Source: an uncultured Victivallales bacterium (GTDB taxonomy: Bacteria > Verrucomicrobiota > Lentisphaeria > Victivallales > UBA1829). From it: 64,000 nt of DNA. Location of the stretch: contig CALXSJ010000013.1 in NCBI GenBank assembly GCA_944391115.1, positions 1 to 64,000 of the forward strand, written 5' to 3'. Under the pieces are notes generated by a model. That model was not told the origin of the DNA. It made no database searches and was given only the letters and a program-made list of their open reading frames with translations. Shown here piece after piece: positions 1 to 64,000 of the stretch (the first letter of the stretch is position 1; every line of letters starts with the position of its first letter). Position numbers and translations under genes: made by a program.

Positions 1-65
1 TTTCCATACGCCAGGCATCCGCACAGGACGGTCATCCCGAAACTCAGCAATCCTGTCAGCTTCAT
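1..65 (-). CDS. Secreted protein, N-terminal fragment (cut by window edge)
   Basis: Only the first 21 codons are visible, reading leftward from an ATG at 65. They encode a lysine at position 3 followed by a hydrophobic stretch with a CGC motif, which looks like a Sec or lipoprotein signal peptide. A strong ribosome site (AAAGGGG) lies about 7 bases upstream. The gene starts 38 bases after the pseudopilin gene on the same strand ends, so the two are probably co-transcribed. The function cannot be seen. By analogy with the locus at 29-35 kb it could be a secreted glycan-active protein, but that is inference. Confidence 0.6.
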   Translation of the reverse strand, partial: MKLTGLLSFGMTVLCGCLAYG

Positions 66-103
66 TGCATTCCCCTTTCTTTACTGATATAACATTTTGA
101 ATT

Positions 104-811
104 TCAATAACAGGTAACAGTCATACGCCCCCAGAGCACCGTTCCAATCAGTCTTGAAAACGTTCCGACGTGCCCGTCCCAAAACAGGCTGTTGCTCCGA
201 TTCGAATGCCGATAGGCAATACGAGTTTCGGCACTAATATTTACAACACCGAACTCACAGTATCCGGGTTCCACTCCGTAAACCGAATCAAGCCGGAGAT
301 AGGAGACTGACGGCTGTTTCACTCGATGAAACCGTACGGTCTCGAACGAATCGGAGTTCCAGTGCTTATGCGCTCCTCCATAATCCGAATACCAGGATGG
401 CGATGCGCGGTTGTTTTGTGACGGACAGTAGAATGCTTTGGAACCGTTATATCCGCAGTAAGGATTGTAGTTCCCATCTGAAATGGTGCCTTTCACACCC
501 AGATATGGACTCAGAGGACGGCATGCATACTGCGAAAGACGCGGTTCGCCCACCGGATAGCAATCATTCCAATCTCCCGCATAAGTGATAAAAGCCACTC
601 CCTGCTGTCTCAGATTGTTCTGGCAGGAGCTTGTCTTTGCCAGCTCCCGCGCCTTCTTCAGCACAGGCATCAGCAGCGCGGCGAGAATTGCAATGATCGC
701 TATCACGACCAGGAGCTCTATCAAGGTGAAATTCCGTCTGCCGCGCAGAAAAAAACGGCACGTTGCAAATGCCTCGGCCAACCGGCATATCGAATTTTTC
801 CTCTGCGGCAT
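104..811 (-). CDS. Type II secretion-type pseudopilin, H-X9-DG family
   Basis: This 235-residue protein carries a prepilin N-terminal methylation signature. [16 protein letters not shown] starts near residue 28, with Glu at mature position +5, and is preceded by a basic leader of about 27 residues. The C-terminus has an H-X9-DG motif ([12 protein letters not shown]) typical of the small pseudopilins amplified in Lentisphaerae and Planctomycetes. The residue before the usual cleavage point is Asn, not the canonical Gly. Such proteins sit in the inner membrane and are thought to form short pseudopili or secretion fibres; the cargo is unknown. The start is supported by GGGGAGG/GGAG sequences and an upstream promoter. 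The gene is divergent from an AraC regulator and is followed by a secreted-protein gene. Confidence 0.9.
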
Positions 812-899
812 TCTCCACTTGCCTCCCCGTTATGTTTTATTTTGTTAATTCAACAGTCCGGCTTGTCATCACCGTATAAGGATCGTCCGCTTCTGTTAT

Positions 900-927
900 A
901 TTATATGAAAAAAAGGTTTTTTGTCAA
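900..927 (-). promoter_or_regulatory. Sigma-70-type promoter of the pseudopilin gene
   Basis: On the minus strand TTGACA (927-922) and TATAAT (905-900) are separated by 16 bases. Both hexamers match the consensus. The expected start point leaves a leader of about 80 bases before the ATG at 811. Confidence 0.75.
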
Positions 928-1079
928 TGCACAAATCCGGTTAAGATATATACAATTTCGGGATTCGCCTGTTTTTCCCCGAACCGCGCGGATGTTTTCC
1001 AACGATTTCGAAAGTCCCTCCCGGCAGTCAGAGAAAAAGGTCTTTCCGAATAAGAAAAAAGAGAAAAATCCGGGGGAAG

Positions 1080-1107
1080 TTGCATTCTCCGCGGATCAGG
1101 CTATATT
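1080..1107 (+). promoter_or_regulatory. Promoter of the AraC gene at 1176
   Basis: TTGCAT (1080-1085) and TATATT (1102-1107) are 16 bases apart. The upstream in-frame TTG at 1080 would lie inside this promoter, which supports the start codon at 1176. Confidence 0.6.
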
Positions 1108-1175
1108 ATTCTTCAAACCGGCATGAGAAAGAATCCGAATCTTATTTTTCTTATGCACAAATATGGGAGATGCCG

Positions 1176-2015
1176 ATGTTTAGCCTGAAAGTGCGCCGCA
1201 ATGAGGAACTGGCATCCGCGGCAACGGCGCTCCGGCTGCGGATCCTTGAATTCAGCCGTGCGGCCTTTTCCTGGCATGGTAGAAATTACCACAACTTCAA
1301 CCGGTATTTTCTGGTGGAATCGGGCACAGGATCAATCTTCAACCACACCGCACGGCAGACCTGCCGGATGCGGCCCGGAACGGCCTTTTTTCTTCCAGCC
1401 AATCTGGATCTGGAGTTCGATTTTCACGCGTCGCTCCGTTTCTGCTGCGTGCATTTCCGCCTGGAGGCGCTGCCCGGCATGGATATTTTTGCGGGAGGCA
1501 CAATCTGCAGAGAATTTCAGGTTTCTCCGGAGGTCCTGCAGGAAGCCGCATTTCTTGTCTCGGCCCCCCCGGGATGGAATACGGCCTTGCGCTTTGAAGC
1601 ATTCCTGCGGGGGCGTCTGCCGGAACTGGAACCTTGCATTCAGCTGGACTGGAACCAGTGGCACCGCCTGCGTCTGAACTACGCGCCTCTTCTGAATTTC
1701 ATTCAGAATCATGCTTCGGCAAAAACCAGCGCGGAGGAGCTTGCCGCGGCGACGGGAACCTCTTATGACCGCGTCAGCCGCAGATTCCGGAAGGACTTCG
1801 GCATGCCGCTCAAACAGTTTCTCGCACAGGAGCTCTGCCGCCGCGCGGAGGGAATGCTCTCTGAAAACAGACTCTCCATCAAGGAAATCTCCGAAAGCCT
1901 GGGATTTGAAAACCAGTTTTATTTTTCCCGTTTCTTCCGGAAGCATATGCACACCACGCCATCGGATTACCGGAGGCGCTGCATGCTGTGGACAATACGC
2001 AGCGCTCCGGAATGA
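1176..2015 (+). CDS. AraC-family transcriptional regulator
   Basis: This 279-residue protein has an N-terminal sugar-sensing cupin-like region and a C-terminal AraC/XylS double helix-turn-helix over the last 100 residues. Motifs include EISESLGFENQFYFSRFFRK followed by the conserved P-S-D-Y-R tail. The ATG at 1176 is chosen because GGGAG lies 6-7 bases upstream and a promoter ends at 1107; an ATG at 1170 is a close alternative. It is divergent from the pseudopilin gene and convergent with the xylulokinase gene. Its probable target is the leftward pseudopilin/secreted-protein operon. The effector sugar is unknown. Confidence 0.88.
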   Translation: MFSLKVRRNEELASAATALRLRILEFSRAAFSWHGRNYHNFNRYFLVESGTGSIFNHTARQTCRMRPGTAFFLPANLDLEFDFHASLRFCCVHFRLEALPGMDIFAGGTICREFQVSPEVLQEAAFLVSAPPGWNTALRFEAFLRGRLPELEPCIQLDWNQWHRLRLNYAPLLNFIQNHASAKTSAEELAAATGTSYDRVSRRFRKDFGMPLKQFLAQELCRRAEGMLSENRLSIKEISESLGFENQFYFSRFFRKHMHTTPSDYRRRCMLWTIRSAPE

Positions 2016-2050
2016 TCCGGTCCGTCCCCTTCCCCCCCTTCCCCGCGGAT

Positions 2051-3580
2051 TTATTTTTCAAGGGAAGCCCGGAGAAACTCCCGGAAGTGTTCCAGCATGG
2101 AATCGTAAAGTCTCCTGTTGTCCGGATTCGGCTTCACGGTTTCCTCCGCACGGCAGAAAGACTTCCAGAGTTTTTCAAAGGGGATCCCTTCCACCGCGCC
2201 GGCCGCCCGGAGCGCCGCGCCGAGCCCGGCGGAATTCGTGACGGAAATCGTCTCGATGTCCGCCTGAAACACATCGGCAAGAATCCGCCGGAACCCTTCC
2301 GATTTCGATCCCCCTCCGGTCAGACGGATTCTGCGGAAATTCCCGTCCAGCCATGCGGAATGCAGCCGGAGCGAAAGCGCCTGTGATTCCAGAAGCGCGC
2401 GGATCTCTTCTCCCGGAGCTGCCGAGGTGTAGTTTCTCCGGACGCCGGGCGTCAGCAGAAGCGGCGTGCTTTCCGGTTCAAAGAAGGGCAGGATCAGGCG
2501 CCCGCCGTTTCCGGGGACGGTCTCCCGGCATGCCCCGCGGTCGAAAAAGTCCCATGAAACCCGCTGCTCCTCCCTGATCCTTTCGCGCGCCAGCGAACCG
2601 TTCGTGAAACAGATCAGGCTCATGAATCCGCCCGCGGGATTGCCGAAGACATGTCCGTATCCGGCGGGATCGGTTCGGAAATCCGTCATCGGGGCGAAAA
2701 ACGTATCGCTGGTGCCGAGGCTGATTCCGGCGCATTCGCTCCCCGCCGCGCCGATCCCGACCAGACTGTTCGGATTGTCGCCGGACCAGGTGATGACCGG
2801 AATGCCGGGCGTGAATCCGAATTTCGCAAAACAGGGGTCCAGAACGCCGGCCTTCGTCGCGGACGGGACAACATCCGGCAGTTTTCCGGAGAGCCCCGGC
2901 GCGGTGAACGATGCTATTTCAGAATCCCAGCGGAGCGTTTTCAGATTCAGGAGATTCATGCCCGCGCCATCCCCGAAATCGATCGGGGCGTCCTTTCCGC
3001 AGAGCACGGAACAGAGAAAGGAACTGACCAGATGAATCCGTTTCGTCCGCGCATACTCCTCCGGATGCTTCTTGGCGAATTTCCGGATCTGGGGCCCGGA
3101 AAAACGCTCGACGGCGGGACTCCCCGTGTCGCGCTGGATCCGGCTCCCGAAGCGGGCCGCCAGCTCCCGGCATTCCTCCGCGGTCGAGCGGTCCATCCAG
3201 ATCGGCGACCTGCGCCGGGCCAATTTCGGACGGAGCTGGCCGGAAAGGGTCTGATCCTCGTGCGCAAGCCTCACATCCGCCGACAGATATACCGTTCCAT
3301 GCTGCTGTCCCGATCCGGAAATGCCCCGGATTTCCGCGAGCGGCACCCCGGTATCCGCCAGACGGCGGAACGCGAGCTCCAGCGCGTCGAGCCACATCAG
3401 AGGATCGGCCTGTTTCACAAGCGGATCCGGATGCGGGAGGAAGCCGTTCGGGGATGCGTAATCCGGCAGATCATGCCCGTAATTCACGCTGCTTTCCGCC
3501 GCGATCGTGCCGGATGCCGTGTCGATCACGATGCATTTGACGCTCTGCGTGCTGACGTCGATTCCGAGAAAGAGGCTCAT
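2051..3580 (-). CDS. xylB: Xylulokinase, FGGY family (eukaryote-like type)
   Basis: This 509-residue cytoplasmic kinase should phosphorylate D-xylulose with ATP to D-xylulose 5-phosphate. The FGGY fold is marked by LGIDVSTQS near the N-terminus, SGSGQQHG, the SPIWMD substrate loop, a GDNP motif, SLGTSDTFF and the C-terminal LTGGGSKS nucleotide loop. The order of motifs (ERFSG, SSFLCS, PIDFGDGAGMNLL, GHVFGNP) resembles the human XYLB branch more than E. coli XylB. The ATG at 3580 is chosen because homology begins there and a GAGG ribosome site overlaps the stop of the isomerase gene 8 bases upstream. It is the second gene of the xylA-xylB operon. Confidence 0.93.
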   Translation of the reverse strand: MSLFLGIDVSTQSVKCIVIDTASGTIAAESSVNYGHDLPDYASPNGFLPHPDPLVKQADPLMWLDALELAFRRLADTGVPLAEIRGISGSGQQHGTVYLSADVRLAHEDQTLSGQLRPKLARRRSPIWMDRSTAEECRELAARFGSRIQRDTGSPAVERFSGPQIRKFAKKHPEEYARTKRIHLVSSFLCSVLCGKDAPIDFGDGAGMNLLNLKTLRWDSEIASFTAPGLSGKLPDVVPSATKAGVLDPCFAKFGFTPGIPVITWSGDNPNSLVGIGAAGSECAGISLGTSDTFFAPMTDFRTDPAGYGHVFGNPAGGFMSLICFTNGSLARERIREEQRVSWDFFDRGACRETVPGNGGRLILPFFEPESTPLLLTPGVRRNYTSAAPGEEIRALLESQALSLRLHSAWLDGNFRRIRLTGGGSKSEGFRRILADVFQADIETISVTNSAGLGAALRAAGAVEGIPFEKLWKSFCRAEETVKPNPDNRRLYDSMLEHFREFLRASLEK

Positions 3581-3588
3581 TGTGCGCC

Positions 3589-4689
3589 TCACAGTGCGCA
3601 CATCTGGCGGATGGAGGCCAGATCGGCGGCGGATTGGCCGATACCCGGTTCCGGCGTCTGGATCCGGTCCGCGAGCGCAAGCGCAATGGAAAGCGCCTCC
3701 GAACAGTTGCGGATGAACTGGAACCGGCATTCCTTCTGATGCTCCGTGTCGGCTTCGGCGCGGAGCATGTGGCAGTCATATTCGACCGTGCCCTTCCAGC
3801 CGATGTCCTTCAGCGCCTTGAACATGAAGACGGTCTCCTTGAGTCCCTCCGGGCCGATGAGCGGCGGGAAATCATTGTCGAACTGCGCCTTGATCTGCGA
3901 ACCGAAATGAAGGAACTTGAGTTTGTTCATGCTGCAGAGATAGCTGACGGTCATGACCGCGTTCAGAAGGCACATGCTCTCATGCTGGAGCAGCTCCGGA
4001 TTCACGCCCCAGAAGTCCTTCTCCCGAAGCATGCCGAGGATGAATCCGGCCGCGTGGCCGCTGGTCGGCAGAAACATCTGACCGCGCGGCTCGTTGGGTT
4101 TCGGTTCGACTGTCGCGCCGATGTAGTTCGTCATGCCGTGTTCGTGCATGTAATCCGTCACGTGATTGAGTCCGTCCGCCAGCCATTGATAGACATGCTT
4201 CCAGTCCGTGCAGACGGGAACTTCAAAACCGTCGCGCGCCACCCAGTAAACATAATATTCCGCTCCGAAGAACTGCCCGATGCGCAGCGTGCGCTCCACC
4301 TTGAGGCGCGCCAGGCGGCGGATTTCCGGATCGGGATTGCACAGCCCCCCGTTCCGGAAGAGTTTGTTCCCGTGCAGCGAACAGATCGAAGAGTTGACCG
4401 CCAGTCCCGCGCCGTCGAGAACCTCCTTGATTTCATGCAGACGCCGCCATGCGAAGGAGGAGGGATCCAGATCGTCTTCGGGCTCTTCGGGATTCCACGG
4501 CACAAGATCGTCGTCATGATAGCTGGTCGCCTCGATCAGACCTTCCCGCGCGGCATCCGCAATGAGTCTGGCCGTGTCCAGCGAGTCGGATTTCTCCAGA
4601 ACGGCGCCGCCGAAGGGATCGCCCAGAGGATTGGCGACACACCAGAAAGGCATGGACCGCCGGGAGACAACTGCATGTTGGAATTTCAT
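3589..4689 (-). CDS. xylA: Xylose isomerase-like TIM-barrel protein
   Basis: This 366-residue protein should interconvert D-xylose and D-xylulose, or a related aldose/ketose pair, with divalent metal ions. It matches the compact (actinobacterial, class I) xylose isomerases: HDDDLVPW carries the ring-opening His, YYVYWVARDG follows, VEPKPNEPRG carries metal and substrate ligands, and FDNDFP gives the Asp pair. The NPELLQHESM segment has one extra residue between the Glu and His that bind metal in studied enzymes, so substrate preference may differ. It is the first gene of an operon with xylulokinase, divergent from an AraC gene with direct-repeat operator sites between them. The gene order supports a xylose pathway. 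Confidence 0.87.
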   Translation of the reverse strand: MKFQHAVVSRRSMPFWCVANPLGDPFGGAVLEKSDSLDTARLIADAAREGLIEATSYHDDDLVPWNPEEPEDDLDPSSFAWRRLHEIKEVLDGAGLAVNSSICSLHGNKLFRNGGLCNPDPEIRRLARLKVERTLRIGQFFGAEYYVYWVARDGFEVPVCTDWKHVYQWLADGLNHVTDYMHEHGMTNYIGATVEPKPNEPRGQMFLPTSGHAAGFILGMLREKDFWGVNPELLQHESMCLLNAVMTVSYLCSMNKLKFLHFGSQIKAQFDNDFPPLIGPEGLKETVFMFKALKDIGWKGTVEYDCHMLRAEADTEHQKECRFQFIRNCSEALSIALALADRIQTPEPGIGQSAADLASIRQMCAL

Positions 4690-4733
4690 TTTTCACGCTC
4701 CTTGTTTGGGTTTGCGTTCGGTTTTTTCCGTTT

Positions 4734-4795
4734 AATATAGCATATTCCATTTCGGAAACCTTGATAAAATCACCGGAAAATGGTAAATTATCACC
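4734..4795 (-). promoter_or_regulatory. xylA promoter with two AraC-type operator half-sites
   Basis: Reading leftward, GGTGAT occurs at 4795-4790 and again at 4774-4769, exactly 21 bases apart, in a shared context (GGTGATAATTT, GGTGATTTTAT). This is the direct-repeat geometry of AraC-family binding sites. A -10 element TATATT lies at 4739-4734. The matching -35 position (about 4762-4757, AAGGTT) is poor and abuts the proximal repeat, as expected for an activator-dependent promoter. The distal repeat ends 3 bases before the start codon of the divergent araC gene, so it could also mediate autorepression. Confidence 0.6.
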
Positions 4796-4798
4796 ATT

Positions 4799-5695
4799 AT
4801 GGGAAAAAAGATTGTTCAAATTCCGGGAGACTACTATTTCCTGCGGGAAACTCTGCCTGTCGCGCTGAAAAAGGTACACGGGAAAATCGTGACGCATCCG
4901 CACGATTACACCGGGGTCCCGCACTGGCACGACTTCTCGGAACTGGTCATTGTCACCGGCGGAAGCGGGCTCCAGAACATCAACGGAACGGTCTATCCGG
5001 TCTCCCGCGGAGACGTCTTCGTCATCACGGGAAAAACGACCCATTTCTTTGAGGAATACCGGAATCTGGAAATCACCAACATCATGTATTCCGAACGGAT
5101 CTTCCGGAATCTCCGGGAATATCTGAAACGGATCCCCGGCTATCATGTCGTCTTCCGCTTCGAACCGGAACTGCGCGGCAGCCGGGAATTCCACAATACA
5201 TTGCACCTTTCCGCGCAGGCGCTGACACATGTGACACGGACCGTGGAAAAAATGAATCTCGAACTGGAAAGGGGGGAACCCGGCTGCGAAGCGGCCGTCC
5301 TCGCGCTGCTCTTCGAACTGATCGTTTTCCTGTCGCGCTCCCTGGACGATCCGCACAGGAGCCGCCACTCCATCACACGCCTCGCGGGGCTCTTCAGCAC
5401 GCTGGAAGCCTCCTATCAGGAGGACTGGCCGCTGGAACGGATGGCAGGAATCGCAGGCATGTCGGTCAACACGCTTCTGCGAACCTTTCAGGCGGTCGCA
5501 AAGCAGACACCGCTGCAATATCTCACCGCCCTGCGCATGAATGCCGCCTGCACGATGCTGGGAACAAGCGACCGCTCCGTTTCCGAAATCGCCTTCCTCT
5601 GCGGATTCCATGATTCCAACTATTTCACGAAACGTTTTCACGCGCAATTTCATCAATCGCCGGGGAAATGGCGCAGGGAATGCGCACGGCAGTGA
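4799..5695 (+). CDS. AraC-family regulator of the xylose operon
   Basis: This 298-residue protein has an N-terminal cupin with the H-x-H and E pattern of RhaS/MelR-like sensors (THPHDYTGVPHWHDFSEL) and a C-terminal AraC domain whose second helix-turn-helix reads SEIAFLCGFHDSNYFTKRF. The ATG at 4799 has no ribosome-binding sequence: the bases just upstream are AT-rich and contain the operator. Translation may be leaderless or weak. It is divergent from xylA-xylB, so activation of those genes by xylose or xylulose is the natural proposal. Confidence 0.88.
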   Translation: MGKKIVQIPGDYYFLRETLPVALKKVHGKIVTHPHDYTGVPHWHDFSELVIVTGGSGLQNINGTVYPVSRGDVFVITGKTTHFFEEYRNLEITNIMYSERIFRNLREYLKRIPGYHVVFRFEPELRGSREFHNTLHLSAQALTHVTRTVEKMNLELERGEPGCEAAVLALLFELIVFLSRSLDDPHRSRHSITRLAGLFSTLEASYQEDWPLERMAGIAGMSVNTLLRTFQAVAKQTPLQYLTALRMNAACTMLGTSDRSVSEIAFLCGFHDSNYFTKRFHAQFHQSPGKWRRECARQ

Positions 5696-5758
5696 CACAA
5701 AGCCGCTCCCGCGGAGTCTGCCGGGAGGAACGACAGGAGGAAAGCCGCTTTTTCCTGC

Positions 5759-5787
5759 TTGCATTATTTCCCGGCAGGCAATATACT
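5759..5787 (+). promoter_or_regulatory. Promoter of the small Cys-motif protein gene
   Basis: TTGCAT (5759-5764) and TATACT (5782-5787) are spaced by 17 bases, about 90 bases upstream of the ATG at 5878. Confidence 0.65.
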
Positions 5788-5877
5788 ATGCGAAGGAAGA
5801 AAAACACCGGACGACCGTGAAGAAAACGGAAGCGGCGGCTCCCGGAAAGCATAACCATCCACGAGAAAGGAAGGGAC

Positions 5878-6225
5878 ATGAAGAAAGAGGAAATTGCGCA
5901 GACGGTACAAACAATGATTCAGGCATCCTCCTGCTGCGAAGAACTCAAAAACGCGGGGCGAAAATGGCTTGACGCCATCGGCACCGCCGGGGAACATGCG
6001 GCAGCCGAAGCGCTTCTGCAGGAAATCCGGGAGGATGTCGCCACCATCGATCATGTGATCGAATTCTTTGAATCTCTGCAGGGGAAACGGATTTTCGGAG
6101 AGGAACAGGCAAAAGCCATCGCCTCCCATGCGCATGACGTGAAAGCAGCCGGCGGGAAATGGTGCGACTGCCCGGCCTGTGCCGCCGGCCTGACGGTTCT
6201 GGAAAATGCCGCGGCGATACTCTGA
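5878..6225 (+). CDS. Small conserved protein with CDCPAC motif
   Basis: This acidic, mostly helical 115-residue protein has no signal peptide. Two Cys pairs stand out: SSCCEEL near residue 18 and KWCDCPACAAG near residue 98, which could bind a metal ion or form a redox site. From memory it resembles a family in Clostridia and PVC bacteria that databases often label as a small heat-shock or Hsp90-like protein, but it has none of the domains of true Hsp90, so that name should not be trusted. A strong ribosome site (GGAAGGGA) precedes the start. It is a single gene with its own promoter, followed by a terminator hairpin. Confidence 0.75.
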   Translation: MKKEEIAQTVQTMIQASSCCEELKNAGRKWLDAIGTAGEHAAAEALLQEIREDVATIDHVIEFFESLQGKRIFGEEQAKAIASHAHDVKAAGGKWCDCPACAAGLTVLENAAAIL

Positions 6226-6241
6226 AACATTCGTGCAAAAA

Positions 6242-6278
6242 AAAACGCATCCCCCCTGCGAAGGACGGGATGCGTTTT
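6242..6278. terminator. Bidirectional intrinsic terminator
   Basis: A perfect 12-bp inverted repeat (AAAACGCATCCC at 6242-6253 with its complement at 6267-6278) encloses a 13-base loop. The arms end in A and T runs, so it can terminate both the rightward small gene and the leftward thuA-like gene. Confidence 0.85.
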
Positions 6279-6339
6279 CCATCCGATGCGGAACCGGACG
6301 CCGTGCGCGTTCAGAAAATTCCGCATCCAGCGCTCCGGA

Positions 6340-7005
6340 TCAGCATGTTTTCCGGGGACTTCCGTCCGCGGCCCAGAGAATGCCGCGAACCGCGATCTCA
6401 AGAATCTGGGGAACGCTCCGGAAGTCTTCCGCAACATGTCCCAGGGAAGAATAAAAGACTCGTCCCTTTCCATACATGCGCTTCCAGACAACCGGCATGA
6501 CGGTCCCGTCAATCCACGGACAGTGCTCTCCGTTGAAGCGGGTGACGGCAAGCACTTCGTTGCCCGGATCCACATGCATGTAATACTGCTCGCTGTGCAT
6601 GTCGAAATCACCAATTCCACGGACAATCGGATCATCGCTTGTAATCCGCACCCGGTAATCGATCACACCTCCCGGATGCGCGACCCACTGTCCTCCGGTC
6701 ATGAACTGGTAATCCGTATTATCCCGGAATGCATCGCACATGCCGCCATGCCAGCCGCCCAGCCCGACGCCGTTCTGAACCGCCTTCAGCAGGGCCTTGC
6801 TTCCCTCCGGAATCAGTTTTCCCATGGTCCATACGGGAATGATGACATCGTATTTTTCCTCCAGTCCCTCCTGAAGCAGACACTCCTGGTTGTCGAAGAT
6901 GTCCACCTCCGCGCCCTGTTTTCTCAAGCCTTCCGCCACCATGTCCGAAGTCTGCACCGGCTCGTGTCCGGCCCAGCCGCCGCGGAAAATCAATGCTTTC
7001 TTCAT
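6340..7005 (-). CDS. ThuA-domain protein (trehalose-utilisation type)
   Basis: This 221-residue protein has the ThuA fold, a class I glutamine amidotransferase-like flavodoxin fold. Motifs include KALIFRGGWAGHEP at the start, the GGWHGGMCDAF loop, a YYMHVDP segment and GRVFYSSLGH near the end. ThuA proteins accompany sugar oxidoreductases, and ThuA/ThuB of Sinorhizobium convert disaccharides to 3-keto derivatives. The exact reaction here is unknown. The start at 7005 has an AAGGAG site. It lies 89 bases downstream of a Gfo/Idh/MocA dehydrogenase gene on the same strand, so the two probably work together on a keto-sugar. Confidence 0.88.
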   Translation of the reverse strand: MKKALIFRGGWAGHEPVQTSDMVAEGLRKQGAEVDIFDNQECLLQEGLEEKYDVIIPVWTMGKLIPEGSKALLKAVQNGVGLGGWHGGMCDAFRDNTDYQFMTGGQWVAHPGGVIDYRVRITSDDPIVRGIGDFDMHSEQYYMHVDPGNEVLAVTRFNGEHCPWIDGTVMPVVWKRMYGKGRVFYSSLGHVAEDFRSVPQILEIAVRGILWAADGSPRKTC

Positions 7006-7094
7006 CGCAGAAACTCCTTGTCTTTCGTTGGTTTTCGTGTTTAAGCTCTCCCGCACTCGCCTCAAGACGGGCGGGAGAACGGGAAAAGTTTTTT

Positions 7095-8186
7095 TCAGTC
7101 CAGTTCGCCGTTTTTGAGTCCGATCGGCAGCGGCGCGATCCGTCCGCAAGTGCTTTCGATCGCAACGGCCCGGTCCTCTTTTCCGGCCTTGATGATGGAA
7201 CACATCACATCCAGGACATGATATGCGAGCGTGCCGGAACAGCGGTGCGGGCGGTTCTCCTCAATTCCCTTCGCCATGTCGGCAAGTCCGATGCTGCGCA
7301 TGTTGTCATTGTAGATGAAGGGATTCTCCGCCGTCGCCCAGTTTGAGGTGAGCCCGGCCTTGAAGAAGCGGATTTCGCCGTTGAACGTGTTCGGATCGGG
7401 GACGTGCAGAGCCCCTTCCGTTCCGTAAAGTTCGATATTGGAATAGCCGCTGTGTTTCCAGACGTCGAAACTGGTAATCAGCGTGATGACCGCGCCGGAA
7501 ACGAATTCCAGAACCGCCGCGATATGGGTGTCGACCTCAACGGGGAAGGTCTTTCCTGCATTGACCCGGATCCCCTTCCGGCAGTCTGTGGAACGCGTAT
7601 TGACGGCAACAACCTTCTTCACCGGTCCGAGCAGATTGACCAGCGCCGTGATGTAATACGGGCCCATATCAAACAGCGGTCCGCCGCCTTTGAGATAGTA
7701 GAACGCGGGAGCCGGATGCCAGGATTCATGCCCGTGGCAGAGCATGAACGCGGTGCCTGCGACCACACGGCCGATCAGCCCGTCGTCGATCAGCTTGCGG
7801 CAGGTCTGATGGCCGCCGCCGAGGAAGGTGTCCGGCGCGCATCCCGTGCGCAGATTCTTTTTCTCCGCGAGTTTCAGAATCTCCTTTCCCGCCTCGGCGT
7901 CCAGCCCGAACGGTTTTTCCGAATAGATGTGCTTGCCGGCCTCCAGCGCCATGCGGTCCACCTCCGTATGCGACTGCGGCGTTGTCAGGTTCAAAACGAT
8001 TTCAATTCCGGGATCCGCAAGCAGATCCGCCACGGAAAGATGACGGAGTCCGTATTTCTCCGCTTTTTCCCTGGCCGCGTCCTCTCTGATGTCCGCGCAC
8101 GCCACGAACTGCAGGTTCGGGAAGACCTTTGCGTTCTTCAGATAGGCGTCGCTGATGTTTCCACAGCCGATCAGTCCGACTTTCAT
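7095..8186 (-). CDS. Gfo/Idh/MocA-family oxidoreductase
   Basis: This 363-residue NAD(P)-dependent sugar dehydrogenase has an N-terminal Rossmann fold (VGLIGCGNISDAYL), the conserved EKPF motif (HIYSEKPFGLDAEAG) carrying the catalytic Lys, and a C-terminal alpha/beta domain with GGGPLFDMGPYYI. Family members oxidise or reduce a hydroxyl of a sugar or cyclitol; the substrate is not evident. A GAAGGAG ribosome site sits upstream. It is co-oriented with the ThuA gene and divergent from an AraC regulator, forming a small sugar-conversion operon. Confidence 0.92.
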   Translation of the reverse strand: MKVGLIGCGNISDAYLKNAKVFPNLQFVACADIREDAAREKAEKYGLRHLSVADLLADPGIEIVLNLTTPQSHTEVDRMALEAGKHIYSEKPFGLDAEAGKEILKLAEKKNLRTGCAPDTFLGGGHQTCRKLIDDGLIGRVVAGTAFMLCHGHESWHPAPAFYYLKGGGPLFDMGPYYITALVNLLGPVKKVVAVNTRSTDCRKGIRVNAGKTFPVEVDTHIAAVLEFVSGAVITLITSFDVWKHSGYSNIELYGTEGALHVPDPNTFNGEIRFFKAGLTSNWATAENPFIYNDNMRSIGLADMAKGIEENRPHRCSGTLAYHVLDVMCSIIKAGKEDRAVAIESTCGRIAPLPIGLKNGELD

Positions 8187-8218
8187 TCAGATTTCTCCTT
8201 CTGTTGTGTTTCAGTAAA

Positions 8219-8247
8219 TTGACAAATCTTCCGGAAATATTTATATT
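8219..8247 (+). promoter_or_regulatory. Consensus promoter of the AraC gene at 8261
   Basis: TTGACA (8219-8224), a 17-base spacer and TATATT (8242-8247). The expected transcription start falls about 6 bases before the ATG at 8261, so the message is nearly leaderless unless a later start codon is used. Confidence 0.75.
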
Positions 8248-8260
8248 ATAATCGCTGAAA

Positions 8261-9112
8261 ATGAAAAACGGAATGGACAAACGCTTCAACATCATGGATA
8301 GAAAGTTCAAATATCTGAGTCCTTTTCCCCGGCAGTTCTCCCTGCTGCCTCCGATCGGAGCAGTCGGATTTCTGCCCGCGAAAAAGGAACGCGTCCGCAG
8401 GACGTTCCAATCCTGCAACTTCTCCTTCATCCTGGAAGGAGCCGGAGATTACATCCTGCGGGGAAAATCCTATGCGGTCGAGGCGCCCTGCATGCTGATT
8501 CAGTGGCCCGGGGAACCGATGGACTACGGGCCGGAAGAGGAATGGCGGGAGGTGTATTTCATCTACCCGCCGGAAACATTCGGAAGTCTGACCGCGTCCG
8601 GACTGCTTCCGCCGGAAAATCCCGTCCGCAGCATGCGCAATCTCGGGACAATTATGGAAAAAATCACCGCACTCCAGTATGAGCTGGAAGCGGAAAGCAT
8701 CAACGCCGACAGAATCGACCTCCTCTGTTACGAGCTGCTGCTCGAAACCTGGATCACATACGGAGAAAACCAGCTGAATCACTCCCGGATTCCGGAGATC
8801 CGCCGCCGCCTGGAACGCAATCTCGGAGAAGAGATGGACTGCTCCGCGCTCGCCGCCGAATTCGGGATGTCGCTTTCGACACTGCGCCGCTACTGGAGCA
8901 GATATCACGGAGAGGAATCCTTTTCCGCCTACCGGAACGCCTGCTTTCTCCGGAAAAGCTGTTCGCTTCTGGTGGAAACAAAACTGCAGGTGAAGGAAAT
9001 CGCCGCGGCCCTGGAGTTCAGCGATCCGTTTTACTTTTCACGGAAATTCCGGAACCTTTCCGGCATCTCTCCGCTGGAATACAGAAAGAGGCATCAGCTC
9101 TTCCCGTCGTAA
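8261..9112 (+). CDS. AraC-family transcriptional regulator
   Basis: This 283-residue protein has an N-terminal ligand-binding half (residues about 25-130) and an AraC DNA-binding half over the last 100 residues (CSALAAEFGMSLSTLRRYW; VKEIAAALEFSDPFYFSRKF). The strong promoter at 8219-8247 ends only 13 bases before the first ATG. The true start may be that leaderless ATG or the in-frame ATGs at 8273 and 8294. It is divergent from the Gfo/Idh/MocA-ThuA operon, its probable target, and convergent with the next AraC gene. Confidence 0.87.
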   Translation: MKNGMDKRFNIMDRKFKYLSPFPRQFSLLPPIGAVGFLPAKKERVRRTFQSCNFSFILEGAGDYILRGKSYAVEAPCMLIQWPGEPMDYGPEEEWREVYFIYPPETFGSLTASGLLPPENPVRSMRNLGTIMEKITALQYELEAESINADRIDLLCYELLLETWITYGENQLNHSRIPEIRRRLERNLGEEMDCSALAAEFGMSLSTLRRYWSRYHGEESFSAYRNACFLRKSCSLLVETKLQVKEIAAALEFSDPFYFSRKFRNLSGISPLEYRKRHQLFPS

Positions 9113-9237
9113 ACGCCGCAGAAATCTCTTCCTCCCGGAACAGACAAGCGGATTCTCAAAGCATCAGACACTCTTTCAGGACCTGAAAATCCGGACGCGC
9201 TTTGCGGAAACACAGCGGGGATTCCGCCGCCGTGTCT

Positions 9238-10089
9238 TCAGGGAGGAGACGACGGAACGCAGGATTCCGCCTTCAGGTATTGAGCGGGCGGTTTCCCGAA
9301 ATATTTTCTGAAGGCATGGGAAAAATGGCTGACATCATGAAACCCGAGCTCCCCGGCAATGCTTTTCAGCGAGGAAGTTCTCTTTTTCATCAGTTCAAGG
9401 GCAAGATTCAGGCGGAATTGCAGCTCATATTCGCCGAACGGCATTCCTGTCGTTTTTTTGAACAGCAACCGGAAACGCGACGTGCTCATTCCGCACACCC
9501 TGGCGCCGTCCTCCGCGCTGAATTTCCGCCCGCGGCACTCATACAGCCGCTGAAAAGCGGGGACAAGCTCAAAATTCATCTCCTGCTCCTGTTCCGGAAT
9601 GGCATGGGAAGGGATCGCACTCACAACCCGGACAAAAAAACCGACAAGCGCATGCCACTGTTCCAGAACCGAGGAGGAATTCTGAAGCTGCCGGACACAC
9701 TGCTCGGTCAGGTCCGCGCCCAGATATCCGCGCAGGAGAGCATGTCTGACATCCGAAGGCAGGCGGATGATGGATTTCAGTTTCCCGCTCTCTCCGAGCA
9801 TGGCGCCGTAAAGATTCTCCTGGCGGATCGCCGTCATCAGCAGAACGCACCCATGTCTTGAATGCTGTTTCCCGTGCAGTTCCCACGGCGCCGTAAGCAG
9901 AAAGCCGTCCGGAACATGGATGTCGTTTCTGCCGATTTCCATCCCGCAGTCGCCGGAGATCAGCAGGAGCAGATGGATGGAGCGGTGAAAATCAAGATAA
10001 TTGGAAAGTGTGCGGGGCGGAAAATCATGCCGCTGCAGAATAAAAGGTTTTTCATCGGTCAGATGCCAGTCGAAAAAGTCGGGTTTCAT
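9238..10089 (-). CDS. AraC-family transcriptional regulator
   Basis: This 283-residue protein has an N-terminal cupin-like sensor and C-terminal helix-turn-helix pair (RVCGMSTSRFRLLFKKTTG; LKSIAGELGFHDVSHFSHAF, then the P-x-Q-Y-L tail). It faces the AraC gene at 8261 tail to tail and is divergent from a secreted histidine phosphatase gene. The promoters of that pair overlap, so the phosphatase gene is the most likely nearby target. No ligand can be read from the sequence. Confidence 0.87.
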   Translation of the reverse strand: MKPDFFDWHLTDEKPFILQRHDFPPRTLSNYLDFHRSIHLLLLISGDCGMEIGRNDIHVPDGFLLTAPWELHGKQHSRHGCVLLMTAIRQENLYGAMLGESGKLKSIIRLPSDVRHALLRGYLGADLTEQCVRQLQNSSSVLEQWHALVGFFVRVVSAIPSHAIPEQEQEMNFELVPAFQRLYECRGRKFSAEDGARVCGMSTSRFRLLFKKTTGMPFGEYELQFRLNLALELMKKRTSSLKSIAGELGFHDVSHFSHAFRKYFGKPPAQYLKAESCVPSSPP

Positions 10090-10129
10090 AAAAATTGTTC
10101 TTTTTTAAAAAATACAAAACATATAATAT

Positions 10130-10176
10130 AGAATACAATAAAACAGCCTTGATTCAAACAGAAAAAACAATATTTT
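10130..10176. promoter_or_regulatory. Overlapping divergent promoters (AraC / histidine phosphatase)
   Basis: Leftward: TTGAAT (10157-10152) and TATTCT (10135-10130), spacer 16. Rightward: TTGATT (10149-10154) and TATTTT (10171-10176), spacer 16. The two -35 elements overlap by three bases, so polymerase binding should be mutually exclusive. Confidence 0.55.
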
Positions 10177-10282
10177 AGAAAAATGACGACAGCGTCGGCG
10201 CACAACGGCCCGCAGTCCGGGAAATCCGCCGCACCGGCGAAAACCGCATAGGCACAGAATCTTAACTCAGGGAGAAAAGGAA

Positions 10283-11131
10283 ATGATGAAACTGCCCGTC
10301 CGCAGCATCCTGATCGGGATGCTTGTCCTGTTCGCCGCATCGGAATGCAATCTTCTTTTCGGTGAGGATGCCGCACTCACTCTCTACATCACCCGCCACG
10401 CGCAGCGCGGTCCCAGAAGCCAGTGGCCGGAAGCCGACCGGGAAAAGAATGTGATCGGAGACCTCATCGACGGCAAAGCGGTCCGTCCGAAGGAGAATTC
10501 CATCACTCCGCTGGGCGAAGAGCAGTGCCGCCTTCTCGGGGAATACCTGAAAAAGCTCGGCTTCCGGGGAAAAGTGTTTTCCTCTCCAACTCTCCGGACC
10601 ATGCAGACGGCTGTCTGCACAGTCCGTGCCATTGATCCTGCCATCAAAGTCATTCCGGAACCGCGCCTCCAGGAAGGCGGAAACCGCAAGGAACCGGCCA
10701 GAGGCATCACCGTTGCGGAGCTGATGAAACGCTTCCCCGGAAATGTTCAGGAGGTCGAACTGCCGGAATTCTGGCAGTATGCCAACGAAACAACGGCGGA
10801 ACAGCGGAACGAGCGCATGAAAAAGTTTCTGGACGATCTGCTGAAAAAGGAAACGTCGGGCCAGATTCTGCTTGTCGGGCATTCCTCGACCCTGCCCTCC
10901 CTTTTCATCGCCATCAATCAGAGAATGACGGACAAGCGTCTCGTCATTTCCCATTATCCGGAATATGTCGTAAACTGCTGTCTTTACGTCTACCGCTTTG
11001 ATAAAAACGGCAAAGTCATCGACGCCACGCTGGAAAACTGGAACTACCTCCCGGAAGAGATGCAGACCAGCAATCTTTCTCCGCGGAAAAAAATCGCACC
11101 GTGGAAGAAAAACCGCTATGTAGGAAAATAA
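10283..11131 (+). CDS. Secreted histidine-phosphatase-family protein
   Basis: This 282-residue protein has an N-terminal signal sequence of about 28 residues. It then carries the phosphoglycerate-mutase-like catalytic motif ITRHAQRG (catalytic His39) and a second conserved His in LLVGHSST. The branch-1 histidine phosphatase superfamily removes phosphate from sugars, proteins or inositol phosphates. Export suggests scavenging of phosphorylated compounds, but the substrate is unknown. A GGAGAAAAGG ribosome region precedes tandem ATGs at 10283 and 10286. The neighbouring divergent AraC gene may control it. Confidence 0.85.
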   Translation: MMKLPVRSILIGMLVLFAASECNLLFGEDAALTLYITRHAQRGPRSQWPEADREKNVIGDLIDGKAVRPKENSITPLGEEQCRLLGEYLKKLGFRGKVFSSPTLRTMQTAVCTVRAIDPAIKVIPEPRLQEGGNRKEPARGITVAELMKRFPGNVQEVELPEFWQYANETTAEQRNERMKKFLDDLLKKETSGQILLVGHSSTLPSLFIAINQRMTDKRLVISHYPEYVVNCCLYVYRFDKNGKVIDATLENWNYLPEEMQTSNLSPRKKIAPWKKNRYVGK

Positions 11132-11614
11132 ATTACCGCGATGCAAGCATGCGCGGTATCGGGGATTTCGCCTGCTGCGACCAGCTTGTCCAGCTGGACC
11201 GCGGCAGGACTGAAAGAAAAGCACGAGGCAATTTCTGGCGATGCGGAGCATCGCGGTATTAACCTGATTTCTTTATGAATAACGGCTGAAAATCCGGCGA
11301 TCCGGCACGGGCGCCGGCCGGAGGAAACATCCCTTGCGCTTGTGCCGGAAATTCTACCGGAACCGCCCCGGCGGAAAACCGCATGCCCGCCGGGAAGTCG
11401 ACAATGACGCATGGATACTGGAAGATTCCGCAATGCCGGAAAACAGCTCCCGTGCACTCATCGTCAGCCGTTCGGCTGCGGAACGGCGGGAGAGAAACAC
11501 TGCGCCGCGCTCCCGCCGGACAAAAGACGGACAATATGACGCATCGGAGATTGATTTTTCCGTCCGGCACAATATATTTACGCTTTTCGGAAGTTTCAAG
11601 GAAAGTGTTGCATC
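11132..11614. other. Non-coding stretch with nested inverted repeats
   Basis: No supported gene lies here. From 11133 to 11260 the sequence can fold elaborately. TACCGCGATGC (11134-11144) is perfectly complementary to 11248-11258 and also imperfectly complementary to 11147-11158. A second hairpin at 11171-11208 has a CCAGCT/AGCTGG core extended by CCTGCTGCG/CGCGGCAGG. A short hairpin (GATGC GGA GCATC) sits at 11240-11252. The remainder up to the promoter at 11551 shows nothing clear. It may be an untranslated structured RNA, a repeat element or a transcription terminator for the phosphatase gene. Confidence 0.55.
11551..11578 (+). promoter_or_regulatory. Promoter of the BASS transporter gene
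   Basis: TTGATT (11551-11556), 16-base spacer, TATATT (11573-11578), about 36 bases before the ATG at 11615. Confidence 0.65.
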
Positions 11615-12604
11615 ATGCTGAAAGCTCTGATCCGTCCCGTAATGATCGGCGCGGCGTTTCTCGCCGGCTATTTCTGCCCCTGGGCTCATTCCTTCAACTG
11701 GATGATCCGCATTCTGCTGCTCGTCATGCTTTATCTGGTCTGTCTGCAGGTCAAATTCAAGCAGCTCAGACCGCATGTCAGCCACTGGAAGATTCTCGCC
11801 TTCAACATCGCCGTGCCGCTGATCCTGTGGGGCGTTCTGCGTCTCGCGGGACAGGATGACCTGGCAAAAATCGCTTTTTTCACCGCGATCACGCCGACGG
11901 CGAACGCGGCGCCCGTCATCATCCGCTTTCTGGGAGGAAGTGTCAGCTATGTCGTGGCGGCGTTCATCATCACCAATCTCGGAGTGAGCATTTCGCTTCT
12001 GGGACTCCTTCCCCTGGTCACGGGAAATTTCTCCATGGTGTTCTTCCGGGAGGTAGCAATCAACCTTGCCGTCATCATCGGCGTCCCGATCGCGGGCGCG
12101 ACCGTCACGAGAATGTTTTTCAAGCAGGCGCAGGAGTGGCCTTCCCGGCTTGCGAACTTCTCGTTTTTCCTCTGGGTCGTGACTCTCTTCATCATCGCGG
12201 CATCGGCCTCCTTCTTTCTTCATCACAATCCGGAACTCTCCCCGCTGGTGCTGCTTGAAACCGCTCTCCTGAGCGCACTGATCTGCGCGCTCAATTTTGC
12301 GGGAGGCCGTTTCATGGGGGAAAAACGCTACCGCAGGGAATCCAGCCAGTCCCTCGGGCAGAAGAACACCACGTTCACCATGTTCCTCGCGCTGCATTTC
12401 GCCAATCCGCTCGTCGCGATGGGCCCGACATTCTACGTGCTCTGGCACAATCTCTGGAACGCCCTGCAGATGCTGATGCATGACCGCCGGCAGACACGGA
12501 AAGCAAAGATGCGGCAGGCGGGACATCCGCCGCATGCCAGGGAGATACGCCATGACAGGGGCTCCGCCTCCAGTGACACACTTCCTCCTCCGGGCGGCCG
12601 CTGA
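11615..12604 (+). CDS. BASS-type (bile acid:sodium symporter-like) permease
   Basis: This 329-residue integral membrane protein has about nine or ten hydrophobic segments and the late motif NTTFTMFLALHFANPLVA, followed by GPTFYVLWHNLWNA, both typical of the SBF/BASS permease superfamily. Members import bile acids, organic anions or pantothenate with sodium, or export metals; the cargo here is not deducible. The last 50 residues are hydrophilic, basic and probably cytoplasmic. The gene has its own promoter and meets the polB gene tail to tail with a 44-base gap. Confidence 0.82.
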   Translation: MLKALIRPVMIGAAFLAGYFCPWAHSFNWMIRILLLVMLYLVCLQVKFKQLRPHVSHWKILAFNIAVPLILWGVLRLAGQDDLAKIAFFTAITPTANAAPVIIRFLGGSVSYVVAAFIITNLGVSISLLGLLPLVTGNFSMVFFREVAINLAVIIGVPIAGATVTRMFFKQAQEWPSRLANFSFFLWVVTLFIIAASASFFLHHNPELSPLVLLETALLSALICALNFAGGRFMGEKRYRRESSQSLGQKNTTFTMFLALHFANPLVAMGPTFYVLWHNLWNALQMLMHDRRQTRKAKMRQAGHPPHAREIRHDRGSASSDTLPPPGGR

Positions 12605-12648
12605 CGGAAGGAAAAATCCGGAACAGGCAATGGGCTGCGCGCAGACGC

Positions 12649-14859
12649 TCAGTCAAAAAGACCGGGTTCCGAGCCGGCGGAACCGGCATCCAGGAACGGA
12701 GCGAACTTTTTCCGGAGCTCTTCCAGTTTGTCCAGATAATACGCGACATTCTCGTCGCGGACGCCCTCTTTCGCATCGGAAAGCAGCCGGGCATTGTCCA
12801 CGACGGAGACTTTCTTTTTCTCTCCCGTGATGTAGAACGTCACCTGATCCCCCTGCCGGTAGTCGCGTCCGGAGGCAATCGCCAGTTCATAGGCGGCGCT
12901 GCGCCGGGAGTTTCCGGCGGCCATTTTGCGCCTGTAGGTCTCAGGAGAATCCGCAAGGTTCTCCGACTTGGCGAGATCGCGCAGCGGCAGCTCGTGATTC
13001 CGGATCGCGCGGAGGAATTCTTCATGCGTCCGGCGGATCGTCTCCATGTCGTGGGTCAGAAGACAGCGGATGACCGTTTCCATGTAGCGGCGCTGGAAGG
13101 GTTCCAGTCCGCGTGACTTCAGCGCGGCCCCCGTGATCGATACCGTTCCGTCCGCATGGAGAAGCGCATAGTTCTTGCTCTTGTAGCAGAACATCGCCGG
13201 ATAGGATTCGTCGAAATCGACTTCAATCCCCTGCGGCAGAACCTCTTTCAGGCGGTTCGGGACAAATGCCGGATCCTGCCCGGGCGCAGGCTGAAAATAG
13301 ATGCCGTCGGTATCCATTTCAATGATTTTCGCGCCGGCGCCTTCCAGCGTGTCCAGCATCAGGGTCAGGATTTCGCGTCCGCGCGCCGTGACGCGTTCGG
13401 CCATGTCGAAATCGTTCAGGAAGCCCTGCTCGAAGCCCAGATAGCCGTAAAAGGAATTAATCAGAATCTTGAACGTGGACTGGAGGGCGCTGTAATAATC
13501 CTTCTCCTCCGGGGTTCCCGCATTTTTCGCCGCGTCCTTGGCATTCAGGCGGAAGGTGCGCAGTCGGGCAAGCAGACGCGGGAAAACGCCGAGGGAATCG
13601 CGCGCCGGCGTCCAGTTTTCGGAAAGAATGATCGAGGGATACAGCGAACGCACGTCGCAGTGACCGATATGCTCAAACACGCCGGAATCCAGCGCGCGCG
13701 TCAATGCCCCGCTGAACGGCCTTCCCCGTTCGGGTGCGGGAAGCGCATGGCCCGCCTTGAGATATTCCGCGGCGAAGAGCGCGTCGATCCGCGTCGCATT
13801 GCCGCGCACGATACAGTTCTGGTAGCTGATCGGAAGGAGCTGCGTCTGATAGAAATAGCTCGGGGAGAGAATTGCCGAAAGAGCCCGGGTTTCCCGCACA
13901 TCGTCGAGCGCGTATTTCAGCAGGGTCTCCCGGTCGTTTTCCCACGCTTTCGAGATATCCGCGCCGTCCACATACGTGCGGTCCGGCGCCGCCACGCCGA
14001 AATGCTTCGCGGCATATTTGAGATTGTAGCTTTCCAGCGTGCGGTGAATCGCATCGTAGAAGAGCAGCAGATGGAAGGTGTCCGCCACGTGCCTGCCGTA
14101 GATGTCGAACCGCGTATAGTTGACGGTCCGTTCCGCGATGCTGAAGCGCGAGGAGCGTTTCGCGGGAACGGAACCGTCCCGCCCGAGTGCGAGCTTCACC
14201 TTGTGCCGTTTTGCACGCTCCTCGATATAAGGCAGATCAAAGCGGAAGATGTTGTGCCCCTCCAGAATGTCCGGATCACGCTCCCGCACGGCGGCGACAA
14301 ACGCCTCGAGCAGTTCCTTTTCCGTCGGATATTCATCCAGACTGATGACTTTCTCCCAGCCGGCGCTGTCGGACATGGAAATGATGATGATCCGGTCCTC
14401 CTCCCGCTCCGGATTCGGGAAATCGAACTCCGGCGAGCAGAGCGTTTCGATGTCGAACTGCATTCTGCGGATCTGCGGGAAAGTCATTCCCTCGAACAGG
14501 CGCATATCGTTTGCCGTCAGGGCCTGCTGGATCATGTCGGAAAAGATCCGGTAGGGCGCGCCCGGCGCGCTGGGAGAGAACCCCGTGCGCTGCTTCAGGA
14601 CTTTGAGCGCCTTTTCGTAAAGTGCCGGATCACCGAACGCCGCAAGATAGCGGAATGGATCCTCTCCCTCCAGTTCCGTGACGGCCACATCGCCGTCCAG
14701 ATCGGAAAGCAGATCGGGAAGACTCATCAGAAGAAAGGGCCGGAAGGAATCCGTGCGTTTGAGAACCCTGTCGCCTTCGCGGAAGAAGAGCGTCAGCGCA
14801 CCGGAGCGTTCGACTTCCAGCGCACAGAGATTTCCGATTCTGTTTTCCGAGCGAAACAT
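12649..14859 (-). CDS. Family B DNA polymerase
   Basis: This 736-residue protein has an intact proofreading exonuclease (MQFDIETLCSPEF; GHNIFRFDLPYI; YALDDVRET) followed by polymerase motifs A (DVRSLYPSIIL), B (NSFYGYLGF) and C (EMDTDGIYF). Motif C has Gly where E. coli Pol II has Ser. It belongs to the B family but is not obviously E. coli Pol II (polB); such enzymes occur in PVC bacteria and archaea and may act in repair or lesion bypass. The start at 14859 is chosen by homology and a GGGA site. It lies 22 bases after topA on the same strand, with no promoter visible between, so the two form an operon. Confidence 0.9.
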   Translation of the reverse strand: MFRSENRIGNLCALEVERSGALTLFFREGDRVLKRTDSFRPFLLMSLPDLLSDLDGDVAVTELEGEDPFRYLAAFGDPALYEKALKVLKQRTGFSPSAPGAPYRIFSDMIQQALTANDMRLFEGMTFPQIRRMQFDIETLCSPEFDFPNPEREEDRIIIISMSDSAGWEKVISLDEYPTEKELLEAFVAAVRERDPDILEGHNIFRFDLPYIEERAKRHKVKLALGRDGSVPAKRSSRFSIAERTVNYTRFDIYGRHVADTFHLLLFYDAIHRTLESYNLKYAAKHFGVAAPDRTYVDGADISKAWENDRETLLKYALDDVRETRALSAILSPSYFYQTQLLPISYQNCIVRGNATRIDALFAAEYLKAGHALPAPERGRPFSGALTRALDSGVFEHIGHCDVRSLYPSIILSENWTPARDSLGVFPRLLARLRTFRLNAKDAAKNAGTPEEKDYYSALQSTFKILINSFYGYLGFEQGFLNDFDMAERVTARGREILTLMLDTLEGAGAKIIEMDTDGIYFQPAPGQDPAFVPNRLKEVLPQGIEVDFDESYPAMFCYKSKNYALLHADGTVSITGAALKSRGLEPFQRRYMETVIRCLLTHDMETIRRTHEEFLRAIRNHELPLRDLAKSENLADSPETYRRKMAAGNSRRSAAYELAIASGRDYRQGDQVTFYITGEKKKVSVVDNARLLSDAKEGVRDENVAYYLDKLEELRKKFAPFLDAGSAGSEPGLFD

Positions 14860-14881
14860 CCGCGCCGTCCCTTTCCGTTGT

Positions 14882-17440
14882 TCAAAGCTGATATTTTGCG
14901 GCGAGTTTCCGCAATGCGGCGGACTGCCGGTCGCTGAGGGCCTTTCCCTCGGCACGCTGTTTTCTGAGAGACTCGTAAAAGACCTTGTCGTCATAAACGC
15001 GTCTGCCGACTTTCCGGGGTTCGTTCCAGTTTGTCACACGGGAAAATTTTTCCAGCAGCGCATCGGCTTCGGCATTGCCGGCGCCCGCGGCTCCTTCCGG
15101 GGAGGCGTTCTCCGGCGGGGCGATCTGCAGGATCGAGGCGATCCTTTCGAAATTCGGAATCTGCTCCCGGTATTTCGCCGCCATTTTTCCAAGCGCGGCA
15201 AGCTGTTTTTCCGAAAGCGGACGCCCGGACTGACTCTGCTTCCGGAGCGAATCATAGAACTTTCCGTCGTCATAAACTCTTCTTGCAGACTTTTCCGGCG
15301 CATTCCAGCGAACGCCGTCGAGCGCGGTGAAGACTTCGGCCATCTCTTTGTCCTGCGGAGCGGCGGCAGCCGCCTCTTCCCGTTTTGCCTGCCATGCTTC
15401 GCGCTTCGCCTGACGTTCACGGATCTGCTCTGCGGCGGCGGCGAGATCGGCGGCGAATCCGTGATCCACTGCAAACTGCTCCAGACCCGGCAGCTGGCTT
15501 TCATACTTGACCGCCATCTTGAGCATCGCCTCCCACTGGCGGGCGGAGACCGCCTTCCCCGCATCGAAACTCTTTTTGAGCGAAGTGAAAAAGCGTTTGT
15601 CGTCATAGGTCCTTGACGCGCCTTTCTCAGGCGCCTCCCATTCCGAGATTCCCTCCAGCAGCGTCATCAGCGCCGAAGCCTTGGAACTCTCCGGCGCCCC
15701 GGCGCTTTTCGCCGCATTCAGCCATTTTTCAAATTTGTCATAGAAGGTGCGCATCATGGCGGTCCACTGCACATGGCCCTCCTCCACTTCGTCGAGCTGG
15801 TTCTCCATTTCCGCGGTGAAACCGACCTGAAAGAGCTCAGGCAGACTCAGAACAAGATAGTCGTTGATCTGGAATCCCAGCTCCGTGGGGATCAGTTTTC
15901 CCTTCTCCTTGAGCACATAAAGCCGTTCCTGGATGGTGTTGACGATCGTCGCATAGGTGGAAGGACGCCCGATGCCGTTGAGTTCCAGCTCCTTGATGAG
16001 CGTCGCTTCGGAATAGCGCGGGGGCGGCTCGGTGAACTTCTGTTCGGCAATCGTATCGAGCAGGCGGCAGGCGTCGCCTTTTCCGAGCGTCTTGAGAATA
16101 TCGGCATAACGGGTCTCCTCGTCATCCTCCTCCGCGCCTTCCTCCCGGATGTCATACGCGCGCAGAAATCCGGGGAATGTCGTGACGGTGGCGGTCGCGC
16201 GGAAATCGTAGGTCCTTGCATCCGCCCCCTTCGCCGCCACGTCGACAGTGGTGCGCTGCTGTTCGGCGGGCGCCATCTGGCTGGCCGTGAAACGGCGCCA
16301 GATCAGCGTATAGAGCTTGAACATGCGGTCATCCAGAAATTCCCGGACCGTCTCCGGCGTCAGGCTGACATCCGTCGGACGGATCGCCTCATGCGCTCCC
16401 TGCGCGGAGGCCTTCGACTTGTAGACGTTATGCTTCGCGGGAACATACTCGGGTCCGTAATGGGCGCCGATAAAGGCTCGTGCGGCGTTCTGCGCCTCAA
16501 TCGCGATGGCAACCGAGTCCGTTCTCATGTAGGTAATCAGACCGACCGGCCCGCCGCGCCCGACGTCCACGCCCTCGTAAAGCTGCTGGGCGATGCGCAT
16601 CGTCGTGTTTGCGGAAAACCCGAGCGCGGAGCTCGCCGCCTGCTGGAGCGTGCTGGTGATGAACGGCGGCGCGGCATATTTTTTCCGCGGCTGGATCTCA
16701 AGATTGTCCACGGTCCAGCGCGAAGCGCCGCGAACGGCGGAAAGAAGCGCGTCGGCATCCGCTTTCGTATTGATTTCGAACTTGCCGCCATCGATTTTAA
16801 AGAGTTTCGCCGCGAAATGGGAACGGGAATTCCCCTCCGGGGAGAACTTTGCCATGAAATTCCAGTATTCTTTCGGAACGAAGGAAAGGATCTGGCGCTC
16901 GCGTTCGCAGACAAGCCGCAGCGCAACGGACTGCACGCGCCCCGCACTCACGCCCTTTTTGATTTTCCCCCAGAGAAGCGGGCTCACCATGTAGCCGACG
17001 ATCCGGTCGAGGACACGCCGCGCCTGCTGGGCGTCCACGCGGTCGATGTCGATTGTCCCGGGAGACTGAAACGCCTTCGCAATGGCGGATTTCGTAATTT
17101 CATGAAAGGTGACTCTGTGGAATTTCGCCTTTTTGTTCGCCCGGGAAAGAATCTCCTTCAGGTGCCATGCAATCGCCTCCCCTTCCCGGTCCGGGTCGGG
17201 CGCGAGATAAATTTCGGATGCGCTTTTCGCCGCGCTTTTGAGTTCGCTCAGATTTTTCCCGCGTTCCCGGCTCTCCTCATACTGCGGCGCGAAACCGTGT
17301 TCGATATCCACGCCGAGGGTCCGTTCGGGAAGATCCCGGACATGCCCCATGGAGGCTTTGATCGTATAATCCCGTCCCAGCATCTTGCCGATGGTCCTGG
17401 CTTTCGCGGGCGACTCCACTATCACAAGTTTATGATCCAT
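14882..17440 (-). CDS. topA: DNA topoisomerase I with three C-terminal repeats
   Basis: This 852-residue type IA topoisomerase relaxes negative supercoils. The TOPRIM domain spans about residues 1-115 (VIVESPAKA; DPDREGEAIAWHL), and the catalytic Tyr is residue 304 in GLITYMRTDS. Instead of the usual C-terminal zinc fingers there are three copies of a roughly 48-residue module at about 601-648, 712-759 and 805-852. Each has the pattern W-x-x-P-x-K-x-x-x-R-x-Y-D-D-x-x-F followed by a basic helical segment, with linkers between. These probably bind DNA or a partner, but their role is unknown. The promoter lies at 17496-17524; polB follows in the same operon. Confidence 0.96.
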   Translation of the reverse strand: MDHKLVIVESPAKARTIGKMLGRDYTIKASMGHVRDLPERTLGVDIEHGFAPQYEESRERGKNLSELKSAAKSASEIYLAPDPDREGEAIAWHLKEILSRANKKAKFHRVTFHEITKSAIAKAFQSPGTIDIDRVDAQQARRVLDRIVGYMVSPLLWGKIKKGVSAGRVQSVALRLVCERERQILSFVPKEYWNFMAKFSPEGNSRSHFAAKLFKIDGGKFEINTKADADALLSAVRGASRWTVDNLEIQPRKKYAAPPFITSTLQQAASSALGFSANTTMRIAQQLYEGVDVGRGGPVGLITYMRTDSVAIAIEAQNAARAFIGAHYGPEYVPAKHNVYKSKASAQGAHEAIRPTDVSLTPETVREFLDDRMFKLYTLIWRRFTASQMAPAEQQRTTVDVAAKGADARTYDFRATATVTTFPGFLRAYDIREEGAEEDDEETRYADILKTLGKGDACRLLDTIAEQKFTEPPPRYSEATLIKELELNGIGRPSTYATIVNTIQERLYVLKEKGKLIPTELGFQINDYLVLSLPELFQVGFTAEMENQLDEVEEGHVQWTAMMRTFYDKFEKWLNAAKSAGAPESSKASALMTLLEGISEWEAPEKGASRTYDDKRFFTSLKKSFDAGKAVSARQWEAMLKMAVKYESQLPGLEQFAVDHGFAADLAAAAEQIRERQAKREAWQAKREEAAAAAPQDKEMAEVFTALDGVRWNAPEKSARRVYDDGKFYDSLRKQSQSGRPLSEKQLAALGKMAAKYREQIPNFERIASILQIAPPENASPEGAAGAGNAEADALLEKFSRVTNWNEPRKVGRRVYDDKVFYESLRKQRAEGKALSDRQSAALRKLAAKYQL

Positions 17441-17495
17441 GCTCTATGTCAACTTTCCCTGATTCAAAAGACAAAATTTATTTCCGCATTCTTTT

Positions 17496-17524
17496 ACAGT
17501 ATCTTCATTTTGCCGATCTGTCAA
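17496..17524 (-). promoter_or_regulatory. Promoter of the topA-polB operon
   Basis: On the minus strand TTGACA (17524-17519), 17-base spacer, TACTGT (17501-17496). The -35 is perfect and the -10 is weaker. Confidence 0.65.
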
Positions 17525-17644
17525 GTCAAGGGGCGGCGAAAAAAAACGGACGGAGGAAAACAGCGCAGGCCCCGGGCATGGCAAAAAAATACACCCGCAG
17601 CAAGGGATACGCGGGCAGGCAAAGCCTCCGCGCCCCCGGATGCA

Positions 17645-17671
17645 GGCAGACGGAAACGCCTTCCGTCTGCC
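17645..17671 (-). terminator. Hairpin after the sialate O-acetylesterase gene
   Basis: A perfect 11-bp stem (17645-17655 with 17661-17671) encloses a 5-base loop, 27 bases beyond the stop codon. No long T run follows, so it may be a weak or factor-assisted terminator. Confidence 0.55.
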
Positions 17672-17697
17672 GCGGCCGGGCGGCAGGCGCGATGGTG

Positions 17698-19869
17698 CTA
17701 TTCCGCTTCCACAAGAATCAGCAGAGTCGCCACGGTATAATTTTTCGAAGAGGCGCTGAACGTGTAATCCGGATTTCCCTGCCGGTTGTTTCCGATTCCG
17801 ACATCCGGCGCGGGTGCGCGGAAATTGTTCATAGCGAAAACGGTCTGCTTCAGCCTGTAGTTGTGAAGCTGGAAGGAACCGTAGCCGTCATGCAGGGAGG
17901 TCCCCGAGTCGCCGAAATCGAATACCTGATCCGAAGCGCCGGGAACATTCGCCGAGTTCTTCTGGGTATAGCTGCCGCTCCAGAATTCAATGTTGCCGTC
18001 CTCGAACTTGCCGCTTGACAGTCCCGGCACATTGCTTTTCACATACAGATTTTTGACGATCTGCTGAAAGAAAATCTTCCCCGCCGCCGTCGGCAGCCCG
18101 AGTTTTGCAATTTCCTGCGTGAAGGGATCCATTGAGGCGTATGCAAAATGCTCTCCGCCGTTTGCACCGACAAGATACATGAAATAGCCGATGGACTTCA
18201 ACTTTCTTCCGGCAAGCTTCCGGCTGTTGTCCTGCAGATATGCGGGAAATCCCCCGCTCCAGATGTTCTTCGCATTGACCGCATAGACGATCTCCATGTT
18301 TTCCGCTTCCGGAACAAGGCGGTCCAGGACGCTGCGGATGGAAATCGGAATGGAGGCGCGGAACGCCCCGGCGGGCAGATTGTTCTCATTCACCAGATTG
18401 GTCATGACGTTATGGTTCCATGCGTAGCGGACCATGTATGGGGAGCTTACCTTGCCGCTGGAAAGAATCGCGCGGTTCCCGCTGAGAACGACGTCCGCCG
18501 GATGGAAAACATGGTCGAGTCCGGCGATTTCAAAATATTTCGGCGCCTTGCCGTCCCGTGTTTTGAGTTCCTTTGCATTGCGGAACGTGACAACGGCCTT
18601 GCCGTTTTCCATCTTCAGACTCTCGAAGAAGGGGGAGTCCGCCACCAGATCCTTCCGTCCGTAAGTGTGCTTCAGGGCAAGCAGCGCCAGACGGGCGCCG
18701 ACATCCTTTTTATTCAGCGGATGAATATTGCGGAAATTGCCGATGTCATTGATGACGGCCATTGCGGCATTGGGATCCTCGTCTGCAAACCCCTGCTGCG
18801 CCTCCCAGAGAATGGGGAGACGGAAGGGGGAGCCGTAATTGAACGGGGCGAGCTGAACAAAGTAAAACGGCATATCCGGCTTGCCGAATTCTTTCCGCCA
18901 GGATGCGACAAGCGCTTTCATCTTGTCCTTGTAAAGCGCGCCGTCTCCGACATTGGCGCATCCCTGATACCAGATCGCGCCCTTGAAGGCGAATTTAAGA
19001 AGAGGATGAATCATCGTATTGAACAGAACGACGGGCTGCTGCTGACTGGTGAAACGCAGACCGTTCGGAAGGACAGGCAGATCGGGAAGGACCTGTCCCG
19101 CGGCGGCCGCCTTCCTGGCTTCGCCGACCCATTTTTCCATATCCTCAATCGCCTTTTTGTATGCCGCGGCGCTCTGCGGGGTTCCCGGGACATTGACAAG
19201 GAGCGTATTGTAGATATTTTTCAGGGAGGGCTGCGTAGAAAAACCGTAAATGCCGGTCCAGGGTTCAATCCGCGTGCCGCCCCAGTTGACCGAGATGAGT
19301 CCGATCGGCATATCCAGCTCCTTGCAGAGATCGCGCCCGAAGAAATACCCGACTGCCGAAAATGCGCCGGCATTCCGGGGCGAGCATACCTGCCAGGTCT
19401 TTCCGGGAATGTCATCCTGCGGTTTCATGGAGGCGCGGTAGAGTCTCCCGTCAAACAGACGAAGCATGGGAAGATCGGCATTCTTCTGTTCCTCCGCGGC
19501 ATTTTCCGTCTTTGCCAGACTCCACTCCATATTGGACTGGCCGGAACAGATCCAGACATCTCCCGTCACCACATTGGTGAATGTCAGCTGATTTTTCCCT
19601 TTTACGGTCAAGGTCTCCCCTTTGGAGTCCGCTTTCATCGGATCCAGAGTCACCATCCAGCGCCCATCCTTTGCCGTAACGGTTCTGGACTGGCCTTTGA
19701 ACGACACGGTAACACTCTCCCCGTTGTCAGCCGTTCCCCATAGATTCACCCGGGCATCCCGCTGCAGCACCATGCTGCTGCTGAAAAAAGCAGGCATTTT
19801 CACATCCGCGCCGGCGGAAAATCCCAGCAGAACGGCGCTCGAAACAACCAGAATTCCACTCCATTTCAT
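17698..19869 (-). CDS. Secreted sialate O-acetylesterase-like protein
   Basis: This 723-residue protein has an N-terminal signal peptide (cleavage near SAGA, residue 21) and an SGNH-like SASA domain. The nucleophile is Ser112 in ICSGQSNMEW, with the family motifs SAVGYFFGRDL and GLISVNWGGTRIEPW. Members remove O-acetyl groups from sialic acid or plant polysaccharides in the periplasm or outside the cell. The protein is longer than usual: the last 190 or so residues form an extra domain rich in Asn, Gly and aromatics that I do not recognise, possibly sugar-binding. The AAGGAG site is 7 bases from the ATG. A promoter about 230 bases upstream implies a long leader. Confidence 0.9.
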   Translation of the reverse strand: MKWSGILVVSSAVLLGFSAGADVKMPAFFSSSMVLQRDARVNLWGTADNGESVTVSFKGQSRTVTAKDGRWMVTLDPMKADSKGETLTVKGKNQLTFTNVVTGDVWICSGQSNMEWSLAKTENAAEEQKNADLPMLRLFDGRLYRASMKPQDDIPGKTWQVCSPRNAGAFSAVGYFFGRDLCKELDMPIGLISVNWGGTRIEPWTGIYGFSTQPSLKNIYNTLLVNVPGTPQSAAAYKKAIEDMEKWVGEARKAAAAGQVLPDLPVLPNGLRFTSQQQPVVLFNTMIHPLLKFAFKGAIWYQGCANVGDGALYKDKMKALVASWRKEFGKPDMPFYFVQLAPFNYGSPFRLPILWEAQQGFADEDPNAAMAVINDIGNFRNIHPLNKKDVGARLALLALKHTYGRKDLVADSPFFESLKMENGKAVVTFRNAKELKTRDGKAPKYFEIAGLDHVFHPADVVLSGNRAILSSGKVSSPYMVRYAWNHNVMTNLVNENNLPAGAFRASIPISIRSVLDRLVPEAENMEIVYAVNAKNIWSGGFPAYLQDNSRKLAGRKLKSIGYFMYLVGANGGEHFAYASMDPFTQEIAKLGLPTAAGKIFFQQIVKNLYVKSNVPGLSSGKFEDGNIEFWSGSYTQKNSANVPGASDQVFDFGDSGTSLHDGYGSFQLHNYRLKQTVFAMNNFRAPAPDVGIGNNRQGNPDYTFSASSKNYTVATLLILVEAE

Positions 19870-19889
19870 CTTGCATGCTCCTTATTTCA

Positions 19890-20081
19890 TCAGTTTTTCT
19901 GTTCTGGATTCCTCCGGATTCCCGGGAAAGCATTGTCCGCCGGTAAAATCCGGCAGCGTCTTCCGGAGCCGATTCGCAAACAGGCGGCGCAAAGAAAAAT
20001 CCGGCTCATGGGAAGATTTCCCGCCTGATTGGTCAGCGGATGCGGCAACATCAGACGACAACAGACAGGAAAGCGCCGCAT
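19890..20081 (-). CDS. Candidate small ORF in the esterase leader
   Basis: A 63-codon frame starts at an ATG only about 14 bases after the predicted transcription start. It has an excellent ribosome site (AAAGGGG, 5-base spacing) and ends 20 bases before the esterase start. The product is basic and Cys-rich (MRRFPVCCRLMLPHPL at its start) with no recognisable domain. It may be a translated leader peptide, a decayed gene, or chance. The good ribosome site and position are the only support. Confidence 0.3.
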   Translation of the reverse strand: MRRFPVCCRLMLPHPLTNQAGNLPMSRIFLCAACLRIGSGRRCRILPADNAFPGIRRNPEQKN

Positions 20082-20101
20082 AAATTCCCCTTTCTTTCTT
20101 A

Positions 20102-20129
20102 ATTATAACCGCAAGCGGGGCATTGGCAA
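20102..20129 (-). promoter_or_regulatory. Promoter of the sialate O-acetylesterase transcript
   Basis: On the minus strand TTGCCA (20129-20124), 16-base spacer, TATAAT (20107-20102). The 460-base stretch 19870-20329 also holds the small ORF candidate, the waaG promoter and otherwise no supported gene. Confidence 0.65.
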
Positions 20130-20278
20130 GTCCGTCAAAAAAGTTTTTCGTCTCTTTTCATTCAGAATGCGGCCCAAAGAGACTCTTTTCCGCAGGCCGG
20201 CCTGCGGAATACGAGGATTTCCGGATGATGAGTTTTCACACTCTGAAAATTGTTCGATGGAAAAATCGCGCTTCTCTC

Positions 20279-20306
20279 TTGCGAAATCGCATGAAGGCGG
20301 TATATT
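20279..20306 (+). promoter_or_regulatory. Promoter of waaG-waaP
   Basis: TTGCGA (20279-20284), 16-base spacer, TATATT (20301-20306), 24 bases before the waaG ATG at 20330. It excludes the longer upstream reading frame. Confidence 0.6.
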
Positions 20307-20329
20307 GCAGAAAGCATCTGGAGTTTGGA

Positions 20330-21469
20330 ATGAATCTGGCGTTTGTCATCTACCGGTATTTCCCGCACGGCGGACTTCAGCAGGATCTGGAAAAGATCGT
20401 CTGCGAAGCGATTTCGCGCGGGCACAAGGTCACAATCTTCGCAGGAGAATGGAAGGGGCCGCGGATCCCGTTTGCCAATCTTGAAATCCTCAGGCCGGCA
20501 GGTCTGACGAAGTCGGAAAAGATCGCGAGTTTCGAGCTGAAGGCGTTCCGCAGGTTCGCAAGAAAGAAATTCGACGCGGTCATCGGATTCATGCTCATGC
20601 GCGGACTGGATGTTTTTTTCGCCGGGAACGACGCCTTCCCTGTTGAACTGCCGAAGCCGGCCTTCTGGCGCCGCATACTCTCCCCGCACTACCGTATCGA
20701 GCTTAAGCAGGAGCGCGAGGTTTTCTCGCCGCACGCGAAAACGAAAATCCTGCATCTGACAGAATCGCAGAAACGCGAATTCATCCGGATCTACCATACC
20801 CCGGAAGAACGCTTCCATCTGCTCCCGCCGGGAATCTCCGAAGACCGCAGACGCCCCGACGACAGGAAAAAACTGGAAAAAATCAGGGGGGACATCCGGA
20901 AAGAGTTCCACCTGGAACAGGACAATCTCCTCCTGCTTCAAGTCGCATGCAATTTCACGGATCAGGGAGTCGACCGGACCCTGCAGGCGTTTGCCGCCCT
21001 GCCGGACACGCTGGGCAGTCAGTGCCATCTGCTCATCGCGGGAAGCGACACCTCCAGAGCCCACATGGAAACCCTGGCGAAAAAGCTGAAAATCACCGGC
21101 CGCACGACATTCACAGGCTGGCGCGACGACATCGGCAATCTGATGTTTTCCAGCGATCTTCTGCTCTGCCCCGCGCGGGCGCGCTCCGCGGGCAGCGTTC
21201 TGGTCGAAGCCATCGCGGCGGGACTGCCCGCCGTCTGCACGGAGCGATGCGGGTATTCCACGTTCACGGCGGAAAGCGGCGGCGTGGTCCTCACGGAGCC
21301 CTTTGCGCAGAATGATCTGAACCACATGCTGGAAGAGCTGGTGCTTTCCCCCGATCTGATTGCGGAAATGAAAAGCGCCACAATCTCCTACGCCGCGGGC
21401 TTCAATCTCTATCACCGGCAGCGGAAAGTCGTTGATTTCATCGAGGAGAATTTTCCATGTGCGAGATAA
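20330..21469 (+). CDS. waaG: LPS core glucosyltransferase I (GT4)
   Basis: This 379-residue GT-B glycosyltransferase aligns along its length with E. coli WaaG/RfaG from memory of that sequence: FVIYRYFPHGGLQQDLEKI at the N-terminus, GFMLMRGLDVFFAGD-like, ERFHLLPPGISEDRR, LLLQVACNFTDQGVDRTLQA and the C-terminal SVLVEAIAAGLPAVCTERCGY donor-binding motif. It should transfer a hexose from a nucleotide sugar to inner-core heptose at the cytoplasmic face of the inner membrane. GGAG sits 6 bases before the ATG. The 3' end overlaps waaP by 13 bases, so the two are translationally coupled. Confidence 0.92.
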   Translation: MNLAFVIYRYFPHGGLQQDLEKIVCEAISRGHKVTIFAGEWKGPRIPFANLEILRPAGLTKSEKIASFELKAFRRFARKKFDAVIGFMLMRGLDVFFAGNDAFPVELPKPAFWRRILSPHYRIELKQEREVFSPHAKTKILHLTESQKREFIRIYHTPEERFHLLPPGISEDRRRPDDRKKLEKIRGDIRKEFHLEQDNLLLLQVACNFTDQGVDRTLQAFAALPDTLGSQCHLLIAGSDTSRAHMETLAKKLKITGRTTFTGWRDDIGNLMFSSDLLLCPARARSAGSVLVEAIAAGLPAVCTERCGYSTFTAESGGVVLTEPFAQNDLNHMLEELVLSPDLIAEMKSATISYAAGFNLYHRQRKVVDFIEENFPCAR

Positions 21470-22263
21470 TGCTGGATTCCCCCTTCAGGGAACGCTGGGC
21501 GGGCCGCGATCCCTTTGCCGAGGCGTTCCATCTGGACGGGGAAAGTTTCCGCAAGGTCAAGAGCCGCCACACTTTCCGTTTTGAAATCGGAGGAAAAGGA
21601 TATTTTGCCAAGCTCCACCAGGGATGCGGCTGGAAGGAAATCTGCAAAAACCTCCTTCAGTTCAAACGCCCGGTCCTCGGAGCGGACAATGAATACCATG
21701 CCCTGCTGCATCTGAAACGCATCGGCGTCGACACCATGACGCCCCGCGCCTACGGAATGCGCGGGAAAAATCCGGCAAGGCTTCAGTCCTTCCTGATTAC
21801 GGAGGAACTGACCGATGTCATCAGTCTGGAAGACCTGTGCCGCGACTGGAAGGAAAAAACGCCGGAATTCCGTCTCAAATCCGCCCTGATCCGCAAACTC
21901 GGCGGCATGACGGGGAAAATGCACAGAAGCGGGCTCAACCACCGCGACTGCTACATCTGCCATTTCCTGCTGAAGAAGGCAACGGCATCGTCTCCCGATC
22001 CGGTTCTTCATGTGATTGACCTTCATCGTGCGGAGATCCGCGGACGCGTGCCCTACCGTTACCTGGTCAAGGACGTCGCAGGGCTTTTCTTCTCCGCCAT
22101 GGACACGGGAATCACGTCCCGTGACATTCTGCGGTTCATCCGCGCCTACTCCGCACGTCCGCTGCGGCAGGAACTTGCCGGAAACAGGGGATTCTACGCA
22201 GATGTCCGGAAGGCGGCGCGGAAACTTTACAGAAAAGAATTTTCAAAAGTGGCGCCGCTGTAG
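21457..22263 (+). CDS. waaP: LPS core heptose(I) kinase
   Basis: This 268-residue protein resembles enterobacterial WaaP/RfaP closely: FRKVKSRHTFRFEIGGKGYFAK (nucleotide-binding Lys), FKRPVLGADNEYHALLHL, the catalytic HRDCYICHFLL and VIDLHRAEIRGRVP (metal-binding Asp). It should phosphorylate heptose I of the inner core, strengthening the outer membrane through cation bridges. It overlaps waaG by 13 bases at the 5' end. At the 3' end it overlaps the oppositely directed kinase-like gene by 37 bases. Confidence 0.93.
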   Translation: MCEIMLDSPFRERWAGRDPFAEAFHLDGESFRKVKSRHTFRFEIGGKGYFAKLHQGCGWKEICKNLLQFKRPVLGADNEYHALLHLKRIGVDTMTPRAYGMRGKNPARLQSFLITEELTDVISLEDLCRDWKEKTPEFRLKSALIRKLGGMTGKMHRSGLNHRDCYICHFLLKKATASSPDPVLHVIDLHRAEIRGRVPYRYLVKDVAGLFFSAMDTGITSRDILRFIRAYSARPLRQELAGNRGFYADVRKAARKLYRKEFSKVAPL

Positions 22264-23003
22264 GCGGGATTGCACGCTTCATACTTACGAAGAGCTTCCA
22301 GCTTCTGTTCGGCGGAAAGCCCGAGCGGCTGAAAAAAGGCCTTTAAATCGGCTGCGGCTTTCTCGGCCAGCAGTGACGGGTCGGGACAGGATTTCACGGT
22401 GGCAAGATCAATCCAGACAATCCGCATCTCCTTCCCTGAGCCGAGCCAGAGAAAGTTGCGCGGGTGTGTACCGCCGTGACAGCAGCCGTTCCGGTGAAGC
22501 TGCGCCAGCATCTCCATCAGTTTCAGGCAGAACACCATCATGTCGGGGGTGCCGTATCCCGGCCCGTCGCAAGTGCGGCAGAAGTAGGATCCGTTGCGCG
22601 TGTCCTCCACAAAGCGGGTTATCATGAAACTGGAGCTCAGCCACCAGACGGATCTCCGTTCCCCGTAAGCCAGCACTTCGGCCGTCGGAATTCCGAGATT
22701 CTGCACCCTCAGGTATCCTTCCGCCTCCCGGCGGGCGAGAGATCCCCGCAGGAAATAACGCAGGAACCGCTGTTCATAGTAGGACTTGACCGCCACGGGG
22801 CCGGTATACAGTTCAGGAGGACACACCGCCTTGTAAACGGATTTGCTGCGGGTCTTCCAGAGCTGCTCGGCGTCAAAGTCCGGATGTTCCAGCAGCCAGC
22901 GGAAGGCGTCGCGGAAATCCTCCCGCACCCAGGTCCAGGAATGAAAACAGGAGGGCTCGGCGTTTACCGATCCCGTAATATGGCAGACATGCTGTGTCGT
23001 CAA
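22227..23003 (-). CDS. LPS-kinase-like (Kdo/InaA-type) protein, altered catalytic loop
   Basis: This 258-residue protein has the small kinase fold of the Kdo/InaA/WaaP group: VAVKSYYEQRFLRYF (putative ATP-binding Lys), a hinge near FMITRFVEDT, a catalytic loop CHGGTHPRNFLWL and a metal-binding IVWIDLATVK. In active relatives the second Gly of HGGTH would be Asp, so catalysis may be altered or lost, as in some InaA-like proteins. A TTG start at 23003 is chosen because AAGGAGG lies 5 bases upstream; a GTG at 23024 is possible. It converges on waaP with a 37-base overlap and probably modifies or senses the LPS core. Confidence 0.75.
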   Translation of the reverse strand: MTTQHVCHITGSVNAEPSCFHSWTWVREDFRDAFRWLLEHPDFDAEQLWKTRSKSVYKAVCPPELYTGPVAVKSYYEQRFLRYFLRGSLARREAEGYLRVQNLGIPTAEVLAYGERRSVWWLSSSFMITRFVEDTRNGSYFCRTCDGPGYGTPDMMVFCLKLMEMLAQLHRNGCCHGGTHPRNFLWLGSGKEMRIVWIDLATVKSCPDPSLLAEKAAADLKAFFQPLGLSAEQKLEALRKYEACNPAYSGATFENSFL

Positions 23004-23100
23004 GATATCCTCCTTCTTCCTCACCCCCGGAACGCGGAAACAGCGGCCGGAACCGGAGTATTTACTAATGGCACGGTTTTTGAAAAAATCTAACGGGATA

Positions 23101-23130
23101 TTGGAAAAAAAGCGCTTTTTATGCTATTTT
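23101..23130 (+). promoter_or_regulatory. Promoter with embedded 14-bp palindrome
   Basis: TTGGAA (23101-23106), 18-base spacer, TATTTT (23125-23130). The spacer contains a perfect palindrome, AAAAAGCGCTTTTT (23107-23120), placed where a repressor would block polymerase. Confidence 0.45.
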
Positions 23131-23189
23131 ACCCGTCCGGAGAAACCGGATGCATTTTCACACCCGGAAAAAAATCGAGGAGAGACCTC

Positions 23190-23930
23190 ATGCTGCGTGA
23201 ACTGCTTGTCACTTTGATGGACTGCCGCGGAACGAACGGTAATTATCTGTTCGCCAAAGGCAGATTCGTCCGGCGCGGCTTTTCAGCGGATCCCTCTTTC
23301 GAACTGACGAAAAGCGTCATCATCAAGGATTCCAGAACCACAACCACCGGATGTGCGCACGGCTTGTTCCTCAAACGCTACAACAGCCGCGGCATCTGGC
23401 GCACGCTCAAGCGTTCCGTCCAGCTGCCGCGCGCCTACGAGTGCCTTGCCGCGGCGCTCCGGCTTCAGCAGGCGGGAATCGCGACGCCGGAGGTTCTGCT
23501 CGCCTCCCGTTATTATCTGATCACGGAAGCGCTGCCGGAAGGGACGGTCTTTCTGAACAGAACGCCGGAATTGACAGCCGATGCGGCAGATGTCATCGCA
23601 AAAATGCACGACAGCGGAATTTATCACGGGGATCTCAATCTGCGCAACATTTACTTTCTGGACGGGAAATACGGATTCATTGATCTGGACTCCGCGAAAC
23701 TCTTTCCGAAAGGAATTCCGAAAACGCTGAGACGCAAAGACATGGCGCGCCTCGTCTCCTCCTGCGCCATCGAATACATCTGGCGCGGGGAACCGCTCTC
23801 CGAAGAGGGGCTTGACGACTTTTCCGATGCGCTTGCAAACCGTTACAGGGAGAAGACCGGCAGGGAGCTCGGCCGCACGGAACTGAAAGCGCGCATTCAG
23901 TATCTGATCCGCAGAAAGCTCCGGCGCTGA
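23190..23930 (+). CDS. LPS core kinase-like protein (Kdo/WaaP-type fold)
   Basis: This 246-residue kinase-fold protein has HGLFLKRYNSRGIW with a candidate ATP-binding Lys, a full catalytic loop YHGDLNLRNIYFL with Asp and Asn, and the metal-binding FIDLDSAKLF. The C-terminal 40 residues are basic, as in membrane-associated LPS kinases. Its neighbours point to a role in phosphorylating Kdo or heptose in the LPS core, but the acceptor cannot be told. The ATG at 23190 has GAGGAGAG upstream. It has its own promoter and is divergent from the altered kinase at 22227-23003. Confidence 0.8.
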   Translation: MLRELLVTLMDCRGTNGNYLFAKGRFVRRGFSADPSFELTKSVIIKDSRTTTTGCAHGLFLKRYNSRGIWRTLKRSVQLPRAYECLAAALRLQQAGIATPEVLLASRYYLITEALPEGTVFLNRTPELTADAADVIAKMHDSGIYHGDLNLRNIYFLDGKYGFIDLDSAKLFPKGIPKTLRRKDMARLVSSCAIEYIWRGEPLSEEGLDDFSDALANRYREKTGRELGRTELKARIQYLIRRKLRR

Positions 23931-23983
23931 ATGCCAGACAGGAGATGCGGCGTTTTTTCCTTCCGCATGAACCGTATCCCGCC

Positions 23984-24011
23984 TTGACTTCTTCCCGTTT
24001 CAGATTATACT
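23984..24011 (+). promoter_or_regulatory. Strong promoter of the Cys-rich secreted protein
   Basis: TTGACT (23984-23989), 16-base spacer, TATACT (24006-24011), about 57 bases before the ATG at 24068. Confidence 0.72.
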
Positions 24012-24067
24012 ATTGCAGTTTTTCCGTAAATTCTCGAATGAAACCCGGAATCGGGAGGAGTGGAATC

Positions 24068-24670
24068 ATGAAAAAATATCTGCTGACCGCATCTGCCGCC
24101 GCAATGTTCGGCATTGCGGTGCTGGCGCTTCACGCCGCCGGAGGAAGTTCCGCGGAATGCACGGTGTTTTCCTCGGCCGGAGACGCGGAGGCGGCAATGG
24201 GGGAAAAAGACGTGCAGATTGAAGTCCTGCAGTCCCGCGTATGCCGTGACACGCGCAGACATGGAGAGAACTGTTATGTGCAGGAAATCATCGGACGAGT
24301 TGTTTCCACGGGAAAACAAACGGGAAATCTGCGTGCCGGCGACTGCGTCGGTCTGCGCGGGCGCATCACACCATGCGGCACCTGCTCCGACTGCAAGGCG
24401 GCGCGCCCCGGAGCCTGCCGCTCCAGCGGACTGGTCTGTCCGGAAAACTGCCGTCTTCACTCCGGCGCCTGCCGGAACCGGATTGTGACGGACCGGAACA
24501 ACGTGGTAAAAGTCTCCGCTGCGGAAAAAGCGGAACAGATTTTCCCGCGTCTCTGCACGGACGCCCGCTCCTGCCCGTTTTTCCGCTGTCACGATTCCGC
24601 CGCTGAAAGCGGAATATCGGAAAAAGGCCGGCACTGCCGGCGGCGGGGACACGGCGGACACTGCCGGTAA
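24068..24670 (+). CDS. Secreted Cys-rich protein resembling the zinc-binding half of an alcohol dehydrogenase
   Basis: This 200-residue protein has a signal peptide (about residues 1-24) and 16 Cys. Residues 49-175 follow the N-terminal GroES-like part of YahK/cinnamyl-type zinc alcohol dehydrogenases in order: DVQIEVLQSRVC, QEIIGRVVSTG, LRAGDCVGL, the structural-zinc lobe Cys103-x2-Cys106-x2-Cys109-x7-Cys117, RNRIVTDRNNVVKV and PRLC. The catalytic-zinc His of the GHE motif is replaced by Gln (QEI), and the NAD-binding Rossmann domain is missing: the protein ends in a Cys/His/Arg-rich tail. It is probably an exported zinc-binding protein without dehydrogenase activity, or a decayed gene. A strong promoter and GGGAGGAG ribosome site argue for expression. 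Confidence 0.7.
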   Translation: MKKYLLTASAAAMFGIAVLALHAAGGSSAECTVFSSAGDAEAAMGEKDVQIEVLQSRVCRDTRRHGENCYVQEIIGRVVSTGKQTGNLRAGDCVGLRGRITPCGTCSDCKAARPGACRSSGLVCPENCRLHSGACRNRIVTDRNNVVKVSAAEKAEQIFPRLCTDARSCPFFRCHDSAAESGISEKGRHCRRRGHGGHCR

Positions 24671-24748
24671 GCGCAACCGGAACCGGTACGGCCCCCCTCC
24701 CTCCGCGGAATGGGATCCTTTTCTGTCCATAAATGCAAGGATGAATTC

Positions 24749-26923
24749 ATGAATATCAGCGAATTACCGATGGGAAGCGCGCCGGAACCGGTTCGTTTCG
24801 AACATTTCCCGACCCGATGGCAGGCCTTTCTCTGGCGGAACTGGGAATACGCCCCCGCCGAACGGCTCGCCGAAGTGCTTCAATGCGGGACACGGGAACT
24901 TACGGAGGCGGCTTCGGCTCTGGGACTTCCTCCGCAGCGGAATCCGGATCCGGAATGGCTGCGTTCCGGCTATCTCACCGTCATCCGGATGAACTGGCAC
25001 ATTCTGAACTACCGCCAGCTTCTTCAGCTTCTGGACTGGACGCCGGAACGCCTGGCCTACACACTCAAGGAGGAAGATTTCTTCTGGGTGAAACTGGGAT
25101 CGCTCAAACCGGACTGCGGGGAACTGCGCTTCGAACCGCTGACTCCGGAACAGAAACAGGCGACCGCGCTCTTCCGGAAACGGGTCCGGAAACATATTCC
25201 CGTGGAATCCGGCATGGAGTATCTGGAACAGCCGTTCGCCTTCGCGGAGAAATACCAGGCACGGCCCTTTTCCGGCGGCGCGGAAAAATTCGAGCTCAAC
25301 TTCATCCATTCCTATGCGGCCAGCTGCGGGGATATCTTCATTGACATCGAAAATCATGATCCCATTCCGGAAAATCTGCTGGCACAGTATGCCTCGATGG
25401 GAATCCGGGGCATCTGGATGCATGCGCTTCTGTATCTGCTGCATCCCGTCAAGGGATCGGAGGAATTTTCCGCAGGATATGAAACACGTCTCCGCAATCT
25501 GGCAACTCTCACGGAACGCTGCGCGAAATACGGTGTCGGCATTTATCTGTATCTGAACGAACCGCGCGGGATGCCCTACGCCTTTTATGAAAAAAATCCC
25601 GACTGGGCCGGAATCGACGTGCCGAAAAGCGCCATGCGCACAAACTGCACCAGCACCGGAAAACCGCTGGAGTGGCTGGAGGAGGCATGCGCGGCCCTCT
25701 TCCGGGCGGTCCCGAAACTTGCGGGCGCTTTCATGATTACGATGTCCGAAAATCCGACCCACTGCAATTATGCCTTCGCCGGAAATGCATGCCCGCGCTG
25801 CAGGGACCGCGATCCGGCCGATCTGATCGCGGAAGTGATCGCCGCCGCCGAACGGGGAATTCACGCCTCCGCGCCGGAGGCAAAACTCCTGGTTTCCGAC
25901 TGGGCGTGGCGCACGCTGAGGGATGGGAAAAGCAATGTGGAATTCAAAAAGAAAGTCATTGATCTTCTTCCGCAGAACGTCTGGTTCATGAGCATCAGCG
26001 AATGGGGAAAACCGACCTGTGCCGGAGACATCAGAGGCAGCGTGGTGGATTATTCCATTTCGCAGGTCGGACCGAGCGACGAAGCCGTCGAAGTCTGGCG
26101 CCATGCCAAGGCGCGCGGACTCAAAACCGTGGCGAAAATCCAGATGAACAACTCCTGGGAGCTTTCCGCCATTCCGTATCTGCCGGTTCCTTATCTCCTG
26201 CAGGAGCATCTGGACAATCTCTCCCGGGTCGGAGTGGACGGGCTGATGCTCAGCTGGACGCTGGGCGGCTATCCGGGAGGCAATCTGGAACTGCTTTACA
26301 AAAATGTCGAAGAACTCGCGACAGATCAATTCAGCGTGAATGTCGCGGGAAAGATCTGCGAGGCCTGGAGGCTCTTCAGCGACGCCTTCCGCGAGTTCCC
26401 GTTCAACTGCCAGACCATCTACACGGCTCCGATGAACTACGGCTCCGTGAATCTTCTGTATCCGCGCGACACGGGATACCAGGCGACCATGATCGGCTTC
26501 CCCTATGACGATCTCGCCACATGGAGAAGCATTTATCCGGAGGACGTCTTCGAGGATCAGTTCCGGAAAGTGACCGAAGGCTGGAAGAAAGGTCTTGATC
26601 TTCTGGATGCAGTGAGGGAAATGCTGCAGCCGTCGGACCGGACGCCTTATGAAGAGCTCCGCGTCATTGCGGAAGCCGCATACTGCCACCTGCGGAGCAC
26701 GTATCTGCAGATCCGCTTTGTCCGTCAGCGCGGCGCGGGAGACAAAACGGCAATGGCGGCGACCGTCCGCGAAGAGCTCGCCACGGTCCACAAGCTCCAT
26801 GACCTGGCGCGGCGCGACTCCCGGATCGGCTTCGAGGCGAGCAACCACTACTACTATTCGCTCAACGCGCTGGTTGAAAAAATGGTCAACTGCGAGGATA
26901 TCCTGGACCGTCTTGCAGAATAA
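24749..26923 (+). CDS. Large protein of unknown function, TIM-barrel hydrolase-like
   Basis: I do not recognise a named family for this 724-residue protein. It lacks a signal peptide and membrane segments. The middle (residues about 180-540) alternates short hydrophobic strands and helices like a TIM barrel, with MITMSENPTHCNYAF and a Cys pair CPRC close to the pattern seen in glycan-active DUF4838 proteins. The C-terminal 180 residues look helical. A cytoplasmic glycoside-hydrolase-like role is possible but unproven. The start at 24749 has AAGGA upstream. It stands between the Cys-rich secreted protein and the convergent J-domain gene. Confidence 0.8.
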   Translation: MNISELPMGSAPEPVRFEHFPTRWQAFLWRNWEYAPAERLAEVLQCGTRELTEAASALGLPPQRNPDPEWLRSGYLTVIRMNWHILNYRQLLQLLDWTPERLAYTLKEEDFFWVKLGSLKPDCGELRFEPLTPEQKQATALFRKRVRKHIPVESGMEYLEQPFAFAEKYQARPFSGGAEKFELNFIHSYAASCGDIFIDIENHDPIPENLLAQYASMGIRGIWMHALLYLLHPVKGSEEFSAGYETRLRNLATLTERCAKYGVGIYLYLNEPRGMPYAFYEKNPDWAGIDVPKSAMRTNCTSTGKPLEWLEEACAALFRAVPKLAGAFMITMSENPTHCNYAFAGNACPRCRDRDPADLIAEVIAAAERGIHASAPEAKLLVSDWAWRTLRDGKSNVEFKKKVIDLLPQNVWFMSISEWGKPTCAGDIRGSVVDYSISQVGPSDEAVEVWRHAKARGLKTVAKIQMNNSWELSAIPYLPVPYLLQEHLDNLSRVGVDGLMLSWTLGGYPGGNLELLYKNVEELATDQFSVNVAGKICEAWRLFSDAFREFPFNCQTIYTAPMNYGSVNLLYPRDTGYQATMIGFPYDDLATWRSIYPEDVFEDQFRKVTEGWKKGLDLLDAVREMLQPSDRTPYEELRVIAEAAYCHLRSTYLQIRFVRQRGAGDKTAMAATVREELATVHKLHDLARRDSRIGFEASNHYYYSLNALVEKMVNCEDILDRLAE

Positions 26924-26968
26924 CCGCTGATGTCCGGAGGGGAATCCGGATGCGTTTCTGCAGAACAT

Positions 26969-27742
26969 TCACTCCAGGCGTCTGCGGTTCCGGCGCGTCT
27001 CTTCGGACAGAAGCCGCTCCATGATGCGGGAAGCCTCTTCAATCATTTGCTCGTCGGGCATTTTCAGATCCGTATTCCGCGGAGACTGAAACATGCGCCT
27101 GATCCGGTGCAGGAGCGGAGCGCGGCGGCGGGAGAGCTCGTCCAGTTCCCGGCGAACCGTCCGGAGCCGCTGCCCGGGAATGCGTCGCGCACCGAGGTTC
27201 AACGCGGCGTTGTAATGAACCCGCGCCTTCGCATACTCCCGGATCTGCGCAAGGGAGCGTGCCAGCCATACGCGGTAGAGAATATTCGACGGCGCCATGC
27301 GGACAAGCGCGCCGAACAGTTTTGCGGACTGCCTGTAATGTCTTCCCGCATAAAGATTTTTCGCCTCGCGGCAGGTCATGAACACAAACGTCTTTTCCAG
27401 ATCGAGAAACAGCGTCGTCAGGCGCGTATCCTTCGGCGGATCATTGCCGACGATCAGTTCCTCCAGCGTATCGTCGGCATCCGTGTCCATGATCGAAACG
27501 CCGGACCACTGCACAGAAGCCCCGGACGTGCGGGAAATCAGAATCGTTTCATCATAGGCACGGCGCTTGCCCGGATCGGAAAGCGTATCGAACATCATGA
27601 CAAGACGCTTGAACTCCTCGGCTTTTTCCGGCGCATTGCCGAAGAGGTCGGGATGACACTCCTTGGCCCGCCGGTAATAGGCTTTCCGGATCGCGGCGAA
27701 ATCGCAGTCAGGCGCAATGCCGAGCTGTTCGTAGTAGTTCAT
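26969..27742 (-). CDS. J-domain protein with helical repeat tail
   Basis: This 257-residue protein begins with a DnaJ-type J domain (residues 1-66) with the essential HPD at 30-32 (KECHPDLFGNAPEKAEEF). It should therefore stimulate an Hsp70 ATPase. There is no Gly/Phe region and no zinc finger, so this is a class C J protein. Residues about 120-190 form TPR-like helices (AKLFGALVRMAPSNILYRVWLARSL), and the end is very basic. Its ATG overlaps the stop of the Nif11-domain gene upstream by 4 bases, indicating coupled translation of the two products. Confidence 0.88.
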   Translation of the reverse strand: MNYYEQLGIAPDCDFAAIRKAYYRRAKECHPDLFGNAPEKAEEFKRLVMMFDTLSDPGKRRAYDETILISRTSGASVQWSGVSIMDTDADDTLEELIVGNDPPKDTRLTTLFLDLEKTFVFMTCREAKNLYAGRHYRQSAKLFGALVRMAPSNILYRVWLARSLAQIREYAKARVHYNAALNLGARRIPGQRLRTVRRELDELSRRRAPLLHRIRRMFQSPRNTDLKMPDEQMIEEASRIMERLLSEETRRNRRRLE

Positions 27743-27954
27743 CGGCTCCCCGACACTTCCTCCCCGTGCTCATAAAGATAGGCGACAAGATCCTGTTCCG
27801 TAAACAGGAAGCCGCGTTCGCGCGCCAGGAGCAGAAACGCTTCGATCACCTTCTCCTGATCCGCATATTTCGCCTGAAGAGCAAGCGCCTCGTTTTCCAG
27901 TTCCTCGTCACGCTTCAATTCCGCGTAAAACCGTTTTACATTCTCCACGCTCAT
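27739..27954 (-). CDS. Free-standing Nif11-like domain protein
   Basis: This 71-residue protein matches the Nif11-like leader domain: MSVENVKRFYAEL at the start, an acidic helix, then ARERGFLFTEQDLVAYL. In other bacteria this domain is the leader of ribosomally made peptides or a small protein of nitrogen-fixation loci. Here there is no GG/GA cleavage site or core peptide, so it is probably not a RiPP precursor. The start at 27954 is set by a GGGGA site and by a promoter ending at 27994 that excludes an earlier start. ATGA overlap with the J-domain gene suggests the two proteins act together. Confidence 0.8.
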   Translation of the reverse strand: MSVENVKRFYAELKRDEELENEALALQAKYADQEKVIEAFLLLARERGFLFTEQDLVAYLYEHGEEVSGSR

Positions 27955-27993
27955 GAGTTCCCCGCTTTCCCTCATGCCTCTCTTTTTCCATTC

Positions 27994-28021
27994 AAAATAA
28001 CGCAAACTCCCGCAATTTCAA
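27994..28021 (-). promoter_or_regulatory. Promoter of the Nif11/J-domain operon
   Basis: On the minus strand TTGAAA (28021-28016), 16-base spacer, TATTTT (27999-27994), 40 bases before the Nif11 start. Confidence 0.6.
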
Positions 28022-28208
28022 CTCCCGGCGCGCGGAAACCCCGGGAAAAATGCGGAAGGCCGCTGCCGCCCGCGGACATTCCGCGGGAACTCGCAAGCAG
28101 GCCCCCCGGAAAAACAAAGATGTTTTCCCCTGGAAAAATCCGGACGGAGGGAACCAATACGCAGGAAAACATGTCCTGTGAAAGAGGAATCTTTTTTGCG
28201 TTCCCTGC

Positions 28209-28237
28209 TTGAACTATCGGGGAGGCGGAGATATCTT
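28209..28237 (+). promoter_or_regulatory. Promoter of the META-domain lipoprotein
   Basis: TTGAAC (28209-28214), 17-base spacer, TATCTT (28232-28237). Confidence 0.6.
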
Positions 28238-28273
28238 ATAACGACTCTTCAATAACAAATGGAGGTTAATGTG

Positions 28274-28948
28274 ATGAAGAATGTACATTCCCTGGTCGCG
28301 GCGCTGAACGCGGGTGTTCTTTCCGCAGCCCTTGCAATGCTGGCAGGCGGATGCTCCTGCGGCTCTTCCGCCTGCGGGGTTTCCGCTTCTCCGGCACAGC
28401 CGCAAGTTCCGGAAAAGAAAGTGCAGCAGACCGTTCCCGCCAAACCCGTCGTGGAAAAGAAGGCCGTAACGGCGGCTGCGGACAAGACGGCGAAGGCGCC
28501 GGAAAAGAAGGCCGTAACGGCGGCTGCGGACAAGACGGCGAAGGCGCCGGAACAAAAGAAAGCGGAACCAGTCTCCGTCGATATCGCCCCGACAATCTCC
28601 ACGGTCTGGACTCTTGACCTGGATTCTCTGGACGGAATCAAAAAATCCTGGGCGGAGCCGGACAAGAACATCACCCTGATCTATGATCCCGAGAAAAAAC
28701 AGATCGCCGGATGCTCCGGAGTCAACCGCTATTTCGGTCCCGTCGCGATCGATCAGAAGAAAAAGACCTTCAAGGCCGGAGCGCTCGGCGTCACCAAGAT
28801 GGCGGGGCCCGGAATGGACTATGAGAACCTGTTCCTGAATCTTCTCTCCAAAGTGGATTCCTATGCCATCAAGAACGGCAAGCTGATGCTGAAATCAGGG
28901 TCCGACACTGTCGCTGTGTTTACAACGGGAGTCAAGGAAACCAAATAA
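28274..28948 (+). CDS. META-domain lipoprotein
   Basis: This 224-residue protein starts with a lipoprotein-type signal ending LAMLAGGC. An Ala/Lys/Pro-rich spacer follows that contains two identical 16-residue units (EKKAVTAAADKTAKAP). The C-terminal 110 residues are a META domain like E. coli HslJ (AGCSGVNRYFGPVAI, KMAGPGMDYENLFLNLL). META lipoproteins are anchored in the outer membrane or periplasm and have loosely defined stress or attachment roles. GGAGG lies 8 bases before the ATG at 28274; a GTG at 28271 is possible. The gene has its own promoter and a strong terminator. Confidence 0.87.
   Translation: MKNVHSLVAALNAGVLSAALAMLAGGCSCGSSACGVSASPAQPQVPEKKVQQTVPAKPVVEKKAVTAAADKTAKAPEKKAVTAAADKTAKAPEQKKAEPVSVDIAPTISTVWTLDLDSLDGIKKSWAEPDKNITLIYDPEKKQIAGCSGVNRYFGPVAIDQKKKTFKAGALGVTKMAGPGMDYENLFLNLLSKVDSYAIKNGKLMLKSGSDTVAVFTTGVKETK
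28454..28549 (+). repeat. Perfect 48-bp tandem duplication
   Basis: Two identical 48-base units lie head to tail at 28454-28501 and 28502-28549, in frame within the spacer of the META lipoprotein. No third-position differences are present, so the duplication is recent or still expanding and contracting. Confidence 0.95.
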
Positions 28949-28995
28949 GGAACTCAGCCGTCCAGTCCGCGCCGCAATCCGGTACGGAACGATTC

Positions 28996-29038
28996 AAGGT
29001 TTTTCCCGGAAGCGGATTCCTGGAAAAACCTTTTTTTT
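28996..29038 (+). terminator. Intrinsic terminator of the META lipoprotein gene
   Basis: Inverted repeat AAGGTTTTTCC (28996-29006) and its complement (29022-29032) is followed by an uninterrupted T run to 29038. Confidence 0.88.
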
Positions 29039-29084
29039 CAGGGGACGGTTCAAAGACGCAGGGCGGAAGCGGAACAGATATTCC

Positions 29085-31085
29085 TCAGGCGCGCCCTGCG
29101 TTTCCCTTCAGAATGCAGACGCCGTAAGGAGGGAGGGCGATCCTTGTCCCGTGCCGTTCCCCGAGAAGTGTTTCCGCATCCGTGGCAGCATAGTCGAATT
29201 CCAGACTCCGCCCATGCCGGTTGATCAGGAACGTGACGGTTCCGCGTCTGAGAATCTCCACATCCCCGGGGATATCAGGCAGCACAAGCCCGGCCGCATC
29301 CGCGGCATGATGGAGAATCCGCTGAAAAGAGCCGGAATCAATTTCAAACGCATTGATGTGAATCGCCCTGCCCTTCCCGTATTTCTTCTCCGTCACGGCG
29401 GGACAGCCGGCAAGATCGGAATTTTCAAATGCCGCCAGGATGTCCGCGTCCGCGGCTTCCGCCTCCATCAGGGTGCCGGCGGCGAATCCGCGGAACCTTC
29501 CGCCGTCCAGCAGTCCGGAAAAGGCAACGTGTTTCTCCGGATCCGGCGTCTCGCCCTCTCCGGGAAGCCGTGAAGCGCTTGGAATTTCATCCTCCAGCGC
29601 AATCCCGAAAAGATCGGAAAGATGCTCCGGACACCTTCCGGTCAGGAATTTGGCATTGGCATCCTGCGTGCCGGTCCGTCCGGCGGCAATGAGAACGCCG
29701 CCCTTCGCGACAAAGGCCTTCAGACGTTCCGCCAGATCGGGCGATACATGCAGATGCGAAGGCATCAGAAGAATTTGAAAGGAATCGAAAGAGCTTTTCG
29801 GCGAGATCACATTCGACGCAATATGCATCTTCGCACAGGCCTCATGCGCCTTCGCGACGGCATTCTCGTAATCCTGCCAGAGACGCCAGAAACCGCAGGA
29901 ATATCCCCAGAGAATCTCGTAATCATATAAAATGCCAGCCTCCGCCTGCGGCAGGGGGAGTTCTCCCGCCGCATCCATGACACGGTCAAGTTCGGAGATC
30001 CAGTCTTTCAGCTGATGATAGCGCCGGAGCGGTTTGCCGTTGTGGCCGACGATGCCGACCAGCGTTTTTTCAAATCCGCCGGGCGCGCTCCGCCACCAGA
30101 AAATGGAAATCAGTTCCGCGCCGTGCGCGATGAAACTCCAGTAATGGGAGCTCAGACGCCGGCTGTGCGGCACACCGGAAATCAGATGTCCCCCCACACC
30201 GGTCTCCAGAACCCAGAACGGCACGCCGGGTTTCATCCCGGCGTAACGATCGGCCGGACAGGACAGCGACTTGTCTTCCTCCGAAGTCGGATAGCAGTCC
30301 AGACCGGCGCGGTCCACCAGTGCATACAGCGCATGACAGTCCGCGCTTCCCGACGCATTGTTGGCGGCAATCGGGAGTCCGGGAAAATGCCTCCGCAGAA
30401 TTTCGGCCTGAAACTGCAGATAGGCGCACTTCTGCGCGCTGTGGAACCGGAGACTGTCCAGCACAAGCGCGGAACTCTCCCGGAGTTCCATGTTTCCCAG
30501 CTCGATTTCATCCCAGGAGGAATAATCCTGACTCCAGAAGCCGTTCCACCAGGCGCGGTTGAGTTCTTCGAGCGTCCCGTAGCGCTCCTCCAGCCATTTG
30601 CGGAACGCTTTCCGGCAGCAGTCGCAGTGGCAGAGTCCGAAGACGGTATGTCCGATTTCATTGTCGATCTGAAAACCTGCCAGATTCCGGCAGTCCTTCA
30701 ATGCGCCGGCCAGTTTTTCCACCAGGCGCCCCAGATATTTCCGGTAGACCGGCGAGGCGTAGCAGGTGTGCTGCCGGACACCGAAATGAGCGGAAGAACC
30801 GTCCGGTTTCCGGATCAGGACCTCGGGATGCCTGCGGACCAGCCATGCGGGAGCCGCCGCGCCGGGCGTGCAGAAGATGACGCGGATTCCATATCGCTCG
30901 AAAATACGGATGGCCGCAATCATGTGATCGAATTGAAATTTTCCGTCCGCCGGCTCCAGTCTCGACCATGCGAACTCTCCGATGCGGACGAAACGCAGTC
31001 CCGCGTCGCGCATCAGGCTCGCATCGTATTCCACACGGTCCAGACTCCATTGCTCCGGATAATAAGCGGATCCGACTGCAATCAT
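29085..31085 (-). CDS. GH42 beta-galactosidase
   Basis: This 666-residue glycoside hydrolase family 42 enzyme opens with GSAYYPEQWSLDRVEYD. The acid/base Glu143 lies in FQIDNEIG, the four-Cys zinc loop in CHCDCC (152-157) and the nucleophile Glu294 in WVLETGVGG. A trimerisation domain and a small C-terminal beta domain follow. It has no signal peptide, so it should cleave beta-galactosides, often short plant or mucin oligosaccharides, in the cytoplasm. GGGGGT sits 8 bases upstream of the ATG. It is the third gene of an apparent operon with the DUF4838 protein and a pseudopilin. Confidence 0.93.
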   Translation of the reverse strand: MIAVGSAYYPEQWSLDRVEYDASLMRDAGLRFVRIGEFAWSRLEPADGKFQFDHMIAAIRIFERYGIRVIFCTPGAAAPAWLVRRHPEVLIRKPDGSSAHFGVRQHTCYASPVYRKYLGRLVEKLAGALKDCRNLAGFQIDNEIGHTVFGLCHCDCCRKAFRKWLEERYGTLEELNRAWWNGFWSQDYSSWDEIELGNMELRESSALVLDSLRFHSAQKCAYLQFQAEILRRHFPGLPIAANNASGSADCHALYALVDRAGLDCYPTSEEDKSLSCPADRYAGMKPGVPFWVLETGVGGHLISGVPHSRRLSSHYWSFIAHGAELISIFWWRSAPGGFEKTLVGIVGHNGKPLRRYHQLKDWISELDRVMDAAGELPLPQAEAGILYDYEILWGYSCGFWRLWQDYENAVAKAHEACAKMHIASNVISPKSSFDSFQILLMPSHLHVSPDLAERLKAFVAKGGVLIAAGRTGTQDANAKFLTGRCPEHLSDLFGIALEDEIPSASRLPGEGETPDPEKHVAFSGLLDGGRFRGFAAGTLMEAEAADADILAAFENSDLAGCPAVTEKKYGKGRAIHINAFEIDSGSFQRILHHAADAAGLVLPDIPGDVEILRRGTVTFLINRHGRSLEFDYAATDAETLLGERHGTRIALPPYGVCILKGNAGRA

Positions 31086-31153
31086 GAAGAAATACCCCCT
31101 GTCTCAAGTTAAAATTTCAAAGTGAGGAAAAATTACTGCCGCAGGCTCCGGAT

Positions 31154-33949
31154 TCACTTCTCCGGCACGGAAGAAAGCGTCCCGGAGACATAATCCACGA
31201 CAACATCCTCTCCGGCCACATAGAAATACCCCTGCTCGAAAGGACCGATTTCAACGGTAAACGGCACGCGGACAAATTCCGCCGACTGCGGCGCCGTTTT
31301 CAGAACATCCCGGCGGATTTCATGTCCGAACGGTTTCCGGTTTCCGGGTTCGCGGGAGCATCCGCTGAGCCAGATTTCCGCTTTTCCGGAAAGTCTGATC
31401 TCGCCGGAAAATCTCTGCTTTCCGGGCTTCTGTCCGAAATTCAGCCATTGGAGCAGATAACCGTTCCGGATCCGGACGCGGTTCCCCTTGTTTTCCCCGG
31501 GAACCATGGCAACGCCCGAGCCGCCCCATCCCTTCGGGAAACGCTCCGAAAGCACGCCTTTGTCATTCGGATTCTTCGGAACGCTTTCGGAAAAATCCCC
31601 GTTTGTGAAAACATTCGTCCCGGGAAAGACCCGGCGGAATGCGATCTGGTCATGCGGCTGTGTCGCGTCCAGAGATGCCCAGGCGGAGTTTTTCGGAGGC
31701 TGAAGATTCGTCATGGTCCGGTAGAAATGCATCTGCCATGCCTGTCCGGGCAGAATCCGAGCACCGAGCTTTTCCGCCGGAATCCGGATCTCAAGCGAGT
31801 AGCGGTCTTTGCCGGCCGAGGTCTTCACCTCCGCTCCGGAACGGAACGAGGCATCGCGCATTCTCGCCTGATACATGGTTCCGATGCTGTTGACGATCCA
31901 GTGAAAGTAGTCGCCGCCGGGAGGCGCGATGAAAATCTCGACGGAATCGTCGGTCCAGACGGGATCGCCGGGGTTCTTCGCATCCGCCTTGAGTTTGCTC
32001 CAGGCATGTTCCGTCATGGCTTCGATCCCGATGTACCAGTTGTTCTCGTCATAAAGCACCTTGACACGGGTCTCCTCGGCAGGCTCGGTCCTGTTTTCGC
32101 CGAGAAATCCCGGAACAAGCGGCGCCTTGCGCCAGGCGTCTTCGTCCAGACGGCCGTCAATCCGGATCTCCCCGGCTCTGGCGGCAACGGGGATATAATT
32201 CTGTCCCGACAATGCGGCCCGCACTTTTTCCGCGGCTTTTTTCCAATGCAGATTCAGGTTGTCCTCGTCGATCGCAATCCGTTTCAGCAGGATTTTGTCG
32301 CCGCCCGCCAGCTGCCGCGCTTCGGCGAGAGAGGCGCGGAGACGCTTTTCCGCCTCGGGAGAACTCAGACAGTAGCCGATCCGGTTCGGACCGCCGTACA
32401 ACGCATGCCCGGGCGCGCTCTCCCAGAGTTCGCGCCGAAAACGCTGATACCGCTTCATGGGAGCGGAAGCTTTGCCGTAATACATCGTGCAAAGCTCGTC
32501 CATGAGCTTTTCAACATCCTGATCGGCATCCCAGAGCAGCTTGGAGGCGACATAATAGAATGTCCAGTTCGAGTGAAGATAATGCACATCGGCGTAGGTG
32601 CAGTCCTCGATCCAGGTGTCGAGTTTCACCTTCTTGTAGAACTTCGCGTCTTCGGCGAACACATATTCAAAGGGGGCGTAAGGCGAGCGCGCGGAACAGT
32701 AGTAGTCGAAAATCCCGATTTTCGGATACAGTTTGCGCCAGGATTCAAATTCCTCATGAAAACGCTTGTTGCAGTCGCTGTCCTTTCCGGCAAAGGGATG
32801 AACATAGCAGCGCTGATGCGGACAGTAGGTCGCACCGAGACGCTTGTCGTAATGAATCGTCTTGTCCGATGGAATGGAGCGGAACTGGGAATACATGTCC
32901 ACGCTGAGTTCCGCATCGGGCACCTGGCGGTAGACTTCCCCGGCGATTTCCGAGGAGAATCTGTGCGCCAGGTCCGGAATGGAGAATTTTCCGTTGACCG
33001 TCCCCATCGCGATACAGCCGGGGCACATGCACCAGCCGTCCGTGGAATCATGGTAACTGATCGAATAGCGGCCGCCGTACCGGGCCATTTCCGCGACATA
33101 GTCGGCAACCATCCGCTTGACGCGGGGATTGGAAAGACAGCGCTGGGACCGCTCTTCGCAGACCCATTTCCCGTTTTTGAACTGGAACAGTTCCGGGTCC
33201 GTCTTGAAGAGACGGCGCGGAACCGCCTGCTCGAACGTCAGGTGCCCGCCTCCGGAAGGAAGCGCGTTTCCGCCTTCATAGCGGGCAAGGTCCTCGCGGC
33301 TCCGGTCCGGATACTGGAACCAGGCGCCGTGATGCATCTTGTTCCGCCGCATCCAGAGCTCCACTTCCTCCATGCTCCATGGTTTCGCGGCGTCCTTCCA
33401 GGTGGAGATGATCCTGTGCCGCACATCCGGCTCTTCGAAGAGGTCGATCTCCGGAAGCGTCACATCCGCCTTCCGCGGCACGACTTCTCCCTCCGGGCCG
33501 GGGTGGAACCAGCGGACATTCAGATATTTCTCCAGAAAGGTGTAAGCGCCGTAGAGCGCGCCGATCGGCTTCTTTCCGGCGATGATGATGCGCGGCCCGG
33601 CCGTCCTGATGTAAAACGCCTGATCCCCGGCGGATTCCAGTTTCGCAGCCATTTCCGGCGGCACGAGCCTCCGCCCGTTCTCCAGCGTCACAACGAGAAT
33701 TTCCAGAAGACCCGGATTCTCCACCGTTCGCGTGAAAACCGCCGGATAACAGGAACGCCGGAAGTCCACGCCCGTGATCTTCCGCAGATATGTCTGCAGT
33801 TCCACGGCGGCATCGAATTCAGGCGCGCCCGGACGCGGCATCTGCTGGATGACGGCATTGCTTTTCCCGTTGGAAACCAGCGGATACTCCGCGGAAAACA
33901 GGACAGAACCGAACAAAAAGGATAAAAACACCGGAAACAGACGTTTCAT
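31154..33949 (-). CDS. Secreted DUF4838 protein with C-terminal CBM9-like domain
   Basis: This 931-residue protein starts with a clear signal peptide (KRLFPVFLSFLFGSVLFSA). The N-terminal part resembles the alpha-glucuronidase/hexosaminidase accessory fold (VELQTYLRKITGVDF; GALYGAYTFLEKYLNVRWF), followed by the DUF4838 TIM-barrel-like region (YHDSTDGWCMCPGC). From about residue 625 (EIRIDGRLDEDAWRKA) a CBM9-type carbohydrate-binding domain follows, then a beta-rich end. DUF4838 proteins are common in gut glycan degraders; the exact bond cleaved is not established. The start at 33949 has AAAGG upstream. It lies 77 bases after the pseudopilin and 68 bases before the GH42 gene. Confidence 0.88.
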   Translation of the reverse strand: MKRLFPVFLSFLFGSVLFSAEYPLVSNGKSNAVIQQMPRPGAPEFDAAVELQTYLRKITGVDFRRSCYPAVFTRTVENPGLLEILVVTLENGRRLVPPEMAAKLESAGDQAFYIRTAGPRIIIAGKKPIGALYGAYTFLEKYLNVRWFHPGPEGEVVPRKADVTLPEIDLFEEPDVRHRIISTWKDAAKPWSMEEVELWMRRNKMHHGAWFQYPDRSREDLARYEGGNALPSGGGHLTFEQAVPRRLFKTDPELFQFKNGKWVCEERSQRCLSNPRVKRMVADYVAEMARYGGRYSISYHDSTDGWCMCPGCIAMGTVNGKFSIPDLAHRFSSEIAGEVYRQVPDAELSVDMYSQFRSIPSDKTIHYDKRLGATYCPHQRCYVHPFAGKDSDCNKRFHEEFESWRKLYPKIGIFDYYCSARSPYAPFEYVFAEDAKFYKKVKLDTWIEDCTYADVHYLHSNWTFYYVASKLLWDADQDVEKLMDELCTMYYGKASAPMKRYQRFRRELWESAPGHALYGGPNRIGYCLSSPEAEKRLRASLAEARQLAGGDKILLKRIAIDEDNLNLHWKKAAEKVRAALSGQNYIPVAARAGEIRIDGRLDEDAWRKAPLVPGFLGENRTEPAEETRVKVLYDENNWYIGIEAMTEHAWSKLKADAKNPGDPVWTDDSVEIFIAPPGGDYFHWIVNSIGTMYQARMRDASFRSGAEVKTSAGKDRYSLEIRIPAEKLGARILPGQAWQMHFYRTMTNLQPPKNSAWASLDATQPHDQIAFRRVFPGTNVFTNGDFSESVPKNPNDKGVLSERFPKGWGGSGVAMVPGENKGNRVRIRNGYLLQWLNFGQKPGKQRFSGEIRLSGKAEIWLSGCSREPGNRKPFGHEIRRDVLKTAPQSAEFVRVPFTVEIGPFEQGYFYVAGEDVVVDYVSGTLSSVPEK

Positions 33950-34026
33950 AAGGAGCCTTTCTTGTAAGAGCTTGCAACTCAATAGTACTGAAGATTGGAT
34001 GTCCGGTCGGGAAGTCCGGAACACGG

Positions 34027-34788
34027 CTAGGAATACCAGATTTCATTCGCGGTCCAGACACCCATCTGCGAGATTCTGAGAGCCCGGACGCTGCCGTCCA
34101 CGAAGAGCATGTTCTCCCGCCCGCTGTGCGCATAATAAAACTCGGCAGTATCAGCTCCCGCGGCACAATGGAAAAACATCAATGCGGAAGGATGACGGAC
34201 GGATCCCGGCTGGAAAAAGGCCTGTTTTGCACTCCAGTAATTATCACACCAGGCGTTCCAGCCGCATTTGGCATTGGTATAGCATGCCAAACCCGGACAA
34301 GTCGGTGTAAAAAGACAGCCGTTCATACTGTAGGTTGTGTTTCCACTGATAAACTGCGTACCGTCGCTTCTGACGCTGACAAATTTAAAAACTCCGGAAT
34401 CGTTGATATTGGTGATCGCAGTCTGACAGATGGTTCCCTTGTAGAAATCGGGATCGAATTTCTTGATGCCGTTTTTCACATAGATATCCAGAACTGTGCC
34501 GCCATAGTCCGGCATGGAGCGTTTGGCCGGATGCCATCCCTTGAAGGAGTCGGCGTACAGAGTCGCCCAGATGTTGATCTGCCGAAGATTGCTGTAGCAG
34601 TTGATGTCGCGCGCCTTGTCCCGGGCTTTCGAAAGCGCGGGGAGAAGAAGTCCGGAAAGAATCGCAATGATCGCAATAACGACCAGGAGCTCAATCAATG
34701 TAAAATCCGCAATATTCCGCTTTTCCGGAACGGGGATCCCTGTCCCGACTGCACCGGCTCTTTCCTTCGAATCATTGATGTGGAACAT
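34027..34788 (-). CDS. Type II secretion-type pseudopilin, H-X9-DG family
   Basis: This 253-residue protein has a 28-residue leader, then [16 protein letters not shown] with Glu at mature +5, and near the end [14 protein letters not shown], an H-X9-DG motif. The residue before the expected cleavage is Asp, again not Gly. A perfect AAGGAGG ribosome site is 5 bases from the ATG. A consensus promoter drives it, and it is the first gene of an operon with a DUF4838 protein and a GH42 beta-galactosidase, which ties this pseudopilin to glycan use. An AraC gene is divergent from it, as at the locus near 1 kb. Confidence 0.92.
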
Positions 34789-34829
34789 GGCTGCCTCCTT
34801 GTAAGTATTGCCTGATTCCGTTTTCCTGT

Positions 34830-34858
34830 ATTATATCCGAAAAATATGATTTTGACAA
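34830..34858 (-). promoter_or_regulatory. Consensus promoter of the pseudopilin-DUF4838-GH42 operon
   Basis: On the minus strand TTGTCA (34858-34853), 17-base spacer, perfect TATAAT (34835-34830). Confidence 0.8.
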
Positions 34859-34906
34859 TGGCGGATTTGAGGATTCGACTAACCGTTTTGATAAAAAAAA
34901 AGGAAC

Positions 34907-34935
34907 TTGACTTTCCTCTCCGGATATGTTATAAT
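34907..34935 (+). promoter_or_regulatory. Consensus promoter of the AraC gene at 34968
   Basis: TTGACT (34907-34912), 17-base spacer, perfect TATAAT (34930-34935). The -35 elements of the two divergent promoters are 48 bases apart, leaving room for shared operators. Confidence 0.82.
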
Positions 34936-34967
34936 AACAGGAATAACAGAAATGATTGAGAAATGCC

Positions 34968-35801
34968 ATGGGTTATTATGATGACATCATTTTCCTGGAC
35001 TGCGGGGAGTATCCGGACTACCGCACTTCGGTCTTCATCACGCCGCGCAAGGAGCCGCAGTGGGAATTCGCGCTCCATACGCGCGGCAATCTGATCCTGC
35101 AGAGAGACCGGGGCCGGATTCAGCGCTTCTCCTCTCCGGTTCTCTTCTGGCGGGCATTCAATCAGTATTACCGCCACGGAATTCCGGACGGCGAAAGCCG
35201 CGGGCATCTGTATCTGGTGACAAGCGGATCCCGGGCGGAACGGGCCTACCAGCATCTGGCAAAACTGTTTCCAGAAGGCTTCCTGCCTCTGGAGGAGGAG
35301 AGCGAATCCTTCCGGAAAATTCTCGCCGTAATGCGGGAAATCCTGAATACGGTATGGCTCAATGATGAAAAGCAGAAACACATCGCCGCCTCCGGATTCG
35401 AAACCCTGATTGCGGAGGCAACCCGGATCTATTACAGCCGCCGGCCTGATTACGCGGACAACAACAGAATGCTGAAACTGGCCGATTCCATCCGTGCCAA
35501 CCCGATCCGTGACTACGATTTTCAAAACGTCATTGCGCAGCAGTTCGGCATGTCCTATCATTCCTTCCGGGCGCTCTTCCGGAAAGCGACGGGAAAAGCG
35601 CCCCGGCAGTTCGTCATGAAATGCCGTCTGCATTATGCGCTGGAACTGCTGAATTCCACAGACCTGCAGGTAAAGGAAATCGCGGACCGCTGCGGATTTG
35701 AAAACCCCATCAGTTTTTTCCGCTTTTTCAAAAAGAGTGTCGGAGTCACTCCCCTCCACTACCGGCATCACCTGCACAGCGATTATCTTCAGCATCTTTG
35801 A
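34968..35801 (+). CDS. AraC-family regulator of the GH42 locus
   Basis: This 277-residue protein has an N-terminal beta-rich sensor domain (residues about 10-90) and a C-terminal AraC domain (VIAQQFGMSYHSFRALFRKATG; VKEIADRCGFENPISFFRFFKK, then V-T-P-L-H-Y). The ATG at 34968 is about 25 bases downstream of the predicted transcription start, with a weak GAG ribosome site. It is divergent from the pseudopilin-DUF4838-GH42 operon, so it probably activates that operon in response to a galactoside. Confidence 0.88.
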   Translation: MGYYDDIIFLDCGEYPDYRTSVFITPRKEPQWEFALHTRGNLILQRDRGRIQRFSSPVLFWRAFNQYYRHGIPDGESRGHLYLVTSGSRAERAYQHLAKLFPEGFLPLEEESESFRKILAVMREILNTVWLNDEKQKHIAASGFETLIAEATRIYYSRRPDYADNNRMLKLADSIRANPIRDYDFQNVIAQQFGMSYHSFRALFRKATGKAPRQFVMKCRLHYALELLNSTDLQVKEIADRCGFENPISFFRFFKKSVGVTPLHYRHHLHSDYLQHL

Positions 35802-35904
35802 CTCCGCCAGCAGGTTCCGCAGGGAAAAGCCCGGAAAAACATGCGGATTTCTTCCGGTTTCCGGGAAAAAACACGATTTTTTTTATTTTTTCTTGAAAAA
35901 AGAC

Positions 35905-35933
35905 TTGCATTTCCGGAAAGAGCCGCTTATAGT
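35905..35933 (+). promoter_or_regulatory. Promoter of the small RNA gene
   Basis: TTGCAT (35905-35910), 17-base spacer, TATAGT (35928-35933). The start is expected near 35940, exactly where the closing stem of the RNA begins. Confidence 0.75.
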
Positions 35934-35940
35934 GGTGGTC

Positions 35941-36045
35941 AGGAAGCAGGCAAACGAGCTCCGAATAAAAATTGCATAGGGGCTGCAAAGCCTTAAGGTA
36001 CATAGTAAGTTGGAGCGAATAATGTTCCCCTGCTTCCGTTTTTTT
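35941..36045 (+). ncRNA. Free-standing structured small RNA, about 105 nt
   Basis: No protein gene fits here, yet the segment has its own promoter and an intrinsic terminator. The 5' end GGAAGCAGG (35942-35950) pairs perfectly with CCTGCTTCC (36029-36037), which is followed by G and seven Ts. Inside, GCTCC (35959-35963) pairs with GGAGC near 36012-36016, and a 6-bp stem (35979-35984 with 35989-35994) is capped by a GCAA tetraloop. The closed ends, internal bubble and terminal hairpin recall the layout of 6S RNA, but it is shorter than typical 6S RNAs (about 150-200 nt) and I cannot match it to a known family. It lies between an AraC gene and a convergent lipoprotein gene. Confidence 0.72.
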
Positions 36046-36129
36046 ATTGCCCCGCGGCAGGATTCCCTCTCGTGAAATATCTCCGTTTTCCCCCGTATCG
36101 CTGAAAGACGGATGCTTCATGCTGGAAAA

Positions 36130-36753
36130 TCAGAATTCATAGACGGTGACCGCGTCCACGGTATCCTTCATATCCATATTGTGCGAAGTAAAGGGAACGA
36201 GCAGTATGACCCAGTTGTTGTACTGGGCGCTGGAATTGACTTTGGAAATGGTTGCGACAGGAACGCGGTCGCGGGCATTGAAGACATTGAACGCAAAATG
36301 CCCGTATGCCATGCGCTTGACACGTTTGAGAAGCGGAATTTCGGGAACGGCGAACGTCAGATCGGTATAGGGAACCGGAATCGGAAGCGACGGCGTCCCG
36401 ATGATCCAGCTGTCATGATCGGTGGCAAGCACGCCGCAGAGAGGCTGAATCATGATCTCGGCCTGTTCCTGTTTTGCGACGATCACGCATCCGGCTTTTG
36501 AAAGTTCCATCTCCATTCTGCCCTGCACATAGGGTTTGTCGACCTGCGGTGCGAGGTAGCTGTAATCGAGAAACACCTTTCTCCCGGCGAATTTGCCCAG
36601 TCCGGCATTGGCAAGCGCCCGTTCGACGGTCGTGGCAATCAGATACTGCTCCACGGCGGAACGCTGCGTATTGGTCACCCAGGGCGTCGTGCAGCCTGAT
36701 CCGAACGCCGTCAGGGCTATGCAGAAAAGCAACAAGTAAAATTTCACGGTCAT
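36130..36753 (-). CDS. Lipoprotein of unknown function
   Basis: This 207-residue protein has a signal peptide ending in a lipobox (TAFGSGC), followed by TNTQRSAVEQYLIATTVERAL. It resembles a family of PVC-group lipoproteins known only as conserved hypotheticals. It alternates helix and strand without transmembrane segments after the anchor. The start at 36753 is supported by a promoter ending at 36807. It is a single gene, convergent with the small RNA gene. No function can be assigned. Confidence 0.75.
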   Translation of the reverse strand: MTVKFYLLLFCIALTAFGSGCTTPWVTNTQRSAVEQYLIATTVERALANAGLGKFAGRKVFLDYSYLAPQVDKPYVQGRMEMELSKAGCVIVAKQEQAEIMIQPLCGVLATDHDSWIIGTPSLPIPVPYTDLTFAVPEIPLLKRVKRMAYGHFAFNVFNARDRVPVATISKVNSSAQYNNWVILLVPFTSHNMDMKDTVDAVTVYEF

Positions 36754-36806
36754 CCTTCCCTTCCGGCAGCAGCCGGGCTTCCCACCATGGAAAACTGGAA
36801 AAAGGT

Positions 36807-36834
36807 AATATACCTGATTTCCGCGGAATTTCAA
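36807..36834 (-). promoter_or_regulatory. Promoter of the lipoprotein gene
   Basis: On the minus strand TTGAAA (36834-36829), 16-base spacer, TATATT (36812-36807). Confidence 0.65.
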
Positions 36835-36954
36835 ATCACGGGAAAAGAATCCATGCATTCCCCGGACCGGAACGGGGAAAACCGGCATGAGGAAGACACT
36901 TCTGCAAGGGAGAAGCCTTCCTCCGCCGGAGCCCGGGAGTGCCTCCCCCCCCGC

Positions 36955-37770
36955 TCAGAGTTCCTCTTCGCCCGCTTCGCGGATCCAGCCGCGCAGCCAT
37001 TCAACGGCCTCCAGACCGAGATCGGCACAGCAGTTCCCGCAGAAGACAATGCCTTCCGAGCGGCCTTTTTTCATCAGGTCGTAATAGGTGAAACATTCCT
37101 TCCGGAGCTGATCCACGGTCAGCGGCTTCCCCTCACCGTAATTCCAGATGTAACAGCCGGTCAGGCGGCGTTTTCCGGGCGTCCGCTCCACCATGCGGGC
37201 GAGATCGTCCGGCAGCGCGTCAATCTCCGCGGGAGTCTTCATATTCCAGTAAGTTATGACGTCAAACTCCTTGAGATAATCATCGATATCGAATTCCAGC
37301 TGGCGTTTGTACCAGACCACCCAGAGGTCCAGCGGGCGGACGGCGTTATGAAGGCGGGAGCGCATCTCGCGGATCTGCTCCACGGAATAGCGCGCCCAGG
37401 TTTCAACCGGTTCCAGACGGTGCGCGAAGAAATCGTCCAGAACCGCGCCGGAGATATTGGGAAACAGTGCCGCCTGGCGGAGCACTTCCTCCAGATCGCT
37501 GCTCTTGTCATTGCGCGTGGAACCGGAATCCCCCATTGCGGACCATACGACCTCGCGCATGGAACGCATCTTCTCCGACTCGGCGTCAAACGGCGGTTCC
37601 GGCTTGCCGCACATCACCACCCGGCACATGTTCGGAATCCCGAGATATTCCGCTCCTTCCACCGGCCCCATCTTATTTCCGCCGGGAAGTTTCCATGATT
37701 TGTTGCCGCCGGCATTCTGATGAGACATGGCGTCCTGGCCCCAGAGCCAGAAACAATCTTTGAGTTTCAT
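36955..37770 (-). CDS. Conserved protein of unknown function, barrel-like
   Basis: I do not recognise a family for this 271-residue soluble protein. It begins KDCFWLWGQDAMSHQN and contains GAVLDDFF, WVVWYKRQLEFDID, ITYWNMK, TGCYIWNYGEG and a GIVFCGNC segment near the end. The strand-helix alternation and acidic residues at strand ends fit a TIM barrel, possibly a glycan-related enzyme. AAGGAG lies 8 bases before the ATG. A promoter upstream (37893-37921) makes it a single-gene unit. Confidence 0.78.
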   Translation of the reverse strand: MKLKDCFWLWGQDAMSHQNAGGNKSWKLPGGNKMGPVEGAEYLGIPNMCRVVMCGKPEPPFDAESEKMRSMREVVWSAMGDSGSTRNDKSSDLEEVLRQAALFPNISGAVLDDFFAHRLEPVETWARYSVEQIREMRSRLHNAVRPLDLWVVWYKRQLEFDIDDYLKEFDVITYWNMKTPAEIDALPDDLARMVERTPGKRRLTGCYIWNYGEGKPLTVDQLRKECFTYYDLMKKGRSEGIVFCGNCCADLGLEAVEWLRGWIREAGEEEL

Positions 37771-37892
37771 CCTGACACTCCTTGCTCTTGTTCCGGATCA
37801 AAAATTTTCCGCATATCCCGTTCCGGCACGGGAAACGGACCGCGTGCGGACCCCTGCCGCACACCGGGACAGAAGACGACTGCCCGGAATCT

Positions 37893-37921
37893 AAAATACC
37901 GCGGAGAAACGGTGTTTGCAA
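37893..37921 (-). promoter_or_regulatory. Promoter of the gene at 36955-37770
   Basis: On the minus strand TTGCAA (37921-37916), 17-base spacer, TATTTT (37898-37893). Confidence 0.6.
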
Positions 37922-37984
37922 GCTGAAAAACGGGATTTTTCATGCAATTGCGTCCATGGGGAAAACAAGGGCTGTGCGGAGAAA

Positions 37985-38602
37985 TCAATCCCCGGAAGCA
38001 GAGAGCGATGCCGGAACGGAAGAGTCCCCGTGTTCCAGCACTTCCCTGCGGATCGCAGACCAGTCGGCACGCCGGATCAGAGCGGCAAGATTCGGAAAGA
38101 AGAATTTGTGCATGCCGTAACGGGGATGCTCCATTTCGGCGACAGCCTCCTCCGGGGTCCAGTCCTGAAAAACGATTCTGTATGCGGCCACCACGGCGCC
38201 GGTCCGGTCCGCTCCGTGCAGACAGTGGATCAGAAGCGGGCGCGGCGCATCGCGGATGATCTTCAGCGCCCGGACCAGATCCGCGCGATCCATCATGCCG
38301 GTGTTGATCCCGCACTCATATTCCCGGATTCCGTCCAGAGTGCCGGGATGCTTCACCGTATCGCGGAATCCCTGCCGCAGATTCAGAATGCTCCTCACGC
38401 CGATCCGTTTCAGTTCGGCAAACGACGCCTCGTCCGGCTGGGCGGAACGGTAAATCCGCGCGTCCGCGTCCACAATGTAAAAGTTTTCCGGCGCCACGGT
38501 CATCGCCAGGGATTTCGCATCGAAAGTCGGCTCCGCCGTACCGCAGGCGGCGGCAAAACACAGGAGCGCGCCGCAAAAAAAGAGAGACAGGATTCTCGCC
38601 AT
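37985..38602 (-). CDS. Exported dual-specificity/tyrosine phosphatase-like lipoprotein
   Basis: This 205-residue protein has a signal peptide ending FAAAC, so Cys20 may be lipidated. It carries the cysteine-phosphatase signature HCLHGADRTG, with nucleophile Cys127 and Arg133, plus YRSAQPDEASFAELKRIGV upstream, as in Siw14/DSP-type phosphatases. Its periplasmic location suggests phosphoinositide, phytate-like or sugar-phosphate substrates. GGAGG precedes the ATG by 6 bases. It lies 35 bases after the SGNH hydrolase gene, the last of a four-gene leftward operon. Confidence 0.87.
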   Translation of the reverse strand: MARILSLFFCGALLCFAAACGTAEPTFDAKSLAMTVAPENFYIVDADARIYRSAQPDEASFAELKRIGVRSILNLRQGFRDTVKHPGTLDGIREYECGINTGMMDRADLVRALKIIRDAPRPLLIHCLHGADRTGAVVAAYRIVFQDWTPEEAVAEMEHPRYGMHKFFFPNLAALIRRADWSAIRREVLEHGDSSVPASLSASGD

Positions 38603-38637
38603 AAAAACCTCCGTTTTTCCTAAACCTTAATGCTGGA

Positions 38638-39768
38638 TCAGCATGATTCCAATATTCCGGGGGAATTTTCCGCAAAGGCAATGATCCGCACCGCATGACC
38701 GGAACTCTTTTCGTTGTGCTTTTCCGAAACACGCAGAATCAGAGTATGTTTCCCGCGGGACAATGTGCCGGCAAGCATCCGGGTGCGTGGATAATGCAGT
38801 CCGGCGCTGTAGGCGTGATACAGGTCGGCGGAACGGAAACGCCCGCCGTCGATGCTGTATTCGACAATCCCGGCGTCGGGTCCGGCTGTCAGGAAGAGTC
38901 CGATTGCACTGCCGGAAAATTCGAGAAAAAGCTCCGCGCCGGGAGTCTCCGTGAACAGGGTCGGGAGCGCAGTGAAGCGTGCCCGTTTTTCGCCGGGAAG
39001 ACGCTCCCAGTCGGGAATTCCGAGCGTCCACTTCTCATCGTATTCCGCCGCGGAGAGAGCGGCAAAATGCGCATGAACCAGGCTTTTTTGGTCCAGCAGC
39101 GCGCGGGGACATTTTCTTTCACTCTTTCCTTTTTTTCCCGCGGCATCCAGCAGTTCCCCGATCAGCGAAGCATAGATCCGGTTGCCGAAGAGAGCGGGAT
39201 GCACGCCGCCGAAATCCTTCGTCCAGTCAAACTCGCCCGCGGCAAGGCGCGCCCCGACAACCTGCGCAAAATTCACGCTCGGGATTCCGTAATAGGACGC
39301 GACCGTCTCCATCGCGCGGATCTCCCGGGGCGTCCGCCCGTTTTTGTAACTCTCATTATGCGACTCGTTCGCGGAATAGAGGAACACGATATCCATGCGG
39401 GGATTCCGCGCATACGCCATCCGCACCATTCCCTCCATCGCACGGATGGTTTCGGACCGTTTCAGATGACCGTCCTGATTGTCATTCACGGCGAACTCGA
39501 TAAACAGCAGATCGGGCGTCATTTCCGCGAAGACATCCTGCCCGATGCGGAACGCTCCCGTATCGGAACAGGTGGAACTGATTCCCGCATTGAGGAAACG
39601 AAATGAACAGGAGGGAAAACGGGCTCGAAGCATGGCCTCGGTCAGCGCGGTATAACCGTTCATCTCCGTGATGGAACCGCCGATGAAGGCGACAGCTCCG
39701 CTTTTCGCTTTTCTGAATCTGGAAATCGCGGCGGAAAGACCGCTCCGGCATTGAATCGCATCCTTCAT
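38638..39768 (-). CDS. SGNH/GDSL-type hydrolase
   Basis: This 376-residue protein has an SGNH fold with the nucleophile Ser32 in FIGGSITE, the Asn of block III in FAVNDN (Asn95) and a block V FGGVHP with the catalytic His. After about residue 225 comes a beta-rich C-terminal domain (FLEFSGSAIGLFL; VEYSIDGG; GKHTLILRVSEKH), as in carbohydrate esterases with an accessory jelly-roll. No signal peptide is visible. It probably removes acetyl or acyl groups from sugars. It sits 23 bases after the membrane-protein gene at 39792-40346. Confidence 0.85.
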   Translation of the reverse strand: MKDAIQCRSGLSAAISRFRKAKSGAVAFIGGSITEMNGYTALTEAMLRARFPSCSFRFLNAGISSTCSDTGAFRIGQDVFAEMTPDLLFIEFAVNDNQDGHLKRSETIRAMEGMVRMAYARNPRMDIVFLYSANESHNESYKNGRTPREIRAMETVASYYGIPSVNFAQVVGARLAAGEFDWTKDFGGVHPALFGNRIYASLIGELLDAAGKKGKSERKCPRALLDQKSLVHAHFAALSAAEYDEKWTLGIPDWERLPGEKRARFTALPTLFTETPGAELFLEFSGSAIGLFLTAGPDAGIVEYSIDGGRFRSADLYHAYSAGLHYPRTRMLAGTLSRGKHTLILRVSEKHNEKSSGHAVRIIAFAENSPGILESC

Positions 39769-39791
39769 GAATCTGACTCCAAATTATTTCA

Positions 39792-40346
39792 TTAATAGAA
39801 GGAAAAAGAACAGGGGACCCCAAGCAGATTCCGCAGGATTTCCGCCTCTTTTTCCAGTTCTTTTTCCCGGGAAGGGTGGCAGTTGCACAAAAAGATCCTG
39901 CCGCCGTCGCGCAGGCGGATATTCAATTCACAATAAGCTTTCATCCCGCCGCACCGGAAACGACAGGGAGTTCCGGAGCGCAGAATCTGAATTCCGGAAA
40001 TTTCCGCAAACGGGATTGCCTTCCCGCGGACAGTGACAAGTTTCCGGTTCAGGTCCAGACTGTCCGGCAGCAGGAATTCCCGCGCATAGGGCAATACCAG
40101 AAACAGAAGGAATGCAATGAGGCAGACAACTCCTGCATACACCGGCGGCGGCAGATTCAGACGCAGCGCCGGAATCGGCAGAACGAGGACAAGAAGAATG
40201 CAGCAGCACTGAAACGCAGTAAAAAAACGTGTCGGACGCCAGTAAAACAACCCGCTTCCATTTGAGTCCAGCCGGCGCAGGTGGATCAGTTTCCATAAGG
40301 GAGAGTTGGGCACATTGATGTTTTTTACAGATTCGGAATCCGGCAT
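39792..40346 (-). CDS. Two-TM membrane protein with PH-like domain
   Basis: This 184-residue protein has two adjacent transmembrane helices around residues 40-90 (FQCCCILLVLVLPI; GVVCLIAFLLFLVL), followed by a short beta-rich cytoplasmic domain (RKLVTVRGKAIPFAEISGIQIL) resembling bacterial PH-like modules. I cannot assign a function. A GGGAGGTG ribosome site lies upstream. It starts 3 bases after the preceding membrane-protein gene ends, so the two are co-translated. Confidence 0.72.
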   Translation of the reverse strand: MPDSESVKNINVPNSPLWKLIHLRRLDSNGSGLFYWRPTRFFTAFQCCCILLVLVLPIPALRLNLPPPVYAGVVCLIAFLLFLVLPYAREFLLPDSLDLNRKLVTVRGKAIPFAEISGIQILRSGTPCRFRCGGMKAYCELNIRLRDGGRIFLCNCHPSREKELEKEAEILRNLLGVPCSFSFY

Positions 40347-40349
40347 GCT

Positions 40350-41045
40350 TCACCTCCCGGCAATTCTGCCGTACATGGTTTGTGTTGAAGTGTCATACAG
40401 AATGAAAAACGTCCCGTCCGCAAAGGTTCCCGGAAAGAAAAATGCATCGGCGGGAAAGTGCGCCGCATCCGGAAGGAACCGCCCGAAAAAATCCCGGGGA
40501 TTCCGATCGGGAATCTCTGCGGGAGTCCAGTTTTTCGCCGCGGCAAACGCGCGAAAATCGCCGGAGGCAAGACGGCAGCGCCATTCCAGCGAACAAGGAG
40601 GAATCCGGTTTTCATAAAAGCGGATGTCCGAGGCGGTTTCGGGAAGAAGCCGGCGGAGCGCCGCTCCGGAATGCAGAAGCGGGGAGATTTCCCGGAACGA
40701 ATCACAGCGATGCTCGGACAAGACGGCGGCATGATAATAAAATCCGCCGGCGGCCAGTCCGGAAAGCAGAAACGCCAGAACGCAGTTCCTGGCGGAGAAA
40801 AAACGCGCCAGCCCCCGCCGGGGCTCCGGCGTCAGACGGACTTTCAGAAAAAGCAGAAGCGCCAGCAGATCCGCGGAAAAAAACACGCCGAGCAGCAGAC
40901 TCAGACGCAAAGCGATCATCCCGTGGAGCGCGAACGCGGCAAGCGCCATCGCCAGAACCGCATTCAGCCCCAGGAGAAGAAGAAGCGCTTTTACTGCCGA
41001 AAAAAATACATTCATTCGTATTCCGGGTGTCCGTCCGTCCGGCAT
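40350..41045 (-). CDS. Membrane protein of unknown function
   Basis: This 231-residue protein has three transmembrane helices in the first 115 residues (AVKALLLLLGLNAVLAM; LSLLLGVFFSADLLALLLFL; VLAFLLSGLAAGGFYY) and a roughly 115-residue extracytoplasmic domain ending in an aromatic-rich beta segment. No family is recognised. The ATG at 41045 is chosen from AAGGAA upstream and the promoter at 41082-41110; an ATG at 41015 is an alternative. It is the first gene of the four-gene operon running to the phosphatase at 37985. Confidence 0.7.
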   Translation of the reverse strand: MPDGRTPGIRMNVFFSAVKALLLLLGLNAVLAMALAAFALHGMIALRLSLLLGVFFSADLLALLLFLKVRLTPEPRRGLARFFSARNCVLAFLLSGLAAGGFYYHAAVLSEHRCDSFREISPLLHSGAALRRLLPETASDIRFYENRIPPCSLEWRCRLASGDFRAFAAAKNWTPAEIPDRNPRDFFGRFLPDAAHFPADAFFFPGTFADGTFFILYDTSTQTMYGRIAGR

Positions 41046-41081
41046 GAAGAGGGATTCCTTCCGTTCCAGAAATTCTAAAAT

Positions 41082-41110
41082 AATATAAATCCGCATCGCC
41101 GCCATTGCAA
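41082..41110 (-). promoter_or_regulatory. Promoter of the membrane-protein/SGNH/phosphatase operon
   Basis: On the minus strand TTGCAA (41110-41105), 17-base spacer, TATATT (41087-41082). Confidence 0.72.
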
Positions 41111-41171
41111 GAGGAAAGGATGCGGAAACAGACGCCGGAAACGCAATCGGGGCTTTTTCCATCCGGAAGTC

Positions 41172-41199
41172 TTGAAAGTTGGCGCGCATCATTTATATT
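41172..41199 (+). promoter_or_regulatory. Promoter of the mnmG operon
   Basis: TTGAAA (41172-41177), 16-base spacer, TATATT (41194-41199), about 59 bases before the mnmG ATG. Confidence 0.7.
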
Positions 41200-41257
41200 A
41201 ATGAATTTTCCCGTTCCCTTCCGGAAGGGGGGAATCAAAACCACCGCTTTGGGCATT

Positions 41258-43129
41258 ATGGATGAATATTTTGATGTTGTTGTAATCGGCGGGGGACACG
41301 CCGCCTGCGAAGCAGCCCTGGCCGCCGCACGGATCGGCGCGCATACGCTCATGCTCACGATAAACCTGGACCATATCGCCCAGATGAGCTGCAATCCCTG
41401 CATCGGCGGAATTGCGAAAGGCCATCTGACACGCGAAATCGACGCGCTCGGCGGCGCAATGGGAATCGTCGCGGACGCTTCGGCGATTCAGTTCCGGATG
41501 CTCAATCTGGCCAAGGGCCCCGCCGTCTGGTCCCCCCGCGCGCAATGCGACAAGCTCGAATACCAGCACGCGATGAAATGCTGTCTGGAACGGGCGGAAA
41601 ATCTGGAGATCAGGCAGGCGCTCGTCACAGGTTTTCTTCTGGAAAAAGACGCGGTTGCCGGTGTCGAAACCGCCTTCGGCGACAAATTTCATGCGAAGGC
41701 CGTTGTAACCGCGACCGGAACGTTTCTTGCCGGAAAGCTGCACTACGGGCTCCGGAATTTCGCAGGCGGCCGCGCCGGAGACCCGCCGTCCGTGGAACTC
41801 GCCGCCGCAATCCGCGGTCAGCTCAAGCTCCGGACCGGACGCCTCAAGACGGGAACGCCCCCGCGCGTGCTTGCGAATTCCATCGACTTCTCCCGCATGG
41901 AGCCGCAGGGCTCCGACATGCTGGAGGAGCATTTCTCCCATTTCCCGGACGAAAGCGTCCGTCCGCGCGCCGGCCACCGGAATCTGCCCTGCCATCTGAC
42001 CCACACCAATGAAGAAACCGCCCGGCTCGTCCGCGACAATCTGGACAAGGCGCCGATGTACAACGGCCTCATCAAAGGGATCGGGACACGCTACTGCCCG
42101 TCTTTCGAGGATAAAGTCGTCCGCTTCCCGCAGCATGAACGCCATCACATCTATCTGGAGCCGGAAGGAGAATTCACCGAAGAGTATTACGTCAACGGGC
42201 TCTCCACCAGCCTGCCTCCGGAAATTCAGGTGAGGATGCTGAAAACAATCCCCGGCATGGAAAATGTAAAAGTCACACGCTACGCCTATGCGATCGAATA
42301 CGACTTCGTCTTTCCCGAGGAACTCGACCGGACAATGGCCGTGAAAAAGTGGAAAGGACTTTATCACGCGGGGCAGATCAACGGCACCAGCGGCTACGAG
42401 GAGGCCGCCGGACAGGGACTTCTTGCAGGGCTGAACGCGGCGCGCTTCGCGGCGGGACTTGACGGCGTCTCGTTCGGGCGCGACACCTCCTACCTCGGCG
42501 TGCTCGCCGACGACATCACGACCAAGGAGATCGTCGAGCCCTACCGCCTGTTCACAAGCCGCGCCGAACACCGTCTGTTCCTCCGGCAGGACAACGCGGA
42601 CTTCCGTCTTGCCCCGCTCGGGTGGTCGCTCGGACTCCTGCCGCGCGAAAAGTATGATTTTTTCCTGCGCTATTCCGAAAAATGCGCCGCGGCGGAAGCT
42701 TCCTGCAAAGCGGCAAGAACCGGCGGGCGCCTCCTGTGGGACCGTCTGAAAGACACGCACGGCGTGCTGGACAACGCCAATCCGCCGTTCGCCCCGGAAA
42801 CAATCGGCCTATCCGGAGACGATCCGCTGGACCGGCGCGTCTTCCGCCAGATTGCCGTTCTCGCGCATTACGAAGGATATATGAAGCGCGAAGAACAGGC
42901 GATTGCCAAGCTCCGCGCCCTGGAGTCCTGGCGCATCCCGGAAAATCTCGATTATTCCGCCGTGACGGGACTCTGCAATGAATCGCGTGCAAAACTTTCA
43001 AAGATCCGCCCGGCAACGCTGGCGCAGGCGGGACGCATCGACGGCGTGACGCCGCCGGAAATTGCGCTGCTTCAGGTGCATATCATGCGCATGAAACGCT
43101 CTGCCGCACAGGAGACGCCCGCGCCATGA
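41258..43129 (+). CDS. mnmG: tRNA U34 carboxymethylaminomethyl modification enzyme MnmG
   Basis: This 623-residue FAD protein has VVVIGGGHAACEAALAAARIG at the N-terminus, the MnmG signatures SCNPCIGGIAKGHL and GHRNLPCHLTHTN, a GQINGTSGYEEAAGQGLLAG segment and the PYRLFTSRAEHRLFLRQDNA tail motif. With MnmE it installs the cmnm5 group on U34 of several tRNAs. Length and order are standard. The start at 41258 fits homology and the promoter. Its stop overlaps the ATG of an oligopeptide permease gene (ATGA), an unusual partner. Confidence 0.97.
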   Translation: MDEYFDVVVIGGGHAACEAALAAARIGAHTLMLTINLDHIAQMSCNPCIGGIAKGHLTREIDALGGAMGIVADASAIQFRMLNLAKGPAVWSPRAQCDKLEYQHAMKCCLERAENLEIRQALVTGFLLEKDAVAGVETAFGDKFHAKAVVTATGTFLAGKLHYGLRNFAGGRAGDPPSVELAAAIRGQLKLRTGRLKTGTPPRVLANSIDFSRMEPQGSDMLEEHFSHFPDESVRPRAGHRNLPCHLTHTNEETARLVRDNLDKAPMYNGLIKGIGTRYCPSFEDKVVRFPQHERHHIYLEPEGEFTEEYYVNGLSTSLPPEIQVRMLKTIPGMENVKVTRYAYAIEYDFVFPEELDRTMAVKKWKGLYHAGQINGTSGYEEAAGQGLLAGLNAARFAAGLDGVSFGRDTSYLGVLADDITTKEIVEPYRLFTSRAEHRLFLRQDNADFRLAPLGWSLGLLPREKYDFFLRYSEKCAAAEASCKAARTGGRLLWDRLKDTHGVLDNANPPFAPETIGLSGDDPLDRRVFRQIAVLAHYEGYMKREEQAIAKLRALESWRIPENLDYSAVTGLCNESRAKLSKIRPATLAQAGRIDGVTPPEIALLQVHIMRMKRSAAQETPAP

Positions 43130-44085
43130 GTGAATCATCCGCCGCCCCCGGACAGCCCCGTCCGTTTCTGGATACGCTCCGGAAACTCTGTGCAAGGAAA
43201 TTCGCCCTGGCGTCCCTGGTCATCTGCCTGCTCTATCTCGGCGCGGCGGTTTTCGCGGAAATCTACAGCGCCTGCTGCGACGCTTCCGGAACGGAACCGG
43301 TCTACCAGGTTCAGAACCACGCGGAGCGTTTCCTGGCTCCGTCATGGAAACATCCGCTCGGCACGGATTATCTCGGGCGCGACGTTCTGATCCGTGCGAT
43401 TTTCGCGGCAAAAACGGCCGTCAAGGTCGGAATCATCGCCTCGGCCATTTCCGCCGCCCTCGGGGTATTCCTCGGGATCTGCGCAGGATACTTCGGCGGC
43501 TGGGTCGACGATGTCGTCGAGTGGCTGTACAGCACCTTTGCATCGATGCCGTCTCTGCTCTTCATCCTCGCTTTCGCCCTTCTTGTGTCGAAAGGCTTTC
43601 TTTTCGCTCCGCTGGAAACGGCGTTCACGGCGGCGGCGCGCGCGCTGCGGACCGAACCCGGCATGCTTGCGGTTTATCTGGGGATCGGTCTGACCGGCTG
43701 GGTGTCGCTCTGCCGCGTGGTGCGGGCGGAGGCCATGCGACTGCGGGAACGCCAGTATGTCCTCGCGGCGAAAGCGCTCGGTGAAACTGACTTCCGGATT
43801 CTTTTCCGGCACGTCCTCCCGAATCTCATGCACGTTGTGATCGTCTATTTCACCATGCGTTTCGCCTTCGCCATCATGACCGAGGTGATCGTCAGCTATC
43901 TGGGACTCGGCGTGCAGTTCGAACCCAGCTGGGGCGTCATGATCGCCGACGGGCAGGAGCGTCTCTGGCGCGGGATCTGGTGGGAAGTCGGCGGCGCGAC
44001 ACTCTTCATGTTTATTCTGGTGCTCGCTCTGAACATCCTCGGGGACGCGCTCCGCGACGCGCTGGATCCGCGGCTGTCGGAATGA
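43126..44085 (+). CDS. ABC transporter permease, DppC/OppC family
   Basis: This 319-residue inner-membrane permease has about six transmembrane helices. HPLGTDYLGRDVLIRAI near residue 78 and the EAA loop (EAMRLRERQYVLAAKALGETDFRILFRHVLPN) define the OppC/DppC branch of peptide and nickel importers. It overlaps mnmG by 4 bases. The other permease and the binding protein are not in the window, but a matching ATPase is encoded at 47763-48752 on the same strand, after three RNA and folate genes. Confidence 0.9.
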   Translation: MSESSAAPGQPRPFLDTLRKLCARKFALASLVICLLYLGAAVFAEIYSACCDASGTEPVYQVQNHAERFLAPSWKHPLGTDYLGRDVLIRAIFAAKTAVKVGIIASAISAALGVFLGICAGYFGGWVDDVVEWLYSTFASMPSLLFILAFALLVSKGFLFAPLETAFTAAARALRTEPGMLAVYLGIGLTGWVSLCRVVRAEAMRLRERQYVLAAKALGETDFRILFRHVLPNLMHVVIVYFTMRFAFAIMTEVIVSYLGLGVQFEPSWGVMIADGQERLWRGIWWEVGGATLFMFILVLALNILGDALRDALDPRLSE

Positions 44086-44784
44086 CGGGCCGGAAGCCGG
44101 AAGGTTCTTTTCTCCGGCGGGAATTCACGGCATCGGAAAAAACGGACCCCGGTTCTCCGGAAAAGAGCAAAAAAATCAAGAAATCTTGAAATATTCTTCT
44201 TTTTCCCCTTTTATTTTCGCCACAATGGGTTATTGTTTCTTTTTCGAGAAGGGTCGTATGCGCGAAACGGTTTTTTTCCGCGCACACGGCGTTAACATAT
44301 ATCAATGAAGCAATTGGCGAACACGGATTGCACGTTGGACCTGAAAGTCTCGTGACAGATGGAAATATTTGCAGAATTGAAAAAATGCGCGGAATCTTCC
44401 GTAAGGGGGAAGACATTTTCCCCGCCGCCGTGCGGCTTGTTCCGCACGTCCATGCGGAATAAGCCGCACGGCGGATTCCGGCAATCGTTTTTTCTTTATG
44501 AAAATATGACGCAAGACACGTTTTTTCAGGACATCGGCTTCTCCGTTCCGCTTCACGGCACGGTGCGTCCAGATGAAGCAGTTTTCAGTTGAAAGGACAG
44601 GCAAACCAGCAGACGGGTTTCTTTCCGGAAATCCCCCGCTTTCGGTTTTCGCCCCGTCCGGACATGGCACTCCTCCCTCCGGCATGCGTCGCAGCCGTTC
44701 AACCCCAGGCAACTGCGGTTCGATCCGTGTATCCGCGCGCATCCTTCCGCCGTCGCCGCTGCTCTTTCAGGGAACAGTTTGAAA
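44086..44784. other. 700-base gap without a supported gene
   Basis: The left third (44160-44290) is AT-rich. The middle carries the long hairpin described separately (44379-44494). The right part (44560-44784), just before the 5-formyltetrahydrofolate cyclo-ligase gene, has no clear repeat or frame. A frame on the minus strand there (44553-44936) overlaps the cyclo-ligase gene and has no family resemblance. Because this gene follows 6S RNA in many Proteobacteria I looked for one, but found no convincing 6S fold. Confidence 0.6.
44379..44494. repeat. Long imperfect palindrome with flanking A and T runs
   Basis: A 22-bp stem (44425-44446 with 44453-44474, one G-T pair) encloses a 6-base loop. 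Around it a 7-bp pair (CGGAATC 44390-44396 with GATTCCG 44474-44480, sharing one base with the inner stem) and GAAAAAA (44379-44385) with TTTTTTC (44488-44494) extend the fold. A small GGGGAA/TTCCCC hairpin sits within the left side. It could terminate transcription in both directions or be a structured RNA. Confidence 0.8.
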
Positions 44785-45405
44785 ATGGCGGTGTCGAACC
44801 AGTCTGAAAAACAAATTTTGCGGCGCGGGAAAATCCTCTTGAGAAGGAACATTCCCCGCGCCGCCAGATGTGCCGCCGACGCAGCCATTCTGAAACAACT
44901 GGAAGCTCTGCCGGAATTCGCGGAAGCTTCCGTCATTGCCGCTTATGCGAGCGATGGCACCGAGCCGGATCTCATGCCGCTGCTCAAACGCGCCGCCGCG
45001 GAAGGCAAAATCATCTGCCTGCCGCGCTGGCGCAGCGATTCCAATTATGAAATGGCGGTGCTTGACGGAGATTTCAAAACGGTCAACGGCAAATGGAACA
45101 TGCCGGAACCGCCTCCGGATGCGCCGCGCGCTGAAGAAAATCTGCTGAATCGGGCGCTCTGGCTCGTGCCGGGAGTGGCGTTTGACGAAAACTGCGCCAG
45201 ACTCGGACGCGGCAAGGGAATCTACGACAGACTCCTTGCCGGAACCGCCGGAGTGTCCGCGGGAGTCTTTTACGACTGCCAGCAGACCGCCGGGCTGCCG
45301 ACCGAGCCCCACGACCGTCCCCTGGACATCGTCGTGACGGAATCACAGGTCCGCCGCCGGAAGCCGATGAACTGCAAAAAACTGCATGGAAAGGAATTAC
45401 GATGA
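44785..45405 (+). CDS. 5-formyltetrahydrofolate cyclo-ligase
   Basis: This 206-residue enzyme converts 5-formyl-THF to 5,10-methenyl-THF with ATP. Diagnostic features are the basic N-terminal segment (RRGKILLRRNIPR), AAYASDGTEPDLMPLL, LVPGVAFDENCARLGRGKGIYDR (usually GRGGGYYDR) and the closing PHDRPLDIVVTE. The ATG at 44785 is listed, but an in-frame TTG at 44779 is better spaced (5 bases) from AGGGA. It overlaps rny by 4 bases (ATGA). Confidence 0.93.
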   Translation: MAVSNQSEKQILRRGKILLRRNIPRAARCAADAAILKQLEALPEFAEASVIAAYASDGTEPDLMPLLKRAAAEGKIICLPRWRSDSNYEMAVLDGDFKTVNGKWNMPEPPPDAPRAEENLLNRALWLVPGVAFDENCARLGRGKGIYDRLLAGTAGVSAGVFYDCQQTAGLPTEPHDRPLDIVVTESQVRRRKPMNCKKLHGKELR

Positions 45406-46943
45406 TTTACAGTATTCTCGCCGCCGCGGGATTGATTGTCGGTTTCATCCTCCACGTTGTCTTCGTCAAAGTGGCCGGATCGAAATCCATCGACGCCGCG
45501 AACAAAATGAAACATGACGCGGAGCGCGAGGCGGAACGCCTCCTCCGGGAAGCCCGCGTAACGGCAAAAAGCGACGTCCTCAAAATCAAGGAGGATTTTG
45601 AAAACGAGATGAAGGAGCGCCGCCGGGAAATCCAGTCCTCCGAGCGCAGGCTTGCCCAGAAAGAGGAAAATCTCGACAGGAAAGCCGATTCCTTCGAATC
45701 CAAGGTCCGGAATCTGGAACGCAAGGAGCGCGACATCGACGCGTTGAAAGACCGCCTCTCCGCAAAAGAGGAGGAGATGAAAAAGGCGGTTGCGCGTCAG
45801 ATTGACGAGCTCGAACGCATCACGGAACTTGACCGGGAGAGCGCCAAGACCCTTCTGCTGGAGAAACTCAAGGGGGAAGTGGAAAACGAATGCGGCATCC
45901 TCATCCGCAACATTGTGGACGAAGCCAAGCAGAAAGCCGAACGTGAATCCCAGCGGCTTCTGGTTCATGCGATCCAGCGCTACGCGGGCGAATGCACCTA
46001 CGAACGCACCACGGCGACAATTCCGCTGCCCAGCGATGAAATGAAAGGGCGCATCATCGGCCGCGAGGGGCGCAACATCCGCGCGCTTGAGGCGGCAACA
46101 GGCGTCAACATTCTGATCGACGATACGCCGGAAGCGGTTGTCATCTCCTGCTTTGACCCGATCCGCAAGGAGATCGCGCGCAGACTTCTTGAGAAACTCA
46201 TCTCCGACGGGCGGATCCATCCGACCCGGATTGAAGACCTCATCAAGAAAATCCGCAAGGAAATTGACGAGGAAGTCTTCGACGCAGGAGAAAAAGCGGT
46301 GCTCGACTGCGGCGTGCAGGGAGTCCCCAAACCGATCATCAACCTGCTGGGCAGACTCCAGTTCCGCTTCAGTTTCTCGCAGAACGTGCTCAAACATTCC
46401 ATCGAGACCGCCGCCTTCATGGGCGCCATCGCCGCGGAGCTCGGACTCGACGAACAGAAGGCGCGCAGAATCGGACTCTTCCATGACATCGGAAAAGCCG
46501 TCGATCACGAAATCGAAGGCACACACGCCGCAATCGGCGCGGACATCCTCCGGAAGCACAACGAGGCCAAGGATGTCATCAACGCGGTCGCCGCGCATCA
46601 CGAAGAAGTCGAAGGAACGTCGATTTACGCCATACTCGCCAACGCCTGCGACGCGCTCAGCGCCTCCCGGCCCGGCGCAAGAAGCGAAACCACGGAGCTT
46701 TACCTCAAGCGTCTGGAACAGCTGGAAAACATCGCCAACGAATTCTCCGGCGTGGAATCCTGTTTCGCGCTGCAGGCGGGACGGGAAATCCGCGTCGTCG
46801 TCCAGCCGGAGAAAATCTCCGAGGCGCAGGCGCAGGTTCTCAGCCGCGACATCTGCGGCAGAATCGAAAAGGAGATGAACTATCCCGGCCAGATCAAAGT
46901 CACGGTCATCCGGGAAACCCGCTCCGTCGAATATGCGAAATAA
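45402..46943 (+). CDS. rny: Ribonuclease Y
   Basis: This 513-residue endoribonuclease has one N-terminal transmembrane helix (residues 3-22), a long charged coiled coil (about 30-190), a KH domain (GRIIGREGRNIRALEAATGVN) and an HD domain (NVLKHSIETA; FHDIGKAVDHE). It initiates mRNA decay at the inner membrane. Length matches the family. The start overlaps the cyclo-ligase stop (ATGA), and an HD hydrolase gene follows 18 bases later. Confidence 0.97.
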   Translation: MIYSILAAAGLIVGFILHVVFVKVAGSKSIDAANKMKHDAEREAERLLREARVTAKSDVLKIKEDFENEMKERRREIQSSERRLAQKEENLDRKADSFESKVRNLERKERDIDALKDRLSAKEEEMKKAVARQIDELERITELDRESAKTLLLEKLKGEVENECGILIRNIVDEAKQKAERESQRLLVHAIQRYAGECTYERTTATIPLPSDEMKGRIIGREGRNIRALEAATGVNILIDDTPEAVVISCFDPIRKEIARRLLEKLISDGRIHPTRIEDLIKKIRKEIDEEVFDAGEKAVLDCGVQGVPKPIINLLGRLQFRFSFSQNVLKHSIETAAFMGAIAAELGLDEQKARRIGLFHDIGKAVDHEIEGTHAAIGADILRKHNEAKDVINAVAAHHEEVEGTSIYAILANACDALSASRPGARSETTELYLKRLEQLENIANEFSGVESCFALQAGREIRVVVQPEKISEAQAQVLSRDICGRIEKEMNYPGQIKVTVIRETRSVEYAK

Positions 46944-46961
46944 CCTTTCCGGAGGCGGAAG

Positions 46962-47759
46962 ATGACAGAGCCCGACTTCCCGGCGCTGAAAGAACGCTTC
47001 CGGAGCTACGCGCTTTCCTTCGCGGGCACTCCGGAAAACGTTCCGCAGGCAATCCGCCTGAAAATCGACCATACCTTCGACGTCTGCTCGATCACGGACT
47101 GGATCGCGGACCGGGAGGGCGGCGTTTTCCGCGGACGGGGAAGAACGCTTGCTCTCCTCGGCGCGCTCTTTCATGACGTCTCGCGTTTCCGGCAGTACCG
47201 GGAATTCCGCACCTTCCGGGATGCGGACTCCTTCGATCACGGCGAGATCAGCGCGGAAATCTTTCTCGGCGACTTCCCGCTCGAAGAACTCTCCCGCGCG
47301 GAAACCGGACTGGTCGCCGCCGCAATCCGCCACCACAATAAAAGAGTGCTGCCGGCGGACCTCCCGGAAGAGGTCCTGCCGTTCGCAAAGCTGGTCCGGG
47401 ACGCGGACAAGCTTTCCATCATCCGGATCATCAACGAGTATCTCGCGACGCCGGAGGAATATCAGGAAGCCGCTGTCCGGATCGGCATGCAGGAGACTCC
47501 CGGTTTCACGAGGGAGCTGGCGCAGACGGCAATCGCCGGAGGGCAGATCGCGCACAGCGCCATGCGGAATCTGAACGATTTCAAAATTTCCATCTTCGCC
47601 TGGGCGCAGGATCTCAACTTCCCCGCCGCGGCGTCTTATCTTCTGGAACACCGTCTCTATGAGACGCTCCGGACCTTTCTGCCCGATGACACGCTGATGG
47701 ACCGCCTTCTGGAAGTCAGCCTCGCGAGACTGCGGGACAAGCGGAATGAAAGGAGCTGA
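46962..47759 (+). CDS. HD-domain phosphohydrolase
   Basis: This 265-residue protein has an HD superfamily core: KIDHTFDVCSI (first His), ALFHDVSRFRQYR (His-Asp), DSFDHGEISAE, IRHHNKR and LVRDADKLSIIRI (last Asp). The order matches metal-dependent phosphohydrolases acting on nucleotides. The substrate is unknown. It has a GGAGG-like site, lies 18 bases after rny and 3 bases before the ABC ATPase gene, and is part of the same operon. Confidence 0.87.
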   Translation: MTEPDFPALKERFRSYALSFAGTPENVPQAIRLKIDHTFDVCSITDWIADREGGVFRGRGRTLALLGALFHDVSRFRQYREFRTFRDADSFDHGEISAEIFLGDFPLEELSRAETGLVAAAIRHHNKRVLPADLPEEVLPFAKLVRDADKLSIIRIINEYLATPEEYQEAAVRIGMQETPGFTRELAQTAIAGGQIAHSAMRNLNDFKISIFAWAQDLNFPAAASYLLEHRLYETLRTFLPDDTLMDRLLEVSLARLRDKRNERS

Positions 47760-47762
47760 TTC

Positions 47763-48752
47763 ATGGCTCTGCTTCATGTGGAACACCTGAAAAAATACTA
47801 TCCCGTCCCCTCCCCCCTGTTCGCGCCGAAACGCTGTGTCAAGGCTGTGGACGACGTGTCATTCGATCTGAACGAGGGCGAAACGCTCGGACTTGTCGGA
47901 GAGAGCGGATGCGGGAAAAGCACCATGGCGCGCCTTCTGATGCGTCTCGAAAATCCAACGGCGGGATCGATCCTGCTCGACGGGATGGATTTATGCGCGA
48001 TCAAAGGGGAAAAACTGCGCCGGATGCGCGGAAGCTTCCAGATGATTTTTCAGGACCCTTACGGTTCGCTGAACCCGCGCATGAGCGTCTACTCGGCCAT
48101 CGAGGAAGCTTTGAAGCTGCATACGGAACTGAATGCTTCCGGACGCGCGGCACGCATCGGCGAACTGCTTTCGCTCGTCGGGCTGAAACCGGAATATGCG
48201 CGGCGCTACCCGCATCAGTTCAGCGGCGGACAGCGCCAGCGAATCGGCATTGCGCGCGCGCTTGCGGTCAATCCGCGGTTCATCGTGGCCGACGAACCGG
48301 TATCCGCACTGGATGTCAGCGTCCAGTCGCAAATCGTGAATCTGCTTCAGGACATCCAGAAACAAACCCGCGTGGCGTTTCTGTTCATTGCGCACGACCT
48401 CGCGGTTGTCGAACATATCAGCCACCGGATCATGGTGATGTATCTGGGCAAACTCGCGGAGACCGGGCCGGCGCGGGAACTCTGCTCCCGGCCCGCGCAT
48501 CCTTATACGAAAGCCCTGCTTTCTTCGGTGCCTTCGCTCGATCCACGGCACAAAACCGGCAGAATCGTATTGAAAGGGGACGTGCCCTCTCCGCTTGATC
48601 CGCCGAAGGGCTGCCGTTTTCATCCCCGCTGTCCGATGCGCGGGGCGCGCTGCGAAACGGAAGAACCCGTTCTGCGGCAGGTGCCCGGAGCCTCTCCGGG
48701 CCATTGCAGCGCATGCCATTTCGCCGAGCGGGTTTCAGAATTCAGAGGGTGA
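47763..48752 (+). CDS. Oligopeptide ABC transporter ATPase, OppF/DppF family
   Basis: This 329-residue ATPase has Walker A ([17 protein letters not shown]), a Q-loop ([14 protein letters not shown]), the ABC signature ([17 protein letters not shown]), Walker B ([14 protein letters not shown]) and the switch His (FIAHDLAVV). The oligo_HPY region at the end ([13 protein letters not shown]) carries a Cys cluster ([14 protein letters not shown]), as in Dpp/Opp subunits that bind an iron-sulphur cluster. It probably powers the permease encoded at 43126-44085. Its 3' end overlaps the convergent esterase gene by 18 bases. Confidence 0.94.
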
Positions 48753-49550
48753 ATCCGGAACGGGAAAGCCGCAGGTCCGGATCAGGAAACGTTTTGCCAT
48801 CTCCGGCCACTGCACGACATCCAAGGTTCCCGTCCCGAGAAGCATGCCGTGCCCGCCGTGCGGAAAGATATGCAGACTGCATGGAATTCTCTTCTCATAC
48901 AGCGACTCGGCCATCATTGCGCTGTTCCGCCATGGAACGACCGCATCTTCCGCAGTATGCCAGATAAAGGCGGGAGGGGTTTTCTCCGTGACGCGCGTCT
49001 CCAGGGAAAGACGTTCCTTCCATTGCGGGAAATGCCCACCAAGAAGATTTCCGGCCGATCCCTCGTGCGCGAAGCGCGCAAAGGAAATCACAGGATAGCA
49101 GAGAATCATCGCGTCGGGACGCGCATTCTGCAAATCAGCGTCATCCCCGGCGTCGGCGGCAATCTCGTCAAAGAGCGTTCCGGCGGAGGCGGCAAGATGC
49201 CCGCCCGCGGAAAAGCCGCAGACAGCAAGACGGTCAGGGATGACGCGCCACGCTCCGGCACGGGCGCGGATCAGGCGGATTGCCCGGAGGACATCCTCCT
49301 GCGGTTCGGGGAAACGGTGCGGCGCCACGCGGTAATGAAGCACGAACGCATGAAATCCAAGTTCGTTGAACTTCCGTGCAATCGGTTCGCCCTCGGTCGC
49401 CTCGCATACGCAGCCGTAGCCGCCGCCGGGGATGACAAGGACGGCCGGCCTTACAATCTCTCCGGGAAGCAGATAGCAGCAGAGCTCCGGCGCGGGAGCG
49501 GTGTTTTTCCGAGGATCCCTCCAGAGAAGAATCGTCGCCGGCGCGCTCAT
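48735..49550 (-). CDS. Alpha/beta hydrolase, acetyl-esterase type
   Basis: This 271-residue cytoplasmic esterase of the BD-FAE/acetyl-xylan esterase-like group has an oxyanion loop VIPGGGYG, a nucleophile elbow [10 protein letters not shown] (Ser114), an acid in HTAEDAVVP and a His in FPHGGHGM. Relatives remove acetyl groups from xylan or other oligosaccharides. The ATG at 49550 is chosen because it overlaps the stop of the HIT gene (ATGA) and has GGGAG 7-8 bases upstream; a GTG at 49559 is possible. It is coupled to the HIT protein gene. Confidence 0.88.
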
Positions 49551-50044
49551 GCCGGCCACTCCCTGCGCAGCAGATCCGCAGTATCGCGCAAAGCCTCCGG
49601 AACAACGCGGATGTCGCCGATCACGGGCATGAAATTGTTGTCGCCCGTCCAGCGGGGAACGATATGCAGATGCAGATGATCCGCCACGCCCGCACCCGCC
49701 GCAACGCCGAGATTGAATCCGATGTTGTAGGCCTGCGGACGCATGACCTTCTGCAGCGTGTTCTTCGCTTTGACACAGACATCCATGATTTCATGCAGTT
49801 CTTCCGGCGCCAGTCCGGAAATGTCTCCGACATGGCGGAACGGCGCAACCAGAAGATGCCCGGAATTGTAGGGATAACGGTTCAGAATGACGAAACAATG
49901 CGCGTAACGGGCGACAATCAGCTCCTCCTCTGGCGAATCCGGACGAATCTCACGGTTGTTGCAGAGAAAACAGCCGGGTGTCTTTTCCGAACGGATGAAA
50001 CTGATTCTCCAGGGAGCCCACAGCGGGCGGGATTCCTCTTTCAT
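49547..50044 (-). CDS. HIT-family nucleotide hydrolase
   Basis: This 165-residue protein has the histidine-triad motif HLHLHIVP (His123, 125, 127), preceded by RYPYNSGHLLVAPFRHV and a CFLCN zinc-like N-terminus, as in Ap4A phosphorylase/Fhit-like HIT proteins. It should cleave dinucleoside polyphosphates or nucleotidyl adducts. Its 3' end overlaps the esterase start. Upstream lies a decayed glycosidase gene on the same strand. Confidence 0.92.
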   Translation of the reverse strand: MKEESRPLWAPWRISFIRSEKTPGCFLCNNREIRPDSPEEELIVARYAHCFVILNRYPYNSGHLLVAPFRHVGDISGLAPEELHEIMDVCVKAKNTLQKVMRPQAYNIGFNLGVAAGAGVADHLHLHIVPRWTGDNNFMPVIGDIRVVPEALRDTADLLRREWPA

Positions 50045-50047
50045 GAT

Positions 50048-50990
50048 TCAGACCTCCAAATCTTTCCTTTGCCGCAGATTTTCTGCATGGGGAAATGTAG
50101 CATCATTCCGGAAAAATGCCCGCATCCAATGATAAAAAACAAGATTTTTCCCCGGGATCAATATTTGCTCCAGGCCGGTTTCATGGAAAAAATCTCCCGA
50201 ATCCTCCCTTCCCGGACGCATGGGGTTCAGCGTGCGGACAAGATCGTGAATATCGGAAATGAACCGGTGGTGCGGACCGTTTCCGAACAGACAAGGCATC
50301 CCTCCTCCATAAGCCTCACCGTGAATTTGATTCCGCTCCGCATGGCAAACCGGTGAAACGGAAAATGCCCCGTTGGCAAAATCCGGTACAAGCAGGCAGA
50401 ATTTCAGGGCATACTGGGAAACGGCCTCCATCCAGAGGGCTGCCAGATTCCGGTCGTTCCGGTGTAACGGCATCCGGCGGACTGAAAGAATGGCGCCTGG
50501 CTTCCGAATGGCTGCAGCCCGCTGCGCATGAAAGCCCCGGCTTTGACGACAAGATCATGCACCCTCCCCGGCTCGGCGCATCCGCTCAGATCAATGGCAA
50601 AGGGAGAAACGCCGCCGGTATGCCGTCCGGCCCAGGTTCCGCCAAGAGATACGACGCTCCGATAATTGATTCCGCCGAAATGCAGCAGAATTTTCCGGTC
50701 CGGCCAGTCCGCGGGAATCTCAATCCAGCGCTGCTGCCATGCCGTTTCCATGAAATCGGCAAACCCGACACCGGACAGCCGGCTCTCCGGACAGAACGGA
50801 ACCGTGATCCGAGTTTCAAAACCTATCGACCTGCAACACTGCCTGGCCTCGCGCTGCGGGAAAAATCGATGGCAGAAGTCCATTCTCCATTGAGATTTCT
50901 CCTCTCTTCACGCTCAAACTGCGGTCCGGGATATTCATTTCCCGGGATCGCCAGATGGAAAAATTCCTTTTTGAAAGTTGCAATATCCGT
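50048..50990 (-). pseudogene. Decayed GH2 beta-galactosidase-like gene
   Basis: Pieces of a glycoside hydrolase family 2 N-terminal half lie in two frames. From about 50990 one frame reads EYPGPQFEREERRNLNGEWTS and stops at a TAG near 50824. A second frame (50883-50404) reads TRITVPFCPESRLSGVGFAD, ILLHFGGINYRSVVSLGGTW, DLSGC, RSGLQPFGSQ and TGIWQ. The first frame resumes near 50435 with MEAVSQYALKF and PDFANGAFSVSP, then degenerates and stops at 50048. No start codon is visible, the two shifts break the chain, and the catalytic domain is absent. The intact AraC gene beside it was probably its activator. Confidence 0.82.
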
Positions 50991-51065
50991 GATCTCTTAT
51001 AAATTATAATGCATCAAGAAAAGATATCCAACAGAAATAATAAAAAAAACATGAGGGTTATGATC

Positions 51066-51899
51066 GTGAGCATCTATAAAGAGACATTTTTTCCTATGCC
51101 GATGCCCCACCCGGATGCACCGCTGCAGATTCTGCTTGCGGGGATCACCCATCCGGATCCCTCCTACCGGATCGTCAGGAACTCCCCGGGCAATCTCTAC
51201 GTCCTGGAGTATGTGATCCGCGGGAAAGGACACCTGCGCTGGGGAGACAAATATTACACGCCGGCGGAGGGCGACGTTTACCTGCTTCAGCCGCCCCTTC
51301 CTCATGAGTATCATTCGGACTCCGCCGATCCCTGGGAAAAAATCTGGTTCAATCTGAGCGGTCCGCTGATGAATGCCTTGTGCGACGCCTACCGTCTGCG
51401 CGGCGTTGTGTATTTTCACAATTTCCGGATTGAAAAGGAATTCCTGAATGCCGCAGACATTCTCCGGCGTCATCAGAACGACCTCCCGACAGAATTTCCG
51501 CTGGCCGTTCACCGTATTCTCGCCGCGATCGACCGCCGGCGCTCCACACATCCGGAAGCAGGAAAAAGCCCGGAGGGAATCCGCCTGAAAGAATACCTTG
51601 ACATGAACTGGGAGAAAAACATATCGCTGGAAAAACTTGCGAAACTGATCCGGAAATCCGTGCCGCAGACGCTGCGCATCTTTCAGAAGGACTGGAACTG
51701 CTCGCCTTACGCCTATCTGCAGGAACAGCGTTCCTTTCTGGCAAGACAGTATCTTGAAAATTCGGACTGCCCGGTCAAAGTGCTGGCAGCCATGCTCGGA
51801 TTCAAAGACGAATTCTATTTTTCAAACTGGTTCAAGGGAAAAAACGGAGTCGCACCCGCCATCTACCGGAAAACATTCAGGAAAAAACACGGGACATGA
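51066..51899 (+). CDS. AraC-family regulator next to the GH2 remnant
   Basis: This protein of about 277 residues has an N-terminal cupin sensor (LYVLEYVIRGKGHLRWGDKY, QPPLPHEYHSD) and a C-terminal AraC domain (LEKLAKLIRKSVPQTLRIFQ; VKVLAAMLGFKDEFYFSNWF). The GTG at 51066 is preferred because GAGGG lies 8 bases upstream. ATGs at 51051 and 51060 are possible, and one at 51009 is unlikely because it overlaps a TATAAT box. It is divergent from the decayed GH2 gene and intact itself, so it may have other targets or be next to decay. Confidence 0.85.
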   Translation: MSIYKETFFPMPMPHPDAPLQILLAGITHPDPSYRIVRNSPGNLYVLEYVIRGKGHLRWGDKYYTPAEGDVYLLQPPLPHEYHSDSADPWEKIWFNLSGPLMNALCDAYRLRGVVYFHNFRIEKEFLNAADILRRHQNDLPTEFPLAVHRILAAIDRRRSTHPEAGKSPEGIRLKEYLDMNWEKNISLEKLAKLIRKSVPQTLRIFQKDWNCSPYAYLQEQRSFLARQYLENSDCPVKVLAAMLGFKDEFYFSNWFKGKNGVAPAIYRKTFRKKHGT

Positions 51900-51962
51900 C
51901 CGCACATGCTCCGTACGGCAGACCCCGGCATGATCGCCTTCCGGAAAACGTCTTCGGATTCC

Positions 51963-53909
51963 TCAGTAGCGGAAATAATCCTCCGCATCATCCACATTTT
52001 CAGTTTCCGCCTCCGTGCGGGGCGGCCGCGAAGCCAGATAATCTGTGAACGGCGTTTCGCCAATCGTCAGCTTCACAAGCTGGACCTTCGCTTTTTCACA
52101 GAAATTCCGCAGATGCGCAAGATTTTCATCCGAAGCGGAATCCGTGGCAATCACAATCTTTTCAAATGGATGTTCCGCATAAATCTGTTCCACCTGGTCC
52201 ACGCCGCCAAAAACCTTGAATCCGTAAACCCGCAGTCCGTATAATCCAGGATCGTCATCCATGATGCCGATCACGGATTCGGCAAAAGCTTTACGGTTCG
52301 CACAGAAAAGATAGCTGATATAAACACGGCAGTTCAGCCCGCCGCCGTAAATCATGATCCGCTGGATTTTTGAAGGCTCCTGATACTGCAGATACAGTTT
52401 CCGGAACAGGAAGCCCTCTCCGTAGTGAACCAGAAAACGCTCGAAGCAGATGAAAGTCAGATTCTGCAGGGCGAAGAGAAGGCATCCACCGAGGAAACGG
52501 CGCGGACTGACATGCTCCAGAATCAGCATGTCCGCATAGCAGTAGTAATAAAGCAGCATGCAGGAAAACGCCGATCCGATCAGAAGCGTCAGCGCAAGAT
52601 GCCAGTAGTTGTTCAAACCGGCCCGCAGCCAGTAAATCCTGTAGACTCCGGAACAGCAGAGCACCAGAAATACCGGCACGACGGCATACAGGAAAAAGGA
52701 GAGATTCTGAAAACTGCCGACAAGAATGATGAAGGTAATCAGAAAGGAAAGACTGATCAGGAAGAAATCAATAAAGGGATGAATCATGTTGACCAGAATT
52801 CCCTGTCTCGGCTTTGCCAGACCGCGCTGAATCAGCAGGGCCGAGTCGTAGATTTCAACGATGGCAAGCTGGCGGATCATGATGAGAATGGCGATCACAA
52901 GCGTCACATAGGCGACGGCCGGCATGGAGTCGCGCACGGTGAGAAACAAAAGAGCGATCGCGGAAAAAACACATGCCATCAGATACATCATGAATGCCGT
53001 GGTTGTCTGCTTTTTCGTCTGGCGGAGCAGGCGGTGGTGCAGATGATCCTGATCCCCGTCCATGATGCCTCCCGATTCCGGATTCAAAAGTTTCCGGGTG
53101 CTGCGCCGCCAAATGGCCAGAACGACGTCGAACAGTGGCACCCCGACCGCGAGAATCGGCAGCAGAAGGGAGGTCGCCGTTACAACTTTGTCAATTGTGG
53201 AAAGGCCGATAATGGCAAAAATCAATCCCAGGAAAGTGCTTCCCGTATCCCCGAGAAAAATACGCGCGGGATAGAAATTGTAACGCAGAAAGCCCAGACA
53301 GGCGCCGGCGAGAATCAGCATGCAGATCGCCTCGGGAGTCGGTCCCCCCACAAAGATGAACCAGATCGCCATGCAGCCGGCGGAAACCACGGCAAGACCG
53401 GAGGCAAGACCGTCCAGTCCGTCAATCAGGTTGAATGCATTGATGATGACAATCACCCAGATGAACTGGAACAAAAGGGAAAGGTAACCGGATATTTCCC
53501 ATCCGAAAATGGAATATTTCTGTTTTTCCCCCGTGTACCAGATAATCAGAACAACCAGGAACTGAACCAGCAGTTTCTGCCAGGACTTCAGTTCCCGCCT
53601 GTCGTCAATCAGGCCGAGACCGCATAAAACGACAGCCGGCCAGAACAGGCGCCAGAACAGCGGCAGCACCGCCTCCGTGCTCCGGACTCCGAATCCATAC
53701 AGAGCCAGAGTCAGGAAAAAAGACAGAATCACGGCGACTCCGCCGCCCCTGGGAACCGGTTTCTTGTGAATGTGCCGTCCCCCGGGACGGTCGACATACC
53801 CCAAACGAGGCAGAATCCGGATGCAGGCATAGGTAAAGATCAGCGACAGGAACACCGCCAGCATCGGATAAATGAAAACACCCGCATAATTTTCAAAAAA
53901 AGCCAACAT
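51963..53909 (-). CDS. WecA-like glycosyl-1-phosphate transferase fused to a nucleotide-binding domain
   Basis: The first 320 or so of 648 residues match MraY/WecA polyprenyl-phosphate transferases: about ten helices, GLGLIDDRRELKSW, NAFNLIDGLDGLASG, RIFLGDTGSTFLG and HLHHRLL. Residues about 330-500 are further membrane helices. The last 130 hold a Rossmann-like motif (IQRIMIYGGGLNCRVYISYL; GIMDDDPGLYGLRVYGFKVFGG) as in the N-terminal part of WbpM/CapD-type sugar dehydratases. The fusion probably starts O-antigen or capsule synthesis and adds a regulatory or sugar-nucleotide domain that lacks the rest of the dehydratase. Confidence 0.9.
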   Translation of the reverse strand: MLAFFENYAGVFIYPMLAVFLSLIFTYACIRILPRLGYVDRPGGRHIHKKPVPRGGGVAVILSFFLTLALYGFGVRSTEAVLPLFWRLFWPAVVLCGLGLIDDRRELKSWQKLLVQFLVVLIIWYTGEKQKYSIFGWEISGYLSLLFQFIWVIVIINAFNLIDGLDGLASGLAVVSAGCMAIWFIFVGGPTPEAICMLILAGACLGFLRYNFYPARIFLGDTGSTFLGLIFAIIGLSTIDKVVTATSLLLPILAVGVPLFDVVLAIWRRSTRKLLNPESGGIMDGDQDHLHHRLLRQTKKQTTTAFMMYLMACVFSAIALLFLTVRDSMPAVAYVTLVIAILIMIRQLAIVEIYDSALLIQRGLAKPRQGILVNMIHPFIDFFLISLSFLITFIILVGSFQNLSFFLYAVVPVFLVLCCSGVYRIYWLRAGLNNYWHLALTLLIGSAFSCMLLYYYCYADMLILEHVSPRRFLGGCLLFALQNLTFICFERFLVHYGEGFLFRKLYLQYQEPSKIQRIMIYGGGLNCRVYISYLFCANRKAFAESVIGIMDDDPGLYGLRVYGFKVFGGVDQVEQIYAEHPFEKIVIATDSASDENLAHLRNFCEKAKVQLVKLTIGETPFTDYLASRPPRTEAETENVDDAEDYFRY

Positions 53910-53954
53910 GATTCAAACTCCATCCCATCCTTGGAGCAAAACAGCCCCGCTATA

Positions 53955-53983
53955 AAGATACCGCCATCTGTCCTGTTATTCAA
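53955..53983 (-). promoter_or_regulatory. Promoter of the WecA-fusion gene
   Basis: On the minus strand TTGAAT (53983-53978), 17-base spacer, TATCTT (53960-53955). Confidence 0.6.
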
Positions 53984-54022
53984 ACTGAAAAGCGGAAAAA
54001 CAGGCCATTTTGCAGAAGCAGG

Positions 54023-55783
54023 TCAGCGTTCCGGCTTTGTTCTGGAAATTTCCTCAAGGACAAGGGCATTGGCATTAGGTTTGAATCGCTCGCTGTCACG
54101 CGTGTAAAGCCTGCCGCGGAAAAATGCGTTTTCCGTCGGAAGCGACTGAAACTCAGCCAGCAGCGGCGACTTTCTGGACACATAAACGAAAACAGGCGTC
54201 TTCGCTCCCTGCGGACGAAGTTCGAACGCCGCATAATCCGGTGATGCAATCCCCATATCCGCAAGCAGGTAATCCCCCGTCTCCACGGGGACCGTGCCTT
54301 CGATATAGACATTTTTGCCGTCAAACGAACGCGTTCCGTCGAGCATCGCTCCGCTGACAAGCGCCGGACGATCCGGCATCAGCGGCGACATCAGCATCAG
54401 AAGCCCCCATGCGATGCAGCTCGCCAGCAGCGCCGCGAGCGCGCCGATCTTGAACCACTGGAAGAACCCCACATGCGTATGAGAACGTTTTTCCAGCATG
54501 CCGAGGGCAACGATGTTCGCCGTGCTGCCGATCATCGTGATGTTTCCGCCGAAGCATGCGCCGAAAAGCAGCGCCCACCAGAGCGGCAGATCCTTTGCGC
54601 TCGCGGAAAGCTGCTCGATCACCGGACAGAAGGCCGCAACGAAAATCACATTGTCCACAAATGCCGAGCCGATCGCGGTAACCGCAAGAATGAAGGGAAC
54701 GAGAACCGCGTGGCTGGAGCCGCAGACGCTGGAAAAATAATCCGCCATGATCTGATCCACGTGAGTGTGCTCAAGCGTCCCCGCGATGGCAAAGAGAAGC
54801 ATGAAAAAGAGCAGAGTCCACCAGTCCACTTCCCGTTCGACATAATGCCGGGCACGGTCGCGCCGCAGGATCATGACAATCCCGGAACAGACCAGGGGGG
54901 CGATCAGCAGAACGCTGTTTTTACCGATGCCGAGCCAGGTTTCGAGCTGATGATGCATGGAGATCGCGCAAATCGTGACAAGAATCAGGGCAAGCCCCTG
55001 TTTATAAGGGACCTCCACAACGGGAGCCAGCGAGAGATTGCGCGAGAGCCGCTCCTTCAGGCTGACATCAAACTGCGCAAGCTCCTTCCGGAAGTACCAG
55101 ATGGTCAGCAGGATGGTTGCCAGAAGCGCCAGAAGCATGATCGGGAAAGCGTAGCACATGAAGTCTCCGAATGTCAATCCGCCTTTGGTGCCGATGTAAA
55201 TGCCGACCGGATTTCCCATCATGGTTCCGGCGCTTCCGACGTTGGTGCACAGGACGCAGATCAGAATGTAAGGCACGGGATTGAGCTTGAGACGGTCGCA
55301 GACCTGAAACACCAGCGTTGCAATGAAAATGATGGACGTCACCTCGTCCACCGCGCAGGCGAGAAGCGCGGAAGCCGCCGCCGTGACAGCAATGAATTTC
55401 ATGCCGGAAATATTCGGCATGGAGACGATCAGCTGCACGATCCAGGTGAAGAAACCGAGATCGCGCAGCGCTCCGACGATAATCATCATCCCGACAAGGA
55501 AGAGAATCACTTCCAGCGCGGAAGACTGCACAAACGTAGCGATATCCAGGGAGTTGGAACAGATCAGAACGGAAAGCCCGAGAAAGGCGATCGCCAGACG
55601 GATGTTCCAGAACAGCAGGGTGCCGAGAATAATCGCCAGAAATACGGCGACGGCGGTCGCCTGATGGACTTCAAACACGGTTTTCCCGCAGAGAACGCCG
55701 ACGCCTGCGCTGACGGCAATGAGGATTCCGATCCGTTTTATCATGGCTCCGGTAGTCAGTTGGGACGATCCTTCTTCGTGCAT
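54023..55783 (-). CDS. SLC13/ArsB-type anion or Na+/H+ transporter
   Basis: This 586-residue membrane protein has about 11-12 helices arranged as two inverted halves: the first with AVDEVTSIIFIATLVF and GSAGTMMGNPVGIY, the second with GSAFVDNVIFVAAFCPVIEQL and GNITMIGSTANIVALGML. This pattern belongs to the ion-transporter superfamily of SLC13 anion permeases, ArsB and NhaD. The last 110 residues are a soluble beta-rich tail (NVYIEGTVPVETGDYLLADMG), unusual for the family. It lies 55 bases after a PTS-IIA/CBS gene in the same operon, suggesting that protein regulates transport. Confidence 0.87.
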   Translation of the reverse strand: MHEEGSSQLTTGAMIKRIGILIAVSAGVGVLCGKTVFEVHQATAVAVFLAIILGTLLFWNIRLAIAFLGLSVLICSNSLDIATFVQSSALEVILFLVGMMIIVGALRDLGFFTWIVQLIVSMPNISGMKFIAVTAAASALLACAVDEVTSIIFIATLVFQVCDRLKLNPVPYILICVLCTNVGSAGTMMGNPVGIYIGTKGGLTFGDFMCYAFPIMLLALLATILLTIWYFRKELAQFDVSLKERLSRNLSLAPVVEVPYKQGLALILVTICAISMHHQLETWLGIGKNSVLLIAPLVCSGIVMILRRDRARHYVEREVDWWTLLFFMLLFAIAGTLEHTHVDQIMADYFSSVCGSSHAVLVPFILAVTAIGSAFVDNVIFVAAFCPVIEQLSASAKDLPLWWALLFGACFGGNITMIGSTANIVALGMLEKRSHTHVGFFQWFKIGALAALLASCIAWGLLMLMSPLMPDRPALVSGAMLDGTRSFDGKNVYIEGTVPVETGDYLLADMGIASPDYAAFELRPQGAKTPVFVYVSRKSPLLAEFQSLPTENAFFRGRLYTRDSERFKPNANALVLEEISRTKPER

Positions 55784-55838
55784 ATTCCGTAACTCCTGTC
55801 TGGTTGAATCTGGTTGCCTGTTCAGCGGGGAAAGGGGA

Positions 55839-56765
55839 TTATTCCCAGAAAAGCTTGGCGCAGAAATCCTTCAGCTCGACGACGCCCGCCAGGCGGTTCG
55901 CATCATCCACGACAAGCAGTTTCGGGAGCTTGTTCATCAGAAACTGTTTTGCCAGCTGAACCGCGGGGATGTCCTCATTCACGGTAATGAACTCTTCGCG
56001 CATAAAGTCCGCGACCTTGGTTTCATCGGCCGTCTGCAGAACCTCGGAAAACGGCTGGAAACGGTAAACGGAGGAAAGATCATCCATCCAGAGAATGTGC
56101 TCCGGCAGGCTGAACTTCAGGAGATCGGCCAGGGATACGACGCCCCGGAGCTCGCGCGTGCCGTCGATGACCGGGATTTCATCCGCATTGTTCGTGGCAA
56201 ACACCTTGATCGCCTCGCCGAGCGTATTGTTCTCCAGCAGCGTAACGGGGGTCCGGATCATCACGTCCCGCGCACGCAGAAACTGCGGGATCTCGACCGG
56301 AGAGGACGTAAAGTAATTCAGCACGGCTTTCGGATTCGCCAGCGAAGCGACCTCCTGGACCACCCTGGGATCCATGAAATCCTTGGCCAGCGCCGCAAGC
56401 ACCTGCAGATGCAGACCGGGATCATCCGGCGGCGTCAGGACAAGAATCACGATATTGACCCGCGGGGTTCCGGGAACGGCGAAATCAATCCCCTTCGTTG
56501 AAGTCGCCATGGCGACAAGCAGACGGTCGACATGTTCGGAGCGGGCATGCGGAACAGCAAGCCCGGACGCGATGACAGTCGGCATGCGTTTTTCCCGGAG
56601 CATCACTTCCTCGATAATTTCCTGTGCATTAAGTCCGGCGGTGTTGCGGGCGAGAAGCCGTGCCAGTTCGGCGATGACCTCGGACGCCGTTTCAAACTTT
56701 GTTCCGCTGATGATGTTGCCTTCGGCGAGAAAGTTGTAAAAATGAGGGTTGACCTGAACATTCAT
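55839..56765 (-). CDS. PTS EIIA (fructose/nitrogen type) fused to a CBS pair
   Basis: Residues 1-150 of this 308-residue protein form a PTS EIIA-2 domain with the phosphorylatable His73 in IASGLAVPHAR. Two CBS motifs follow from about 165 (ARDVMIRTPVTLLENNTLG; EIPVIDGTRELRGVVSLADLL) to the end (PKLLVVDDANRLAGVVELKDF), a typical adenine-nucleotide sensor. No sugar-transporting PTS subunits are nearby. The domain mix and the transporter gene 55 bases downstream suggest a regulator that ties ion or anion transport to phosphate flow and energy charge. Confidence 0.9.
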   Translation of the reverse strand: MNVQVNPHFYNFLAEGNIISGTKFETASEVIAELARLLARNTAGLNAQEIIEEVMLREKRMPTVIASGLAVPHARSEHVDRLLVAMATSTKGIDFAVPGTPRVNIVILVLTPPDDPGLHLQVLAALAKDFMDPRVVQEVASLANPKAVLNYFTSSPVEIPQFLRARDVMIRTPVTLLENNTLGEAIKVFATNNADEIPVIDGTRELRGVVSLADLLKFSLPEHILWMDDLSSVYRFQPFSEVLQTADETKVADFMREEFITVNEDIPAVQLAKQFLMNKLPKLLVVDDANRLAGVVELKDFCAKLFWE

Positions 56766-56806
56766 CTGGACTCTCCCGGGTTGTTTTTCTTGCAGAATCT
56801 TAATGT

Positions 56807-56834
56807 ATCATAATGTCCGCTTTTTGAAAATCAA
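56807..56834 (-). promoter_or_regulatory. Promoter of the PTS-IIA/CBS-transporter operon
   Basis: On the minus strand TTGATT (56834-56829), 16-base spacer, TATGAT (56812-56807). Confidence 0.6.
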
Positions 56835-57035
56835 GCGGATTCCCGCTGAAAAACCGGAAAAACTTGACCGTTCCCGCAGCAGCCGGACAACGGGATTTTC
56901 CGTGGAGGCCGGGCAGACAAACCAAGGCGGAAAAACAAAAAAAAAGAAAGATTACCAACTTGTAATCTTGATGCAATATTCCGGCAATGAAGAACGATTA
57001 TAATATCAGGACAAAAACAAGGAGTGGCTGGTATC

Positions 57036-57212
57036 ATGAATGAAAATACCCCGAAAGATGTTGCAATTCACGAAAACACCTGGATGAAGTTTCTGCTGTG
57101 GGCGGCAAAGTTCGCCGGTTCGAATTCATCCGCAACAGGCATGGGAACCGCGGACTGGGTCGGCATGACGAGCACTCAGTCGCAGCTGAATTCCCTGGGA
57201 GGGAGGATCTGA
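57036..57212 (+). CDS. Small protein upstream of the GT2 synthase
   Basis: This 58-residue protein of unknown function has a Lys-flanked hydrophobic helix (WMKFLLWAAKFAG, residues 16-28) that may dip into the membrane, followed by a Ser/Thr/Gly-rich tail. AAGGAG lies 11 bases before the ATG, and a TATAAT box at 56999-57004 lies upstream without a clear -35. It ends 5 bases before the glycosyltransferase start, so the two are co-translated. A role as a small partner or regulator of the synthase is an inference from position. Confidence 0.6.
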   Translation: MNENTPKDVAIHENTWMKFLLWAAKFAGSNSSATGMGTADWVGMTSTQSQLNSLGGRI

Positions 57213-57217
57213 GTCTT

Positions 57218-58651
57218 ATGGAGAGGGAGAACACCTGCAAAAACGGAGCATGGCTGAAATACCTGACGCTCGCCACTTTGATCCTCGGCACTGCCGCCGC
57301 CGTCATCGGCATGAACACGGATCAGCTTCTCGCTGTCCTGAACAGCCAGTGGGTTCCGAGCGGATTCCTCGGATTCCTGCTTCTTTTCGGAACTCTTTAC
57401 AATCTGGTGACGGTGATCCTCGGCACCCTGTTCTACCGCGAGAAACCGATGCTCTCCGATGAACAGCTTCCAAGCTGCACGGTGATTGTGCCCGCCTACA
57501 ATGAAGGCAAGGCGGTCACCATCGCGCTTGAAAGCATTCTGGCAAGCGACTATCCGCCGGAAAAACTCGAAATCATCGCGATCGACGACGGAAGCCGGGA
57601 CGACACATGGAGCTGGATCGCCCGCGCGGCGGCCGCCTCCAACGGCAGGATCCGCGGCGTCAAGCTGGAACAGAACCGCGGGAAACGTCATGCGATTCAG
57701 TATGGAACGAAACTTTCCACAAAAGATGTCATCATCACGGTGGACAGCGATTCCGTTGTGGAACCGGATTCGATCCGGCGTCTGAACAGTCCCTTCATCG
57801 ATCCCGCGGTCGGCGCGGTTGCGGGATCCGTCAAGGTGTCCAATCTTTCCGACGGCGTGCTCCCGCGCATGATGGATGCCCATTACGCATTCAGCTGCTG
57901 CGTGCTCCGCGCGGCGAACAGCGTGCTCCGCACGGTGGTCTGCACGCCGGGGGCATTGAGCGCCTACCGCCGTTCCGCGCTGCTGGAATTCCTGGACGCC
58001 TGGGCGAACCAGACTTTCTGCGGCCGGCCCGCGGGCATCGGCGAAGACCGCGCCCTGACAACGTTCATGCTCCGCAACCGCTGGCATGTCCTGTATCAGC
58101 GCGGGGCGGTGGTCCATACGGAAATGCCCTCGAAATATCAGGCGACCTACCGGATGATGCTCCGCTGGGAACGCGGAAACATCCGGGAAATGCTCTCCAC
58201 TTACGAATTCGCATTCCGCCGTTTCGACTGGTTCCATCTGGCGATTCAGCTGAACCTGATTTTCCAGACATACATCTTCATCCAGTCCCTGCTCTTTGTC
58301 CCGTTTGTCGCAGCCGCGATGGTGGCAGCTCCGGTTTTCTGGTTCCAGAGCACCTTCCTTCTGACAATTCTCTGGACGGCCCTGCCCGCTCTCTGCTACT
58401 ATCTCATGAGCGGCGGAACCGGATGGATCTGGACCTTCACCTACACCTTTTTCCGAACCTTCTTCCTGTTCTGGATTTCCCCCTACAGCCTGCTCACCGT
58501 ACGCAATTCCGGCTGGCTGACCCGCGGGAAGGCCGAAGAGGCGAAAAGAGCCGCCAAGGAACGCTTCCAGCAGCTCTCCGGTCCCGCGGCAATCTTCGGG
58601 AAGGAAGTGGCGGGCCAGCAGGCTCCGGCAGCTCACGTTTACTTCAAATGA
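57218..58651 (+). CDS. GT2 processive glycosyltransferase (hyaluronan/poly-GlcNAc synthase-like)
   Basis: This 477-residue membrane enzyme has two N-terminal helices, a GT-A domain with VIVPAYNEGKAV, IDDGSRDDTW, TVDSDSVVEPDSI (DxD-like) and GEDRALTTFML, the product-binding QATYRMMLRWERGN (R-W, with a Q-x-x-R-W relative), then four or more C-terminal helices. Such synthases polymerise and extrude beta-linked polysaccharides for capsule or matrix. The sugar cannot be told. GGGAGG lies about 12 bases upstream, rather far, in keeping with coupling to the small protein. A strong terminator follows. Confidence 0.9.
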   Translation: MERENTCKNGAWLKYLTLATLILGTAAAVIGMNTDQLLAVLNSQWVPSGFLGFLLLFGTLYNLVTVILGTLFYREKPMLSDEQLPSCTVIVPAYNEGKAVTIALESILASDYPPEKLEIIAIDDGSRDDTWSWIARAAAASNGRIRGVKLEQNRGKRHAIQYGTKLSTKDVIITVDSDSVVEPDSIRRLNSPFIDPAVGAVAGSVKVSNLSDGVLPRMMDAHYAFSCCVLRAANSVLRTVVCTPGALSAYRRSALLEFLDAWANQTFCGRPAGIGEDRALTTFMLRNRWHVLYQRGAVVHTEMPSKYQATYRMMLRWERGNIREMLSTYEFAFRRFDWFHLAIQLNLIFQTYIFIQSLLFVPFVAAAMVAAPVFWFQSTFLLTILWTALPALCYYLMSGGTGWIWTFTYTFFRTFFLFWISPYSLLTVRNSGWLTRGKAEEAKRAAKERFQQLSGPAAIFGKEVAGQQAPAAHVYFK

Positions 58652-58686
58652 TCCGGCTGCCATCCGGCATTTCAGCATGAGCCTGG

Positions 58687-58722
58687 AAACCTCCGGCGGA
58701 TATTTTCCGCCGGAGGTTTTTT
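58687..58722 (+). terminator. Intrinsic terminator of the GT2 operon
   Basis: A 14-bp perfect stem (58687-58700 with 58706-58719) encloses a 5-base loop and is followed by a T run to 58722. Confidence 0.9.
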
Positions 58723-58765
58723 CATTTCAAGGGAAAAACGGGAAAGAGAGGCGGTTGTTCCGTTT

Positions 58766-59302
58766 TCAAACGTCTGCCGCCCGGAAGGAAAATTCACAGC
58801 CGCAAAAATTCTGCCGGTAGAATCCATAGTGCTTCGAAAGTTCAATCGAACGCTTGAATCCGTCCTTCTTCTTGAAATCCCACGGTTCGAATCCGGAGAA
58901 GGCGCCGCCGACCTCAAAGATCAGACGGGAATTTTTATGAGGGCTGACGGTCAGCGTCGTGGCAAAATTCATCCCGAACTCTTCCGCCCTTGCCGCCGCA
59001 CGGCCGAGAGAAAAGGAGAAACATGCCCGGCAGCGGCGGCCGCCTTCCGGCTGGACGGCATAATCCGCCACCCTGGAAACGGAGCGAAGCCATGCGGCAT
59101 GATCGTATTCATCGACCAGAAGTTCCAGGCTGTGGATTTCCGCCAGACGCCGCACATGAAACAGCCGTTTTTCAAATTCCTCTTCCGTATGGATATTGGA
59201 ATTCGAAAAAAAAAGGACAATGTCCCGCTCCGATTCCAGCAGACGTTCCACACAGGCGGAGGCGCATGGGGCGCAGCAGACATGAAGCAGCAGTTTTTTC
59301 AT
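58766..59302 (-). CDS. queH: Epoxyqueuosine reductase QueH
   Basis: This 178-residue protein matches QueH: LLLHVCCAPCASACVERL at the start, FFSNSNIHTEEEF, a second Cys pair in GRRCRACFSF, and KKDGFKRSIELSKHYGFYRQNFCGC at the end (motifs in order). It reduces epoxyqueuosine to queuosine in tRNA and replaces QueG. It lies 18 bases after the wbuC gene in one operon. Together with mnmG it shows that wobble-base modification is encoded here. Confidence 0.95.
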   Translation of the reverse strand: MKKLLLHVCCAPCASACVERLLESERDIVLFFSNSNIHTEEEFEKRLFHVRRLAEIHSLELLVDEYDHAAWLRSVSRVADYAVQPEGGRRCRACFSFSLGRAAARAEEFGMNFATTLTVSPHKNSRLIFEVGGAFSGFEPWDFKKKDGFKRSIELSKHYGFYRQNFCGCEFSFRAADV

Positions 59303-59320
59303 GGAAACGGCCTGCCGAAT

Positions 59321-59737
59321 TTACGCGGGGAGAACTCCGTCGAAAGGAGCGGAATCCGCCGGAGAAATCGGCACATAGGGGCCTTTCTTCACTTCAAAAG
59401 CGACGGTTCCCGGTTCGCGGGACACAAAATGATGCCAGACGCCTTCCGGAATTTCAAGCAGGGGAATGTCGCCTCCGGGCGTCATGCGGTATGTTCCTGT
59501 AACGGTCCCGGCATCATCATAGGTGTAGACGTCAATCGCGCCTTTCAGGATGAAAAGGAGTTCCCATTTGTCCTTGTGCCGGTGCGGATGAATCACGGTA
59601 TCCGGCTCTGCGGCAACGCACAGACGGTGAATACCCTCCTCCAGGGATTCATGCAGATTGAAATGCGAACGCCGGCGCGACGACTCCCGGGCAAGTTTTG
59701 TCAGTTCCGCCATTTTTCCGGAATCAATGATCTTCAT
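59321..59737 (-). CDS. WbuC-family cupin metalloprotein
   Basis: This 138-residue single-cupin protein has RRRSHFNLHES, IHPHRHKDKWELLFILKG (metal ligands His-x-His and Glu), EIPEGVWHHF (last His) and the family end VAFEVKKGPYVPISPADSAPF. WbuC proteins occur in O-antigen clusters and elsewhere; the reaction is not established. The start is preceded by a weak AAGGATAAGC site, and the promoter lies at 59770-59798. It is the first gene of an operon with queH. Confidence 0.9.
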   Translation of the reverse strand: MKIIDSGKMAELTKLARESSRRRSHFNLHESLEEGIHRLCVAAEPDTVIHPHRHKDKWELLFILKGAIDVYTYDDAGTVTGTYRMTPGGDIPLLEIPEGVWHHFVSREPGTVAFEVKKGPYVPISPADSAPFDGVLPA

Positions 59738-59769
59738 AAGCTTATCCTTTCCCTGTAAAATTCTGCAGC

Positions 59770-59798
59770 AAGATACATCCGCCTCACAGATTTTTCAA
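59770..59798 (-). promoter_or_regulatory. Promoter of the wbuC-queH operon
   Basis: On the minus strand TTGAAA (59798-59793), 17-base spacer, TATCTT (59775-59770). Confidence 0.62.
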
Positions 59799-59889
59799 GA
59801 AGATTTGCCATTCTCTCCGGAATGCACCTCCGTGTTTCCGCAATTTTCATAAAAAAAGTAGAAAAGCCGAATTATTTCATCGGCGGCAA

Positions 59890-59918
59890 TTGGCATTTTC
59901 AGGAAAAGATGCTATATT
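59890..59918 (+). promoter_or_regulatory. Promoter of copA
   Basis: TTGGCA (59890-59895), 17-base spacer, TATATT (59913-59918). It overlaps the longest upstream frame and so supports a start at 59968. Confidence 0.68.
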
Positions 59919-59967
59919 TTACAGCTTTGCAAAAATGCGGAAGGCGGGGAAGGATTCGTGTGAAGAT

Positions 59968-62154
59968 ATGAAGGAGATGAATTTTCTGATTCTCGGCATG
60001 CACTGCGCTTCCTGCGCGGCATCCGTGGAACGCGCGGTGAAGAAAATGGACGGCGTCACAAAGGTCTATGTCAATCTTGCGACAAAAACCATGACGCTCT
60101 CCGCGGAGGAGTCCGTCACACCGGGCATGATTATCGAGCGCGTGACGGACAGCGGATTCCGTGCGCAGCTGATCGAAGACCGCCGCCAGACAAGGGAAGA
60201 CGAAGAAGCGGGAGGACGCTATTTCCTGCGTTTCCTCACCGCGCTGATTTTTTCCATTCTGCTGTTCTACGCCGCCATGAGCGGGATGCTCGGGCTTCCC
60301 TATCCTCCGATTCCGCCGCTTGCAAACGCCTTTGTCCAGATTGCGCTTCTGATTCCGGTTCTTCTGGCAGGCTGCACCTTCTATCTTTACGGCTTCAGGA
60401 CACTGGCAAAACTGTCCCCCAATATGGATTCCCTGATCGCTCTCGGAACAAGCGCGGCGATTCTCTACAGTGTCTACCTGATCGTGAGAGGCGACTTTGA
60501 ACATCTCTATTTCGATACGGCGGGCATGATTATCGCCCTGATCATGCTGGGCAAATTCCTGGAGGCGCGCTCGCGCGGAAAAGCCTCCGGCGCAATCGCC
60601 GAACTCATGAAGCTTTCTCCGGAAACCGCCTGCCTGATGGTGGATGACCGCGAGGCGCTGATTCCGGTATCCGAACTCAAGCCCGGCGACCGGGTCCGCG
60701 TCAAGCCGGGGGAACGCGTGCCCGCCGACGGCATCATTGAGGAAGGCTCAACCACAATTGACGAATCCATGCTGACCGGCGAAAGCATGCCTGTGGAAAA
60801 GACCTCCGGCTCCAGCGTGACCGGCGGCTCCATGAATAAAAACGGCTCGTTCATCTTCCGCGTCACCCACACCGGCGAGGACACCGTCATATCCAAAATC
60901 ATCGCAATGGTGCAGGATGCGCAGAGTTCCCGCCCGCCGATTGCGCGCCTGGCCGACACCATCTCCGGGTTCTTCGTCTGGGGGGTCATCCTCATTGCCG
61001 CGGCAACCTTTTCCATCTGGTATTTTGCCGCGGGAGAAACTTTCGGGCGCGCACTGAACTTCACGCTCGCCGTGCTGGTCATCGCCTGCCCGTGCGCGCT
61101 CGGTCTGGCAACCCCGATTGCGCTGATTGTCGGAATCGGGCGCGGCGCGAAACTGGGCATTCTCATCAAAAGCGGAAAAGCCCTGGAGAGCGCGGGAAAG
61201 ACGACAACCGTCGTGCTGGACAAAACGGGAACCATCACGGAAGGCAGACCGGATCTCTCCGGCATTCAGACGGTCCCGAACGGACGCTTCACGGAAAGTC
61301 AGCTGCTCGCCATGGCGGCCGCGGCGGAAAAGGGTTCCGAACATCCGCTGGCCGACGCGGTCGTCCGCGCCGCGCGGGAACGGGATCTGACACTGCCGGA
61401 AATCACCGATTTCAAGGCGCTTCCCGGACACGGCGTATTCTGCCGGATTCACGGACGGGAGTTCATCCTCGGTAATCTCTCCTTCATGCAGACGCATAAG
61501 ATCGGCGTCGGCATGGTGGACACGACCGGAAGCGATTCCATCATTTTCGCCGCGTATGACAGGCAGCTGATCGGCGTGATCCGCATTGCGGACAGCATCA
61601 AGCCCTCCACTGCGAAAGCGACGGAAGCGCTGCACCGGCTCGGCGTCAAAGTCGTGATGCTGACCGGCGACCACAAGGCGGTGGCCGCGTCCATCGCGCG
61701 GACACTTGGAATCGACGAATACTACGCGGAACTCCTGCCCAATGCCAAAGCGGAAATCATCCGGCGCCTGCAGCAGAAAGGAGAGCGTGTCGCAATGGTC
61801 GGCGACGGCATCAACGACGCCCCCGCGCTGGCGCTGGCGGATACGGGTATTGCCATCGGCTCCGGCACCGACATTGCAATGGAATCCGCCGACATCATTC
61901 TCATGCAGAGCAATCTCACGGAAGTCCCCGCGGCAATCGCCCTGAGCCGCGCCACAATGCGCATCATCCGGGAGAATCTCTTCTGGGCGTTCATCTACAA
62001 CGTGGTCTGCATTCCGCTTGCCGCGGGCGCGTTCGTCGCATTTCTCGGCTGGACGCTGAATCCGATCTTCGGCGCACTCGCGATGGCATGCAGTTCCGTT
62101 TCCGTGGTATTGAACGCCCTGCGTCTTCGCACTTTCCGTCCGGACGGCATTTAA
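59968..62154 (+). CDS. copA: Copper-transporting P1B-type ATPase
   Basis: This 728-residue pump has one heavy-metal-binding domain (GMHCASC, Cys13 and Cys16), eight transmembrane helices, the TGES actuator loop near residue 270, the intramembrane CPC at 374-376 (IACPCALGLATP), the phosphorylated Asp418 in DKTGT, an HP motif (SEHPLADAVV) and GDGINDAPAL. It exports Cu(I) from the cytoplasm. An ATG at 59977 is possible but would overlap the AAGGAG sequence. No copper regulator or chaperone gene is adjacent. Confidence 0.94.
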   Translation: MKEMNFLILGMHCASCAASVERAVKKMDGVTKVYVNLATKTMTLSAEESVTPGMIIERVTDSGFRAQLIEDRRQTREDEEAGGRYFLRFLTALIFSILLFYAAMSGMLGLPYPPIPPLANAFVQIALLIPVLLAGCTFYLYGFRTLAKLSPNMDSLIALGTSAAILYSVYLIVRGDFEHLYFDTAGMIIALIMLGKFLEARSRGKASGAIAELMKLSPETACLMVDDREALIPVSELKPGDRVRVKPGERVPADGIIEEGSTTIDESMLTGESMPVEKTSGSSVTGGSMNKNGSFIFRVTHTGEDTVISKIIAMVQDAQSSRPPIARLADTISGFFVWGVILIAAATFSIWYFAAGETFGRALNFTLAVLVIACPCALGLATPIALIVGIGRGAKLGILIKSGKALESAGKTTTVVLDKTGTITEGRPDLSGIQTVPNGRFTESQLLAMAAAAEKGSEHPLADAVVRAARERDLTLPEITDFKALPGHGVFCRIHGREFILGNLSFMQTHKIGVGMVDTTGSDSIIFAAYDRQLIGVIRIADSIKPSTAKATEALHRLGVKVVMLTGDHKAVAASIARTLGIDEYYAELLPNAKAEIIRRLQQKGERVAMVGDGINDAPALALADTGIAIGSGTDIAMESADIILMQSNLTEVPAAIALSRATMRIIRENLFWAFIYNVVCIPLAAGAFVAFLGWTLNPIFGALAMACSSVSVVLNALRLRTFRPDGI

Positions 62155-62169
62155 ATTGCACGGAAAAGC

Positions 62170-62197
62170 TTGCATTGCGCCAAGTTTATGGTATCTT
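62170..62197 (+). promoter_or_regulatory. Promoter of the DegT/DnrJ aminotransferase gene
   Basis: TTGCAT (62170-62175), 16-base spacer, TATCTT (62192-62197). Confidence 0.6.
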
Positions 62198-62251
62198 ACC
62201 GCAGGATGCTTTTAACGTTCAATCAATACAGTAAAGAAATGCGAGTGAAAC

Positions 62252-63373
62252 ATGATTCCGTTTATCGATCTCAAGAAACAGTATTCCCGGATTGAAAAAG
62301 ACGTCGACCAGGCGATCAAGAAAGTTCTGCTGCACGGCCAGTACATCCTCGGCCCGGAGGTTGCGGAACTGGAACGGAAACTTGCGGATTTCGCAGGAAC
62401 GAAATACTGCCTCGGATGCTCCAGCGGAACCGACGCCCTGCTCATGGCGATGATGGCCATGGACTTCAAAAAAGGCGATGCCGTTTTCACTACGCCGTTC
62501 ACCTTCTTCGCAACCGTGGAAATGATTGCGCTGACCGGCGCGACTCCCGTTTTCGCCGACATTGACCCGAAAACCTACAACATCGATGCGGAAAAGCTGC
62601 GCGCGGCGATTCAGAAGGTCAAGGCGGAAGGAAAACTCACACCGAAGGCGATTGTCACCGTTGACATCTTCGGGCAGCCGGCCGATTACGACGCGATTCA
62701 GAAGATCGCGGATGAGTTTTCCCTCCCCGTTATCGAAGACGGCGCCCAGGCAATGGGCGCGCTCTACAGGGGACGCCGCGTTCCTTCTCTCGGAAAAATC
62801 GGCTGCACGAGCTTTTTCCCTGCGAAACCGCTCGGATGCTACGGCGACGGAGGCGCGGTCTTCACCGACGACAAGGAACTCTACGATGCCATGTTTTCGA
62901 TCCTTGTCCACGGGCGCGGCGGCGACAAATATGACAACATCCGTCTCGGTCTGAACGCGCGCCTTGACACCGTGCAGGCGGCGGTTCTGCTTGAAAAGCT
63001 GAAAATCTATCCGGAGGAAATCGAACTCCGCCAGAAGGTCGTGGCAAAATACCGCGAAGTGCTGGACGGACTTGTGACGCTTCCTTATGTTCCGGAGGGA
63101 AATGTCTCCGTCTGGGCGCAGTTCTGCGTGCTTTCACCGGAATTTGCGGCAATCCAGGACGCACTGAAGAAAAACGACATTCCGTCCGCCCGCTACTATC
63201 CGATCCCGATGCACCTCCTGAAAGCGATGGAATATCTCGGCTACCGGAAAGGGGACATGCCGGAGGCGGAAAAAGTCGCAGACACCGTCTTTGCCCTGCC
63301 GATGCACGCATATCTGGACGACGCGACGATCGAAAAGATCGGTTCGGTCATCCGGTCCGCCGTCGGGAAATAA
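62252..63373 (+). CDS. DegT/DnrJ/EryC1/StrS-family aminotransferase
   Basis: This 373-residue PLP enzyme begins IPFIDLKKQY and continues with GPEVAELERKLADFAG, CSSGTDALLMAM, DIFGQPADYDAI, IEDGAQAMGA and the PLP-binding Lys in SFFPAKPLGCYGDGG. This order is typical of sugar aminotransferases of the WbpE/WlbC type, which make amino sugars such as diacetamido-uronates for O-antigen from a keto-sugar nucleotide. The donor and product are inferred from family only. A weak GAGTGA site precedes the ATG. It may feed the WecA-fusion or GT2 pathways. Confidence 0.92.
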   Translation: MIPFIDLKKQYSRIEKDVDQAIKKVLLHGQYILGPEVAELERKLADFAGTKYCLGCSSGTDALLMAMMAMDFKKGDAVFTTPFTFFATVEMIALTGATPVFADIDPKTYNIDAEKLRAAIQKVKAEGKLTPKAIVTVDIFGQPADYDAIQKIADEFSLPVIEDGAQAMGALYRGRRVPSLGKIGCTSFFPAKPLGCYGDGGAVFTDDKELYDAMFSILVHGRGGDKYDNIRLGLNARLDTVQAAVLLEKLKIYPEEIELRQKVVAKYREVLDGLVTLPYVPEGNVSVWAQFCVLSPEFAAIQDALKKNDIPSARYYPIPMHLLKAMEYLGYRKGDMPEAEKVADTVFALPMHAYLDDATIEKIGSVIRSAVGK

Positions 63374-63453
63374 GCAAAACAAATATTTTGTGAAAAACGG
63401 GAAAATGCCCGCGCATTTTCCCGGTGAGTCAGGGATTCCGCCCCTGCCGCGGC

Positions 63454-63474
63454 CCGCCGGCGGTCCGCCGGCGG
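63454..63474. repeat. Tandem 10-bp palindrome
   Basis: CCGCCGGCGG, itself a palindrome, occurs twice (63454-63463 and 63465-63474) with one base between, so it folds into a very GC-rich hairpin between the aminotransferase and nadE genes. It may be a weak terminator or binding site; no T run follows. Confidence 0.75.
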
Positions 63475-63512
63475 CGCAGAGCGCGGGATCAAGCGGGAAA
63501 GGAGACGCCGTT

Positions 63513-64000
63513 TCATGTTCGGTTTTTACAGAGTCGCATCCTGTTCACCCATGGTGAAGGTGGCGGACACCGCGTTCAATGCAAAACACATTCTTGCGCT
63601 CGCGGAAAAGGCGGCCGCGAATTCCGCAACCATCGCGCTCTTTCCGGAACTTGCCGTAAGCGCCTACTCCTGCGGCGATCTGTTCCACAATGAAACGCTC
63701 CTGAACGCGGCGGAAGACGCAGTCGCGGAAATCGCAAGAAAAACCGCCGGACTTTCCGTGATCCTTGTCGTCGGCGCGCCGGTCCGATTCAACGGCAGAC
63801 TCTTCAACGCCGCGCTTGTCATCCGGAACGGAAGCATCCGCGGCATCGTGCCGAAGACCAATCTGCCGAATTACCGCGAGTTTTATGAAAAACGCCATTT
63901 TTCCTCCGGAGGGGGAATCGCGCAGGCGGCCGTCGATTTCGCCGGACAGTCGGAGATCCCCTTCGGAACCGATCTGCTGTTCCGCGCGGGAAAAGAGCTT
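63513..64000 (+). CDS. nadE: Glutamine-dependent NAD+ synthetase, N-terminal part (cut by window edge)
   Basis: The 162 visible residues form the N-terminal nitrilase-type glutaminase domain: YRVASCSPMVKVADTAFN, LFPELAVSAYSCGDLF (catalytic Glu), IVPKTNLPNYREFYEKRHF (catalytic Lys) and a loop towards the nucleophile Cys, which is beyond the edge. The full enzyme should be about 640 residues, with a C-terminal synthetase domain that amidates nicotinate adenine dinucleotide. AAAGGAG lies about 10 bases before the ATG at 63513. Confidence 0.88.

Follow-up and report, generated by a model that had tools for sequence, protein, structure and literature searches.

The window, i.e., the whole stretch of 64,000 nucleotides analysed here, from an uncultured Victivallales bacterium, contains a real stand-alone gene for a small RNA of about 105 nt, with a conserved promoter, a conserved fold and a class-wide spread. 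The RNA family is new to Rfam 15, while the kind of mechanism that we propose for it is already known. We incline to the view, in the absence of any expression or binding data, that this RNA is a natural miniature RNA-polymerase-binding RNA that works like 6S RNA. The initial annotation of this DNA had described a free-standing structured RNA whose ends close on each other and had suggested that it could be lineage-specific, and the comparative data support this interpretation. The features of the gene are the following:

35905-35910 and 35928-35933, + strand: promoter read from the sequence, with the -35 box TTGCAT, a 17-nt spacer and the -10 box TATAGT.
35940-36045, + strand: small RNA gene, about 105 nt, its start inferred from the -10 box and its end from the T run.
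35942-35950, + strand: 5' strand of the closing stem P1, GGAAGCAGG, pairing with 36029-36037 and showing changes on both sides in relatives.
35959-35963, + strand: 5' strand of helix P2, CTCCG, beside the bubble (CTCTG in most relatives).
35964-35978, + strand: 5' bubble strand, 15 nt, the proposed template for a product RNA (template role inferred).
35979-35994, + strand: apical hairpin P3 with a GCAA loop at 35985-35988; three of the best-covarying pairs lie in P3.
35994-35999, + strand: proposed -10-like TAAGGT at the fork of the 3' bubble strand, where A35995 would be position -11 and T35999 position -7.
36011-36015, + strand: 3' strand of helix P2, TGGAG, placed by the alignment.
36029-36037, + strand: 3' strand of P1, CCTGCTTCC, pairing with 35942-35950 and also serving as terminator stem.
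36038-36045, + strand: G followed by T7 (T7 = 36039-36045), the tail of an intrinsic terminator, read from the sequence.

Both promoter boxes given by the initial annotation, TTGCAT and TATAGT at a spacing of 17 nt, are indeed present and are kept in relatives, but the -35 box of the window is weak (3/6 identity to TTGACA) and a simple promoter scan of the window reports none at the RNA gene. The promoter claim rests therefore on the relatives: both boxes stand at the right distance in 53 of 86 loci (shuffled mean 4.6, maximum 11), whereas shifting the test by 20 nt in the upstream direction leaves only 4/86, and the -10 box alone is found in 70/86 loci against 18.9 expected from shuffles. At the 3' end of the RNA, a T5 run is present in 56/86 loci.

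Two mechanical ORFs cross the gene (35698-35979 on the + strand and 35746-36120 on the - strand). They do not represent a protein gene, because the relatives keep the helices and differ from each other by insertions and deletions. The upstream neighbour is a gene encoding an AraC-type regulator with HTH_18 and HTH_AraC domains (34956-35801, + strand), and the downstream neighbour is a DUF6655 gene (36130-36888, - strand). A riboswitch or leader function has been ruled out in the window, since the DUF6655 gene that follows lies on the opposite strand, convergent with the RNA. Within 400 nt of the RNA, none of the protein families recurs in more than five of the 80 loci surveyed, many of which are cut by contig ends, and those families that do recur are local. 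AraC-type regulators adjoin the RNA in 5/80 loci, with differing orientation. At L127, L137, L139, L142 and L143, all five from family f10, the RNA is preceded at a distance of 43-152 nt by the end of a long gene of a single family, oriented like the RNA.

The overall shape of the RNA comprises a closing stem, a central bubble and an apical hairpin of 5-6 bp. The elements that had been described from the window alone, i.e., the nine-base closure in which GGAAGCAGG pairs perfectly with CCTGCTTCC ahead of G and T7, the second helix and the 6-bp stem with its GCAA loop, are all there. The 103-nt RNA folds at -36.8 kcal/mol compared with -23.6 +/- 3.3 for 200 shuffles (z -3.99, 0/200 shuffles as good), and a looser stretch of 141 nt gives a z of only -2.0, with 6/200 shuffles as good. 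In a 15-row alignment that was not fitted to the structure, 98.7% of the cells pair versus 90.1% in shuffles and 7/21 pairs have changed on both sides; the measure of further pair types was reached by 22/500 shuffles and the other measures by none. Model-fitted alignments give 97.0% pairing cells with 17/21 pairs changed on both sides (42 distinct rows) and 97.3% with 15/19 (43 rows), the both-side-change measure being reached in the 43-row set by 8/500 shuffles and the other measures by none. The pair counts of alignments A4-A7 lean to the model because they were fitted to it, and A2 and A3 were not fitted.

The largest alignment has 86 rows and represents 84 loci (92 rows minus 6 antisense matches). 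L132 was excluded for a strong antisense match, and other loci to avoid redundancy with the same genome or a close relative. Covariation was one of the checks that the initial annotation had proposed, and under a tree-simulated null, whose substitution model was entered by hand and not estimated, no column pair outside the proposed helices P1 and P3 ranks among the first ten of 4371, and six of these ten have an E of at most 0.01. P2 shows no covariation signal in these 86 rows; it is almost invariant, with C, T, C and G of its 5' strand conserved at 0.98-1.00, and is supported by invariant complementarity only. The + strand is the functional RNA, since there are 148 G-U cells and only 10 A-C cells. 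A pairing ACAAU/AUUGU across the bubble, seen by eye, was discarded, as it is not kept in all rows. It can also be seen by eye that in L010, L016, L017, L018, L020 and L021 the 5' part can form a local hairpin GUUCA/UGAAC, which to judge from the letters would compete with P2 and possibly represent a release conformation.

A DNA search found the RNA in 21 of 100 relatives, and a first covariance model (R1) was built from 15 of the 21 matching genomes, leaving out six close copies. R1 detects the RNA in 100/137 genomes of the order (E up to 0.05). A second model (R2, 43 sequences) finds it in 109/387 genomes of a phylum sample and a third (R3, a more diverse set of 43 sequences) in 118/387, both with E up to 0.01; in the window all three models match at 35939-36042. 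By class, the R3 matches fall in 118 of the 131 genomes of the window's class and in 0/256 outside it, and thus the conservation in relatives that had been named as a further check is met throughout the class. The class size of 131 was taken from the R3 results as arranged by kinship (118 matches plus 10 genomes of the order and 3 of the class without a match) and agrees with the R2 search. Whenever a search covers more than 40 genomes, its filters are stricter and weak matches are lost. The R2 matches are 90-135 nt long. With R3, 112 of the 118 genomes have one match, five have two and one, G374, with a genome of 7.3 Mb, has seven. Tandem copies of the RNA were observed at L135 (5001-5277) and L118 (4895-5097); at L135 each copy appears by eye to have its own -35 and -10 boxes. 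A strict core pattern searched in 84,980 named species returned 8 records, of which 7 are titled Lentisphaerae, Lentisphaeria or Victivallales and 1 Kiritimatiellota, in keeping with the Victivallales origin guessed initially. Having found only 8 records, this pattern must miss many members.

Comparison with Rfam 15, another of the proposed checks, gave no family at or above its gathering threshold in the window and 0 matches up to E 1 in the loci of seven relatives. Nine sub-threshold matches (the best TeloSII_ncR43, E 0.0011) all lie outside 35939-36042, most of them in the A/T-rich tract upstream, and we dismissed them as effects of base composition. A search of the accessible literature found no paper on this RNA, judging by titles and the beginnings of abstracts. 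The small SRP RNA (RF00169) is likewise of about 100 nt, but it is encoded separately in this genome (C17:45847-45944, 50 bits, the sole RF00169 match; the control responded in 11/14), so that this identity was rejected. Acido-Lenti-1 (RF01687) is reported from Lentisphaerae (PMC2864571); its model has 46 positions and gives no match to this RNA. Separately, the class genome locus L204 has, near pheT, an Acido-Lenti-1 match close to threshold at 4970-5034 on the - strand (35.4 bits, cut-off 37). A CsrA sponge was set aside by eye only, as the GGA motifs sit in stems.

The distribution of the RNA is the complement of that of detectable 6S RNA. RF00013 (E up to 0.001) matches none of the 131 class genomes (control responding in 4/14), whereas outside the class it matches 192/256, with 139 of these exceeding the cut-off. 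It has no match in the window or in the window's own genome (control responding in 5/14). Thus, this RNA and RF00013-detectable 6S divide the phylum sample without overlap. This pattern probably reflects one historical event, and if that event took place at the base of the class the complementarity counts once. Moreover, 64 of the 256 genomes from elsewhere in the sample also go unmatched by RF00013, and a lack of matches inside the class can therefore mean divergence and is no proof of absence.

In form, the RNA shares with 6S (RF00013) the closing stem, the central bubble, the apical stem and a stand-alone gene. P2 is a helix of the CUCUG/CAGAG type adjoining the bubble, and CTCTGA, present in 56/86 rows here, occurs likewise beside the bubble in 8/19 6S RNAs of the sister classes, as judged by eye from their folds. 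However, 6S has about 180 nt (about 160-200) versus about 105 nt here, and it carries a -35-like region in a long apical arm, in place of which this RNA has the 5-6 bp hairpin without such a region.

The 5' bubble strand measures 13-17 nt in the 86 rows (15 nt in 51 of them) and the 3' strand 12-22 nt. The letters GAAYAA, CAUC and UUA are kept in the bubble strands across the class, the pyrimidine of GAAYAA in 83/86 rows. Among 56 representatives under 75% identity, the three best-kept bubble columns are A (1.00), U (0.93) and U (0.91), and their positions suggest that they might be the -11, -7 and -12 letters of a fork-placed U-A-nnn-U, like the -10 element of a promoter. TAnnnT stands at the fork in 69/86 rows (48/56 representatives), with the -11 A kept in 86/86; other offsets reach at most 14/86, and shuffles have a mean of 4.4 and a maximum of 12. 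Since the pattern was noticed after the alignment was made, this test is post hoc. We propose that the outermost P3 pair 35979:35994, which is G-U, A-U or G-C in 84/86 rows, is the -12 pair. In 38/43 rows a purine of the 5' strand is available to the -7 U for a G-U or A-U pair across the bubble, and this pairing could explain the conservation of that U without sigma. The fork-placed element is a feature of this RNA: in the 6S of the sister classes UAnnnU is found somewhere in 7/19 stretches with no fixed place (the fork judged by eye), and hence it does not look inherited from them. Comparing the UAnnnU of the RNA with the -10 boxes of the loci themselves provides no evidence, because these boxes were picked requiring A and T at those places.

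If the RNA binds polymerase, the rod made of P1/P2, the central bubble and P3 would imitate an open promoter, P3 representing its upstream edge and P2/P1 its downstream duplex, and sigma region 2 would recognise U-A-nnn-U as the -10 element. The RNA would hold the polymerase as a decoy, and the enzyme could copy the 5' bubble strand into a short product RNA. This product would start near the pyrimidine of GAAYAA (35966 in the window), which could template a purine start, and would run into P2. Synthesis of the product would then open P2 and release the RNA. A more detailed scenario, which seems to us a serious possibility somewhat short of being probable, is that the class (Lentisphaeria and neighbours) traded a 6S of about 180 nt for a minimal form of about 100 nt, without the -35 arm and with a near-consensus UAnnnU -10 at the fork, retaining the regulation of the polymerase and a release via a product RNA begun near GUUCAGAG (AUUCGGAG in the window).

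A precedent for such a minimal form is experimental. In the portion of Ganapathy et al. (PMC8876501) available to us, 6S-1 variants of 78 and 82 nt lacking the -35 region bind polymerase about ten-fold more weakly, still template pRNA and get released, the B. subtilis 6S-1 RNA, when cut down to 78 nt, still goes through the basic 6S cycle in vitro, and a -10-like region of the 3' bubble strand is counted among the key recognition elements. Thus, the observation that this RNA is short for 6S was correct, but size alone does not exclude a 6S-like function. The engineered B. subtilis RNAs 6S78 and 6S82cp share with it, as far as the same portion goes, the bubble, two short arms and the lack of a -35 region, but they are laboratory constructs, whereas this RNA is natural. 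The same source also states, in what could be accessed of it, that in E. coli gel-resolvable binding was lost once the apical stem had been truncated, and the short apical hairpin of our RNA, too short for a -35-like region, counts against a 6S-like function. Ms1 and CoRP of Actinobacteria (PMC9130861, PMC11077062) are likewise lineage-specific RNAs where 6S has not been found, according to the accessible parts of these papers; however, they have about 300 and about 500 nt and their polymerase binding was established by experiment, whereas binding is only inferred here. It has also been proposed, in the accessible part of PMC11077062, that each species has one abundant polymerase-bound RNA, which is not always 6S or Ms1.

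If bound by polymerase, the RNA would support that proposal and would demonstrate that natural RNAs, like those studied in the test tube, can do without the -35 arm. It would also be the smallest natural 6S-type RNA of which we are aware. The RNA is a candidate polymerase-bound RNA for a class where RF00013 has detected no 6S, and it offers a concrete sequence for testing in cultured Lentisphaerae.

Among the other explanations, the one that survives best, in our opinion an unlikely one that nevertheless deserves attention, is that the RNA is part of another, unidentified RNP or sequesters a protein, the bubble letters being the site of a protein unrelated to sigma. The specific letters kept in both bubble strands (GAAYAA, CAUC and UUA) would be explained in this way, the purine-U pair across the bubble in 38/43 rows would suit a structured protein-binding internal loop, and the size and mostly single copy of the RNA fit as well. 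Bacterial Y RNAs likewise have about 100 nt and paired ends. However, their Ro60/TROVE partner is over the cut-off in 0/137 genomes of the order, with 1/137 below it and none in the RNA's own genome, and for this reason we ruled them out (the control responded in only 1/14 in this search). An RNP would also have to do without a recurrent neighbour, given that no protein family comes within 400 nt in more than 5/80 loci, and it leaves the UAnnnU at the fork as a coincidence.

A trans-acting antisense RNA, whose bubble strands would pair with messenger RNAs without the aid of Hfq, appears less likely still. It would be in accordance with the RNA's own promoter and terminator, its A/U-rich exposed strands and its free-standing gene. 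Nevertheless, the exposed letters are conserved across the class although its members should differ in their targets, both strands are held within a covarying rod, and Hfq was found in 0/137 genomes of the order (control responding in 5/14), the latter result also making an Hfq-dependent antisense RNA unlikely.

We consider it very improbable that the true 6S of the class lies elsewhere, too divergent for RF00013, and that this RNA has a further role. Such an oversight is conceivable in view of the 64/256 genomes that RF00013 misses even outside the class, but not one of the 131 class genomes matches the model, and the places where 6S might be expected did not yield it either. In the sister classes, 6S lies in a conserved neighbourhood and is flanked by pheT (12/19 loci) and rarA (11/19 loci), gene names that, as those of the other neighbours, we assigned from the protein sequences. 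In 18 class genomes pheT was found in 18 and rarA in 17; in the 17 with both they are non-adjacent, the nearest being about 23 kb apart (G287), and in many class drafts they are on different contigs. The Rfam scan gave no 6S match at the 12 of 18 pheT loci and the 14 of 20 rarA loci scanned in class genomes. As for the reading that all this is only an intrinsic terminator or a chance inverted repeat, P1 does double as the terminator stem and the stand-alone scan finds no promoter, but class-wide conservation, the conservation of the promoter and covariation refute it.

Returning to the proposed polymerase-binding RNA, it is a different question whether it descends from 6S, and we regard this as perhaps possible but doubtful, as it remains unproven: there is neither a covariance-model cross-match nor shared synteny. 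Its neighbourhood differs from that of 6S, since in 80 loci the RNA touches the 6S neighbourhood of the sister classes twice, once beside pheT in divergent orientation (L075) and once beside xseA (L061), and it adjoins rarA in none; two contacts are too little to argue shared synteny. With the filters off, R2 gave seven weak matches in eight 6S loci of the sister classes, none of them marking the 6S gene. The best one (E 0.027) is a short inverted repeat away from 6S. Another (E 8.3) lies on the strand opposite to a 6S gene and overlaps its edge. Accordingly, no cross-match between the RNA and 6S was obtained by covariance models in either direction.

Two observations on the surroundings of the gene can be added. 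A prepilin-like protein is encoded at 34027-34788 on the - strand, with a DUF1559 start just over the cut-off and an N-terminal methylation motif just below it, and its gene lies near an AraC regulator and a DUF4838/CBM9 protein (31154-34024). In addition, the A/T tract and CTTGCA box at 35877-35909 recur in the same genome at G000:C17:9976-10008 (L023), with 91% identity over 33 bases, where this second copy precedes another putative reading frame; the recurring tract looks like a shared upstream element of strong promoters.
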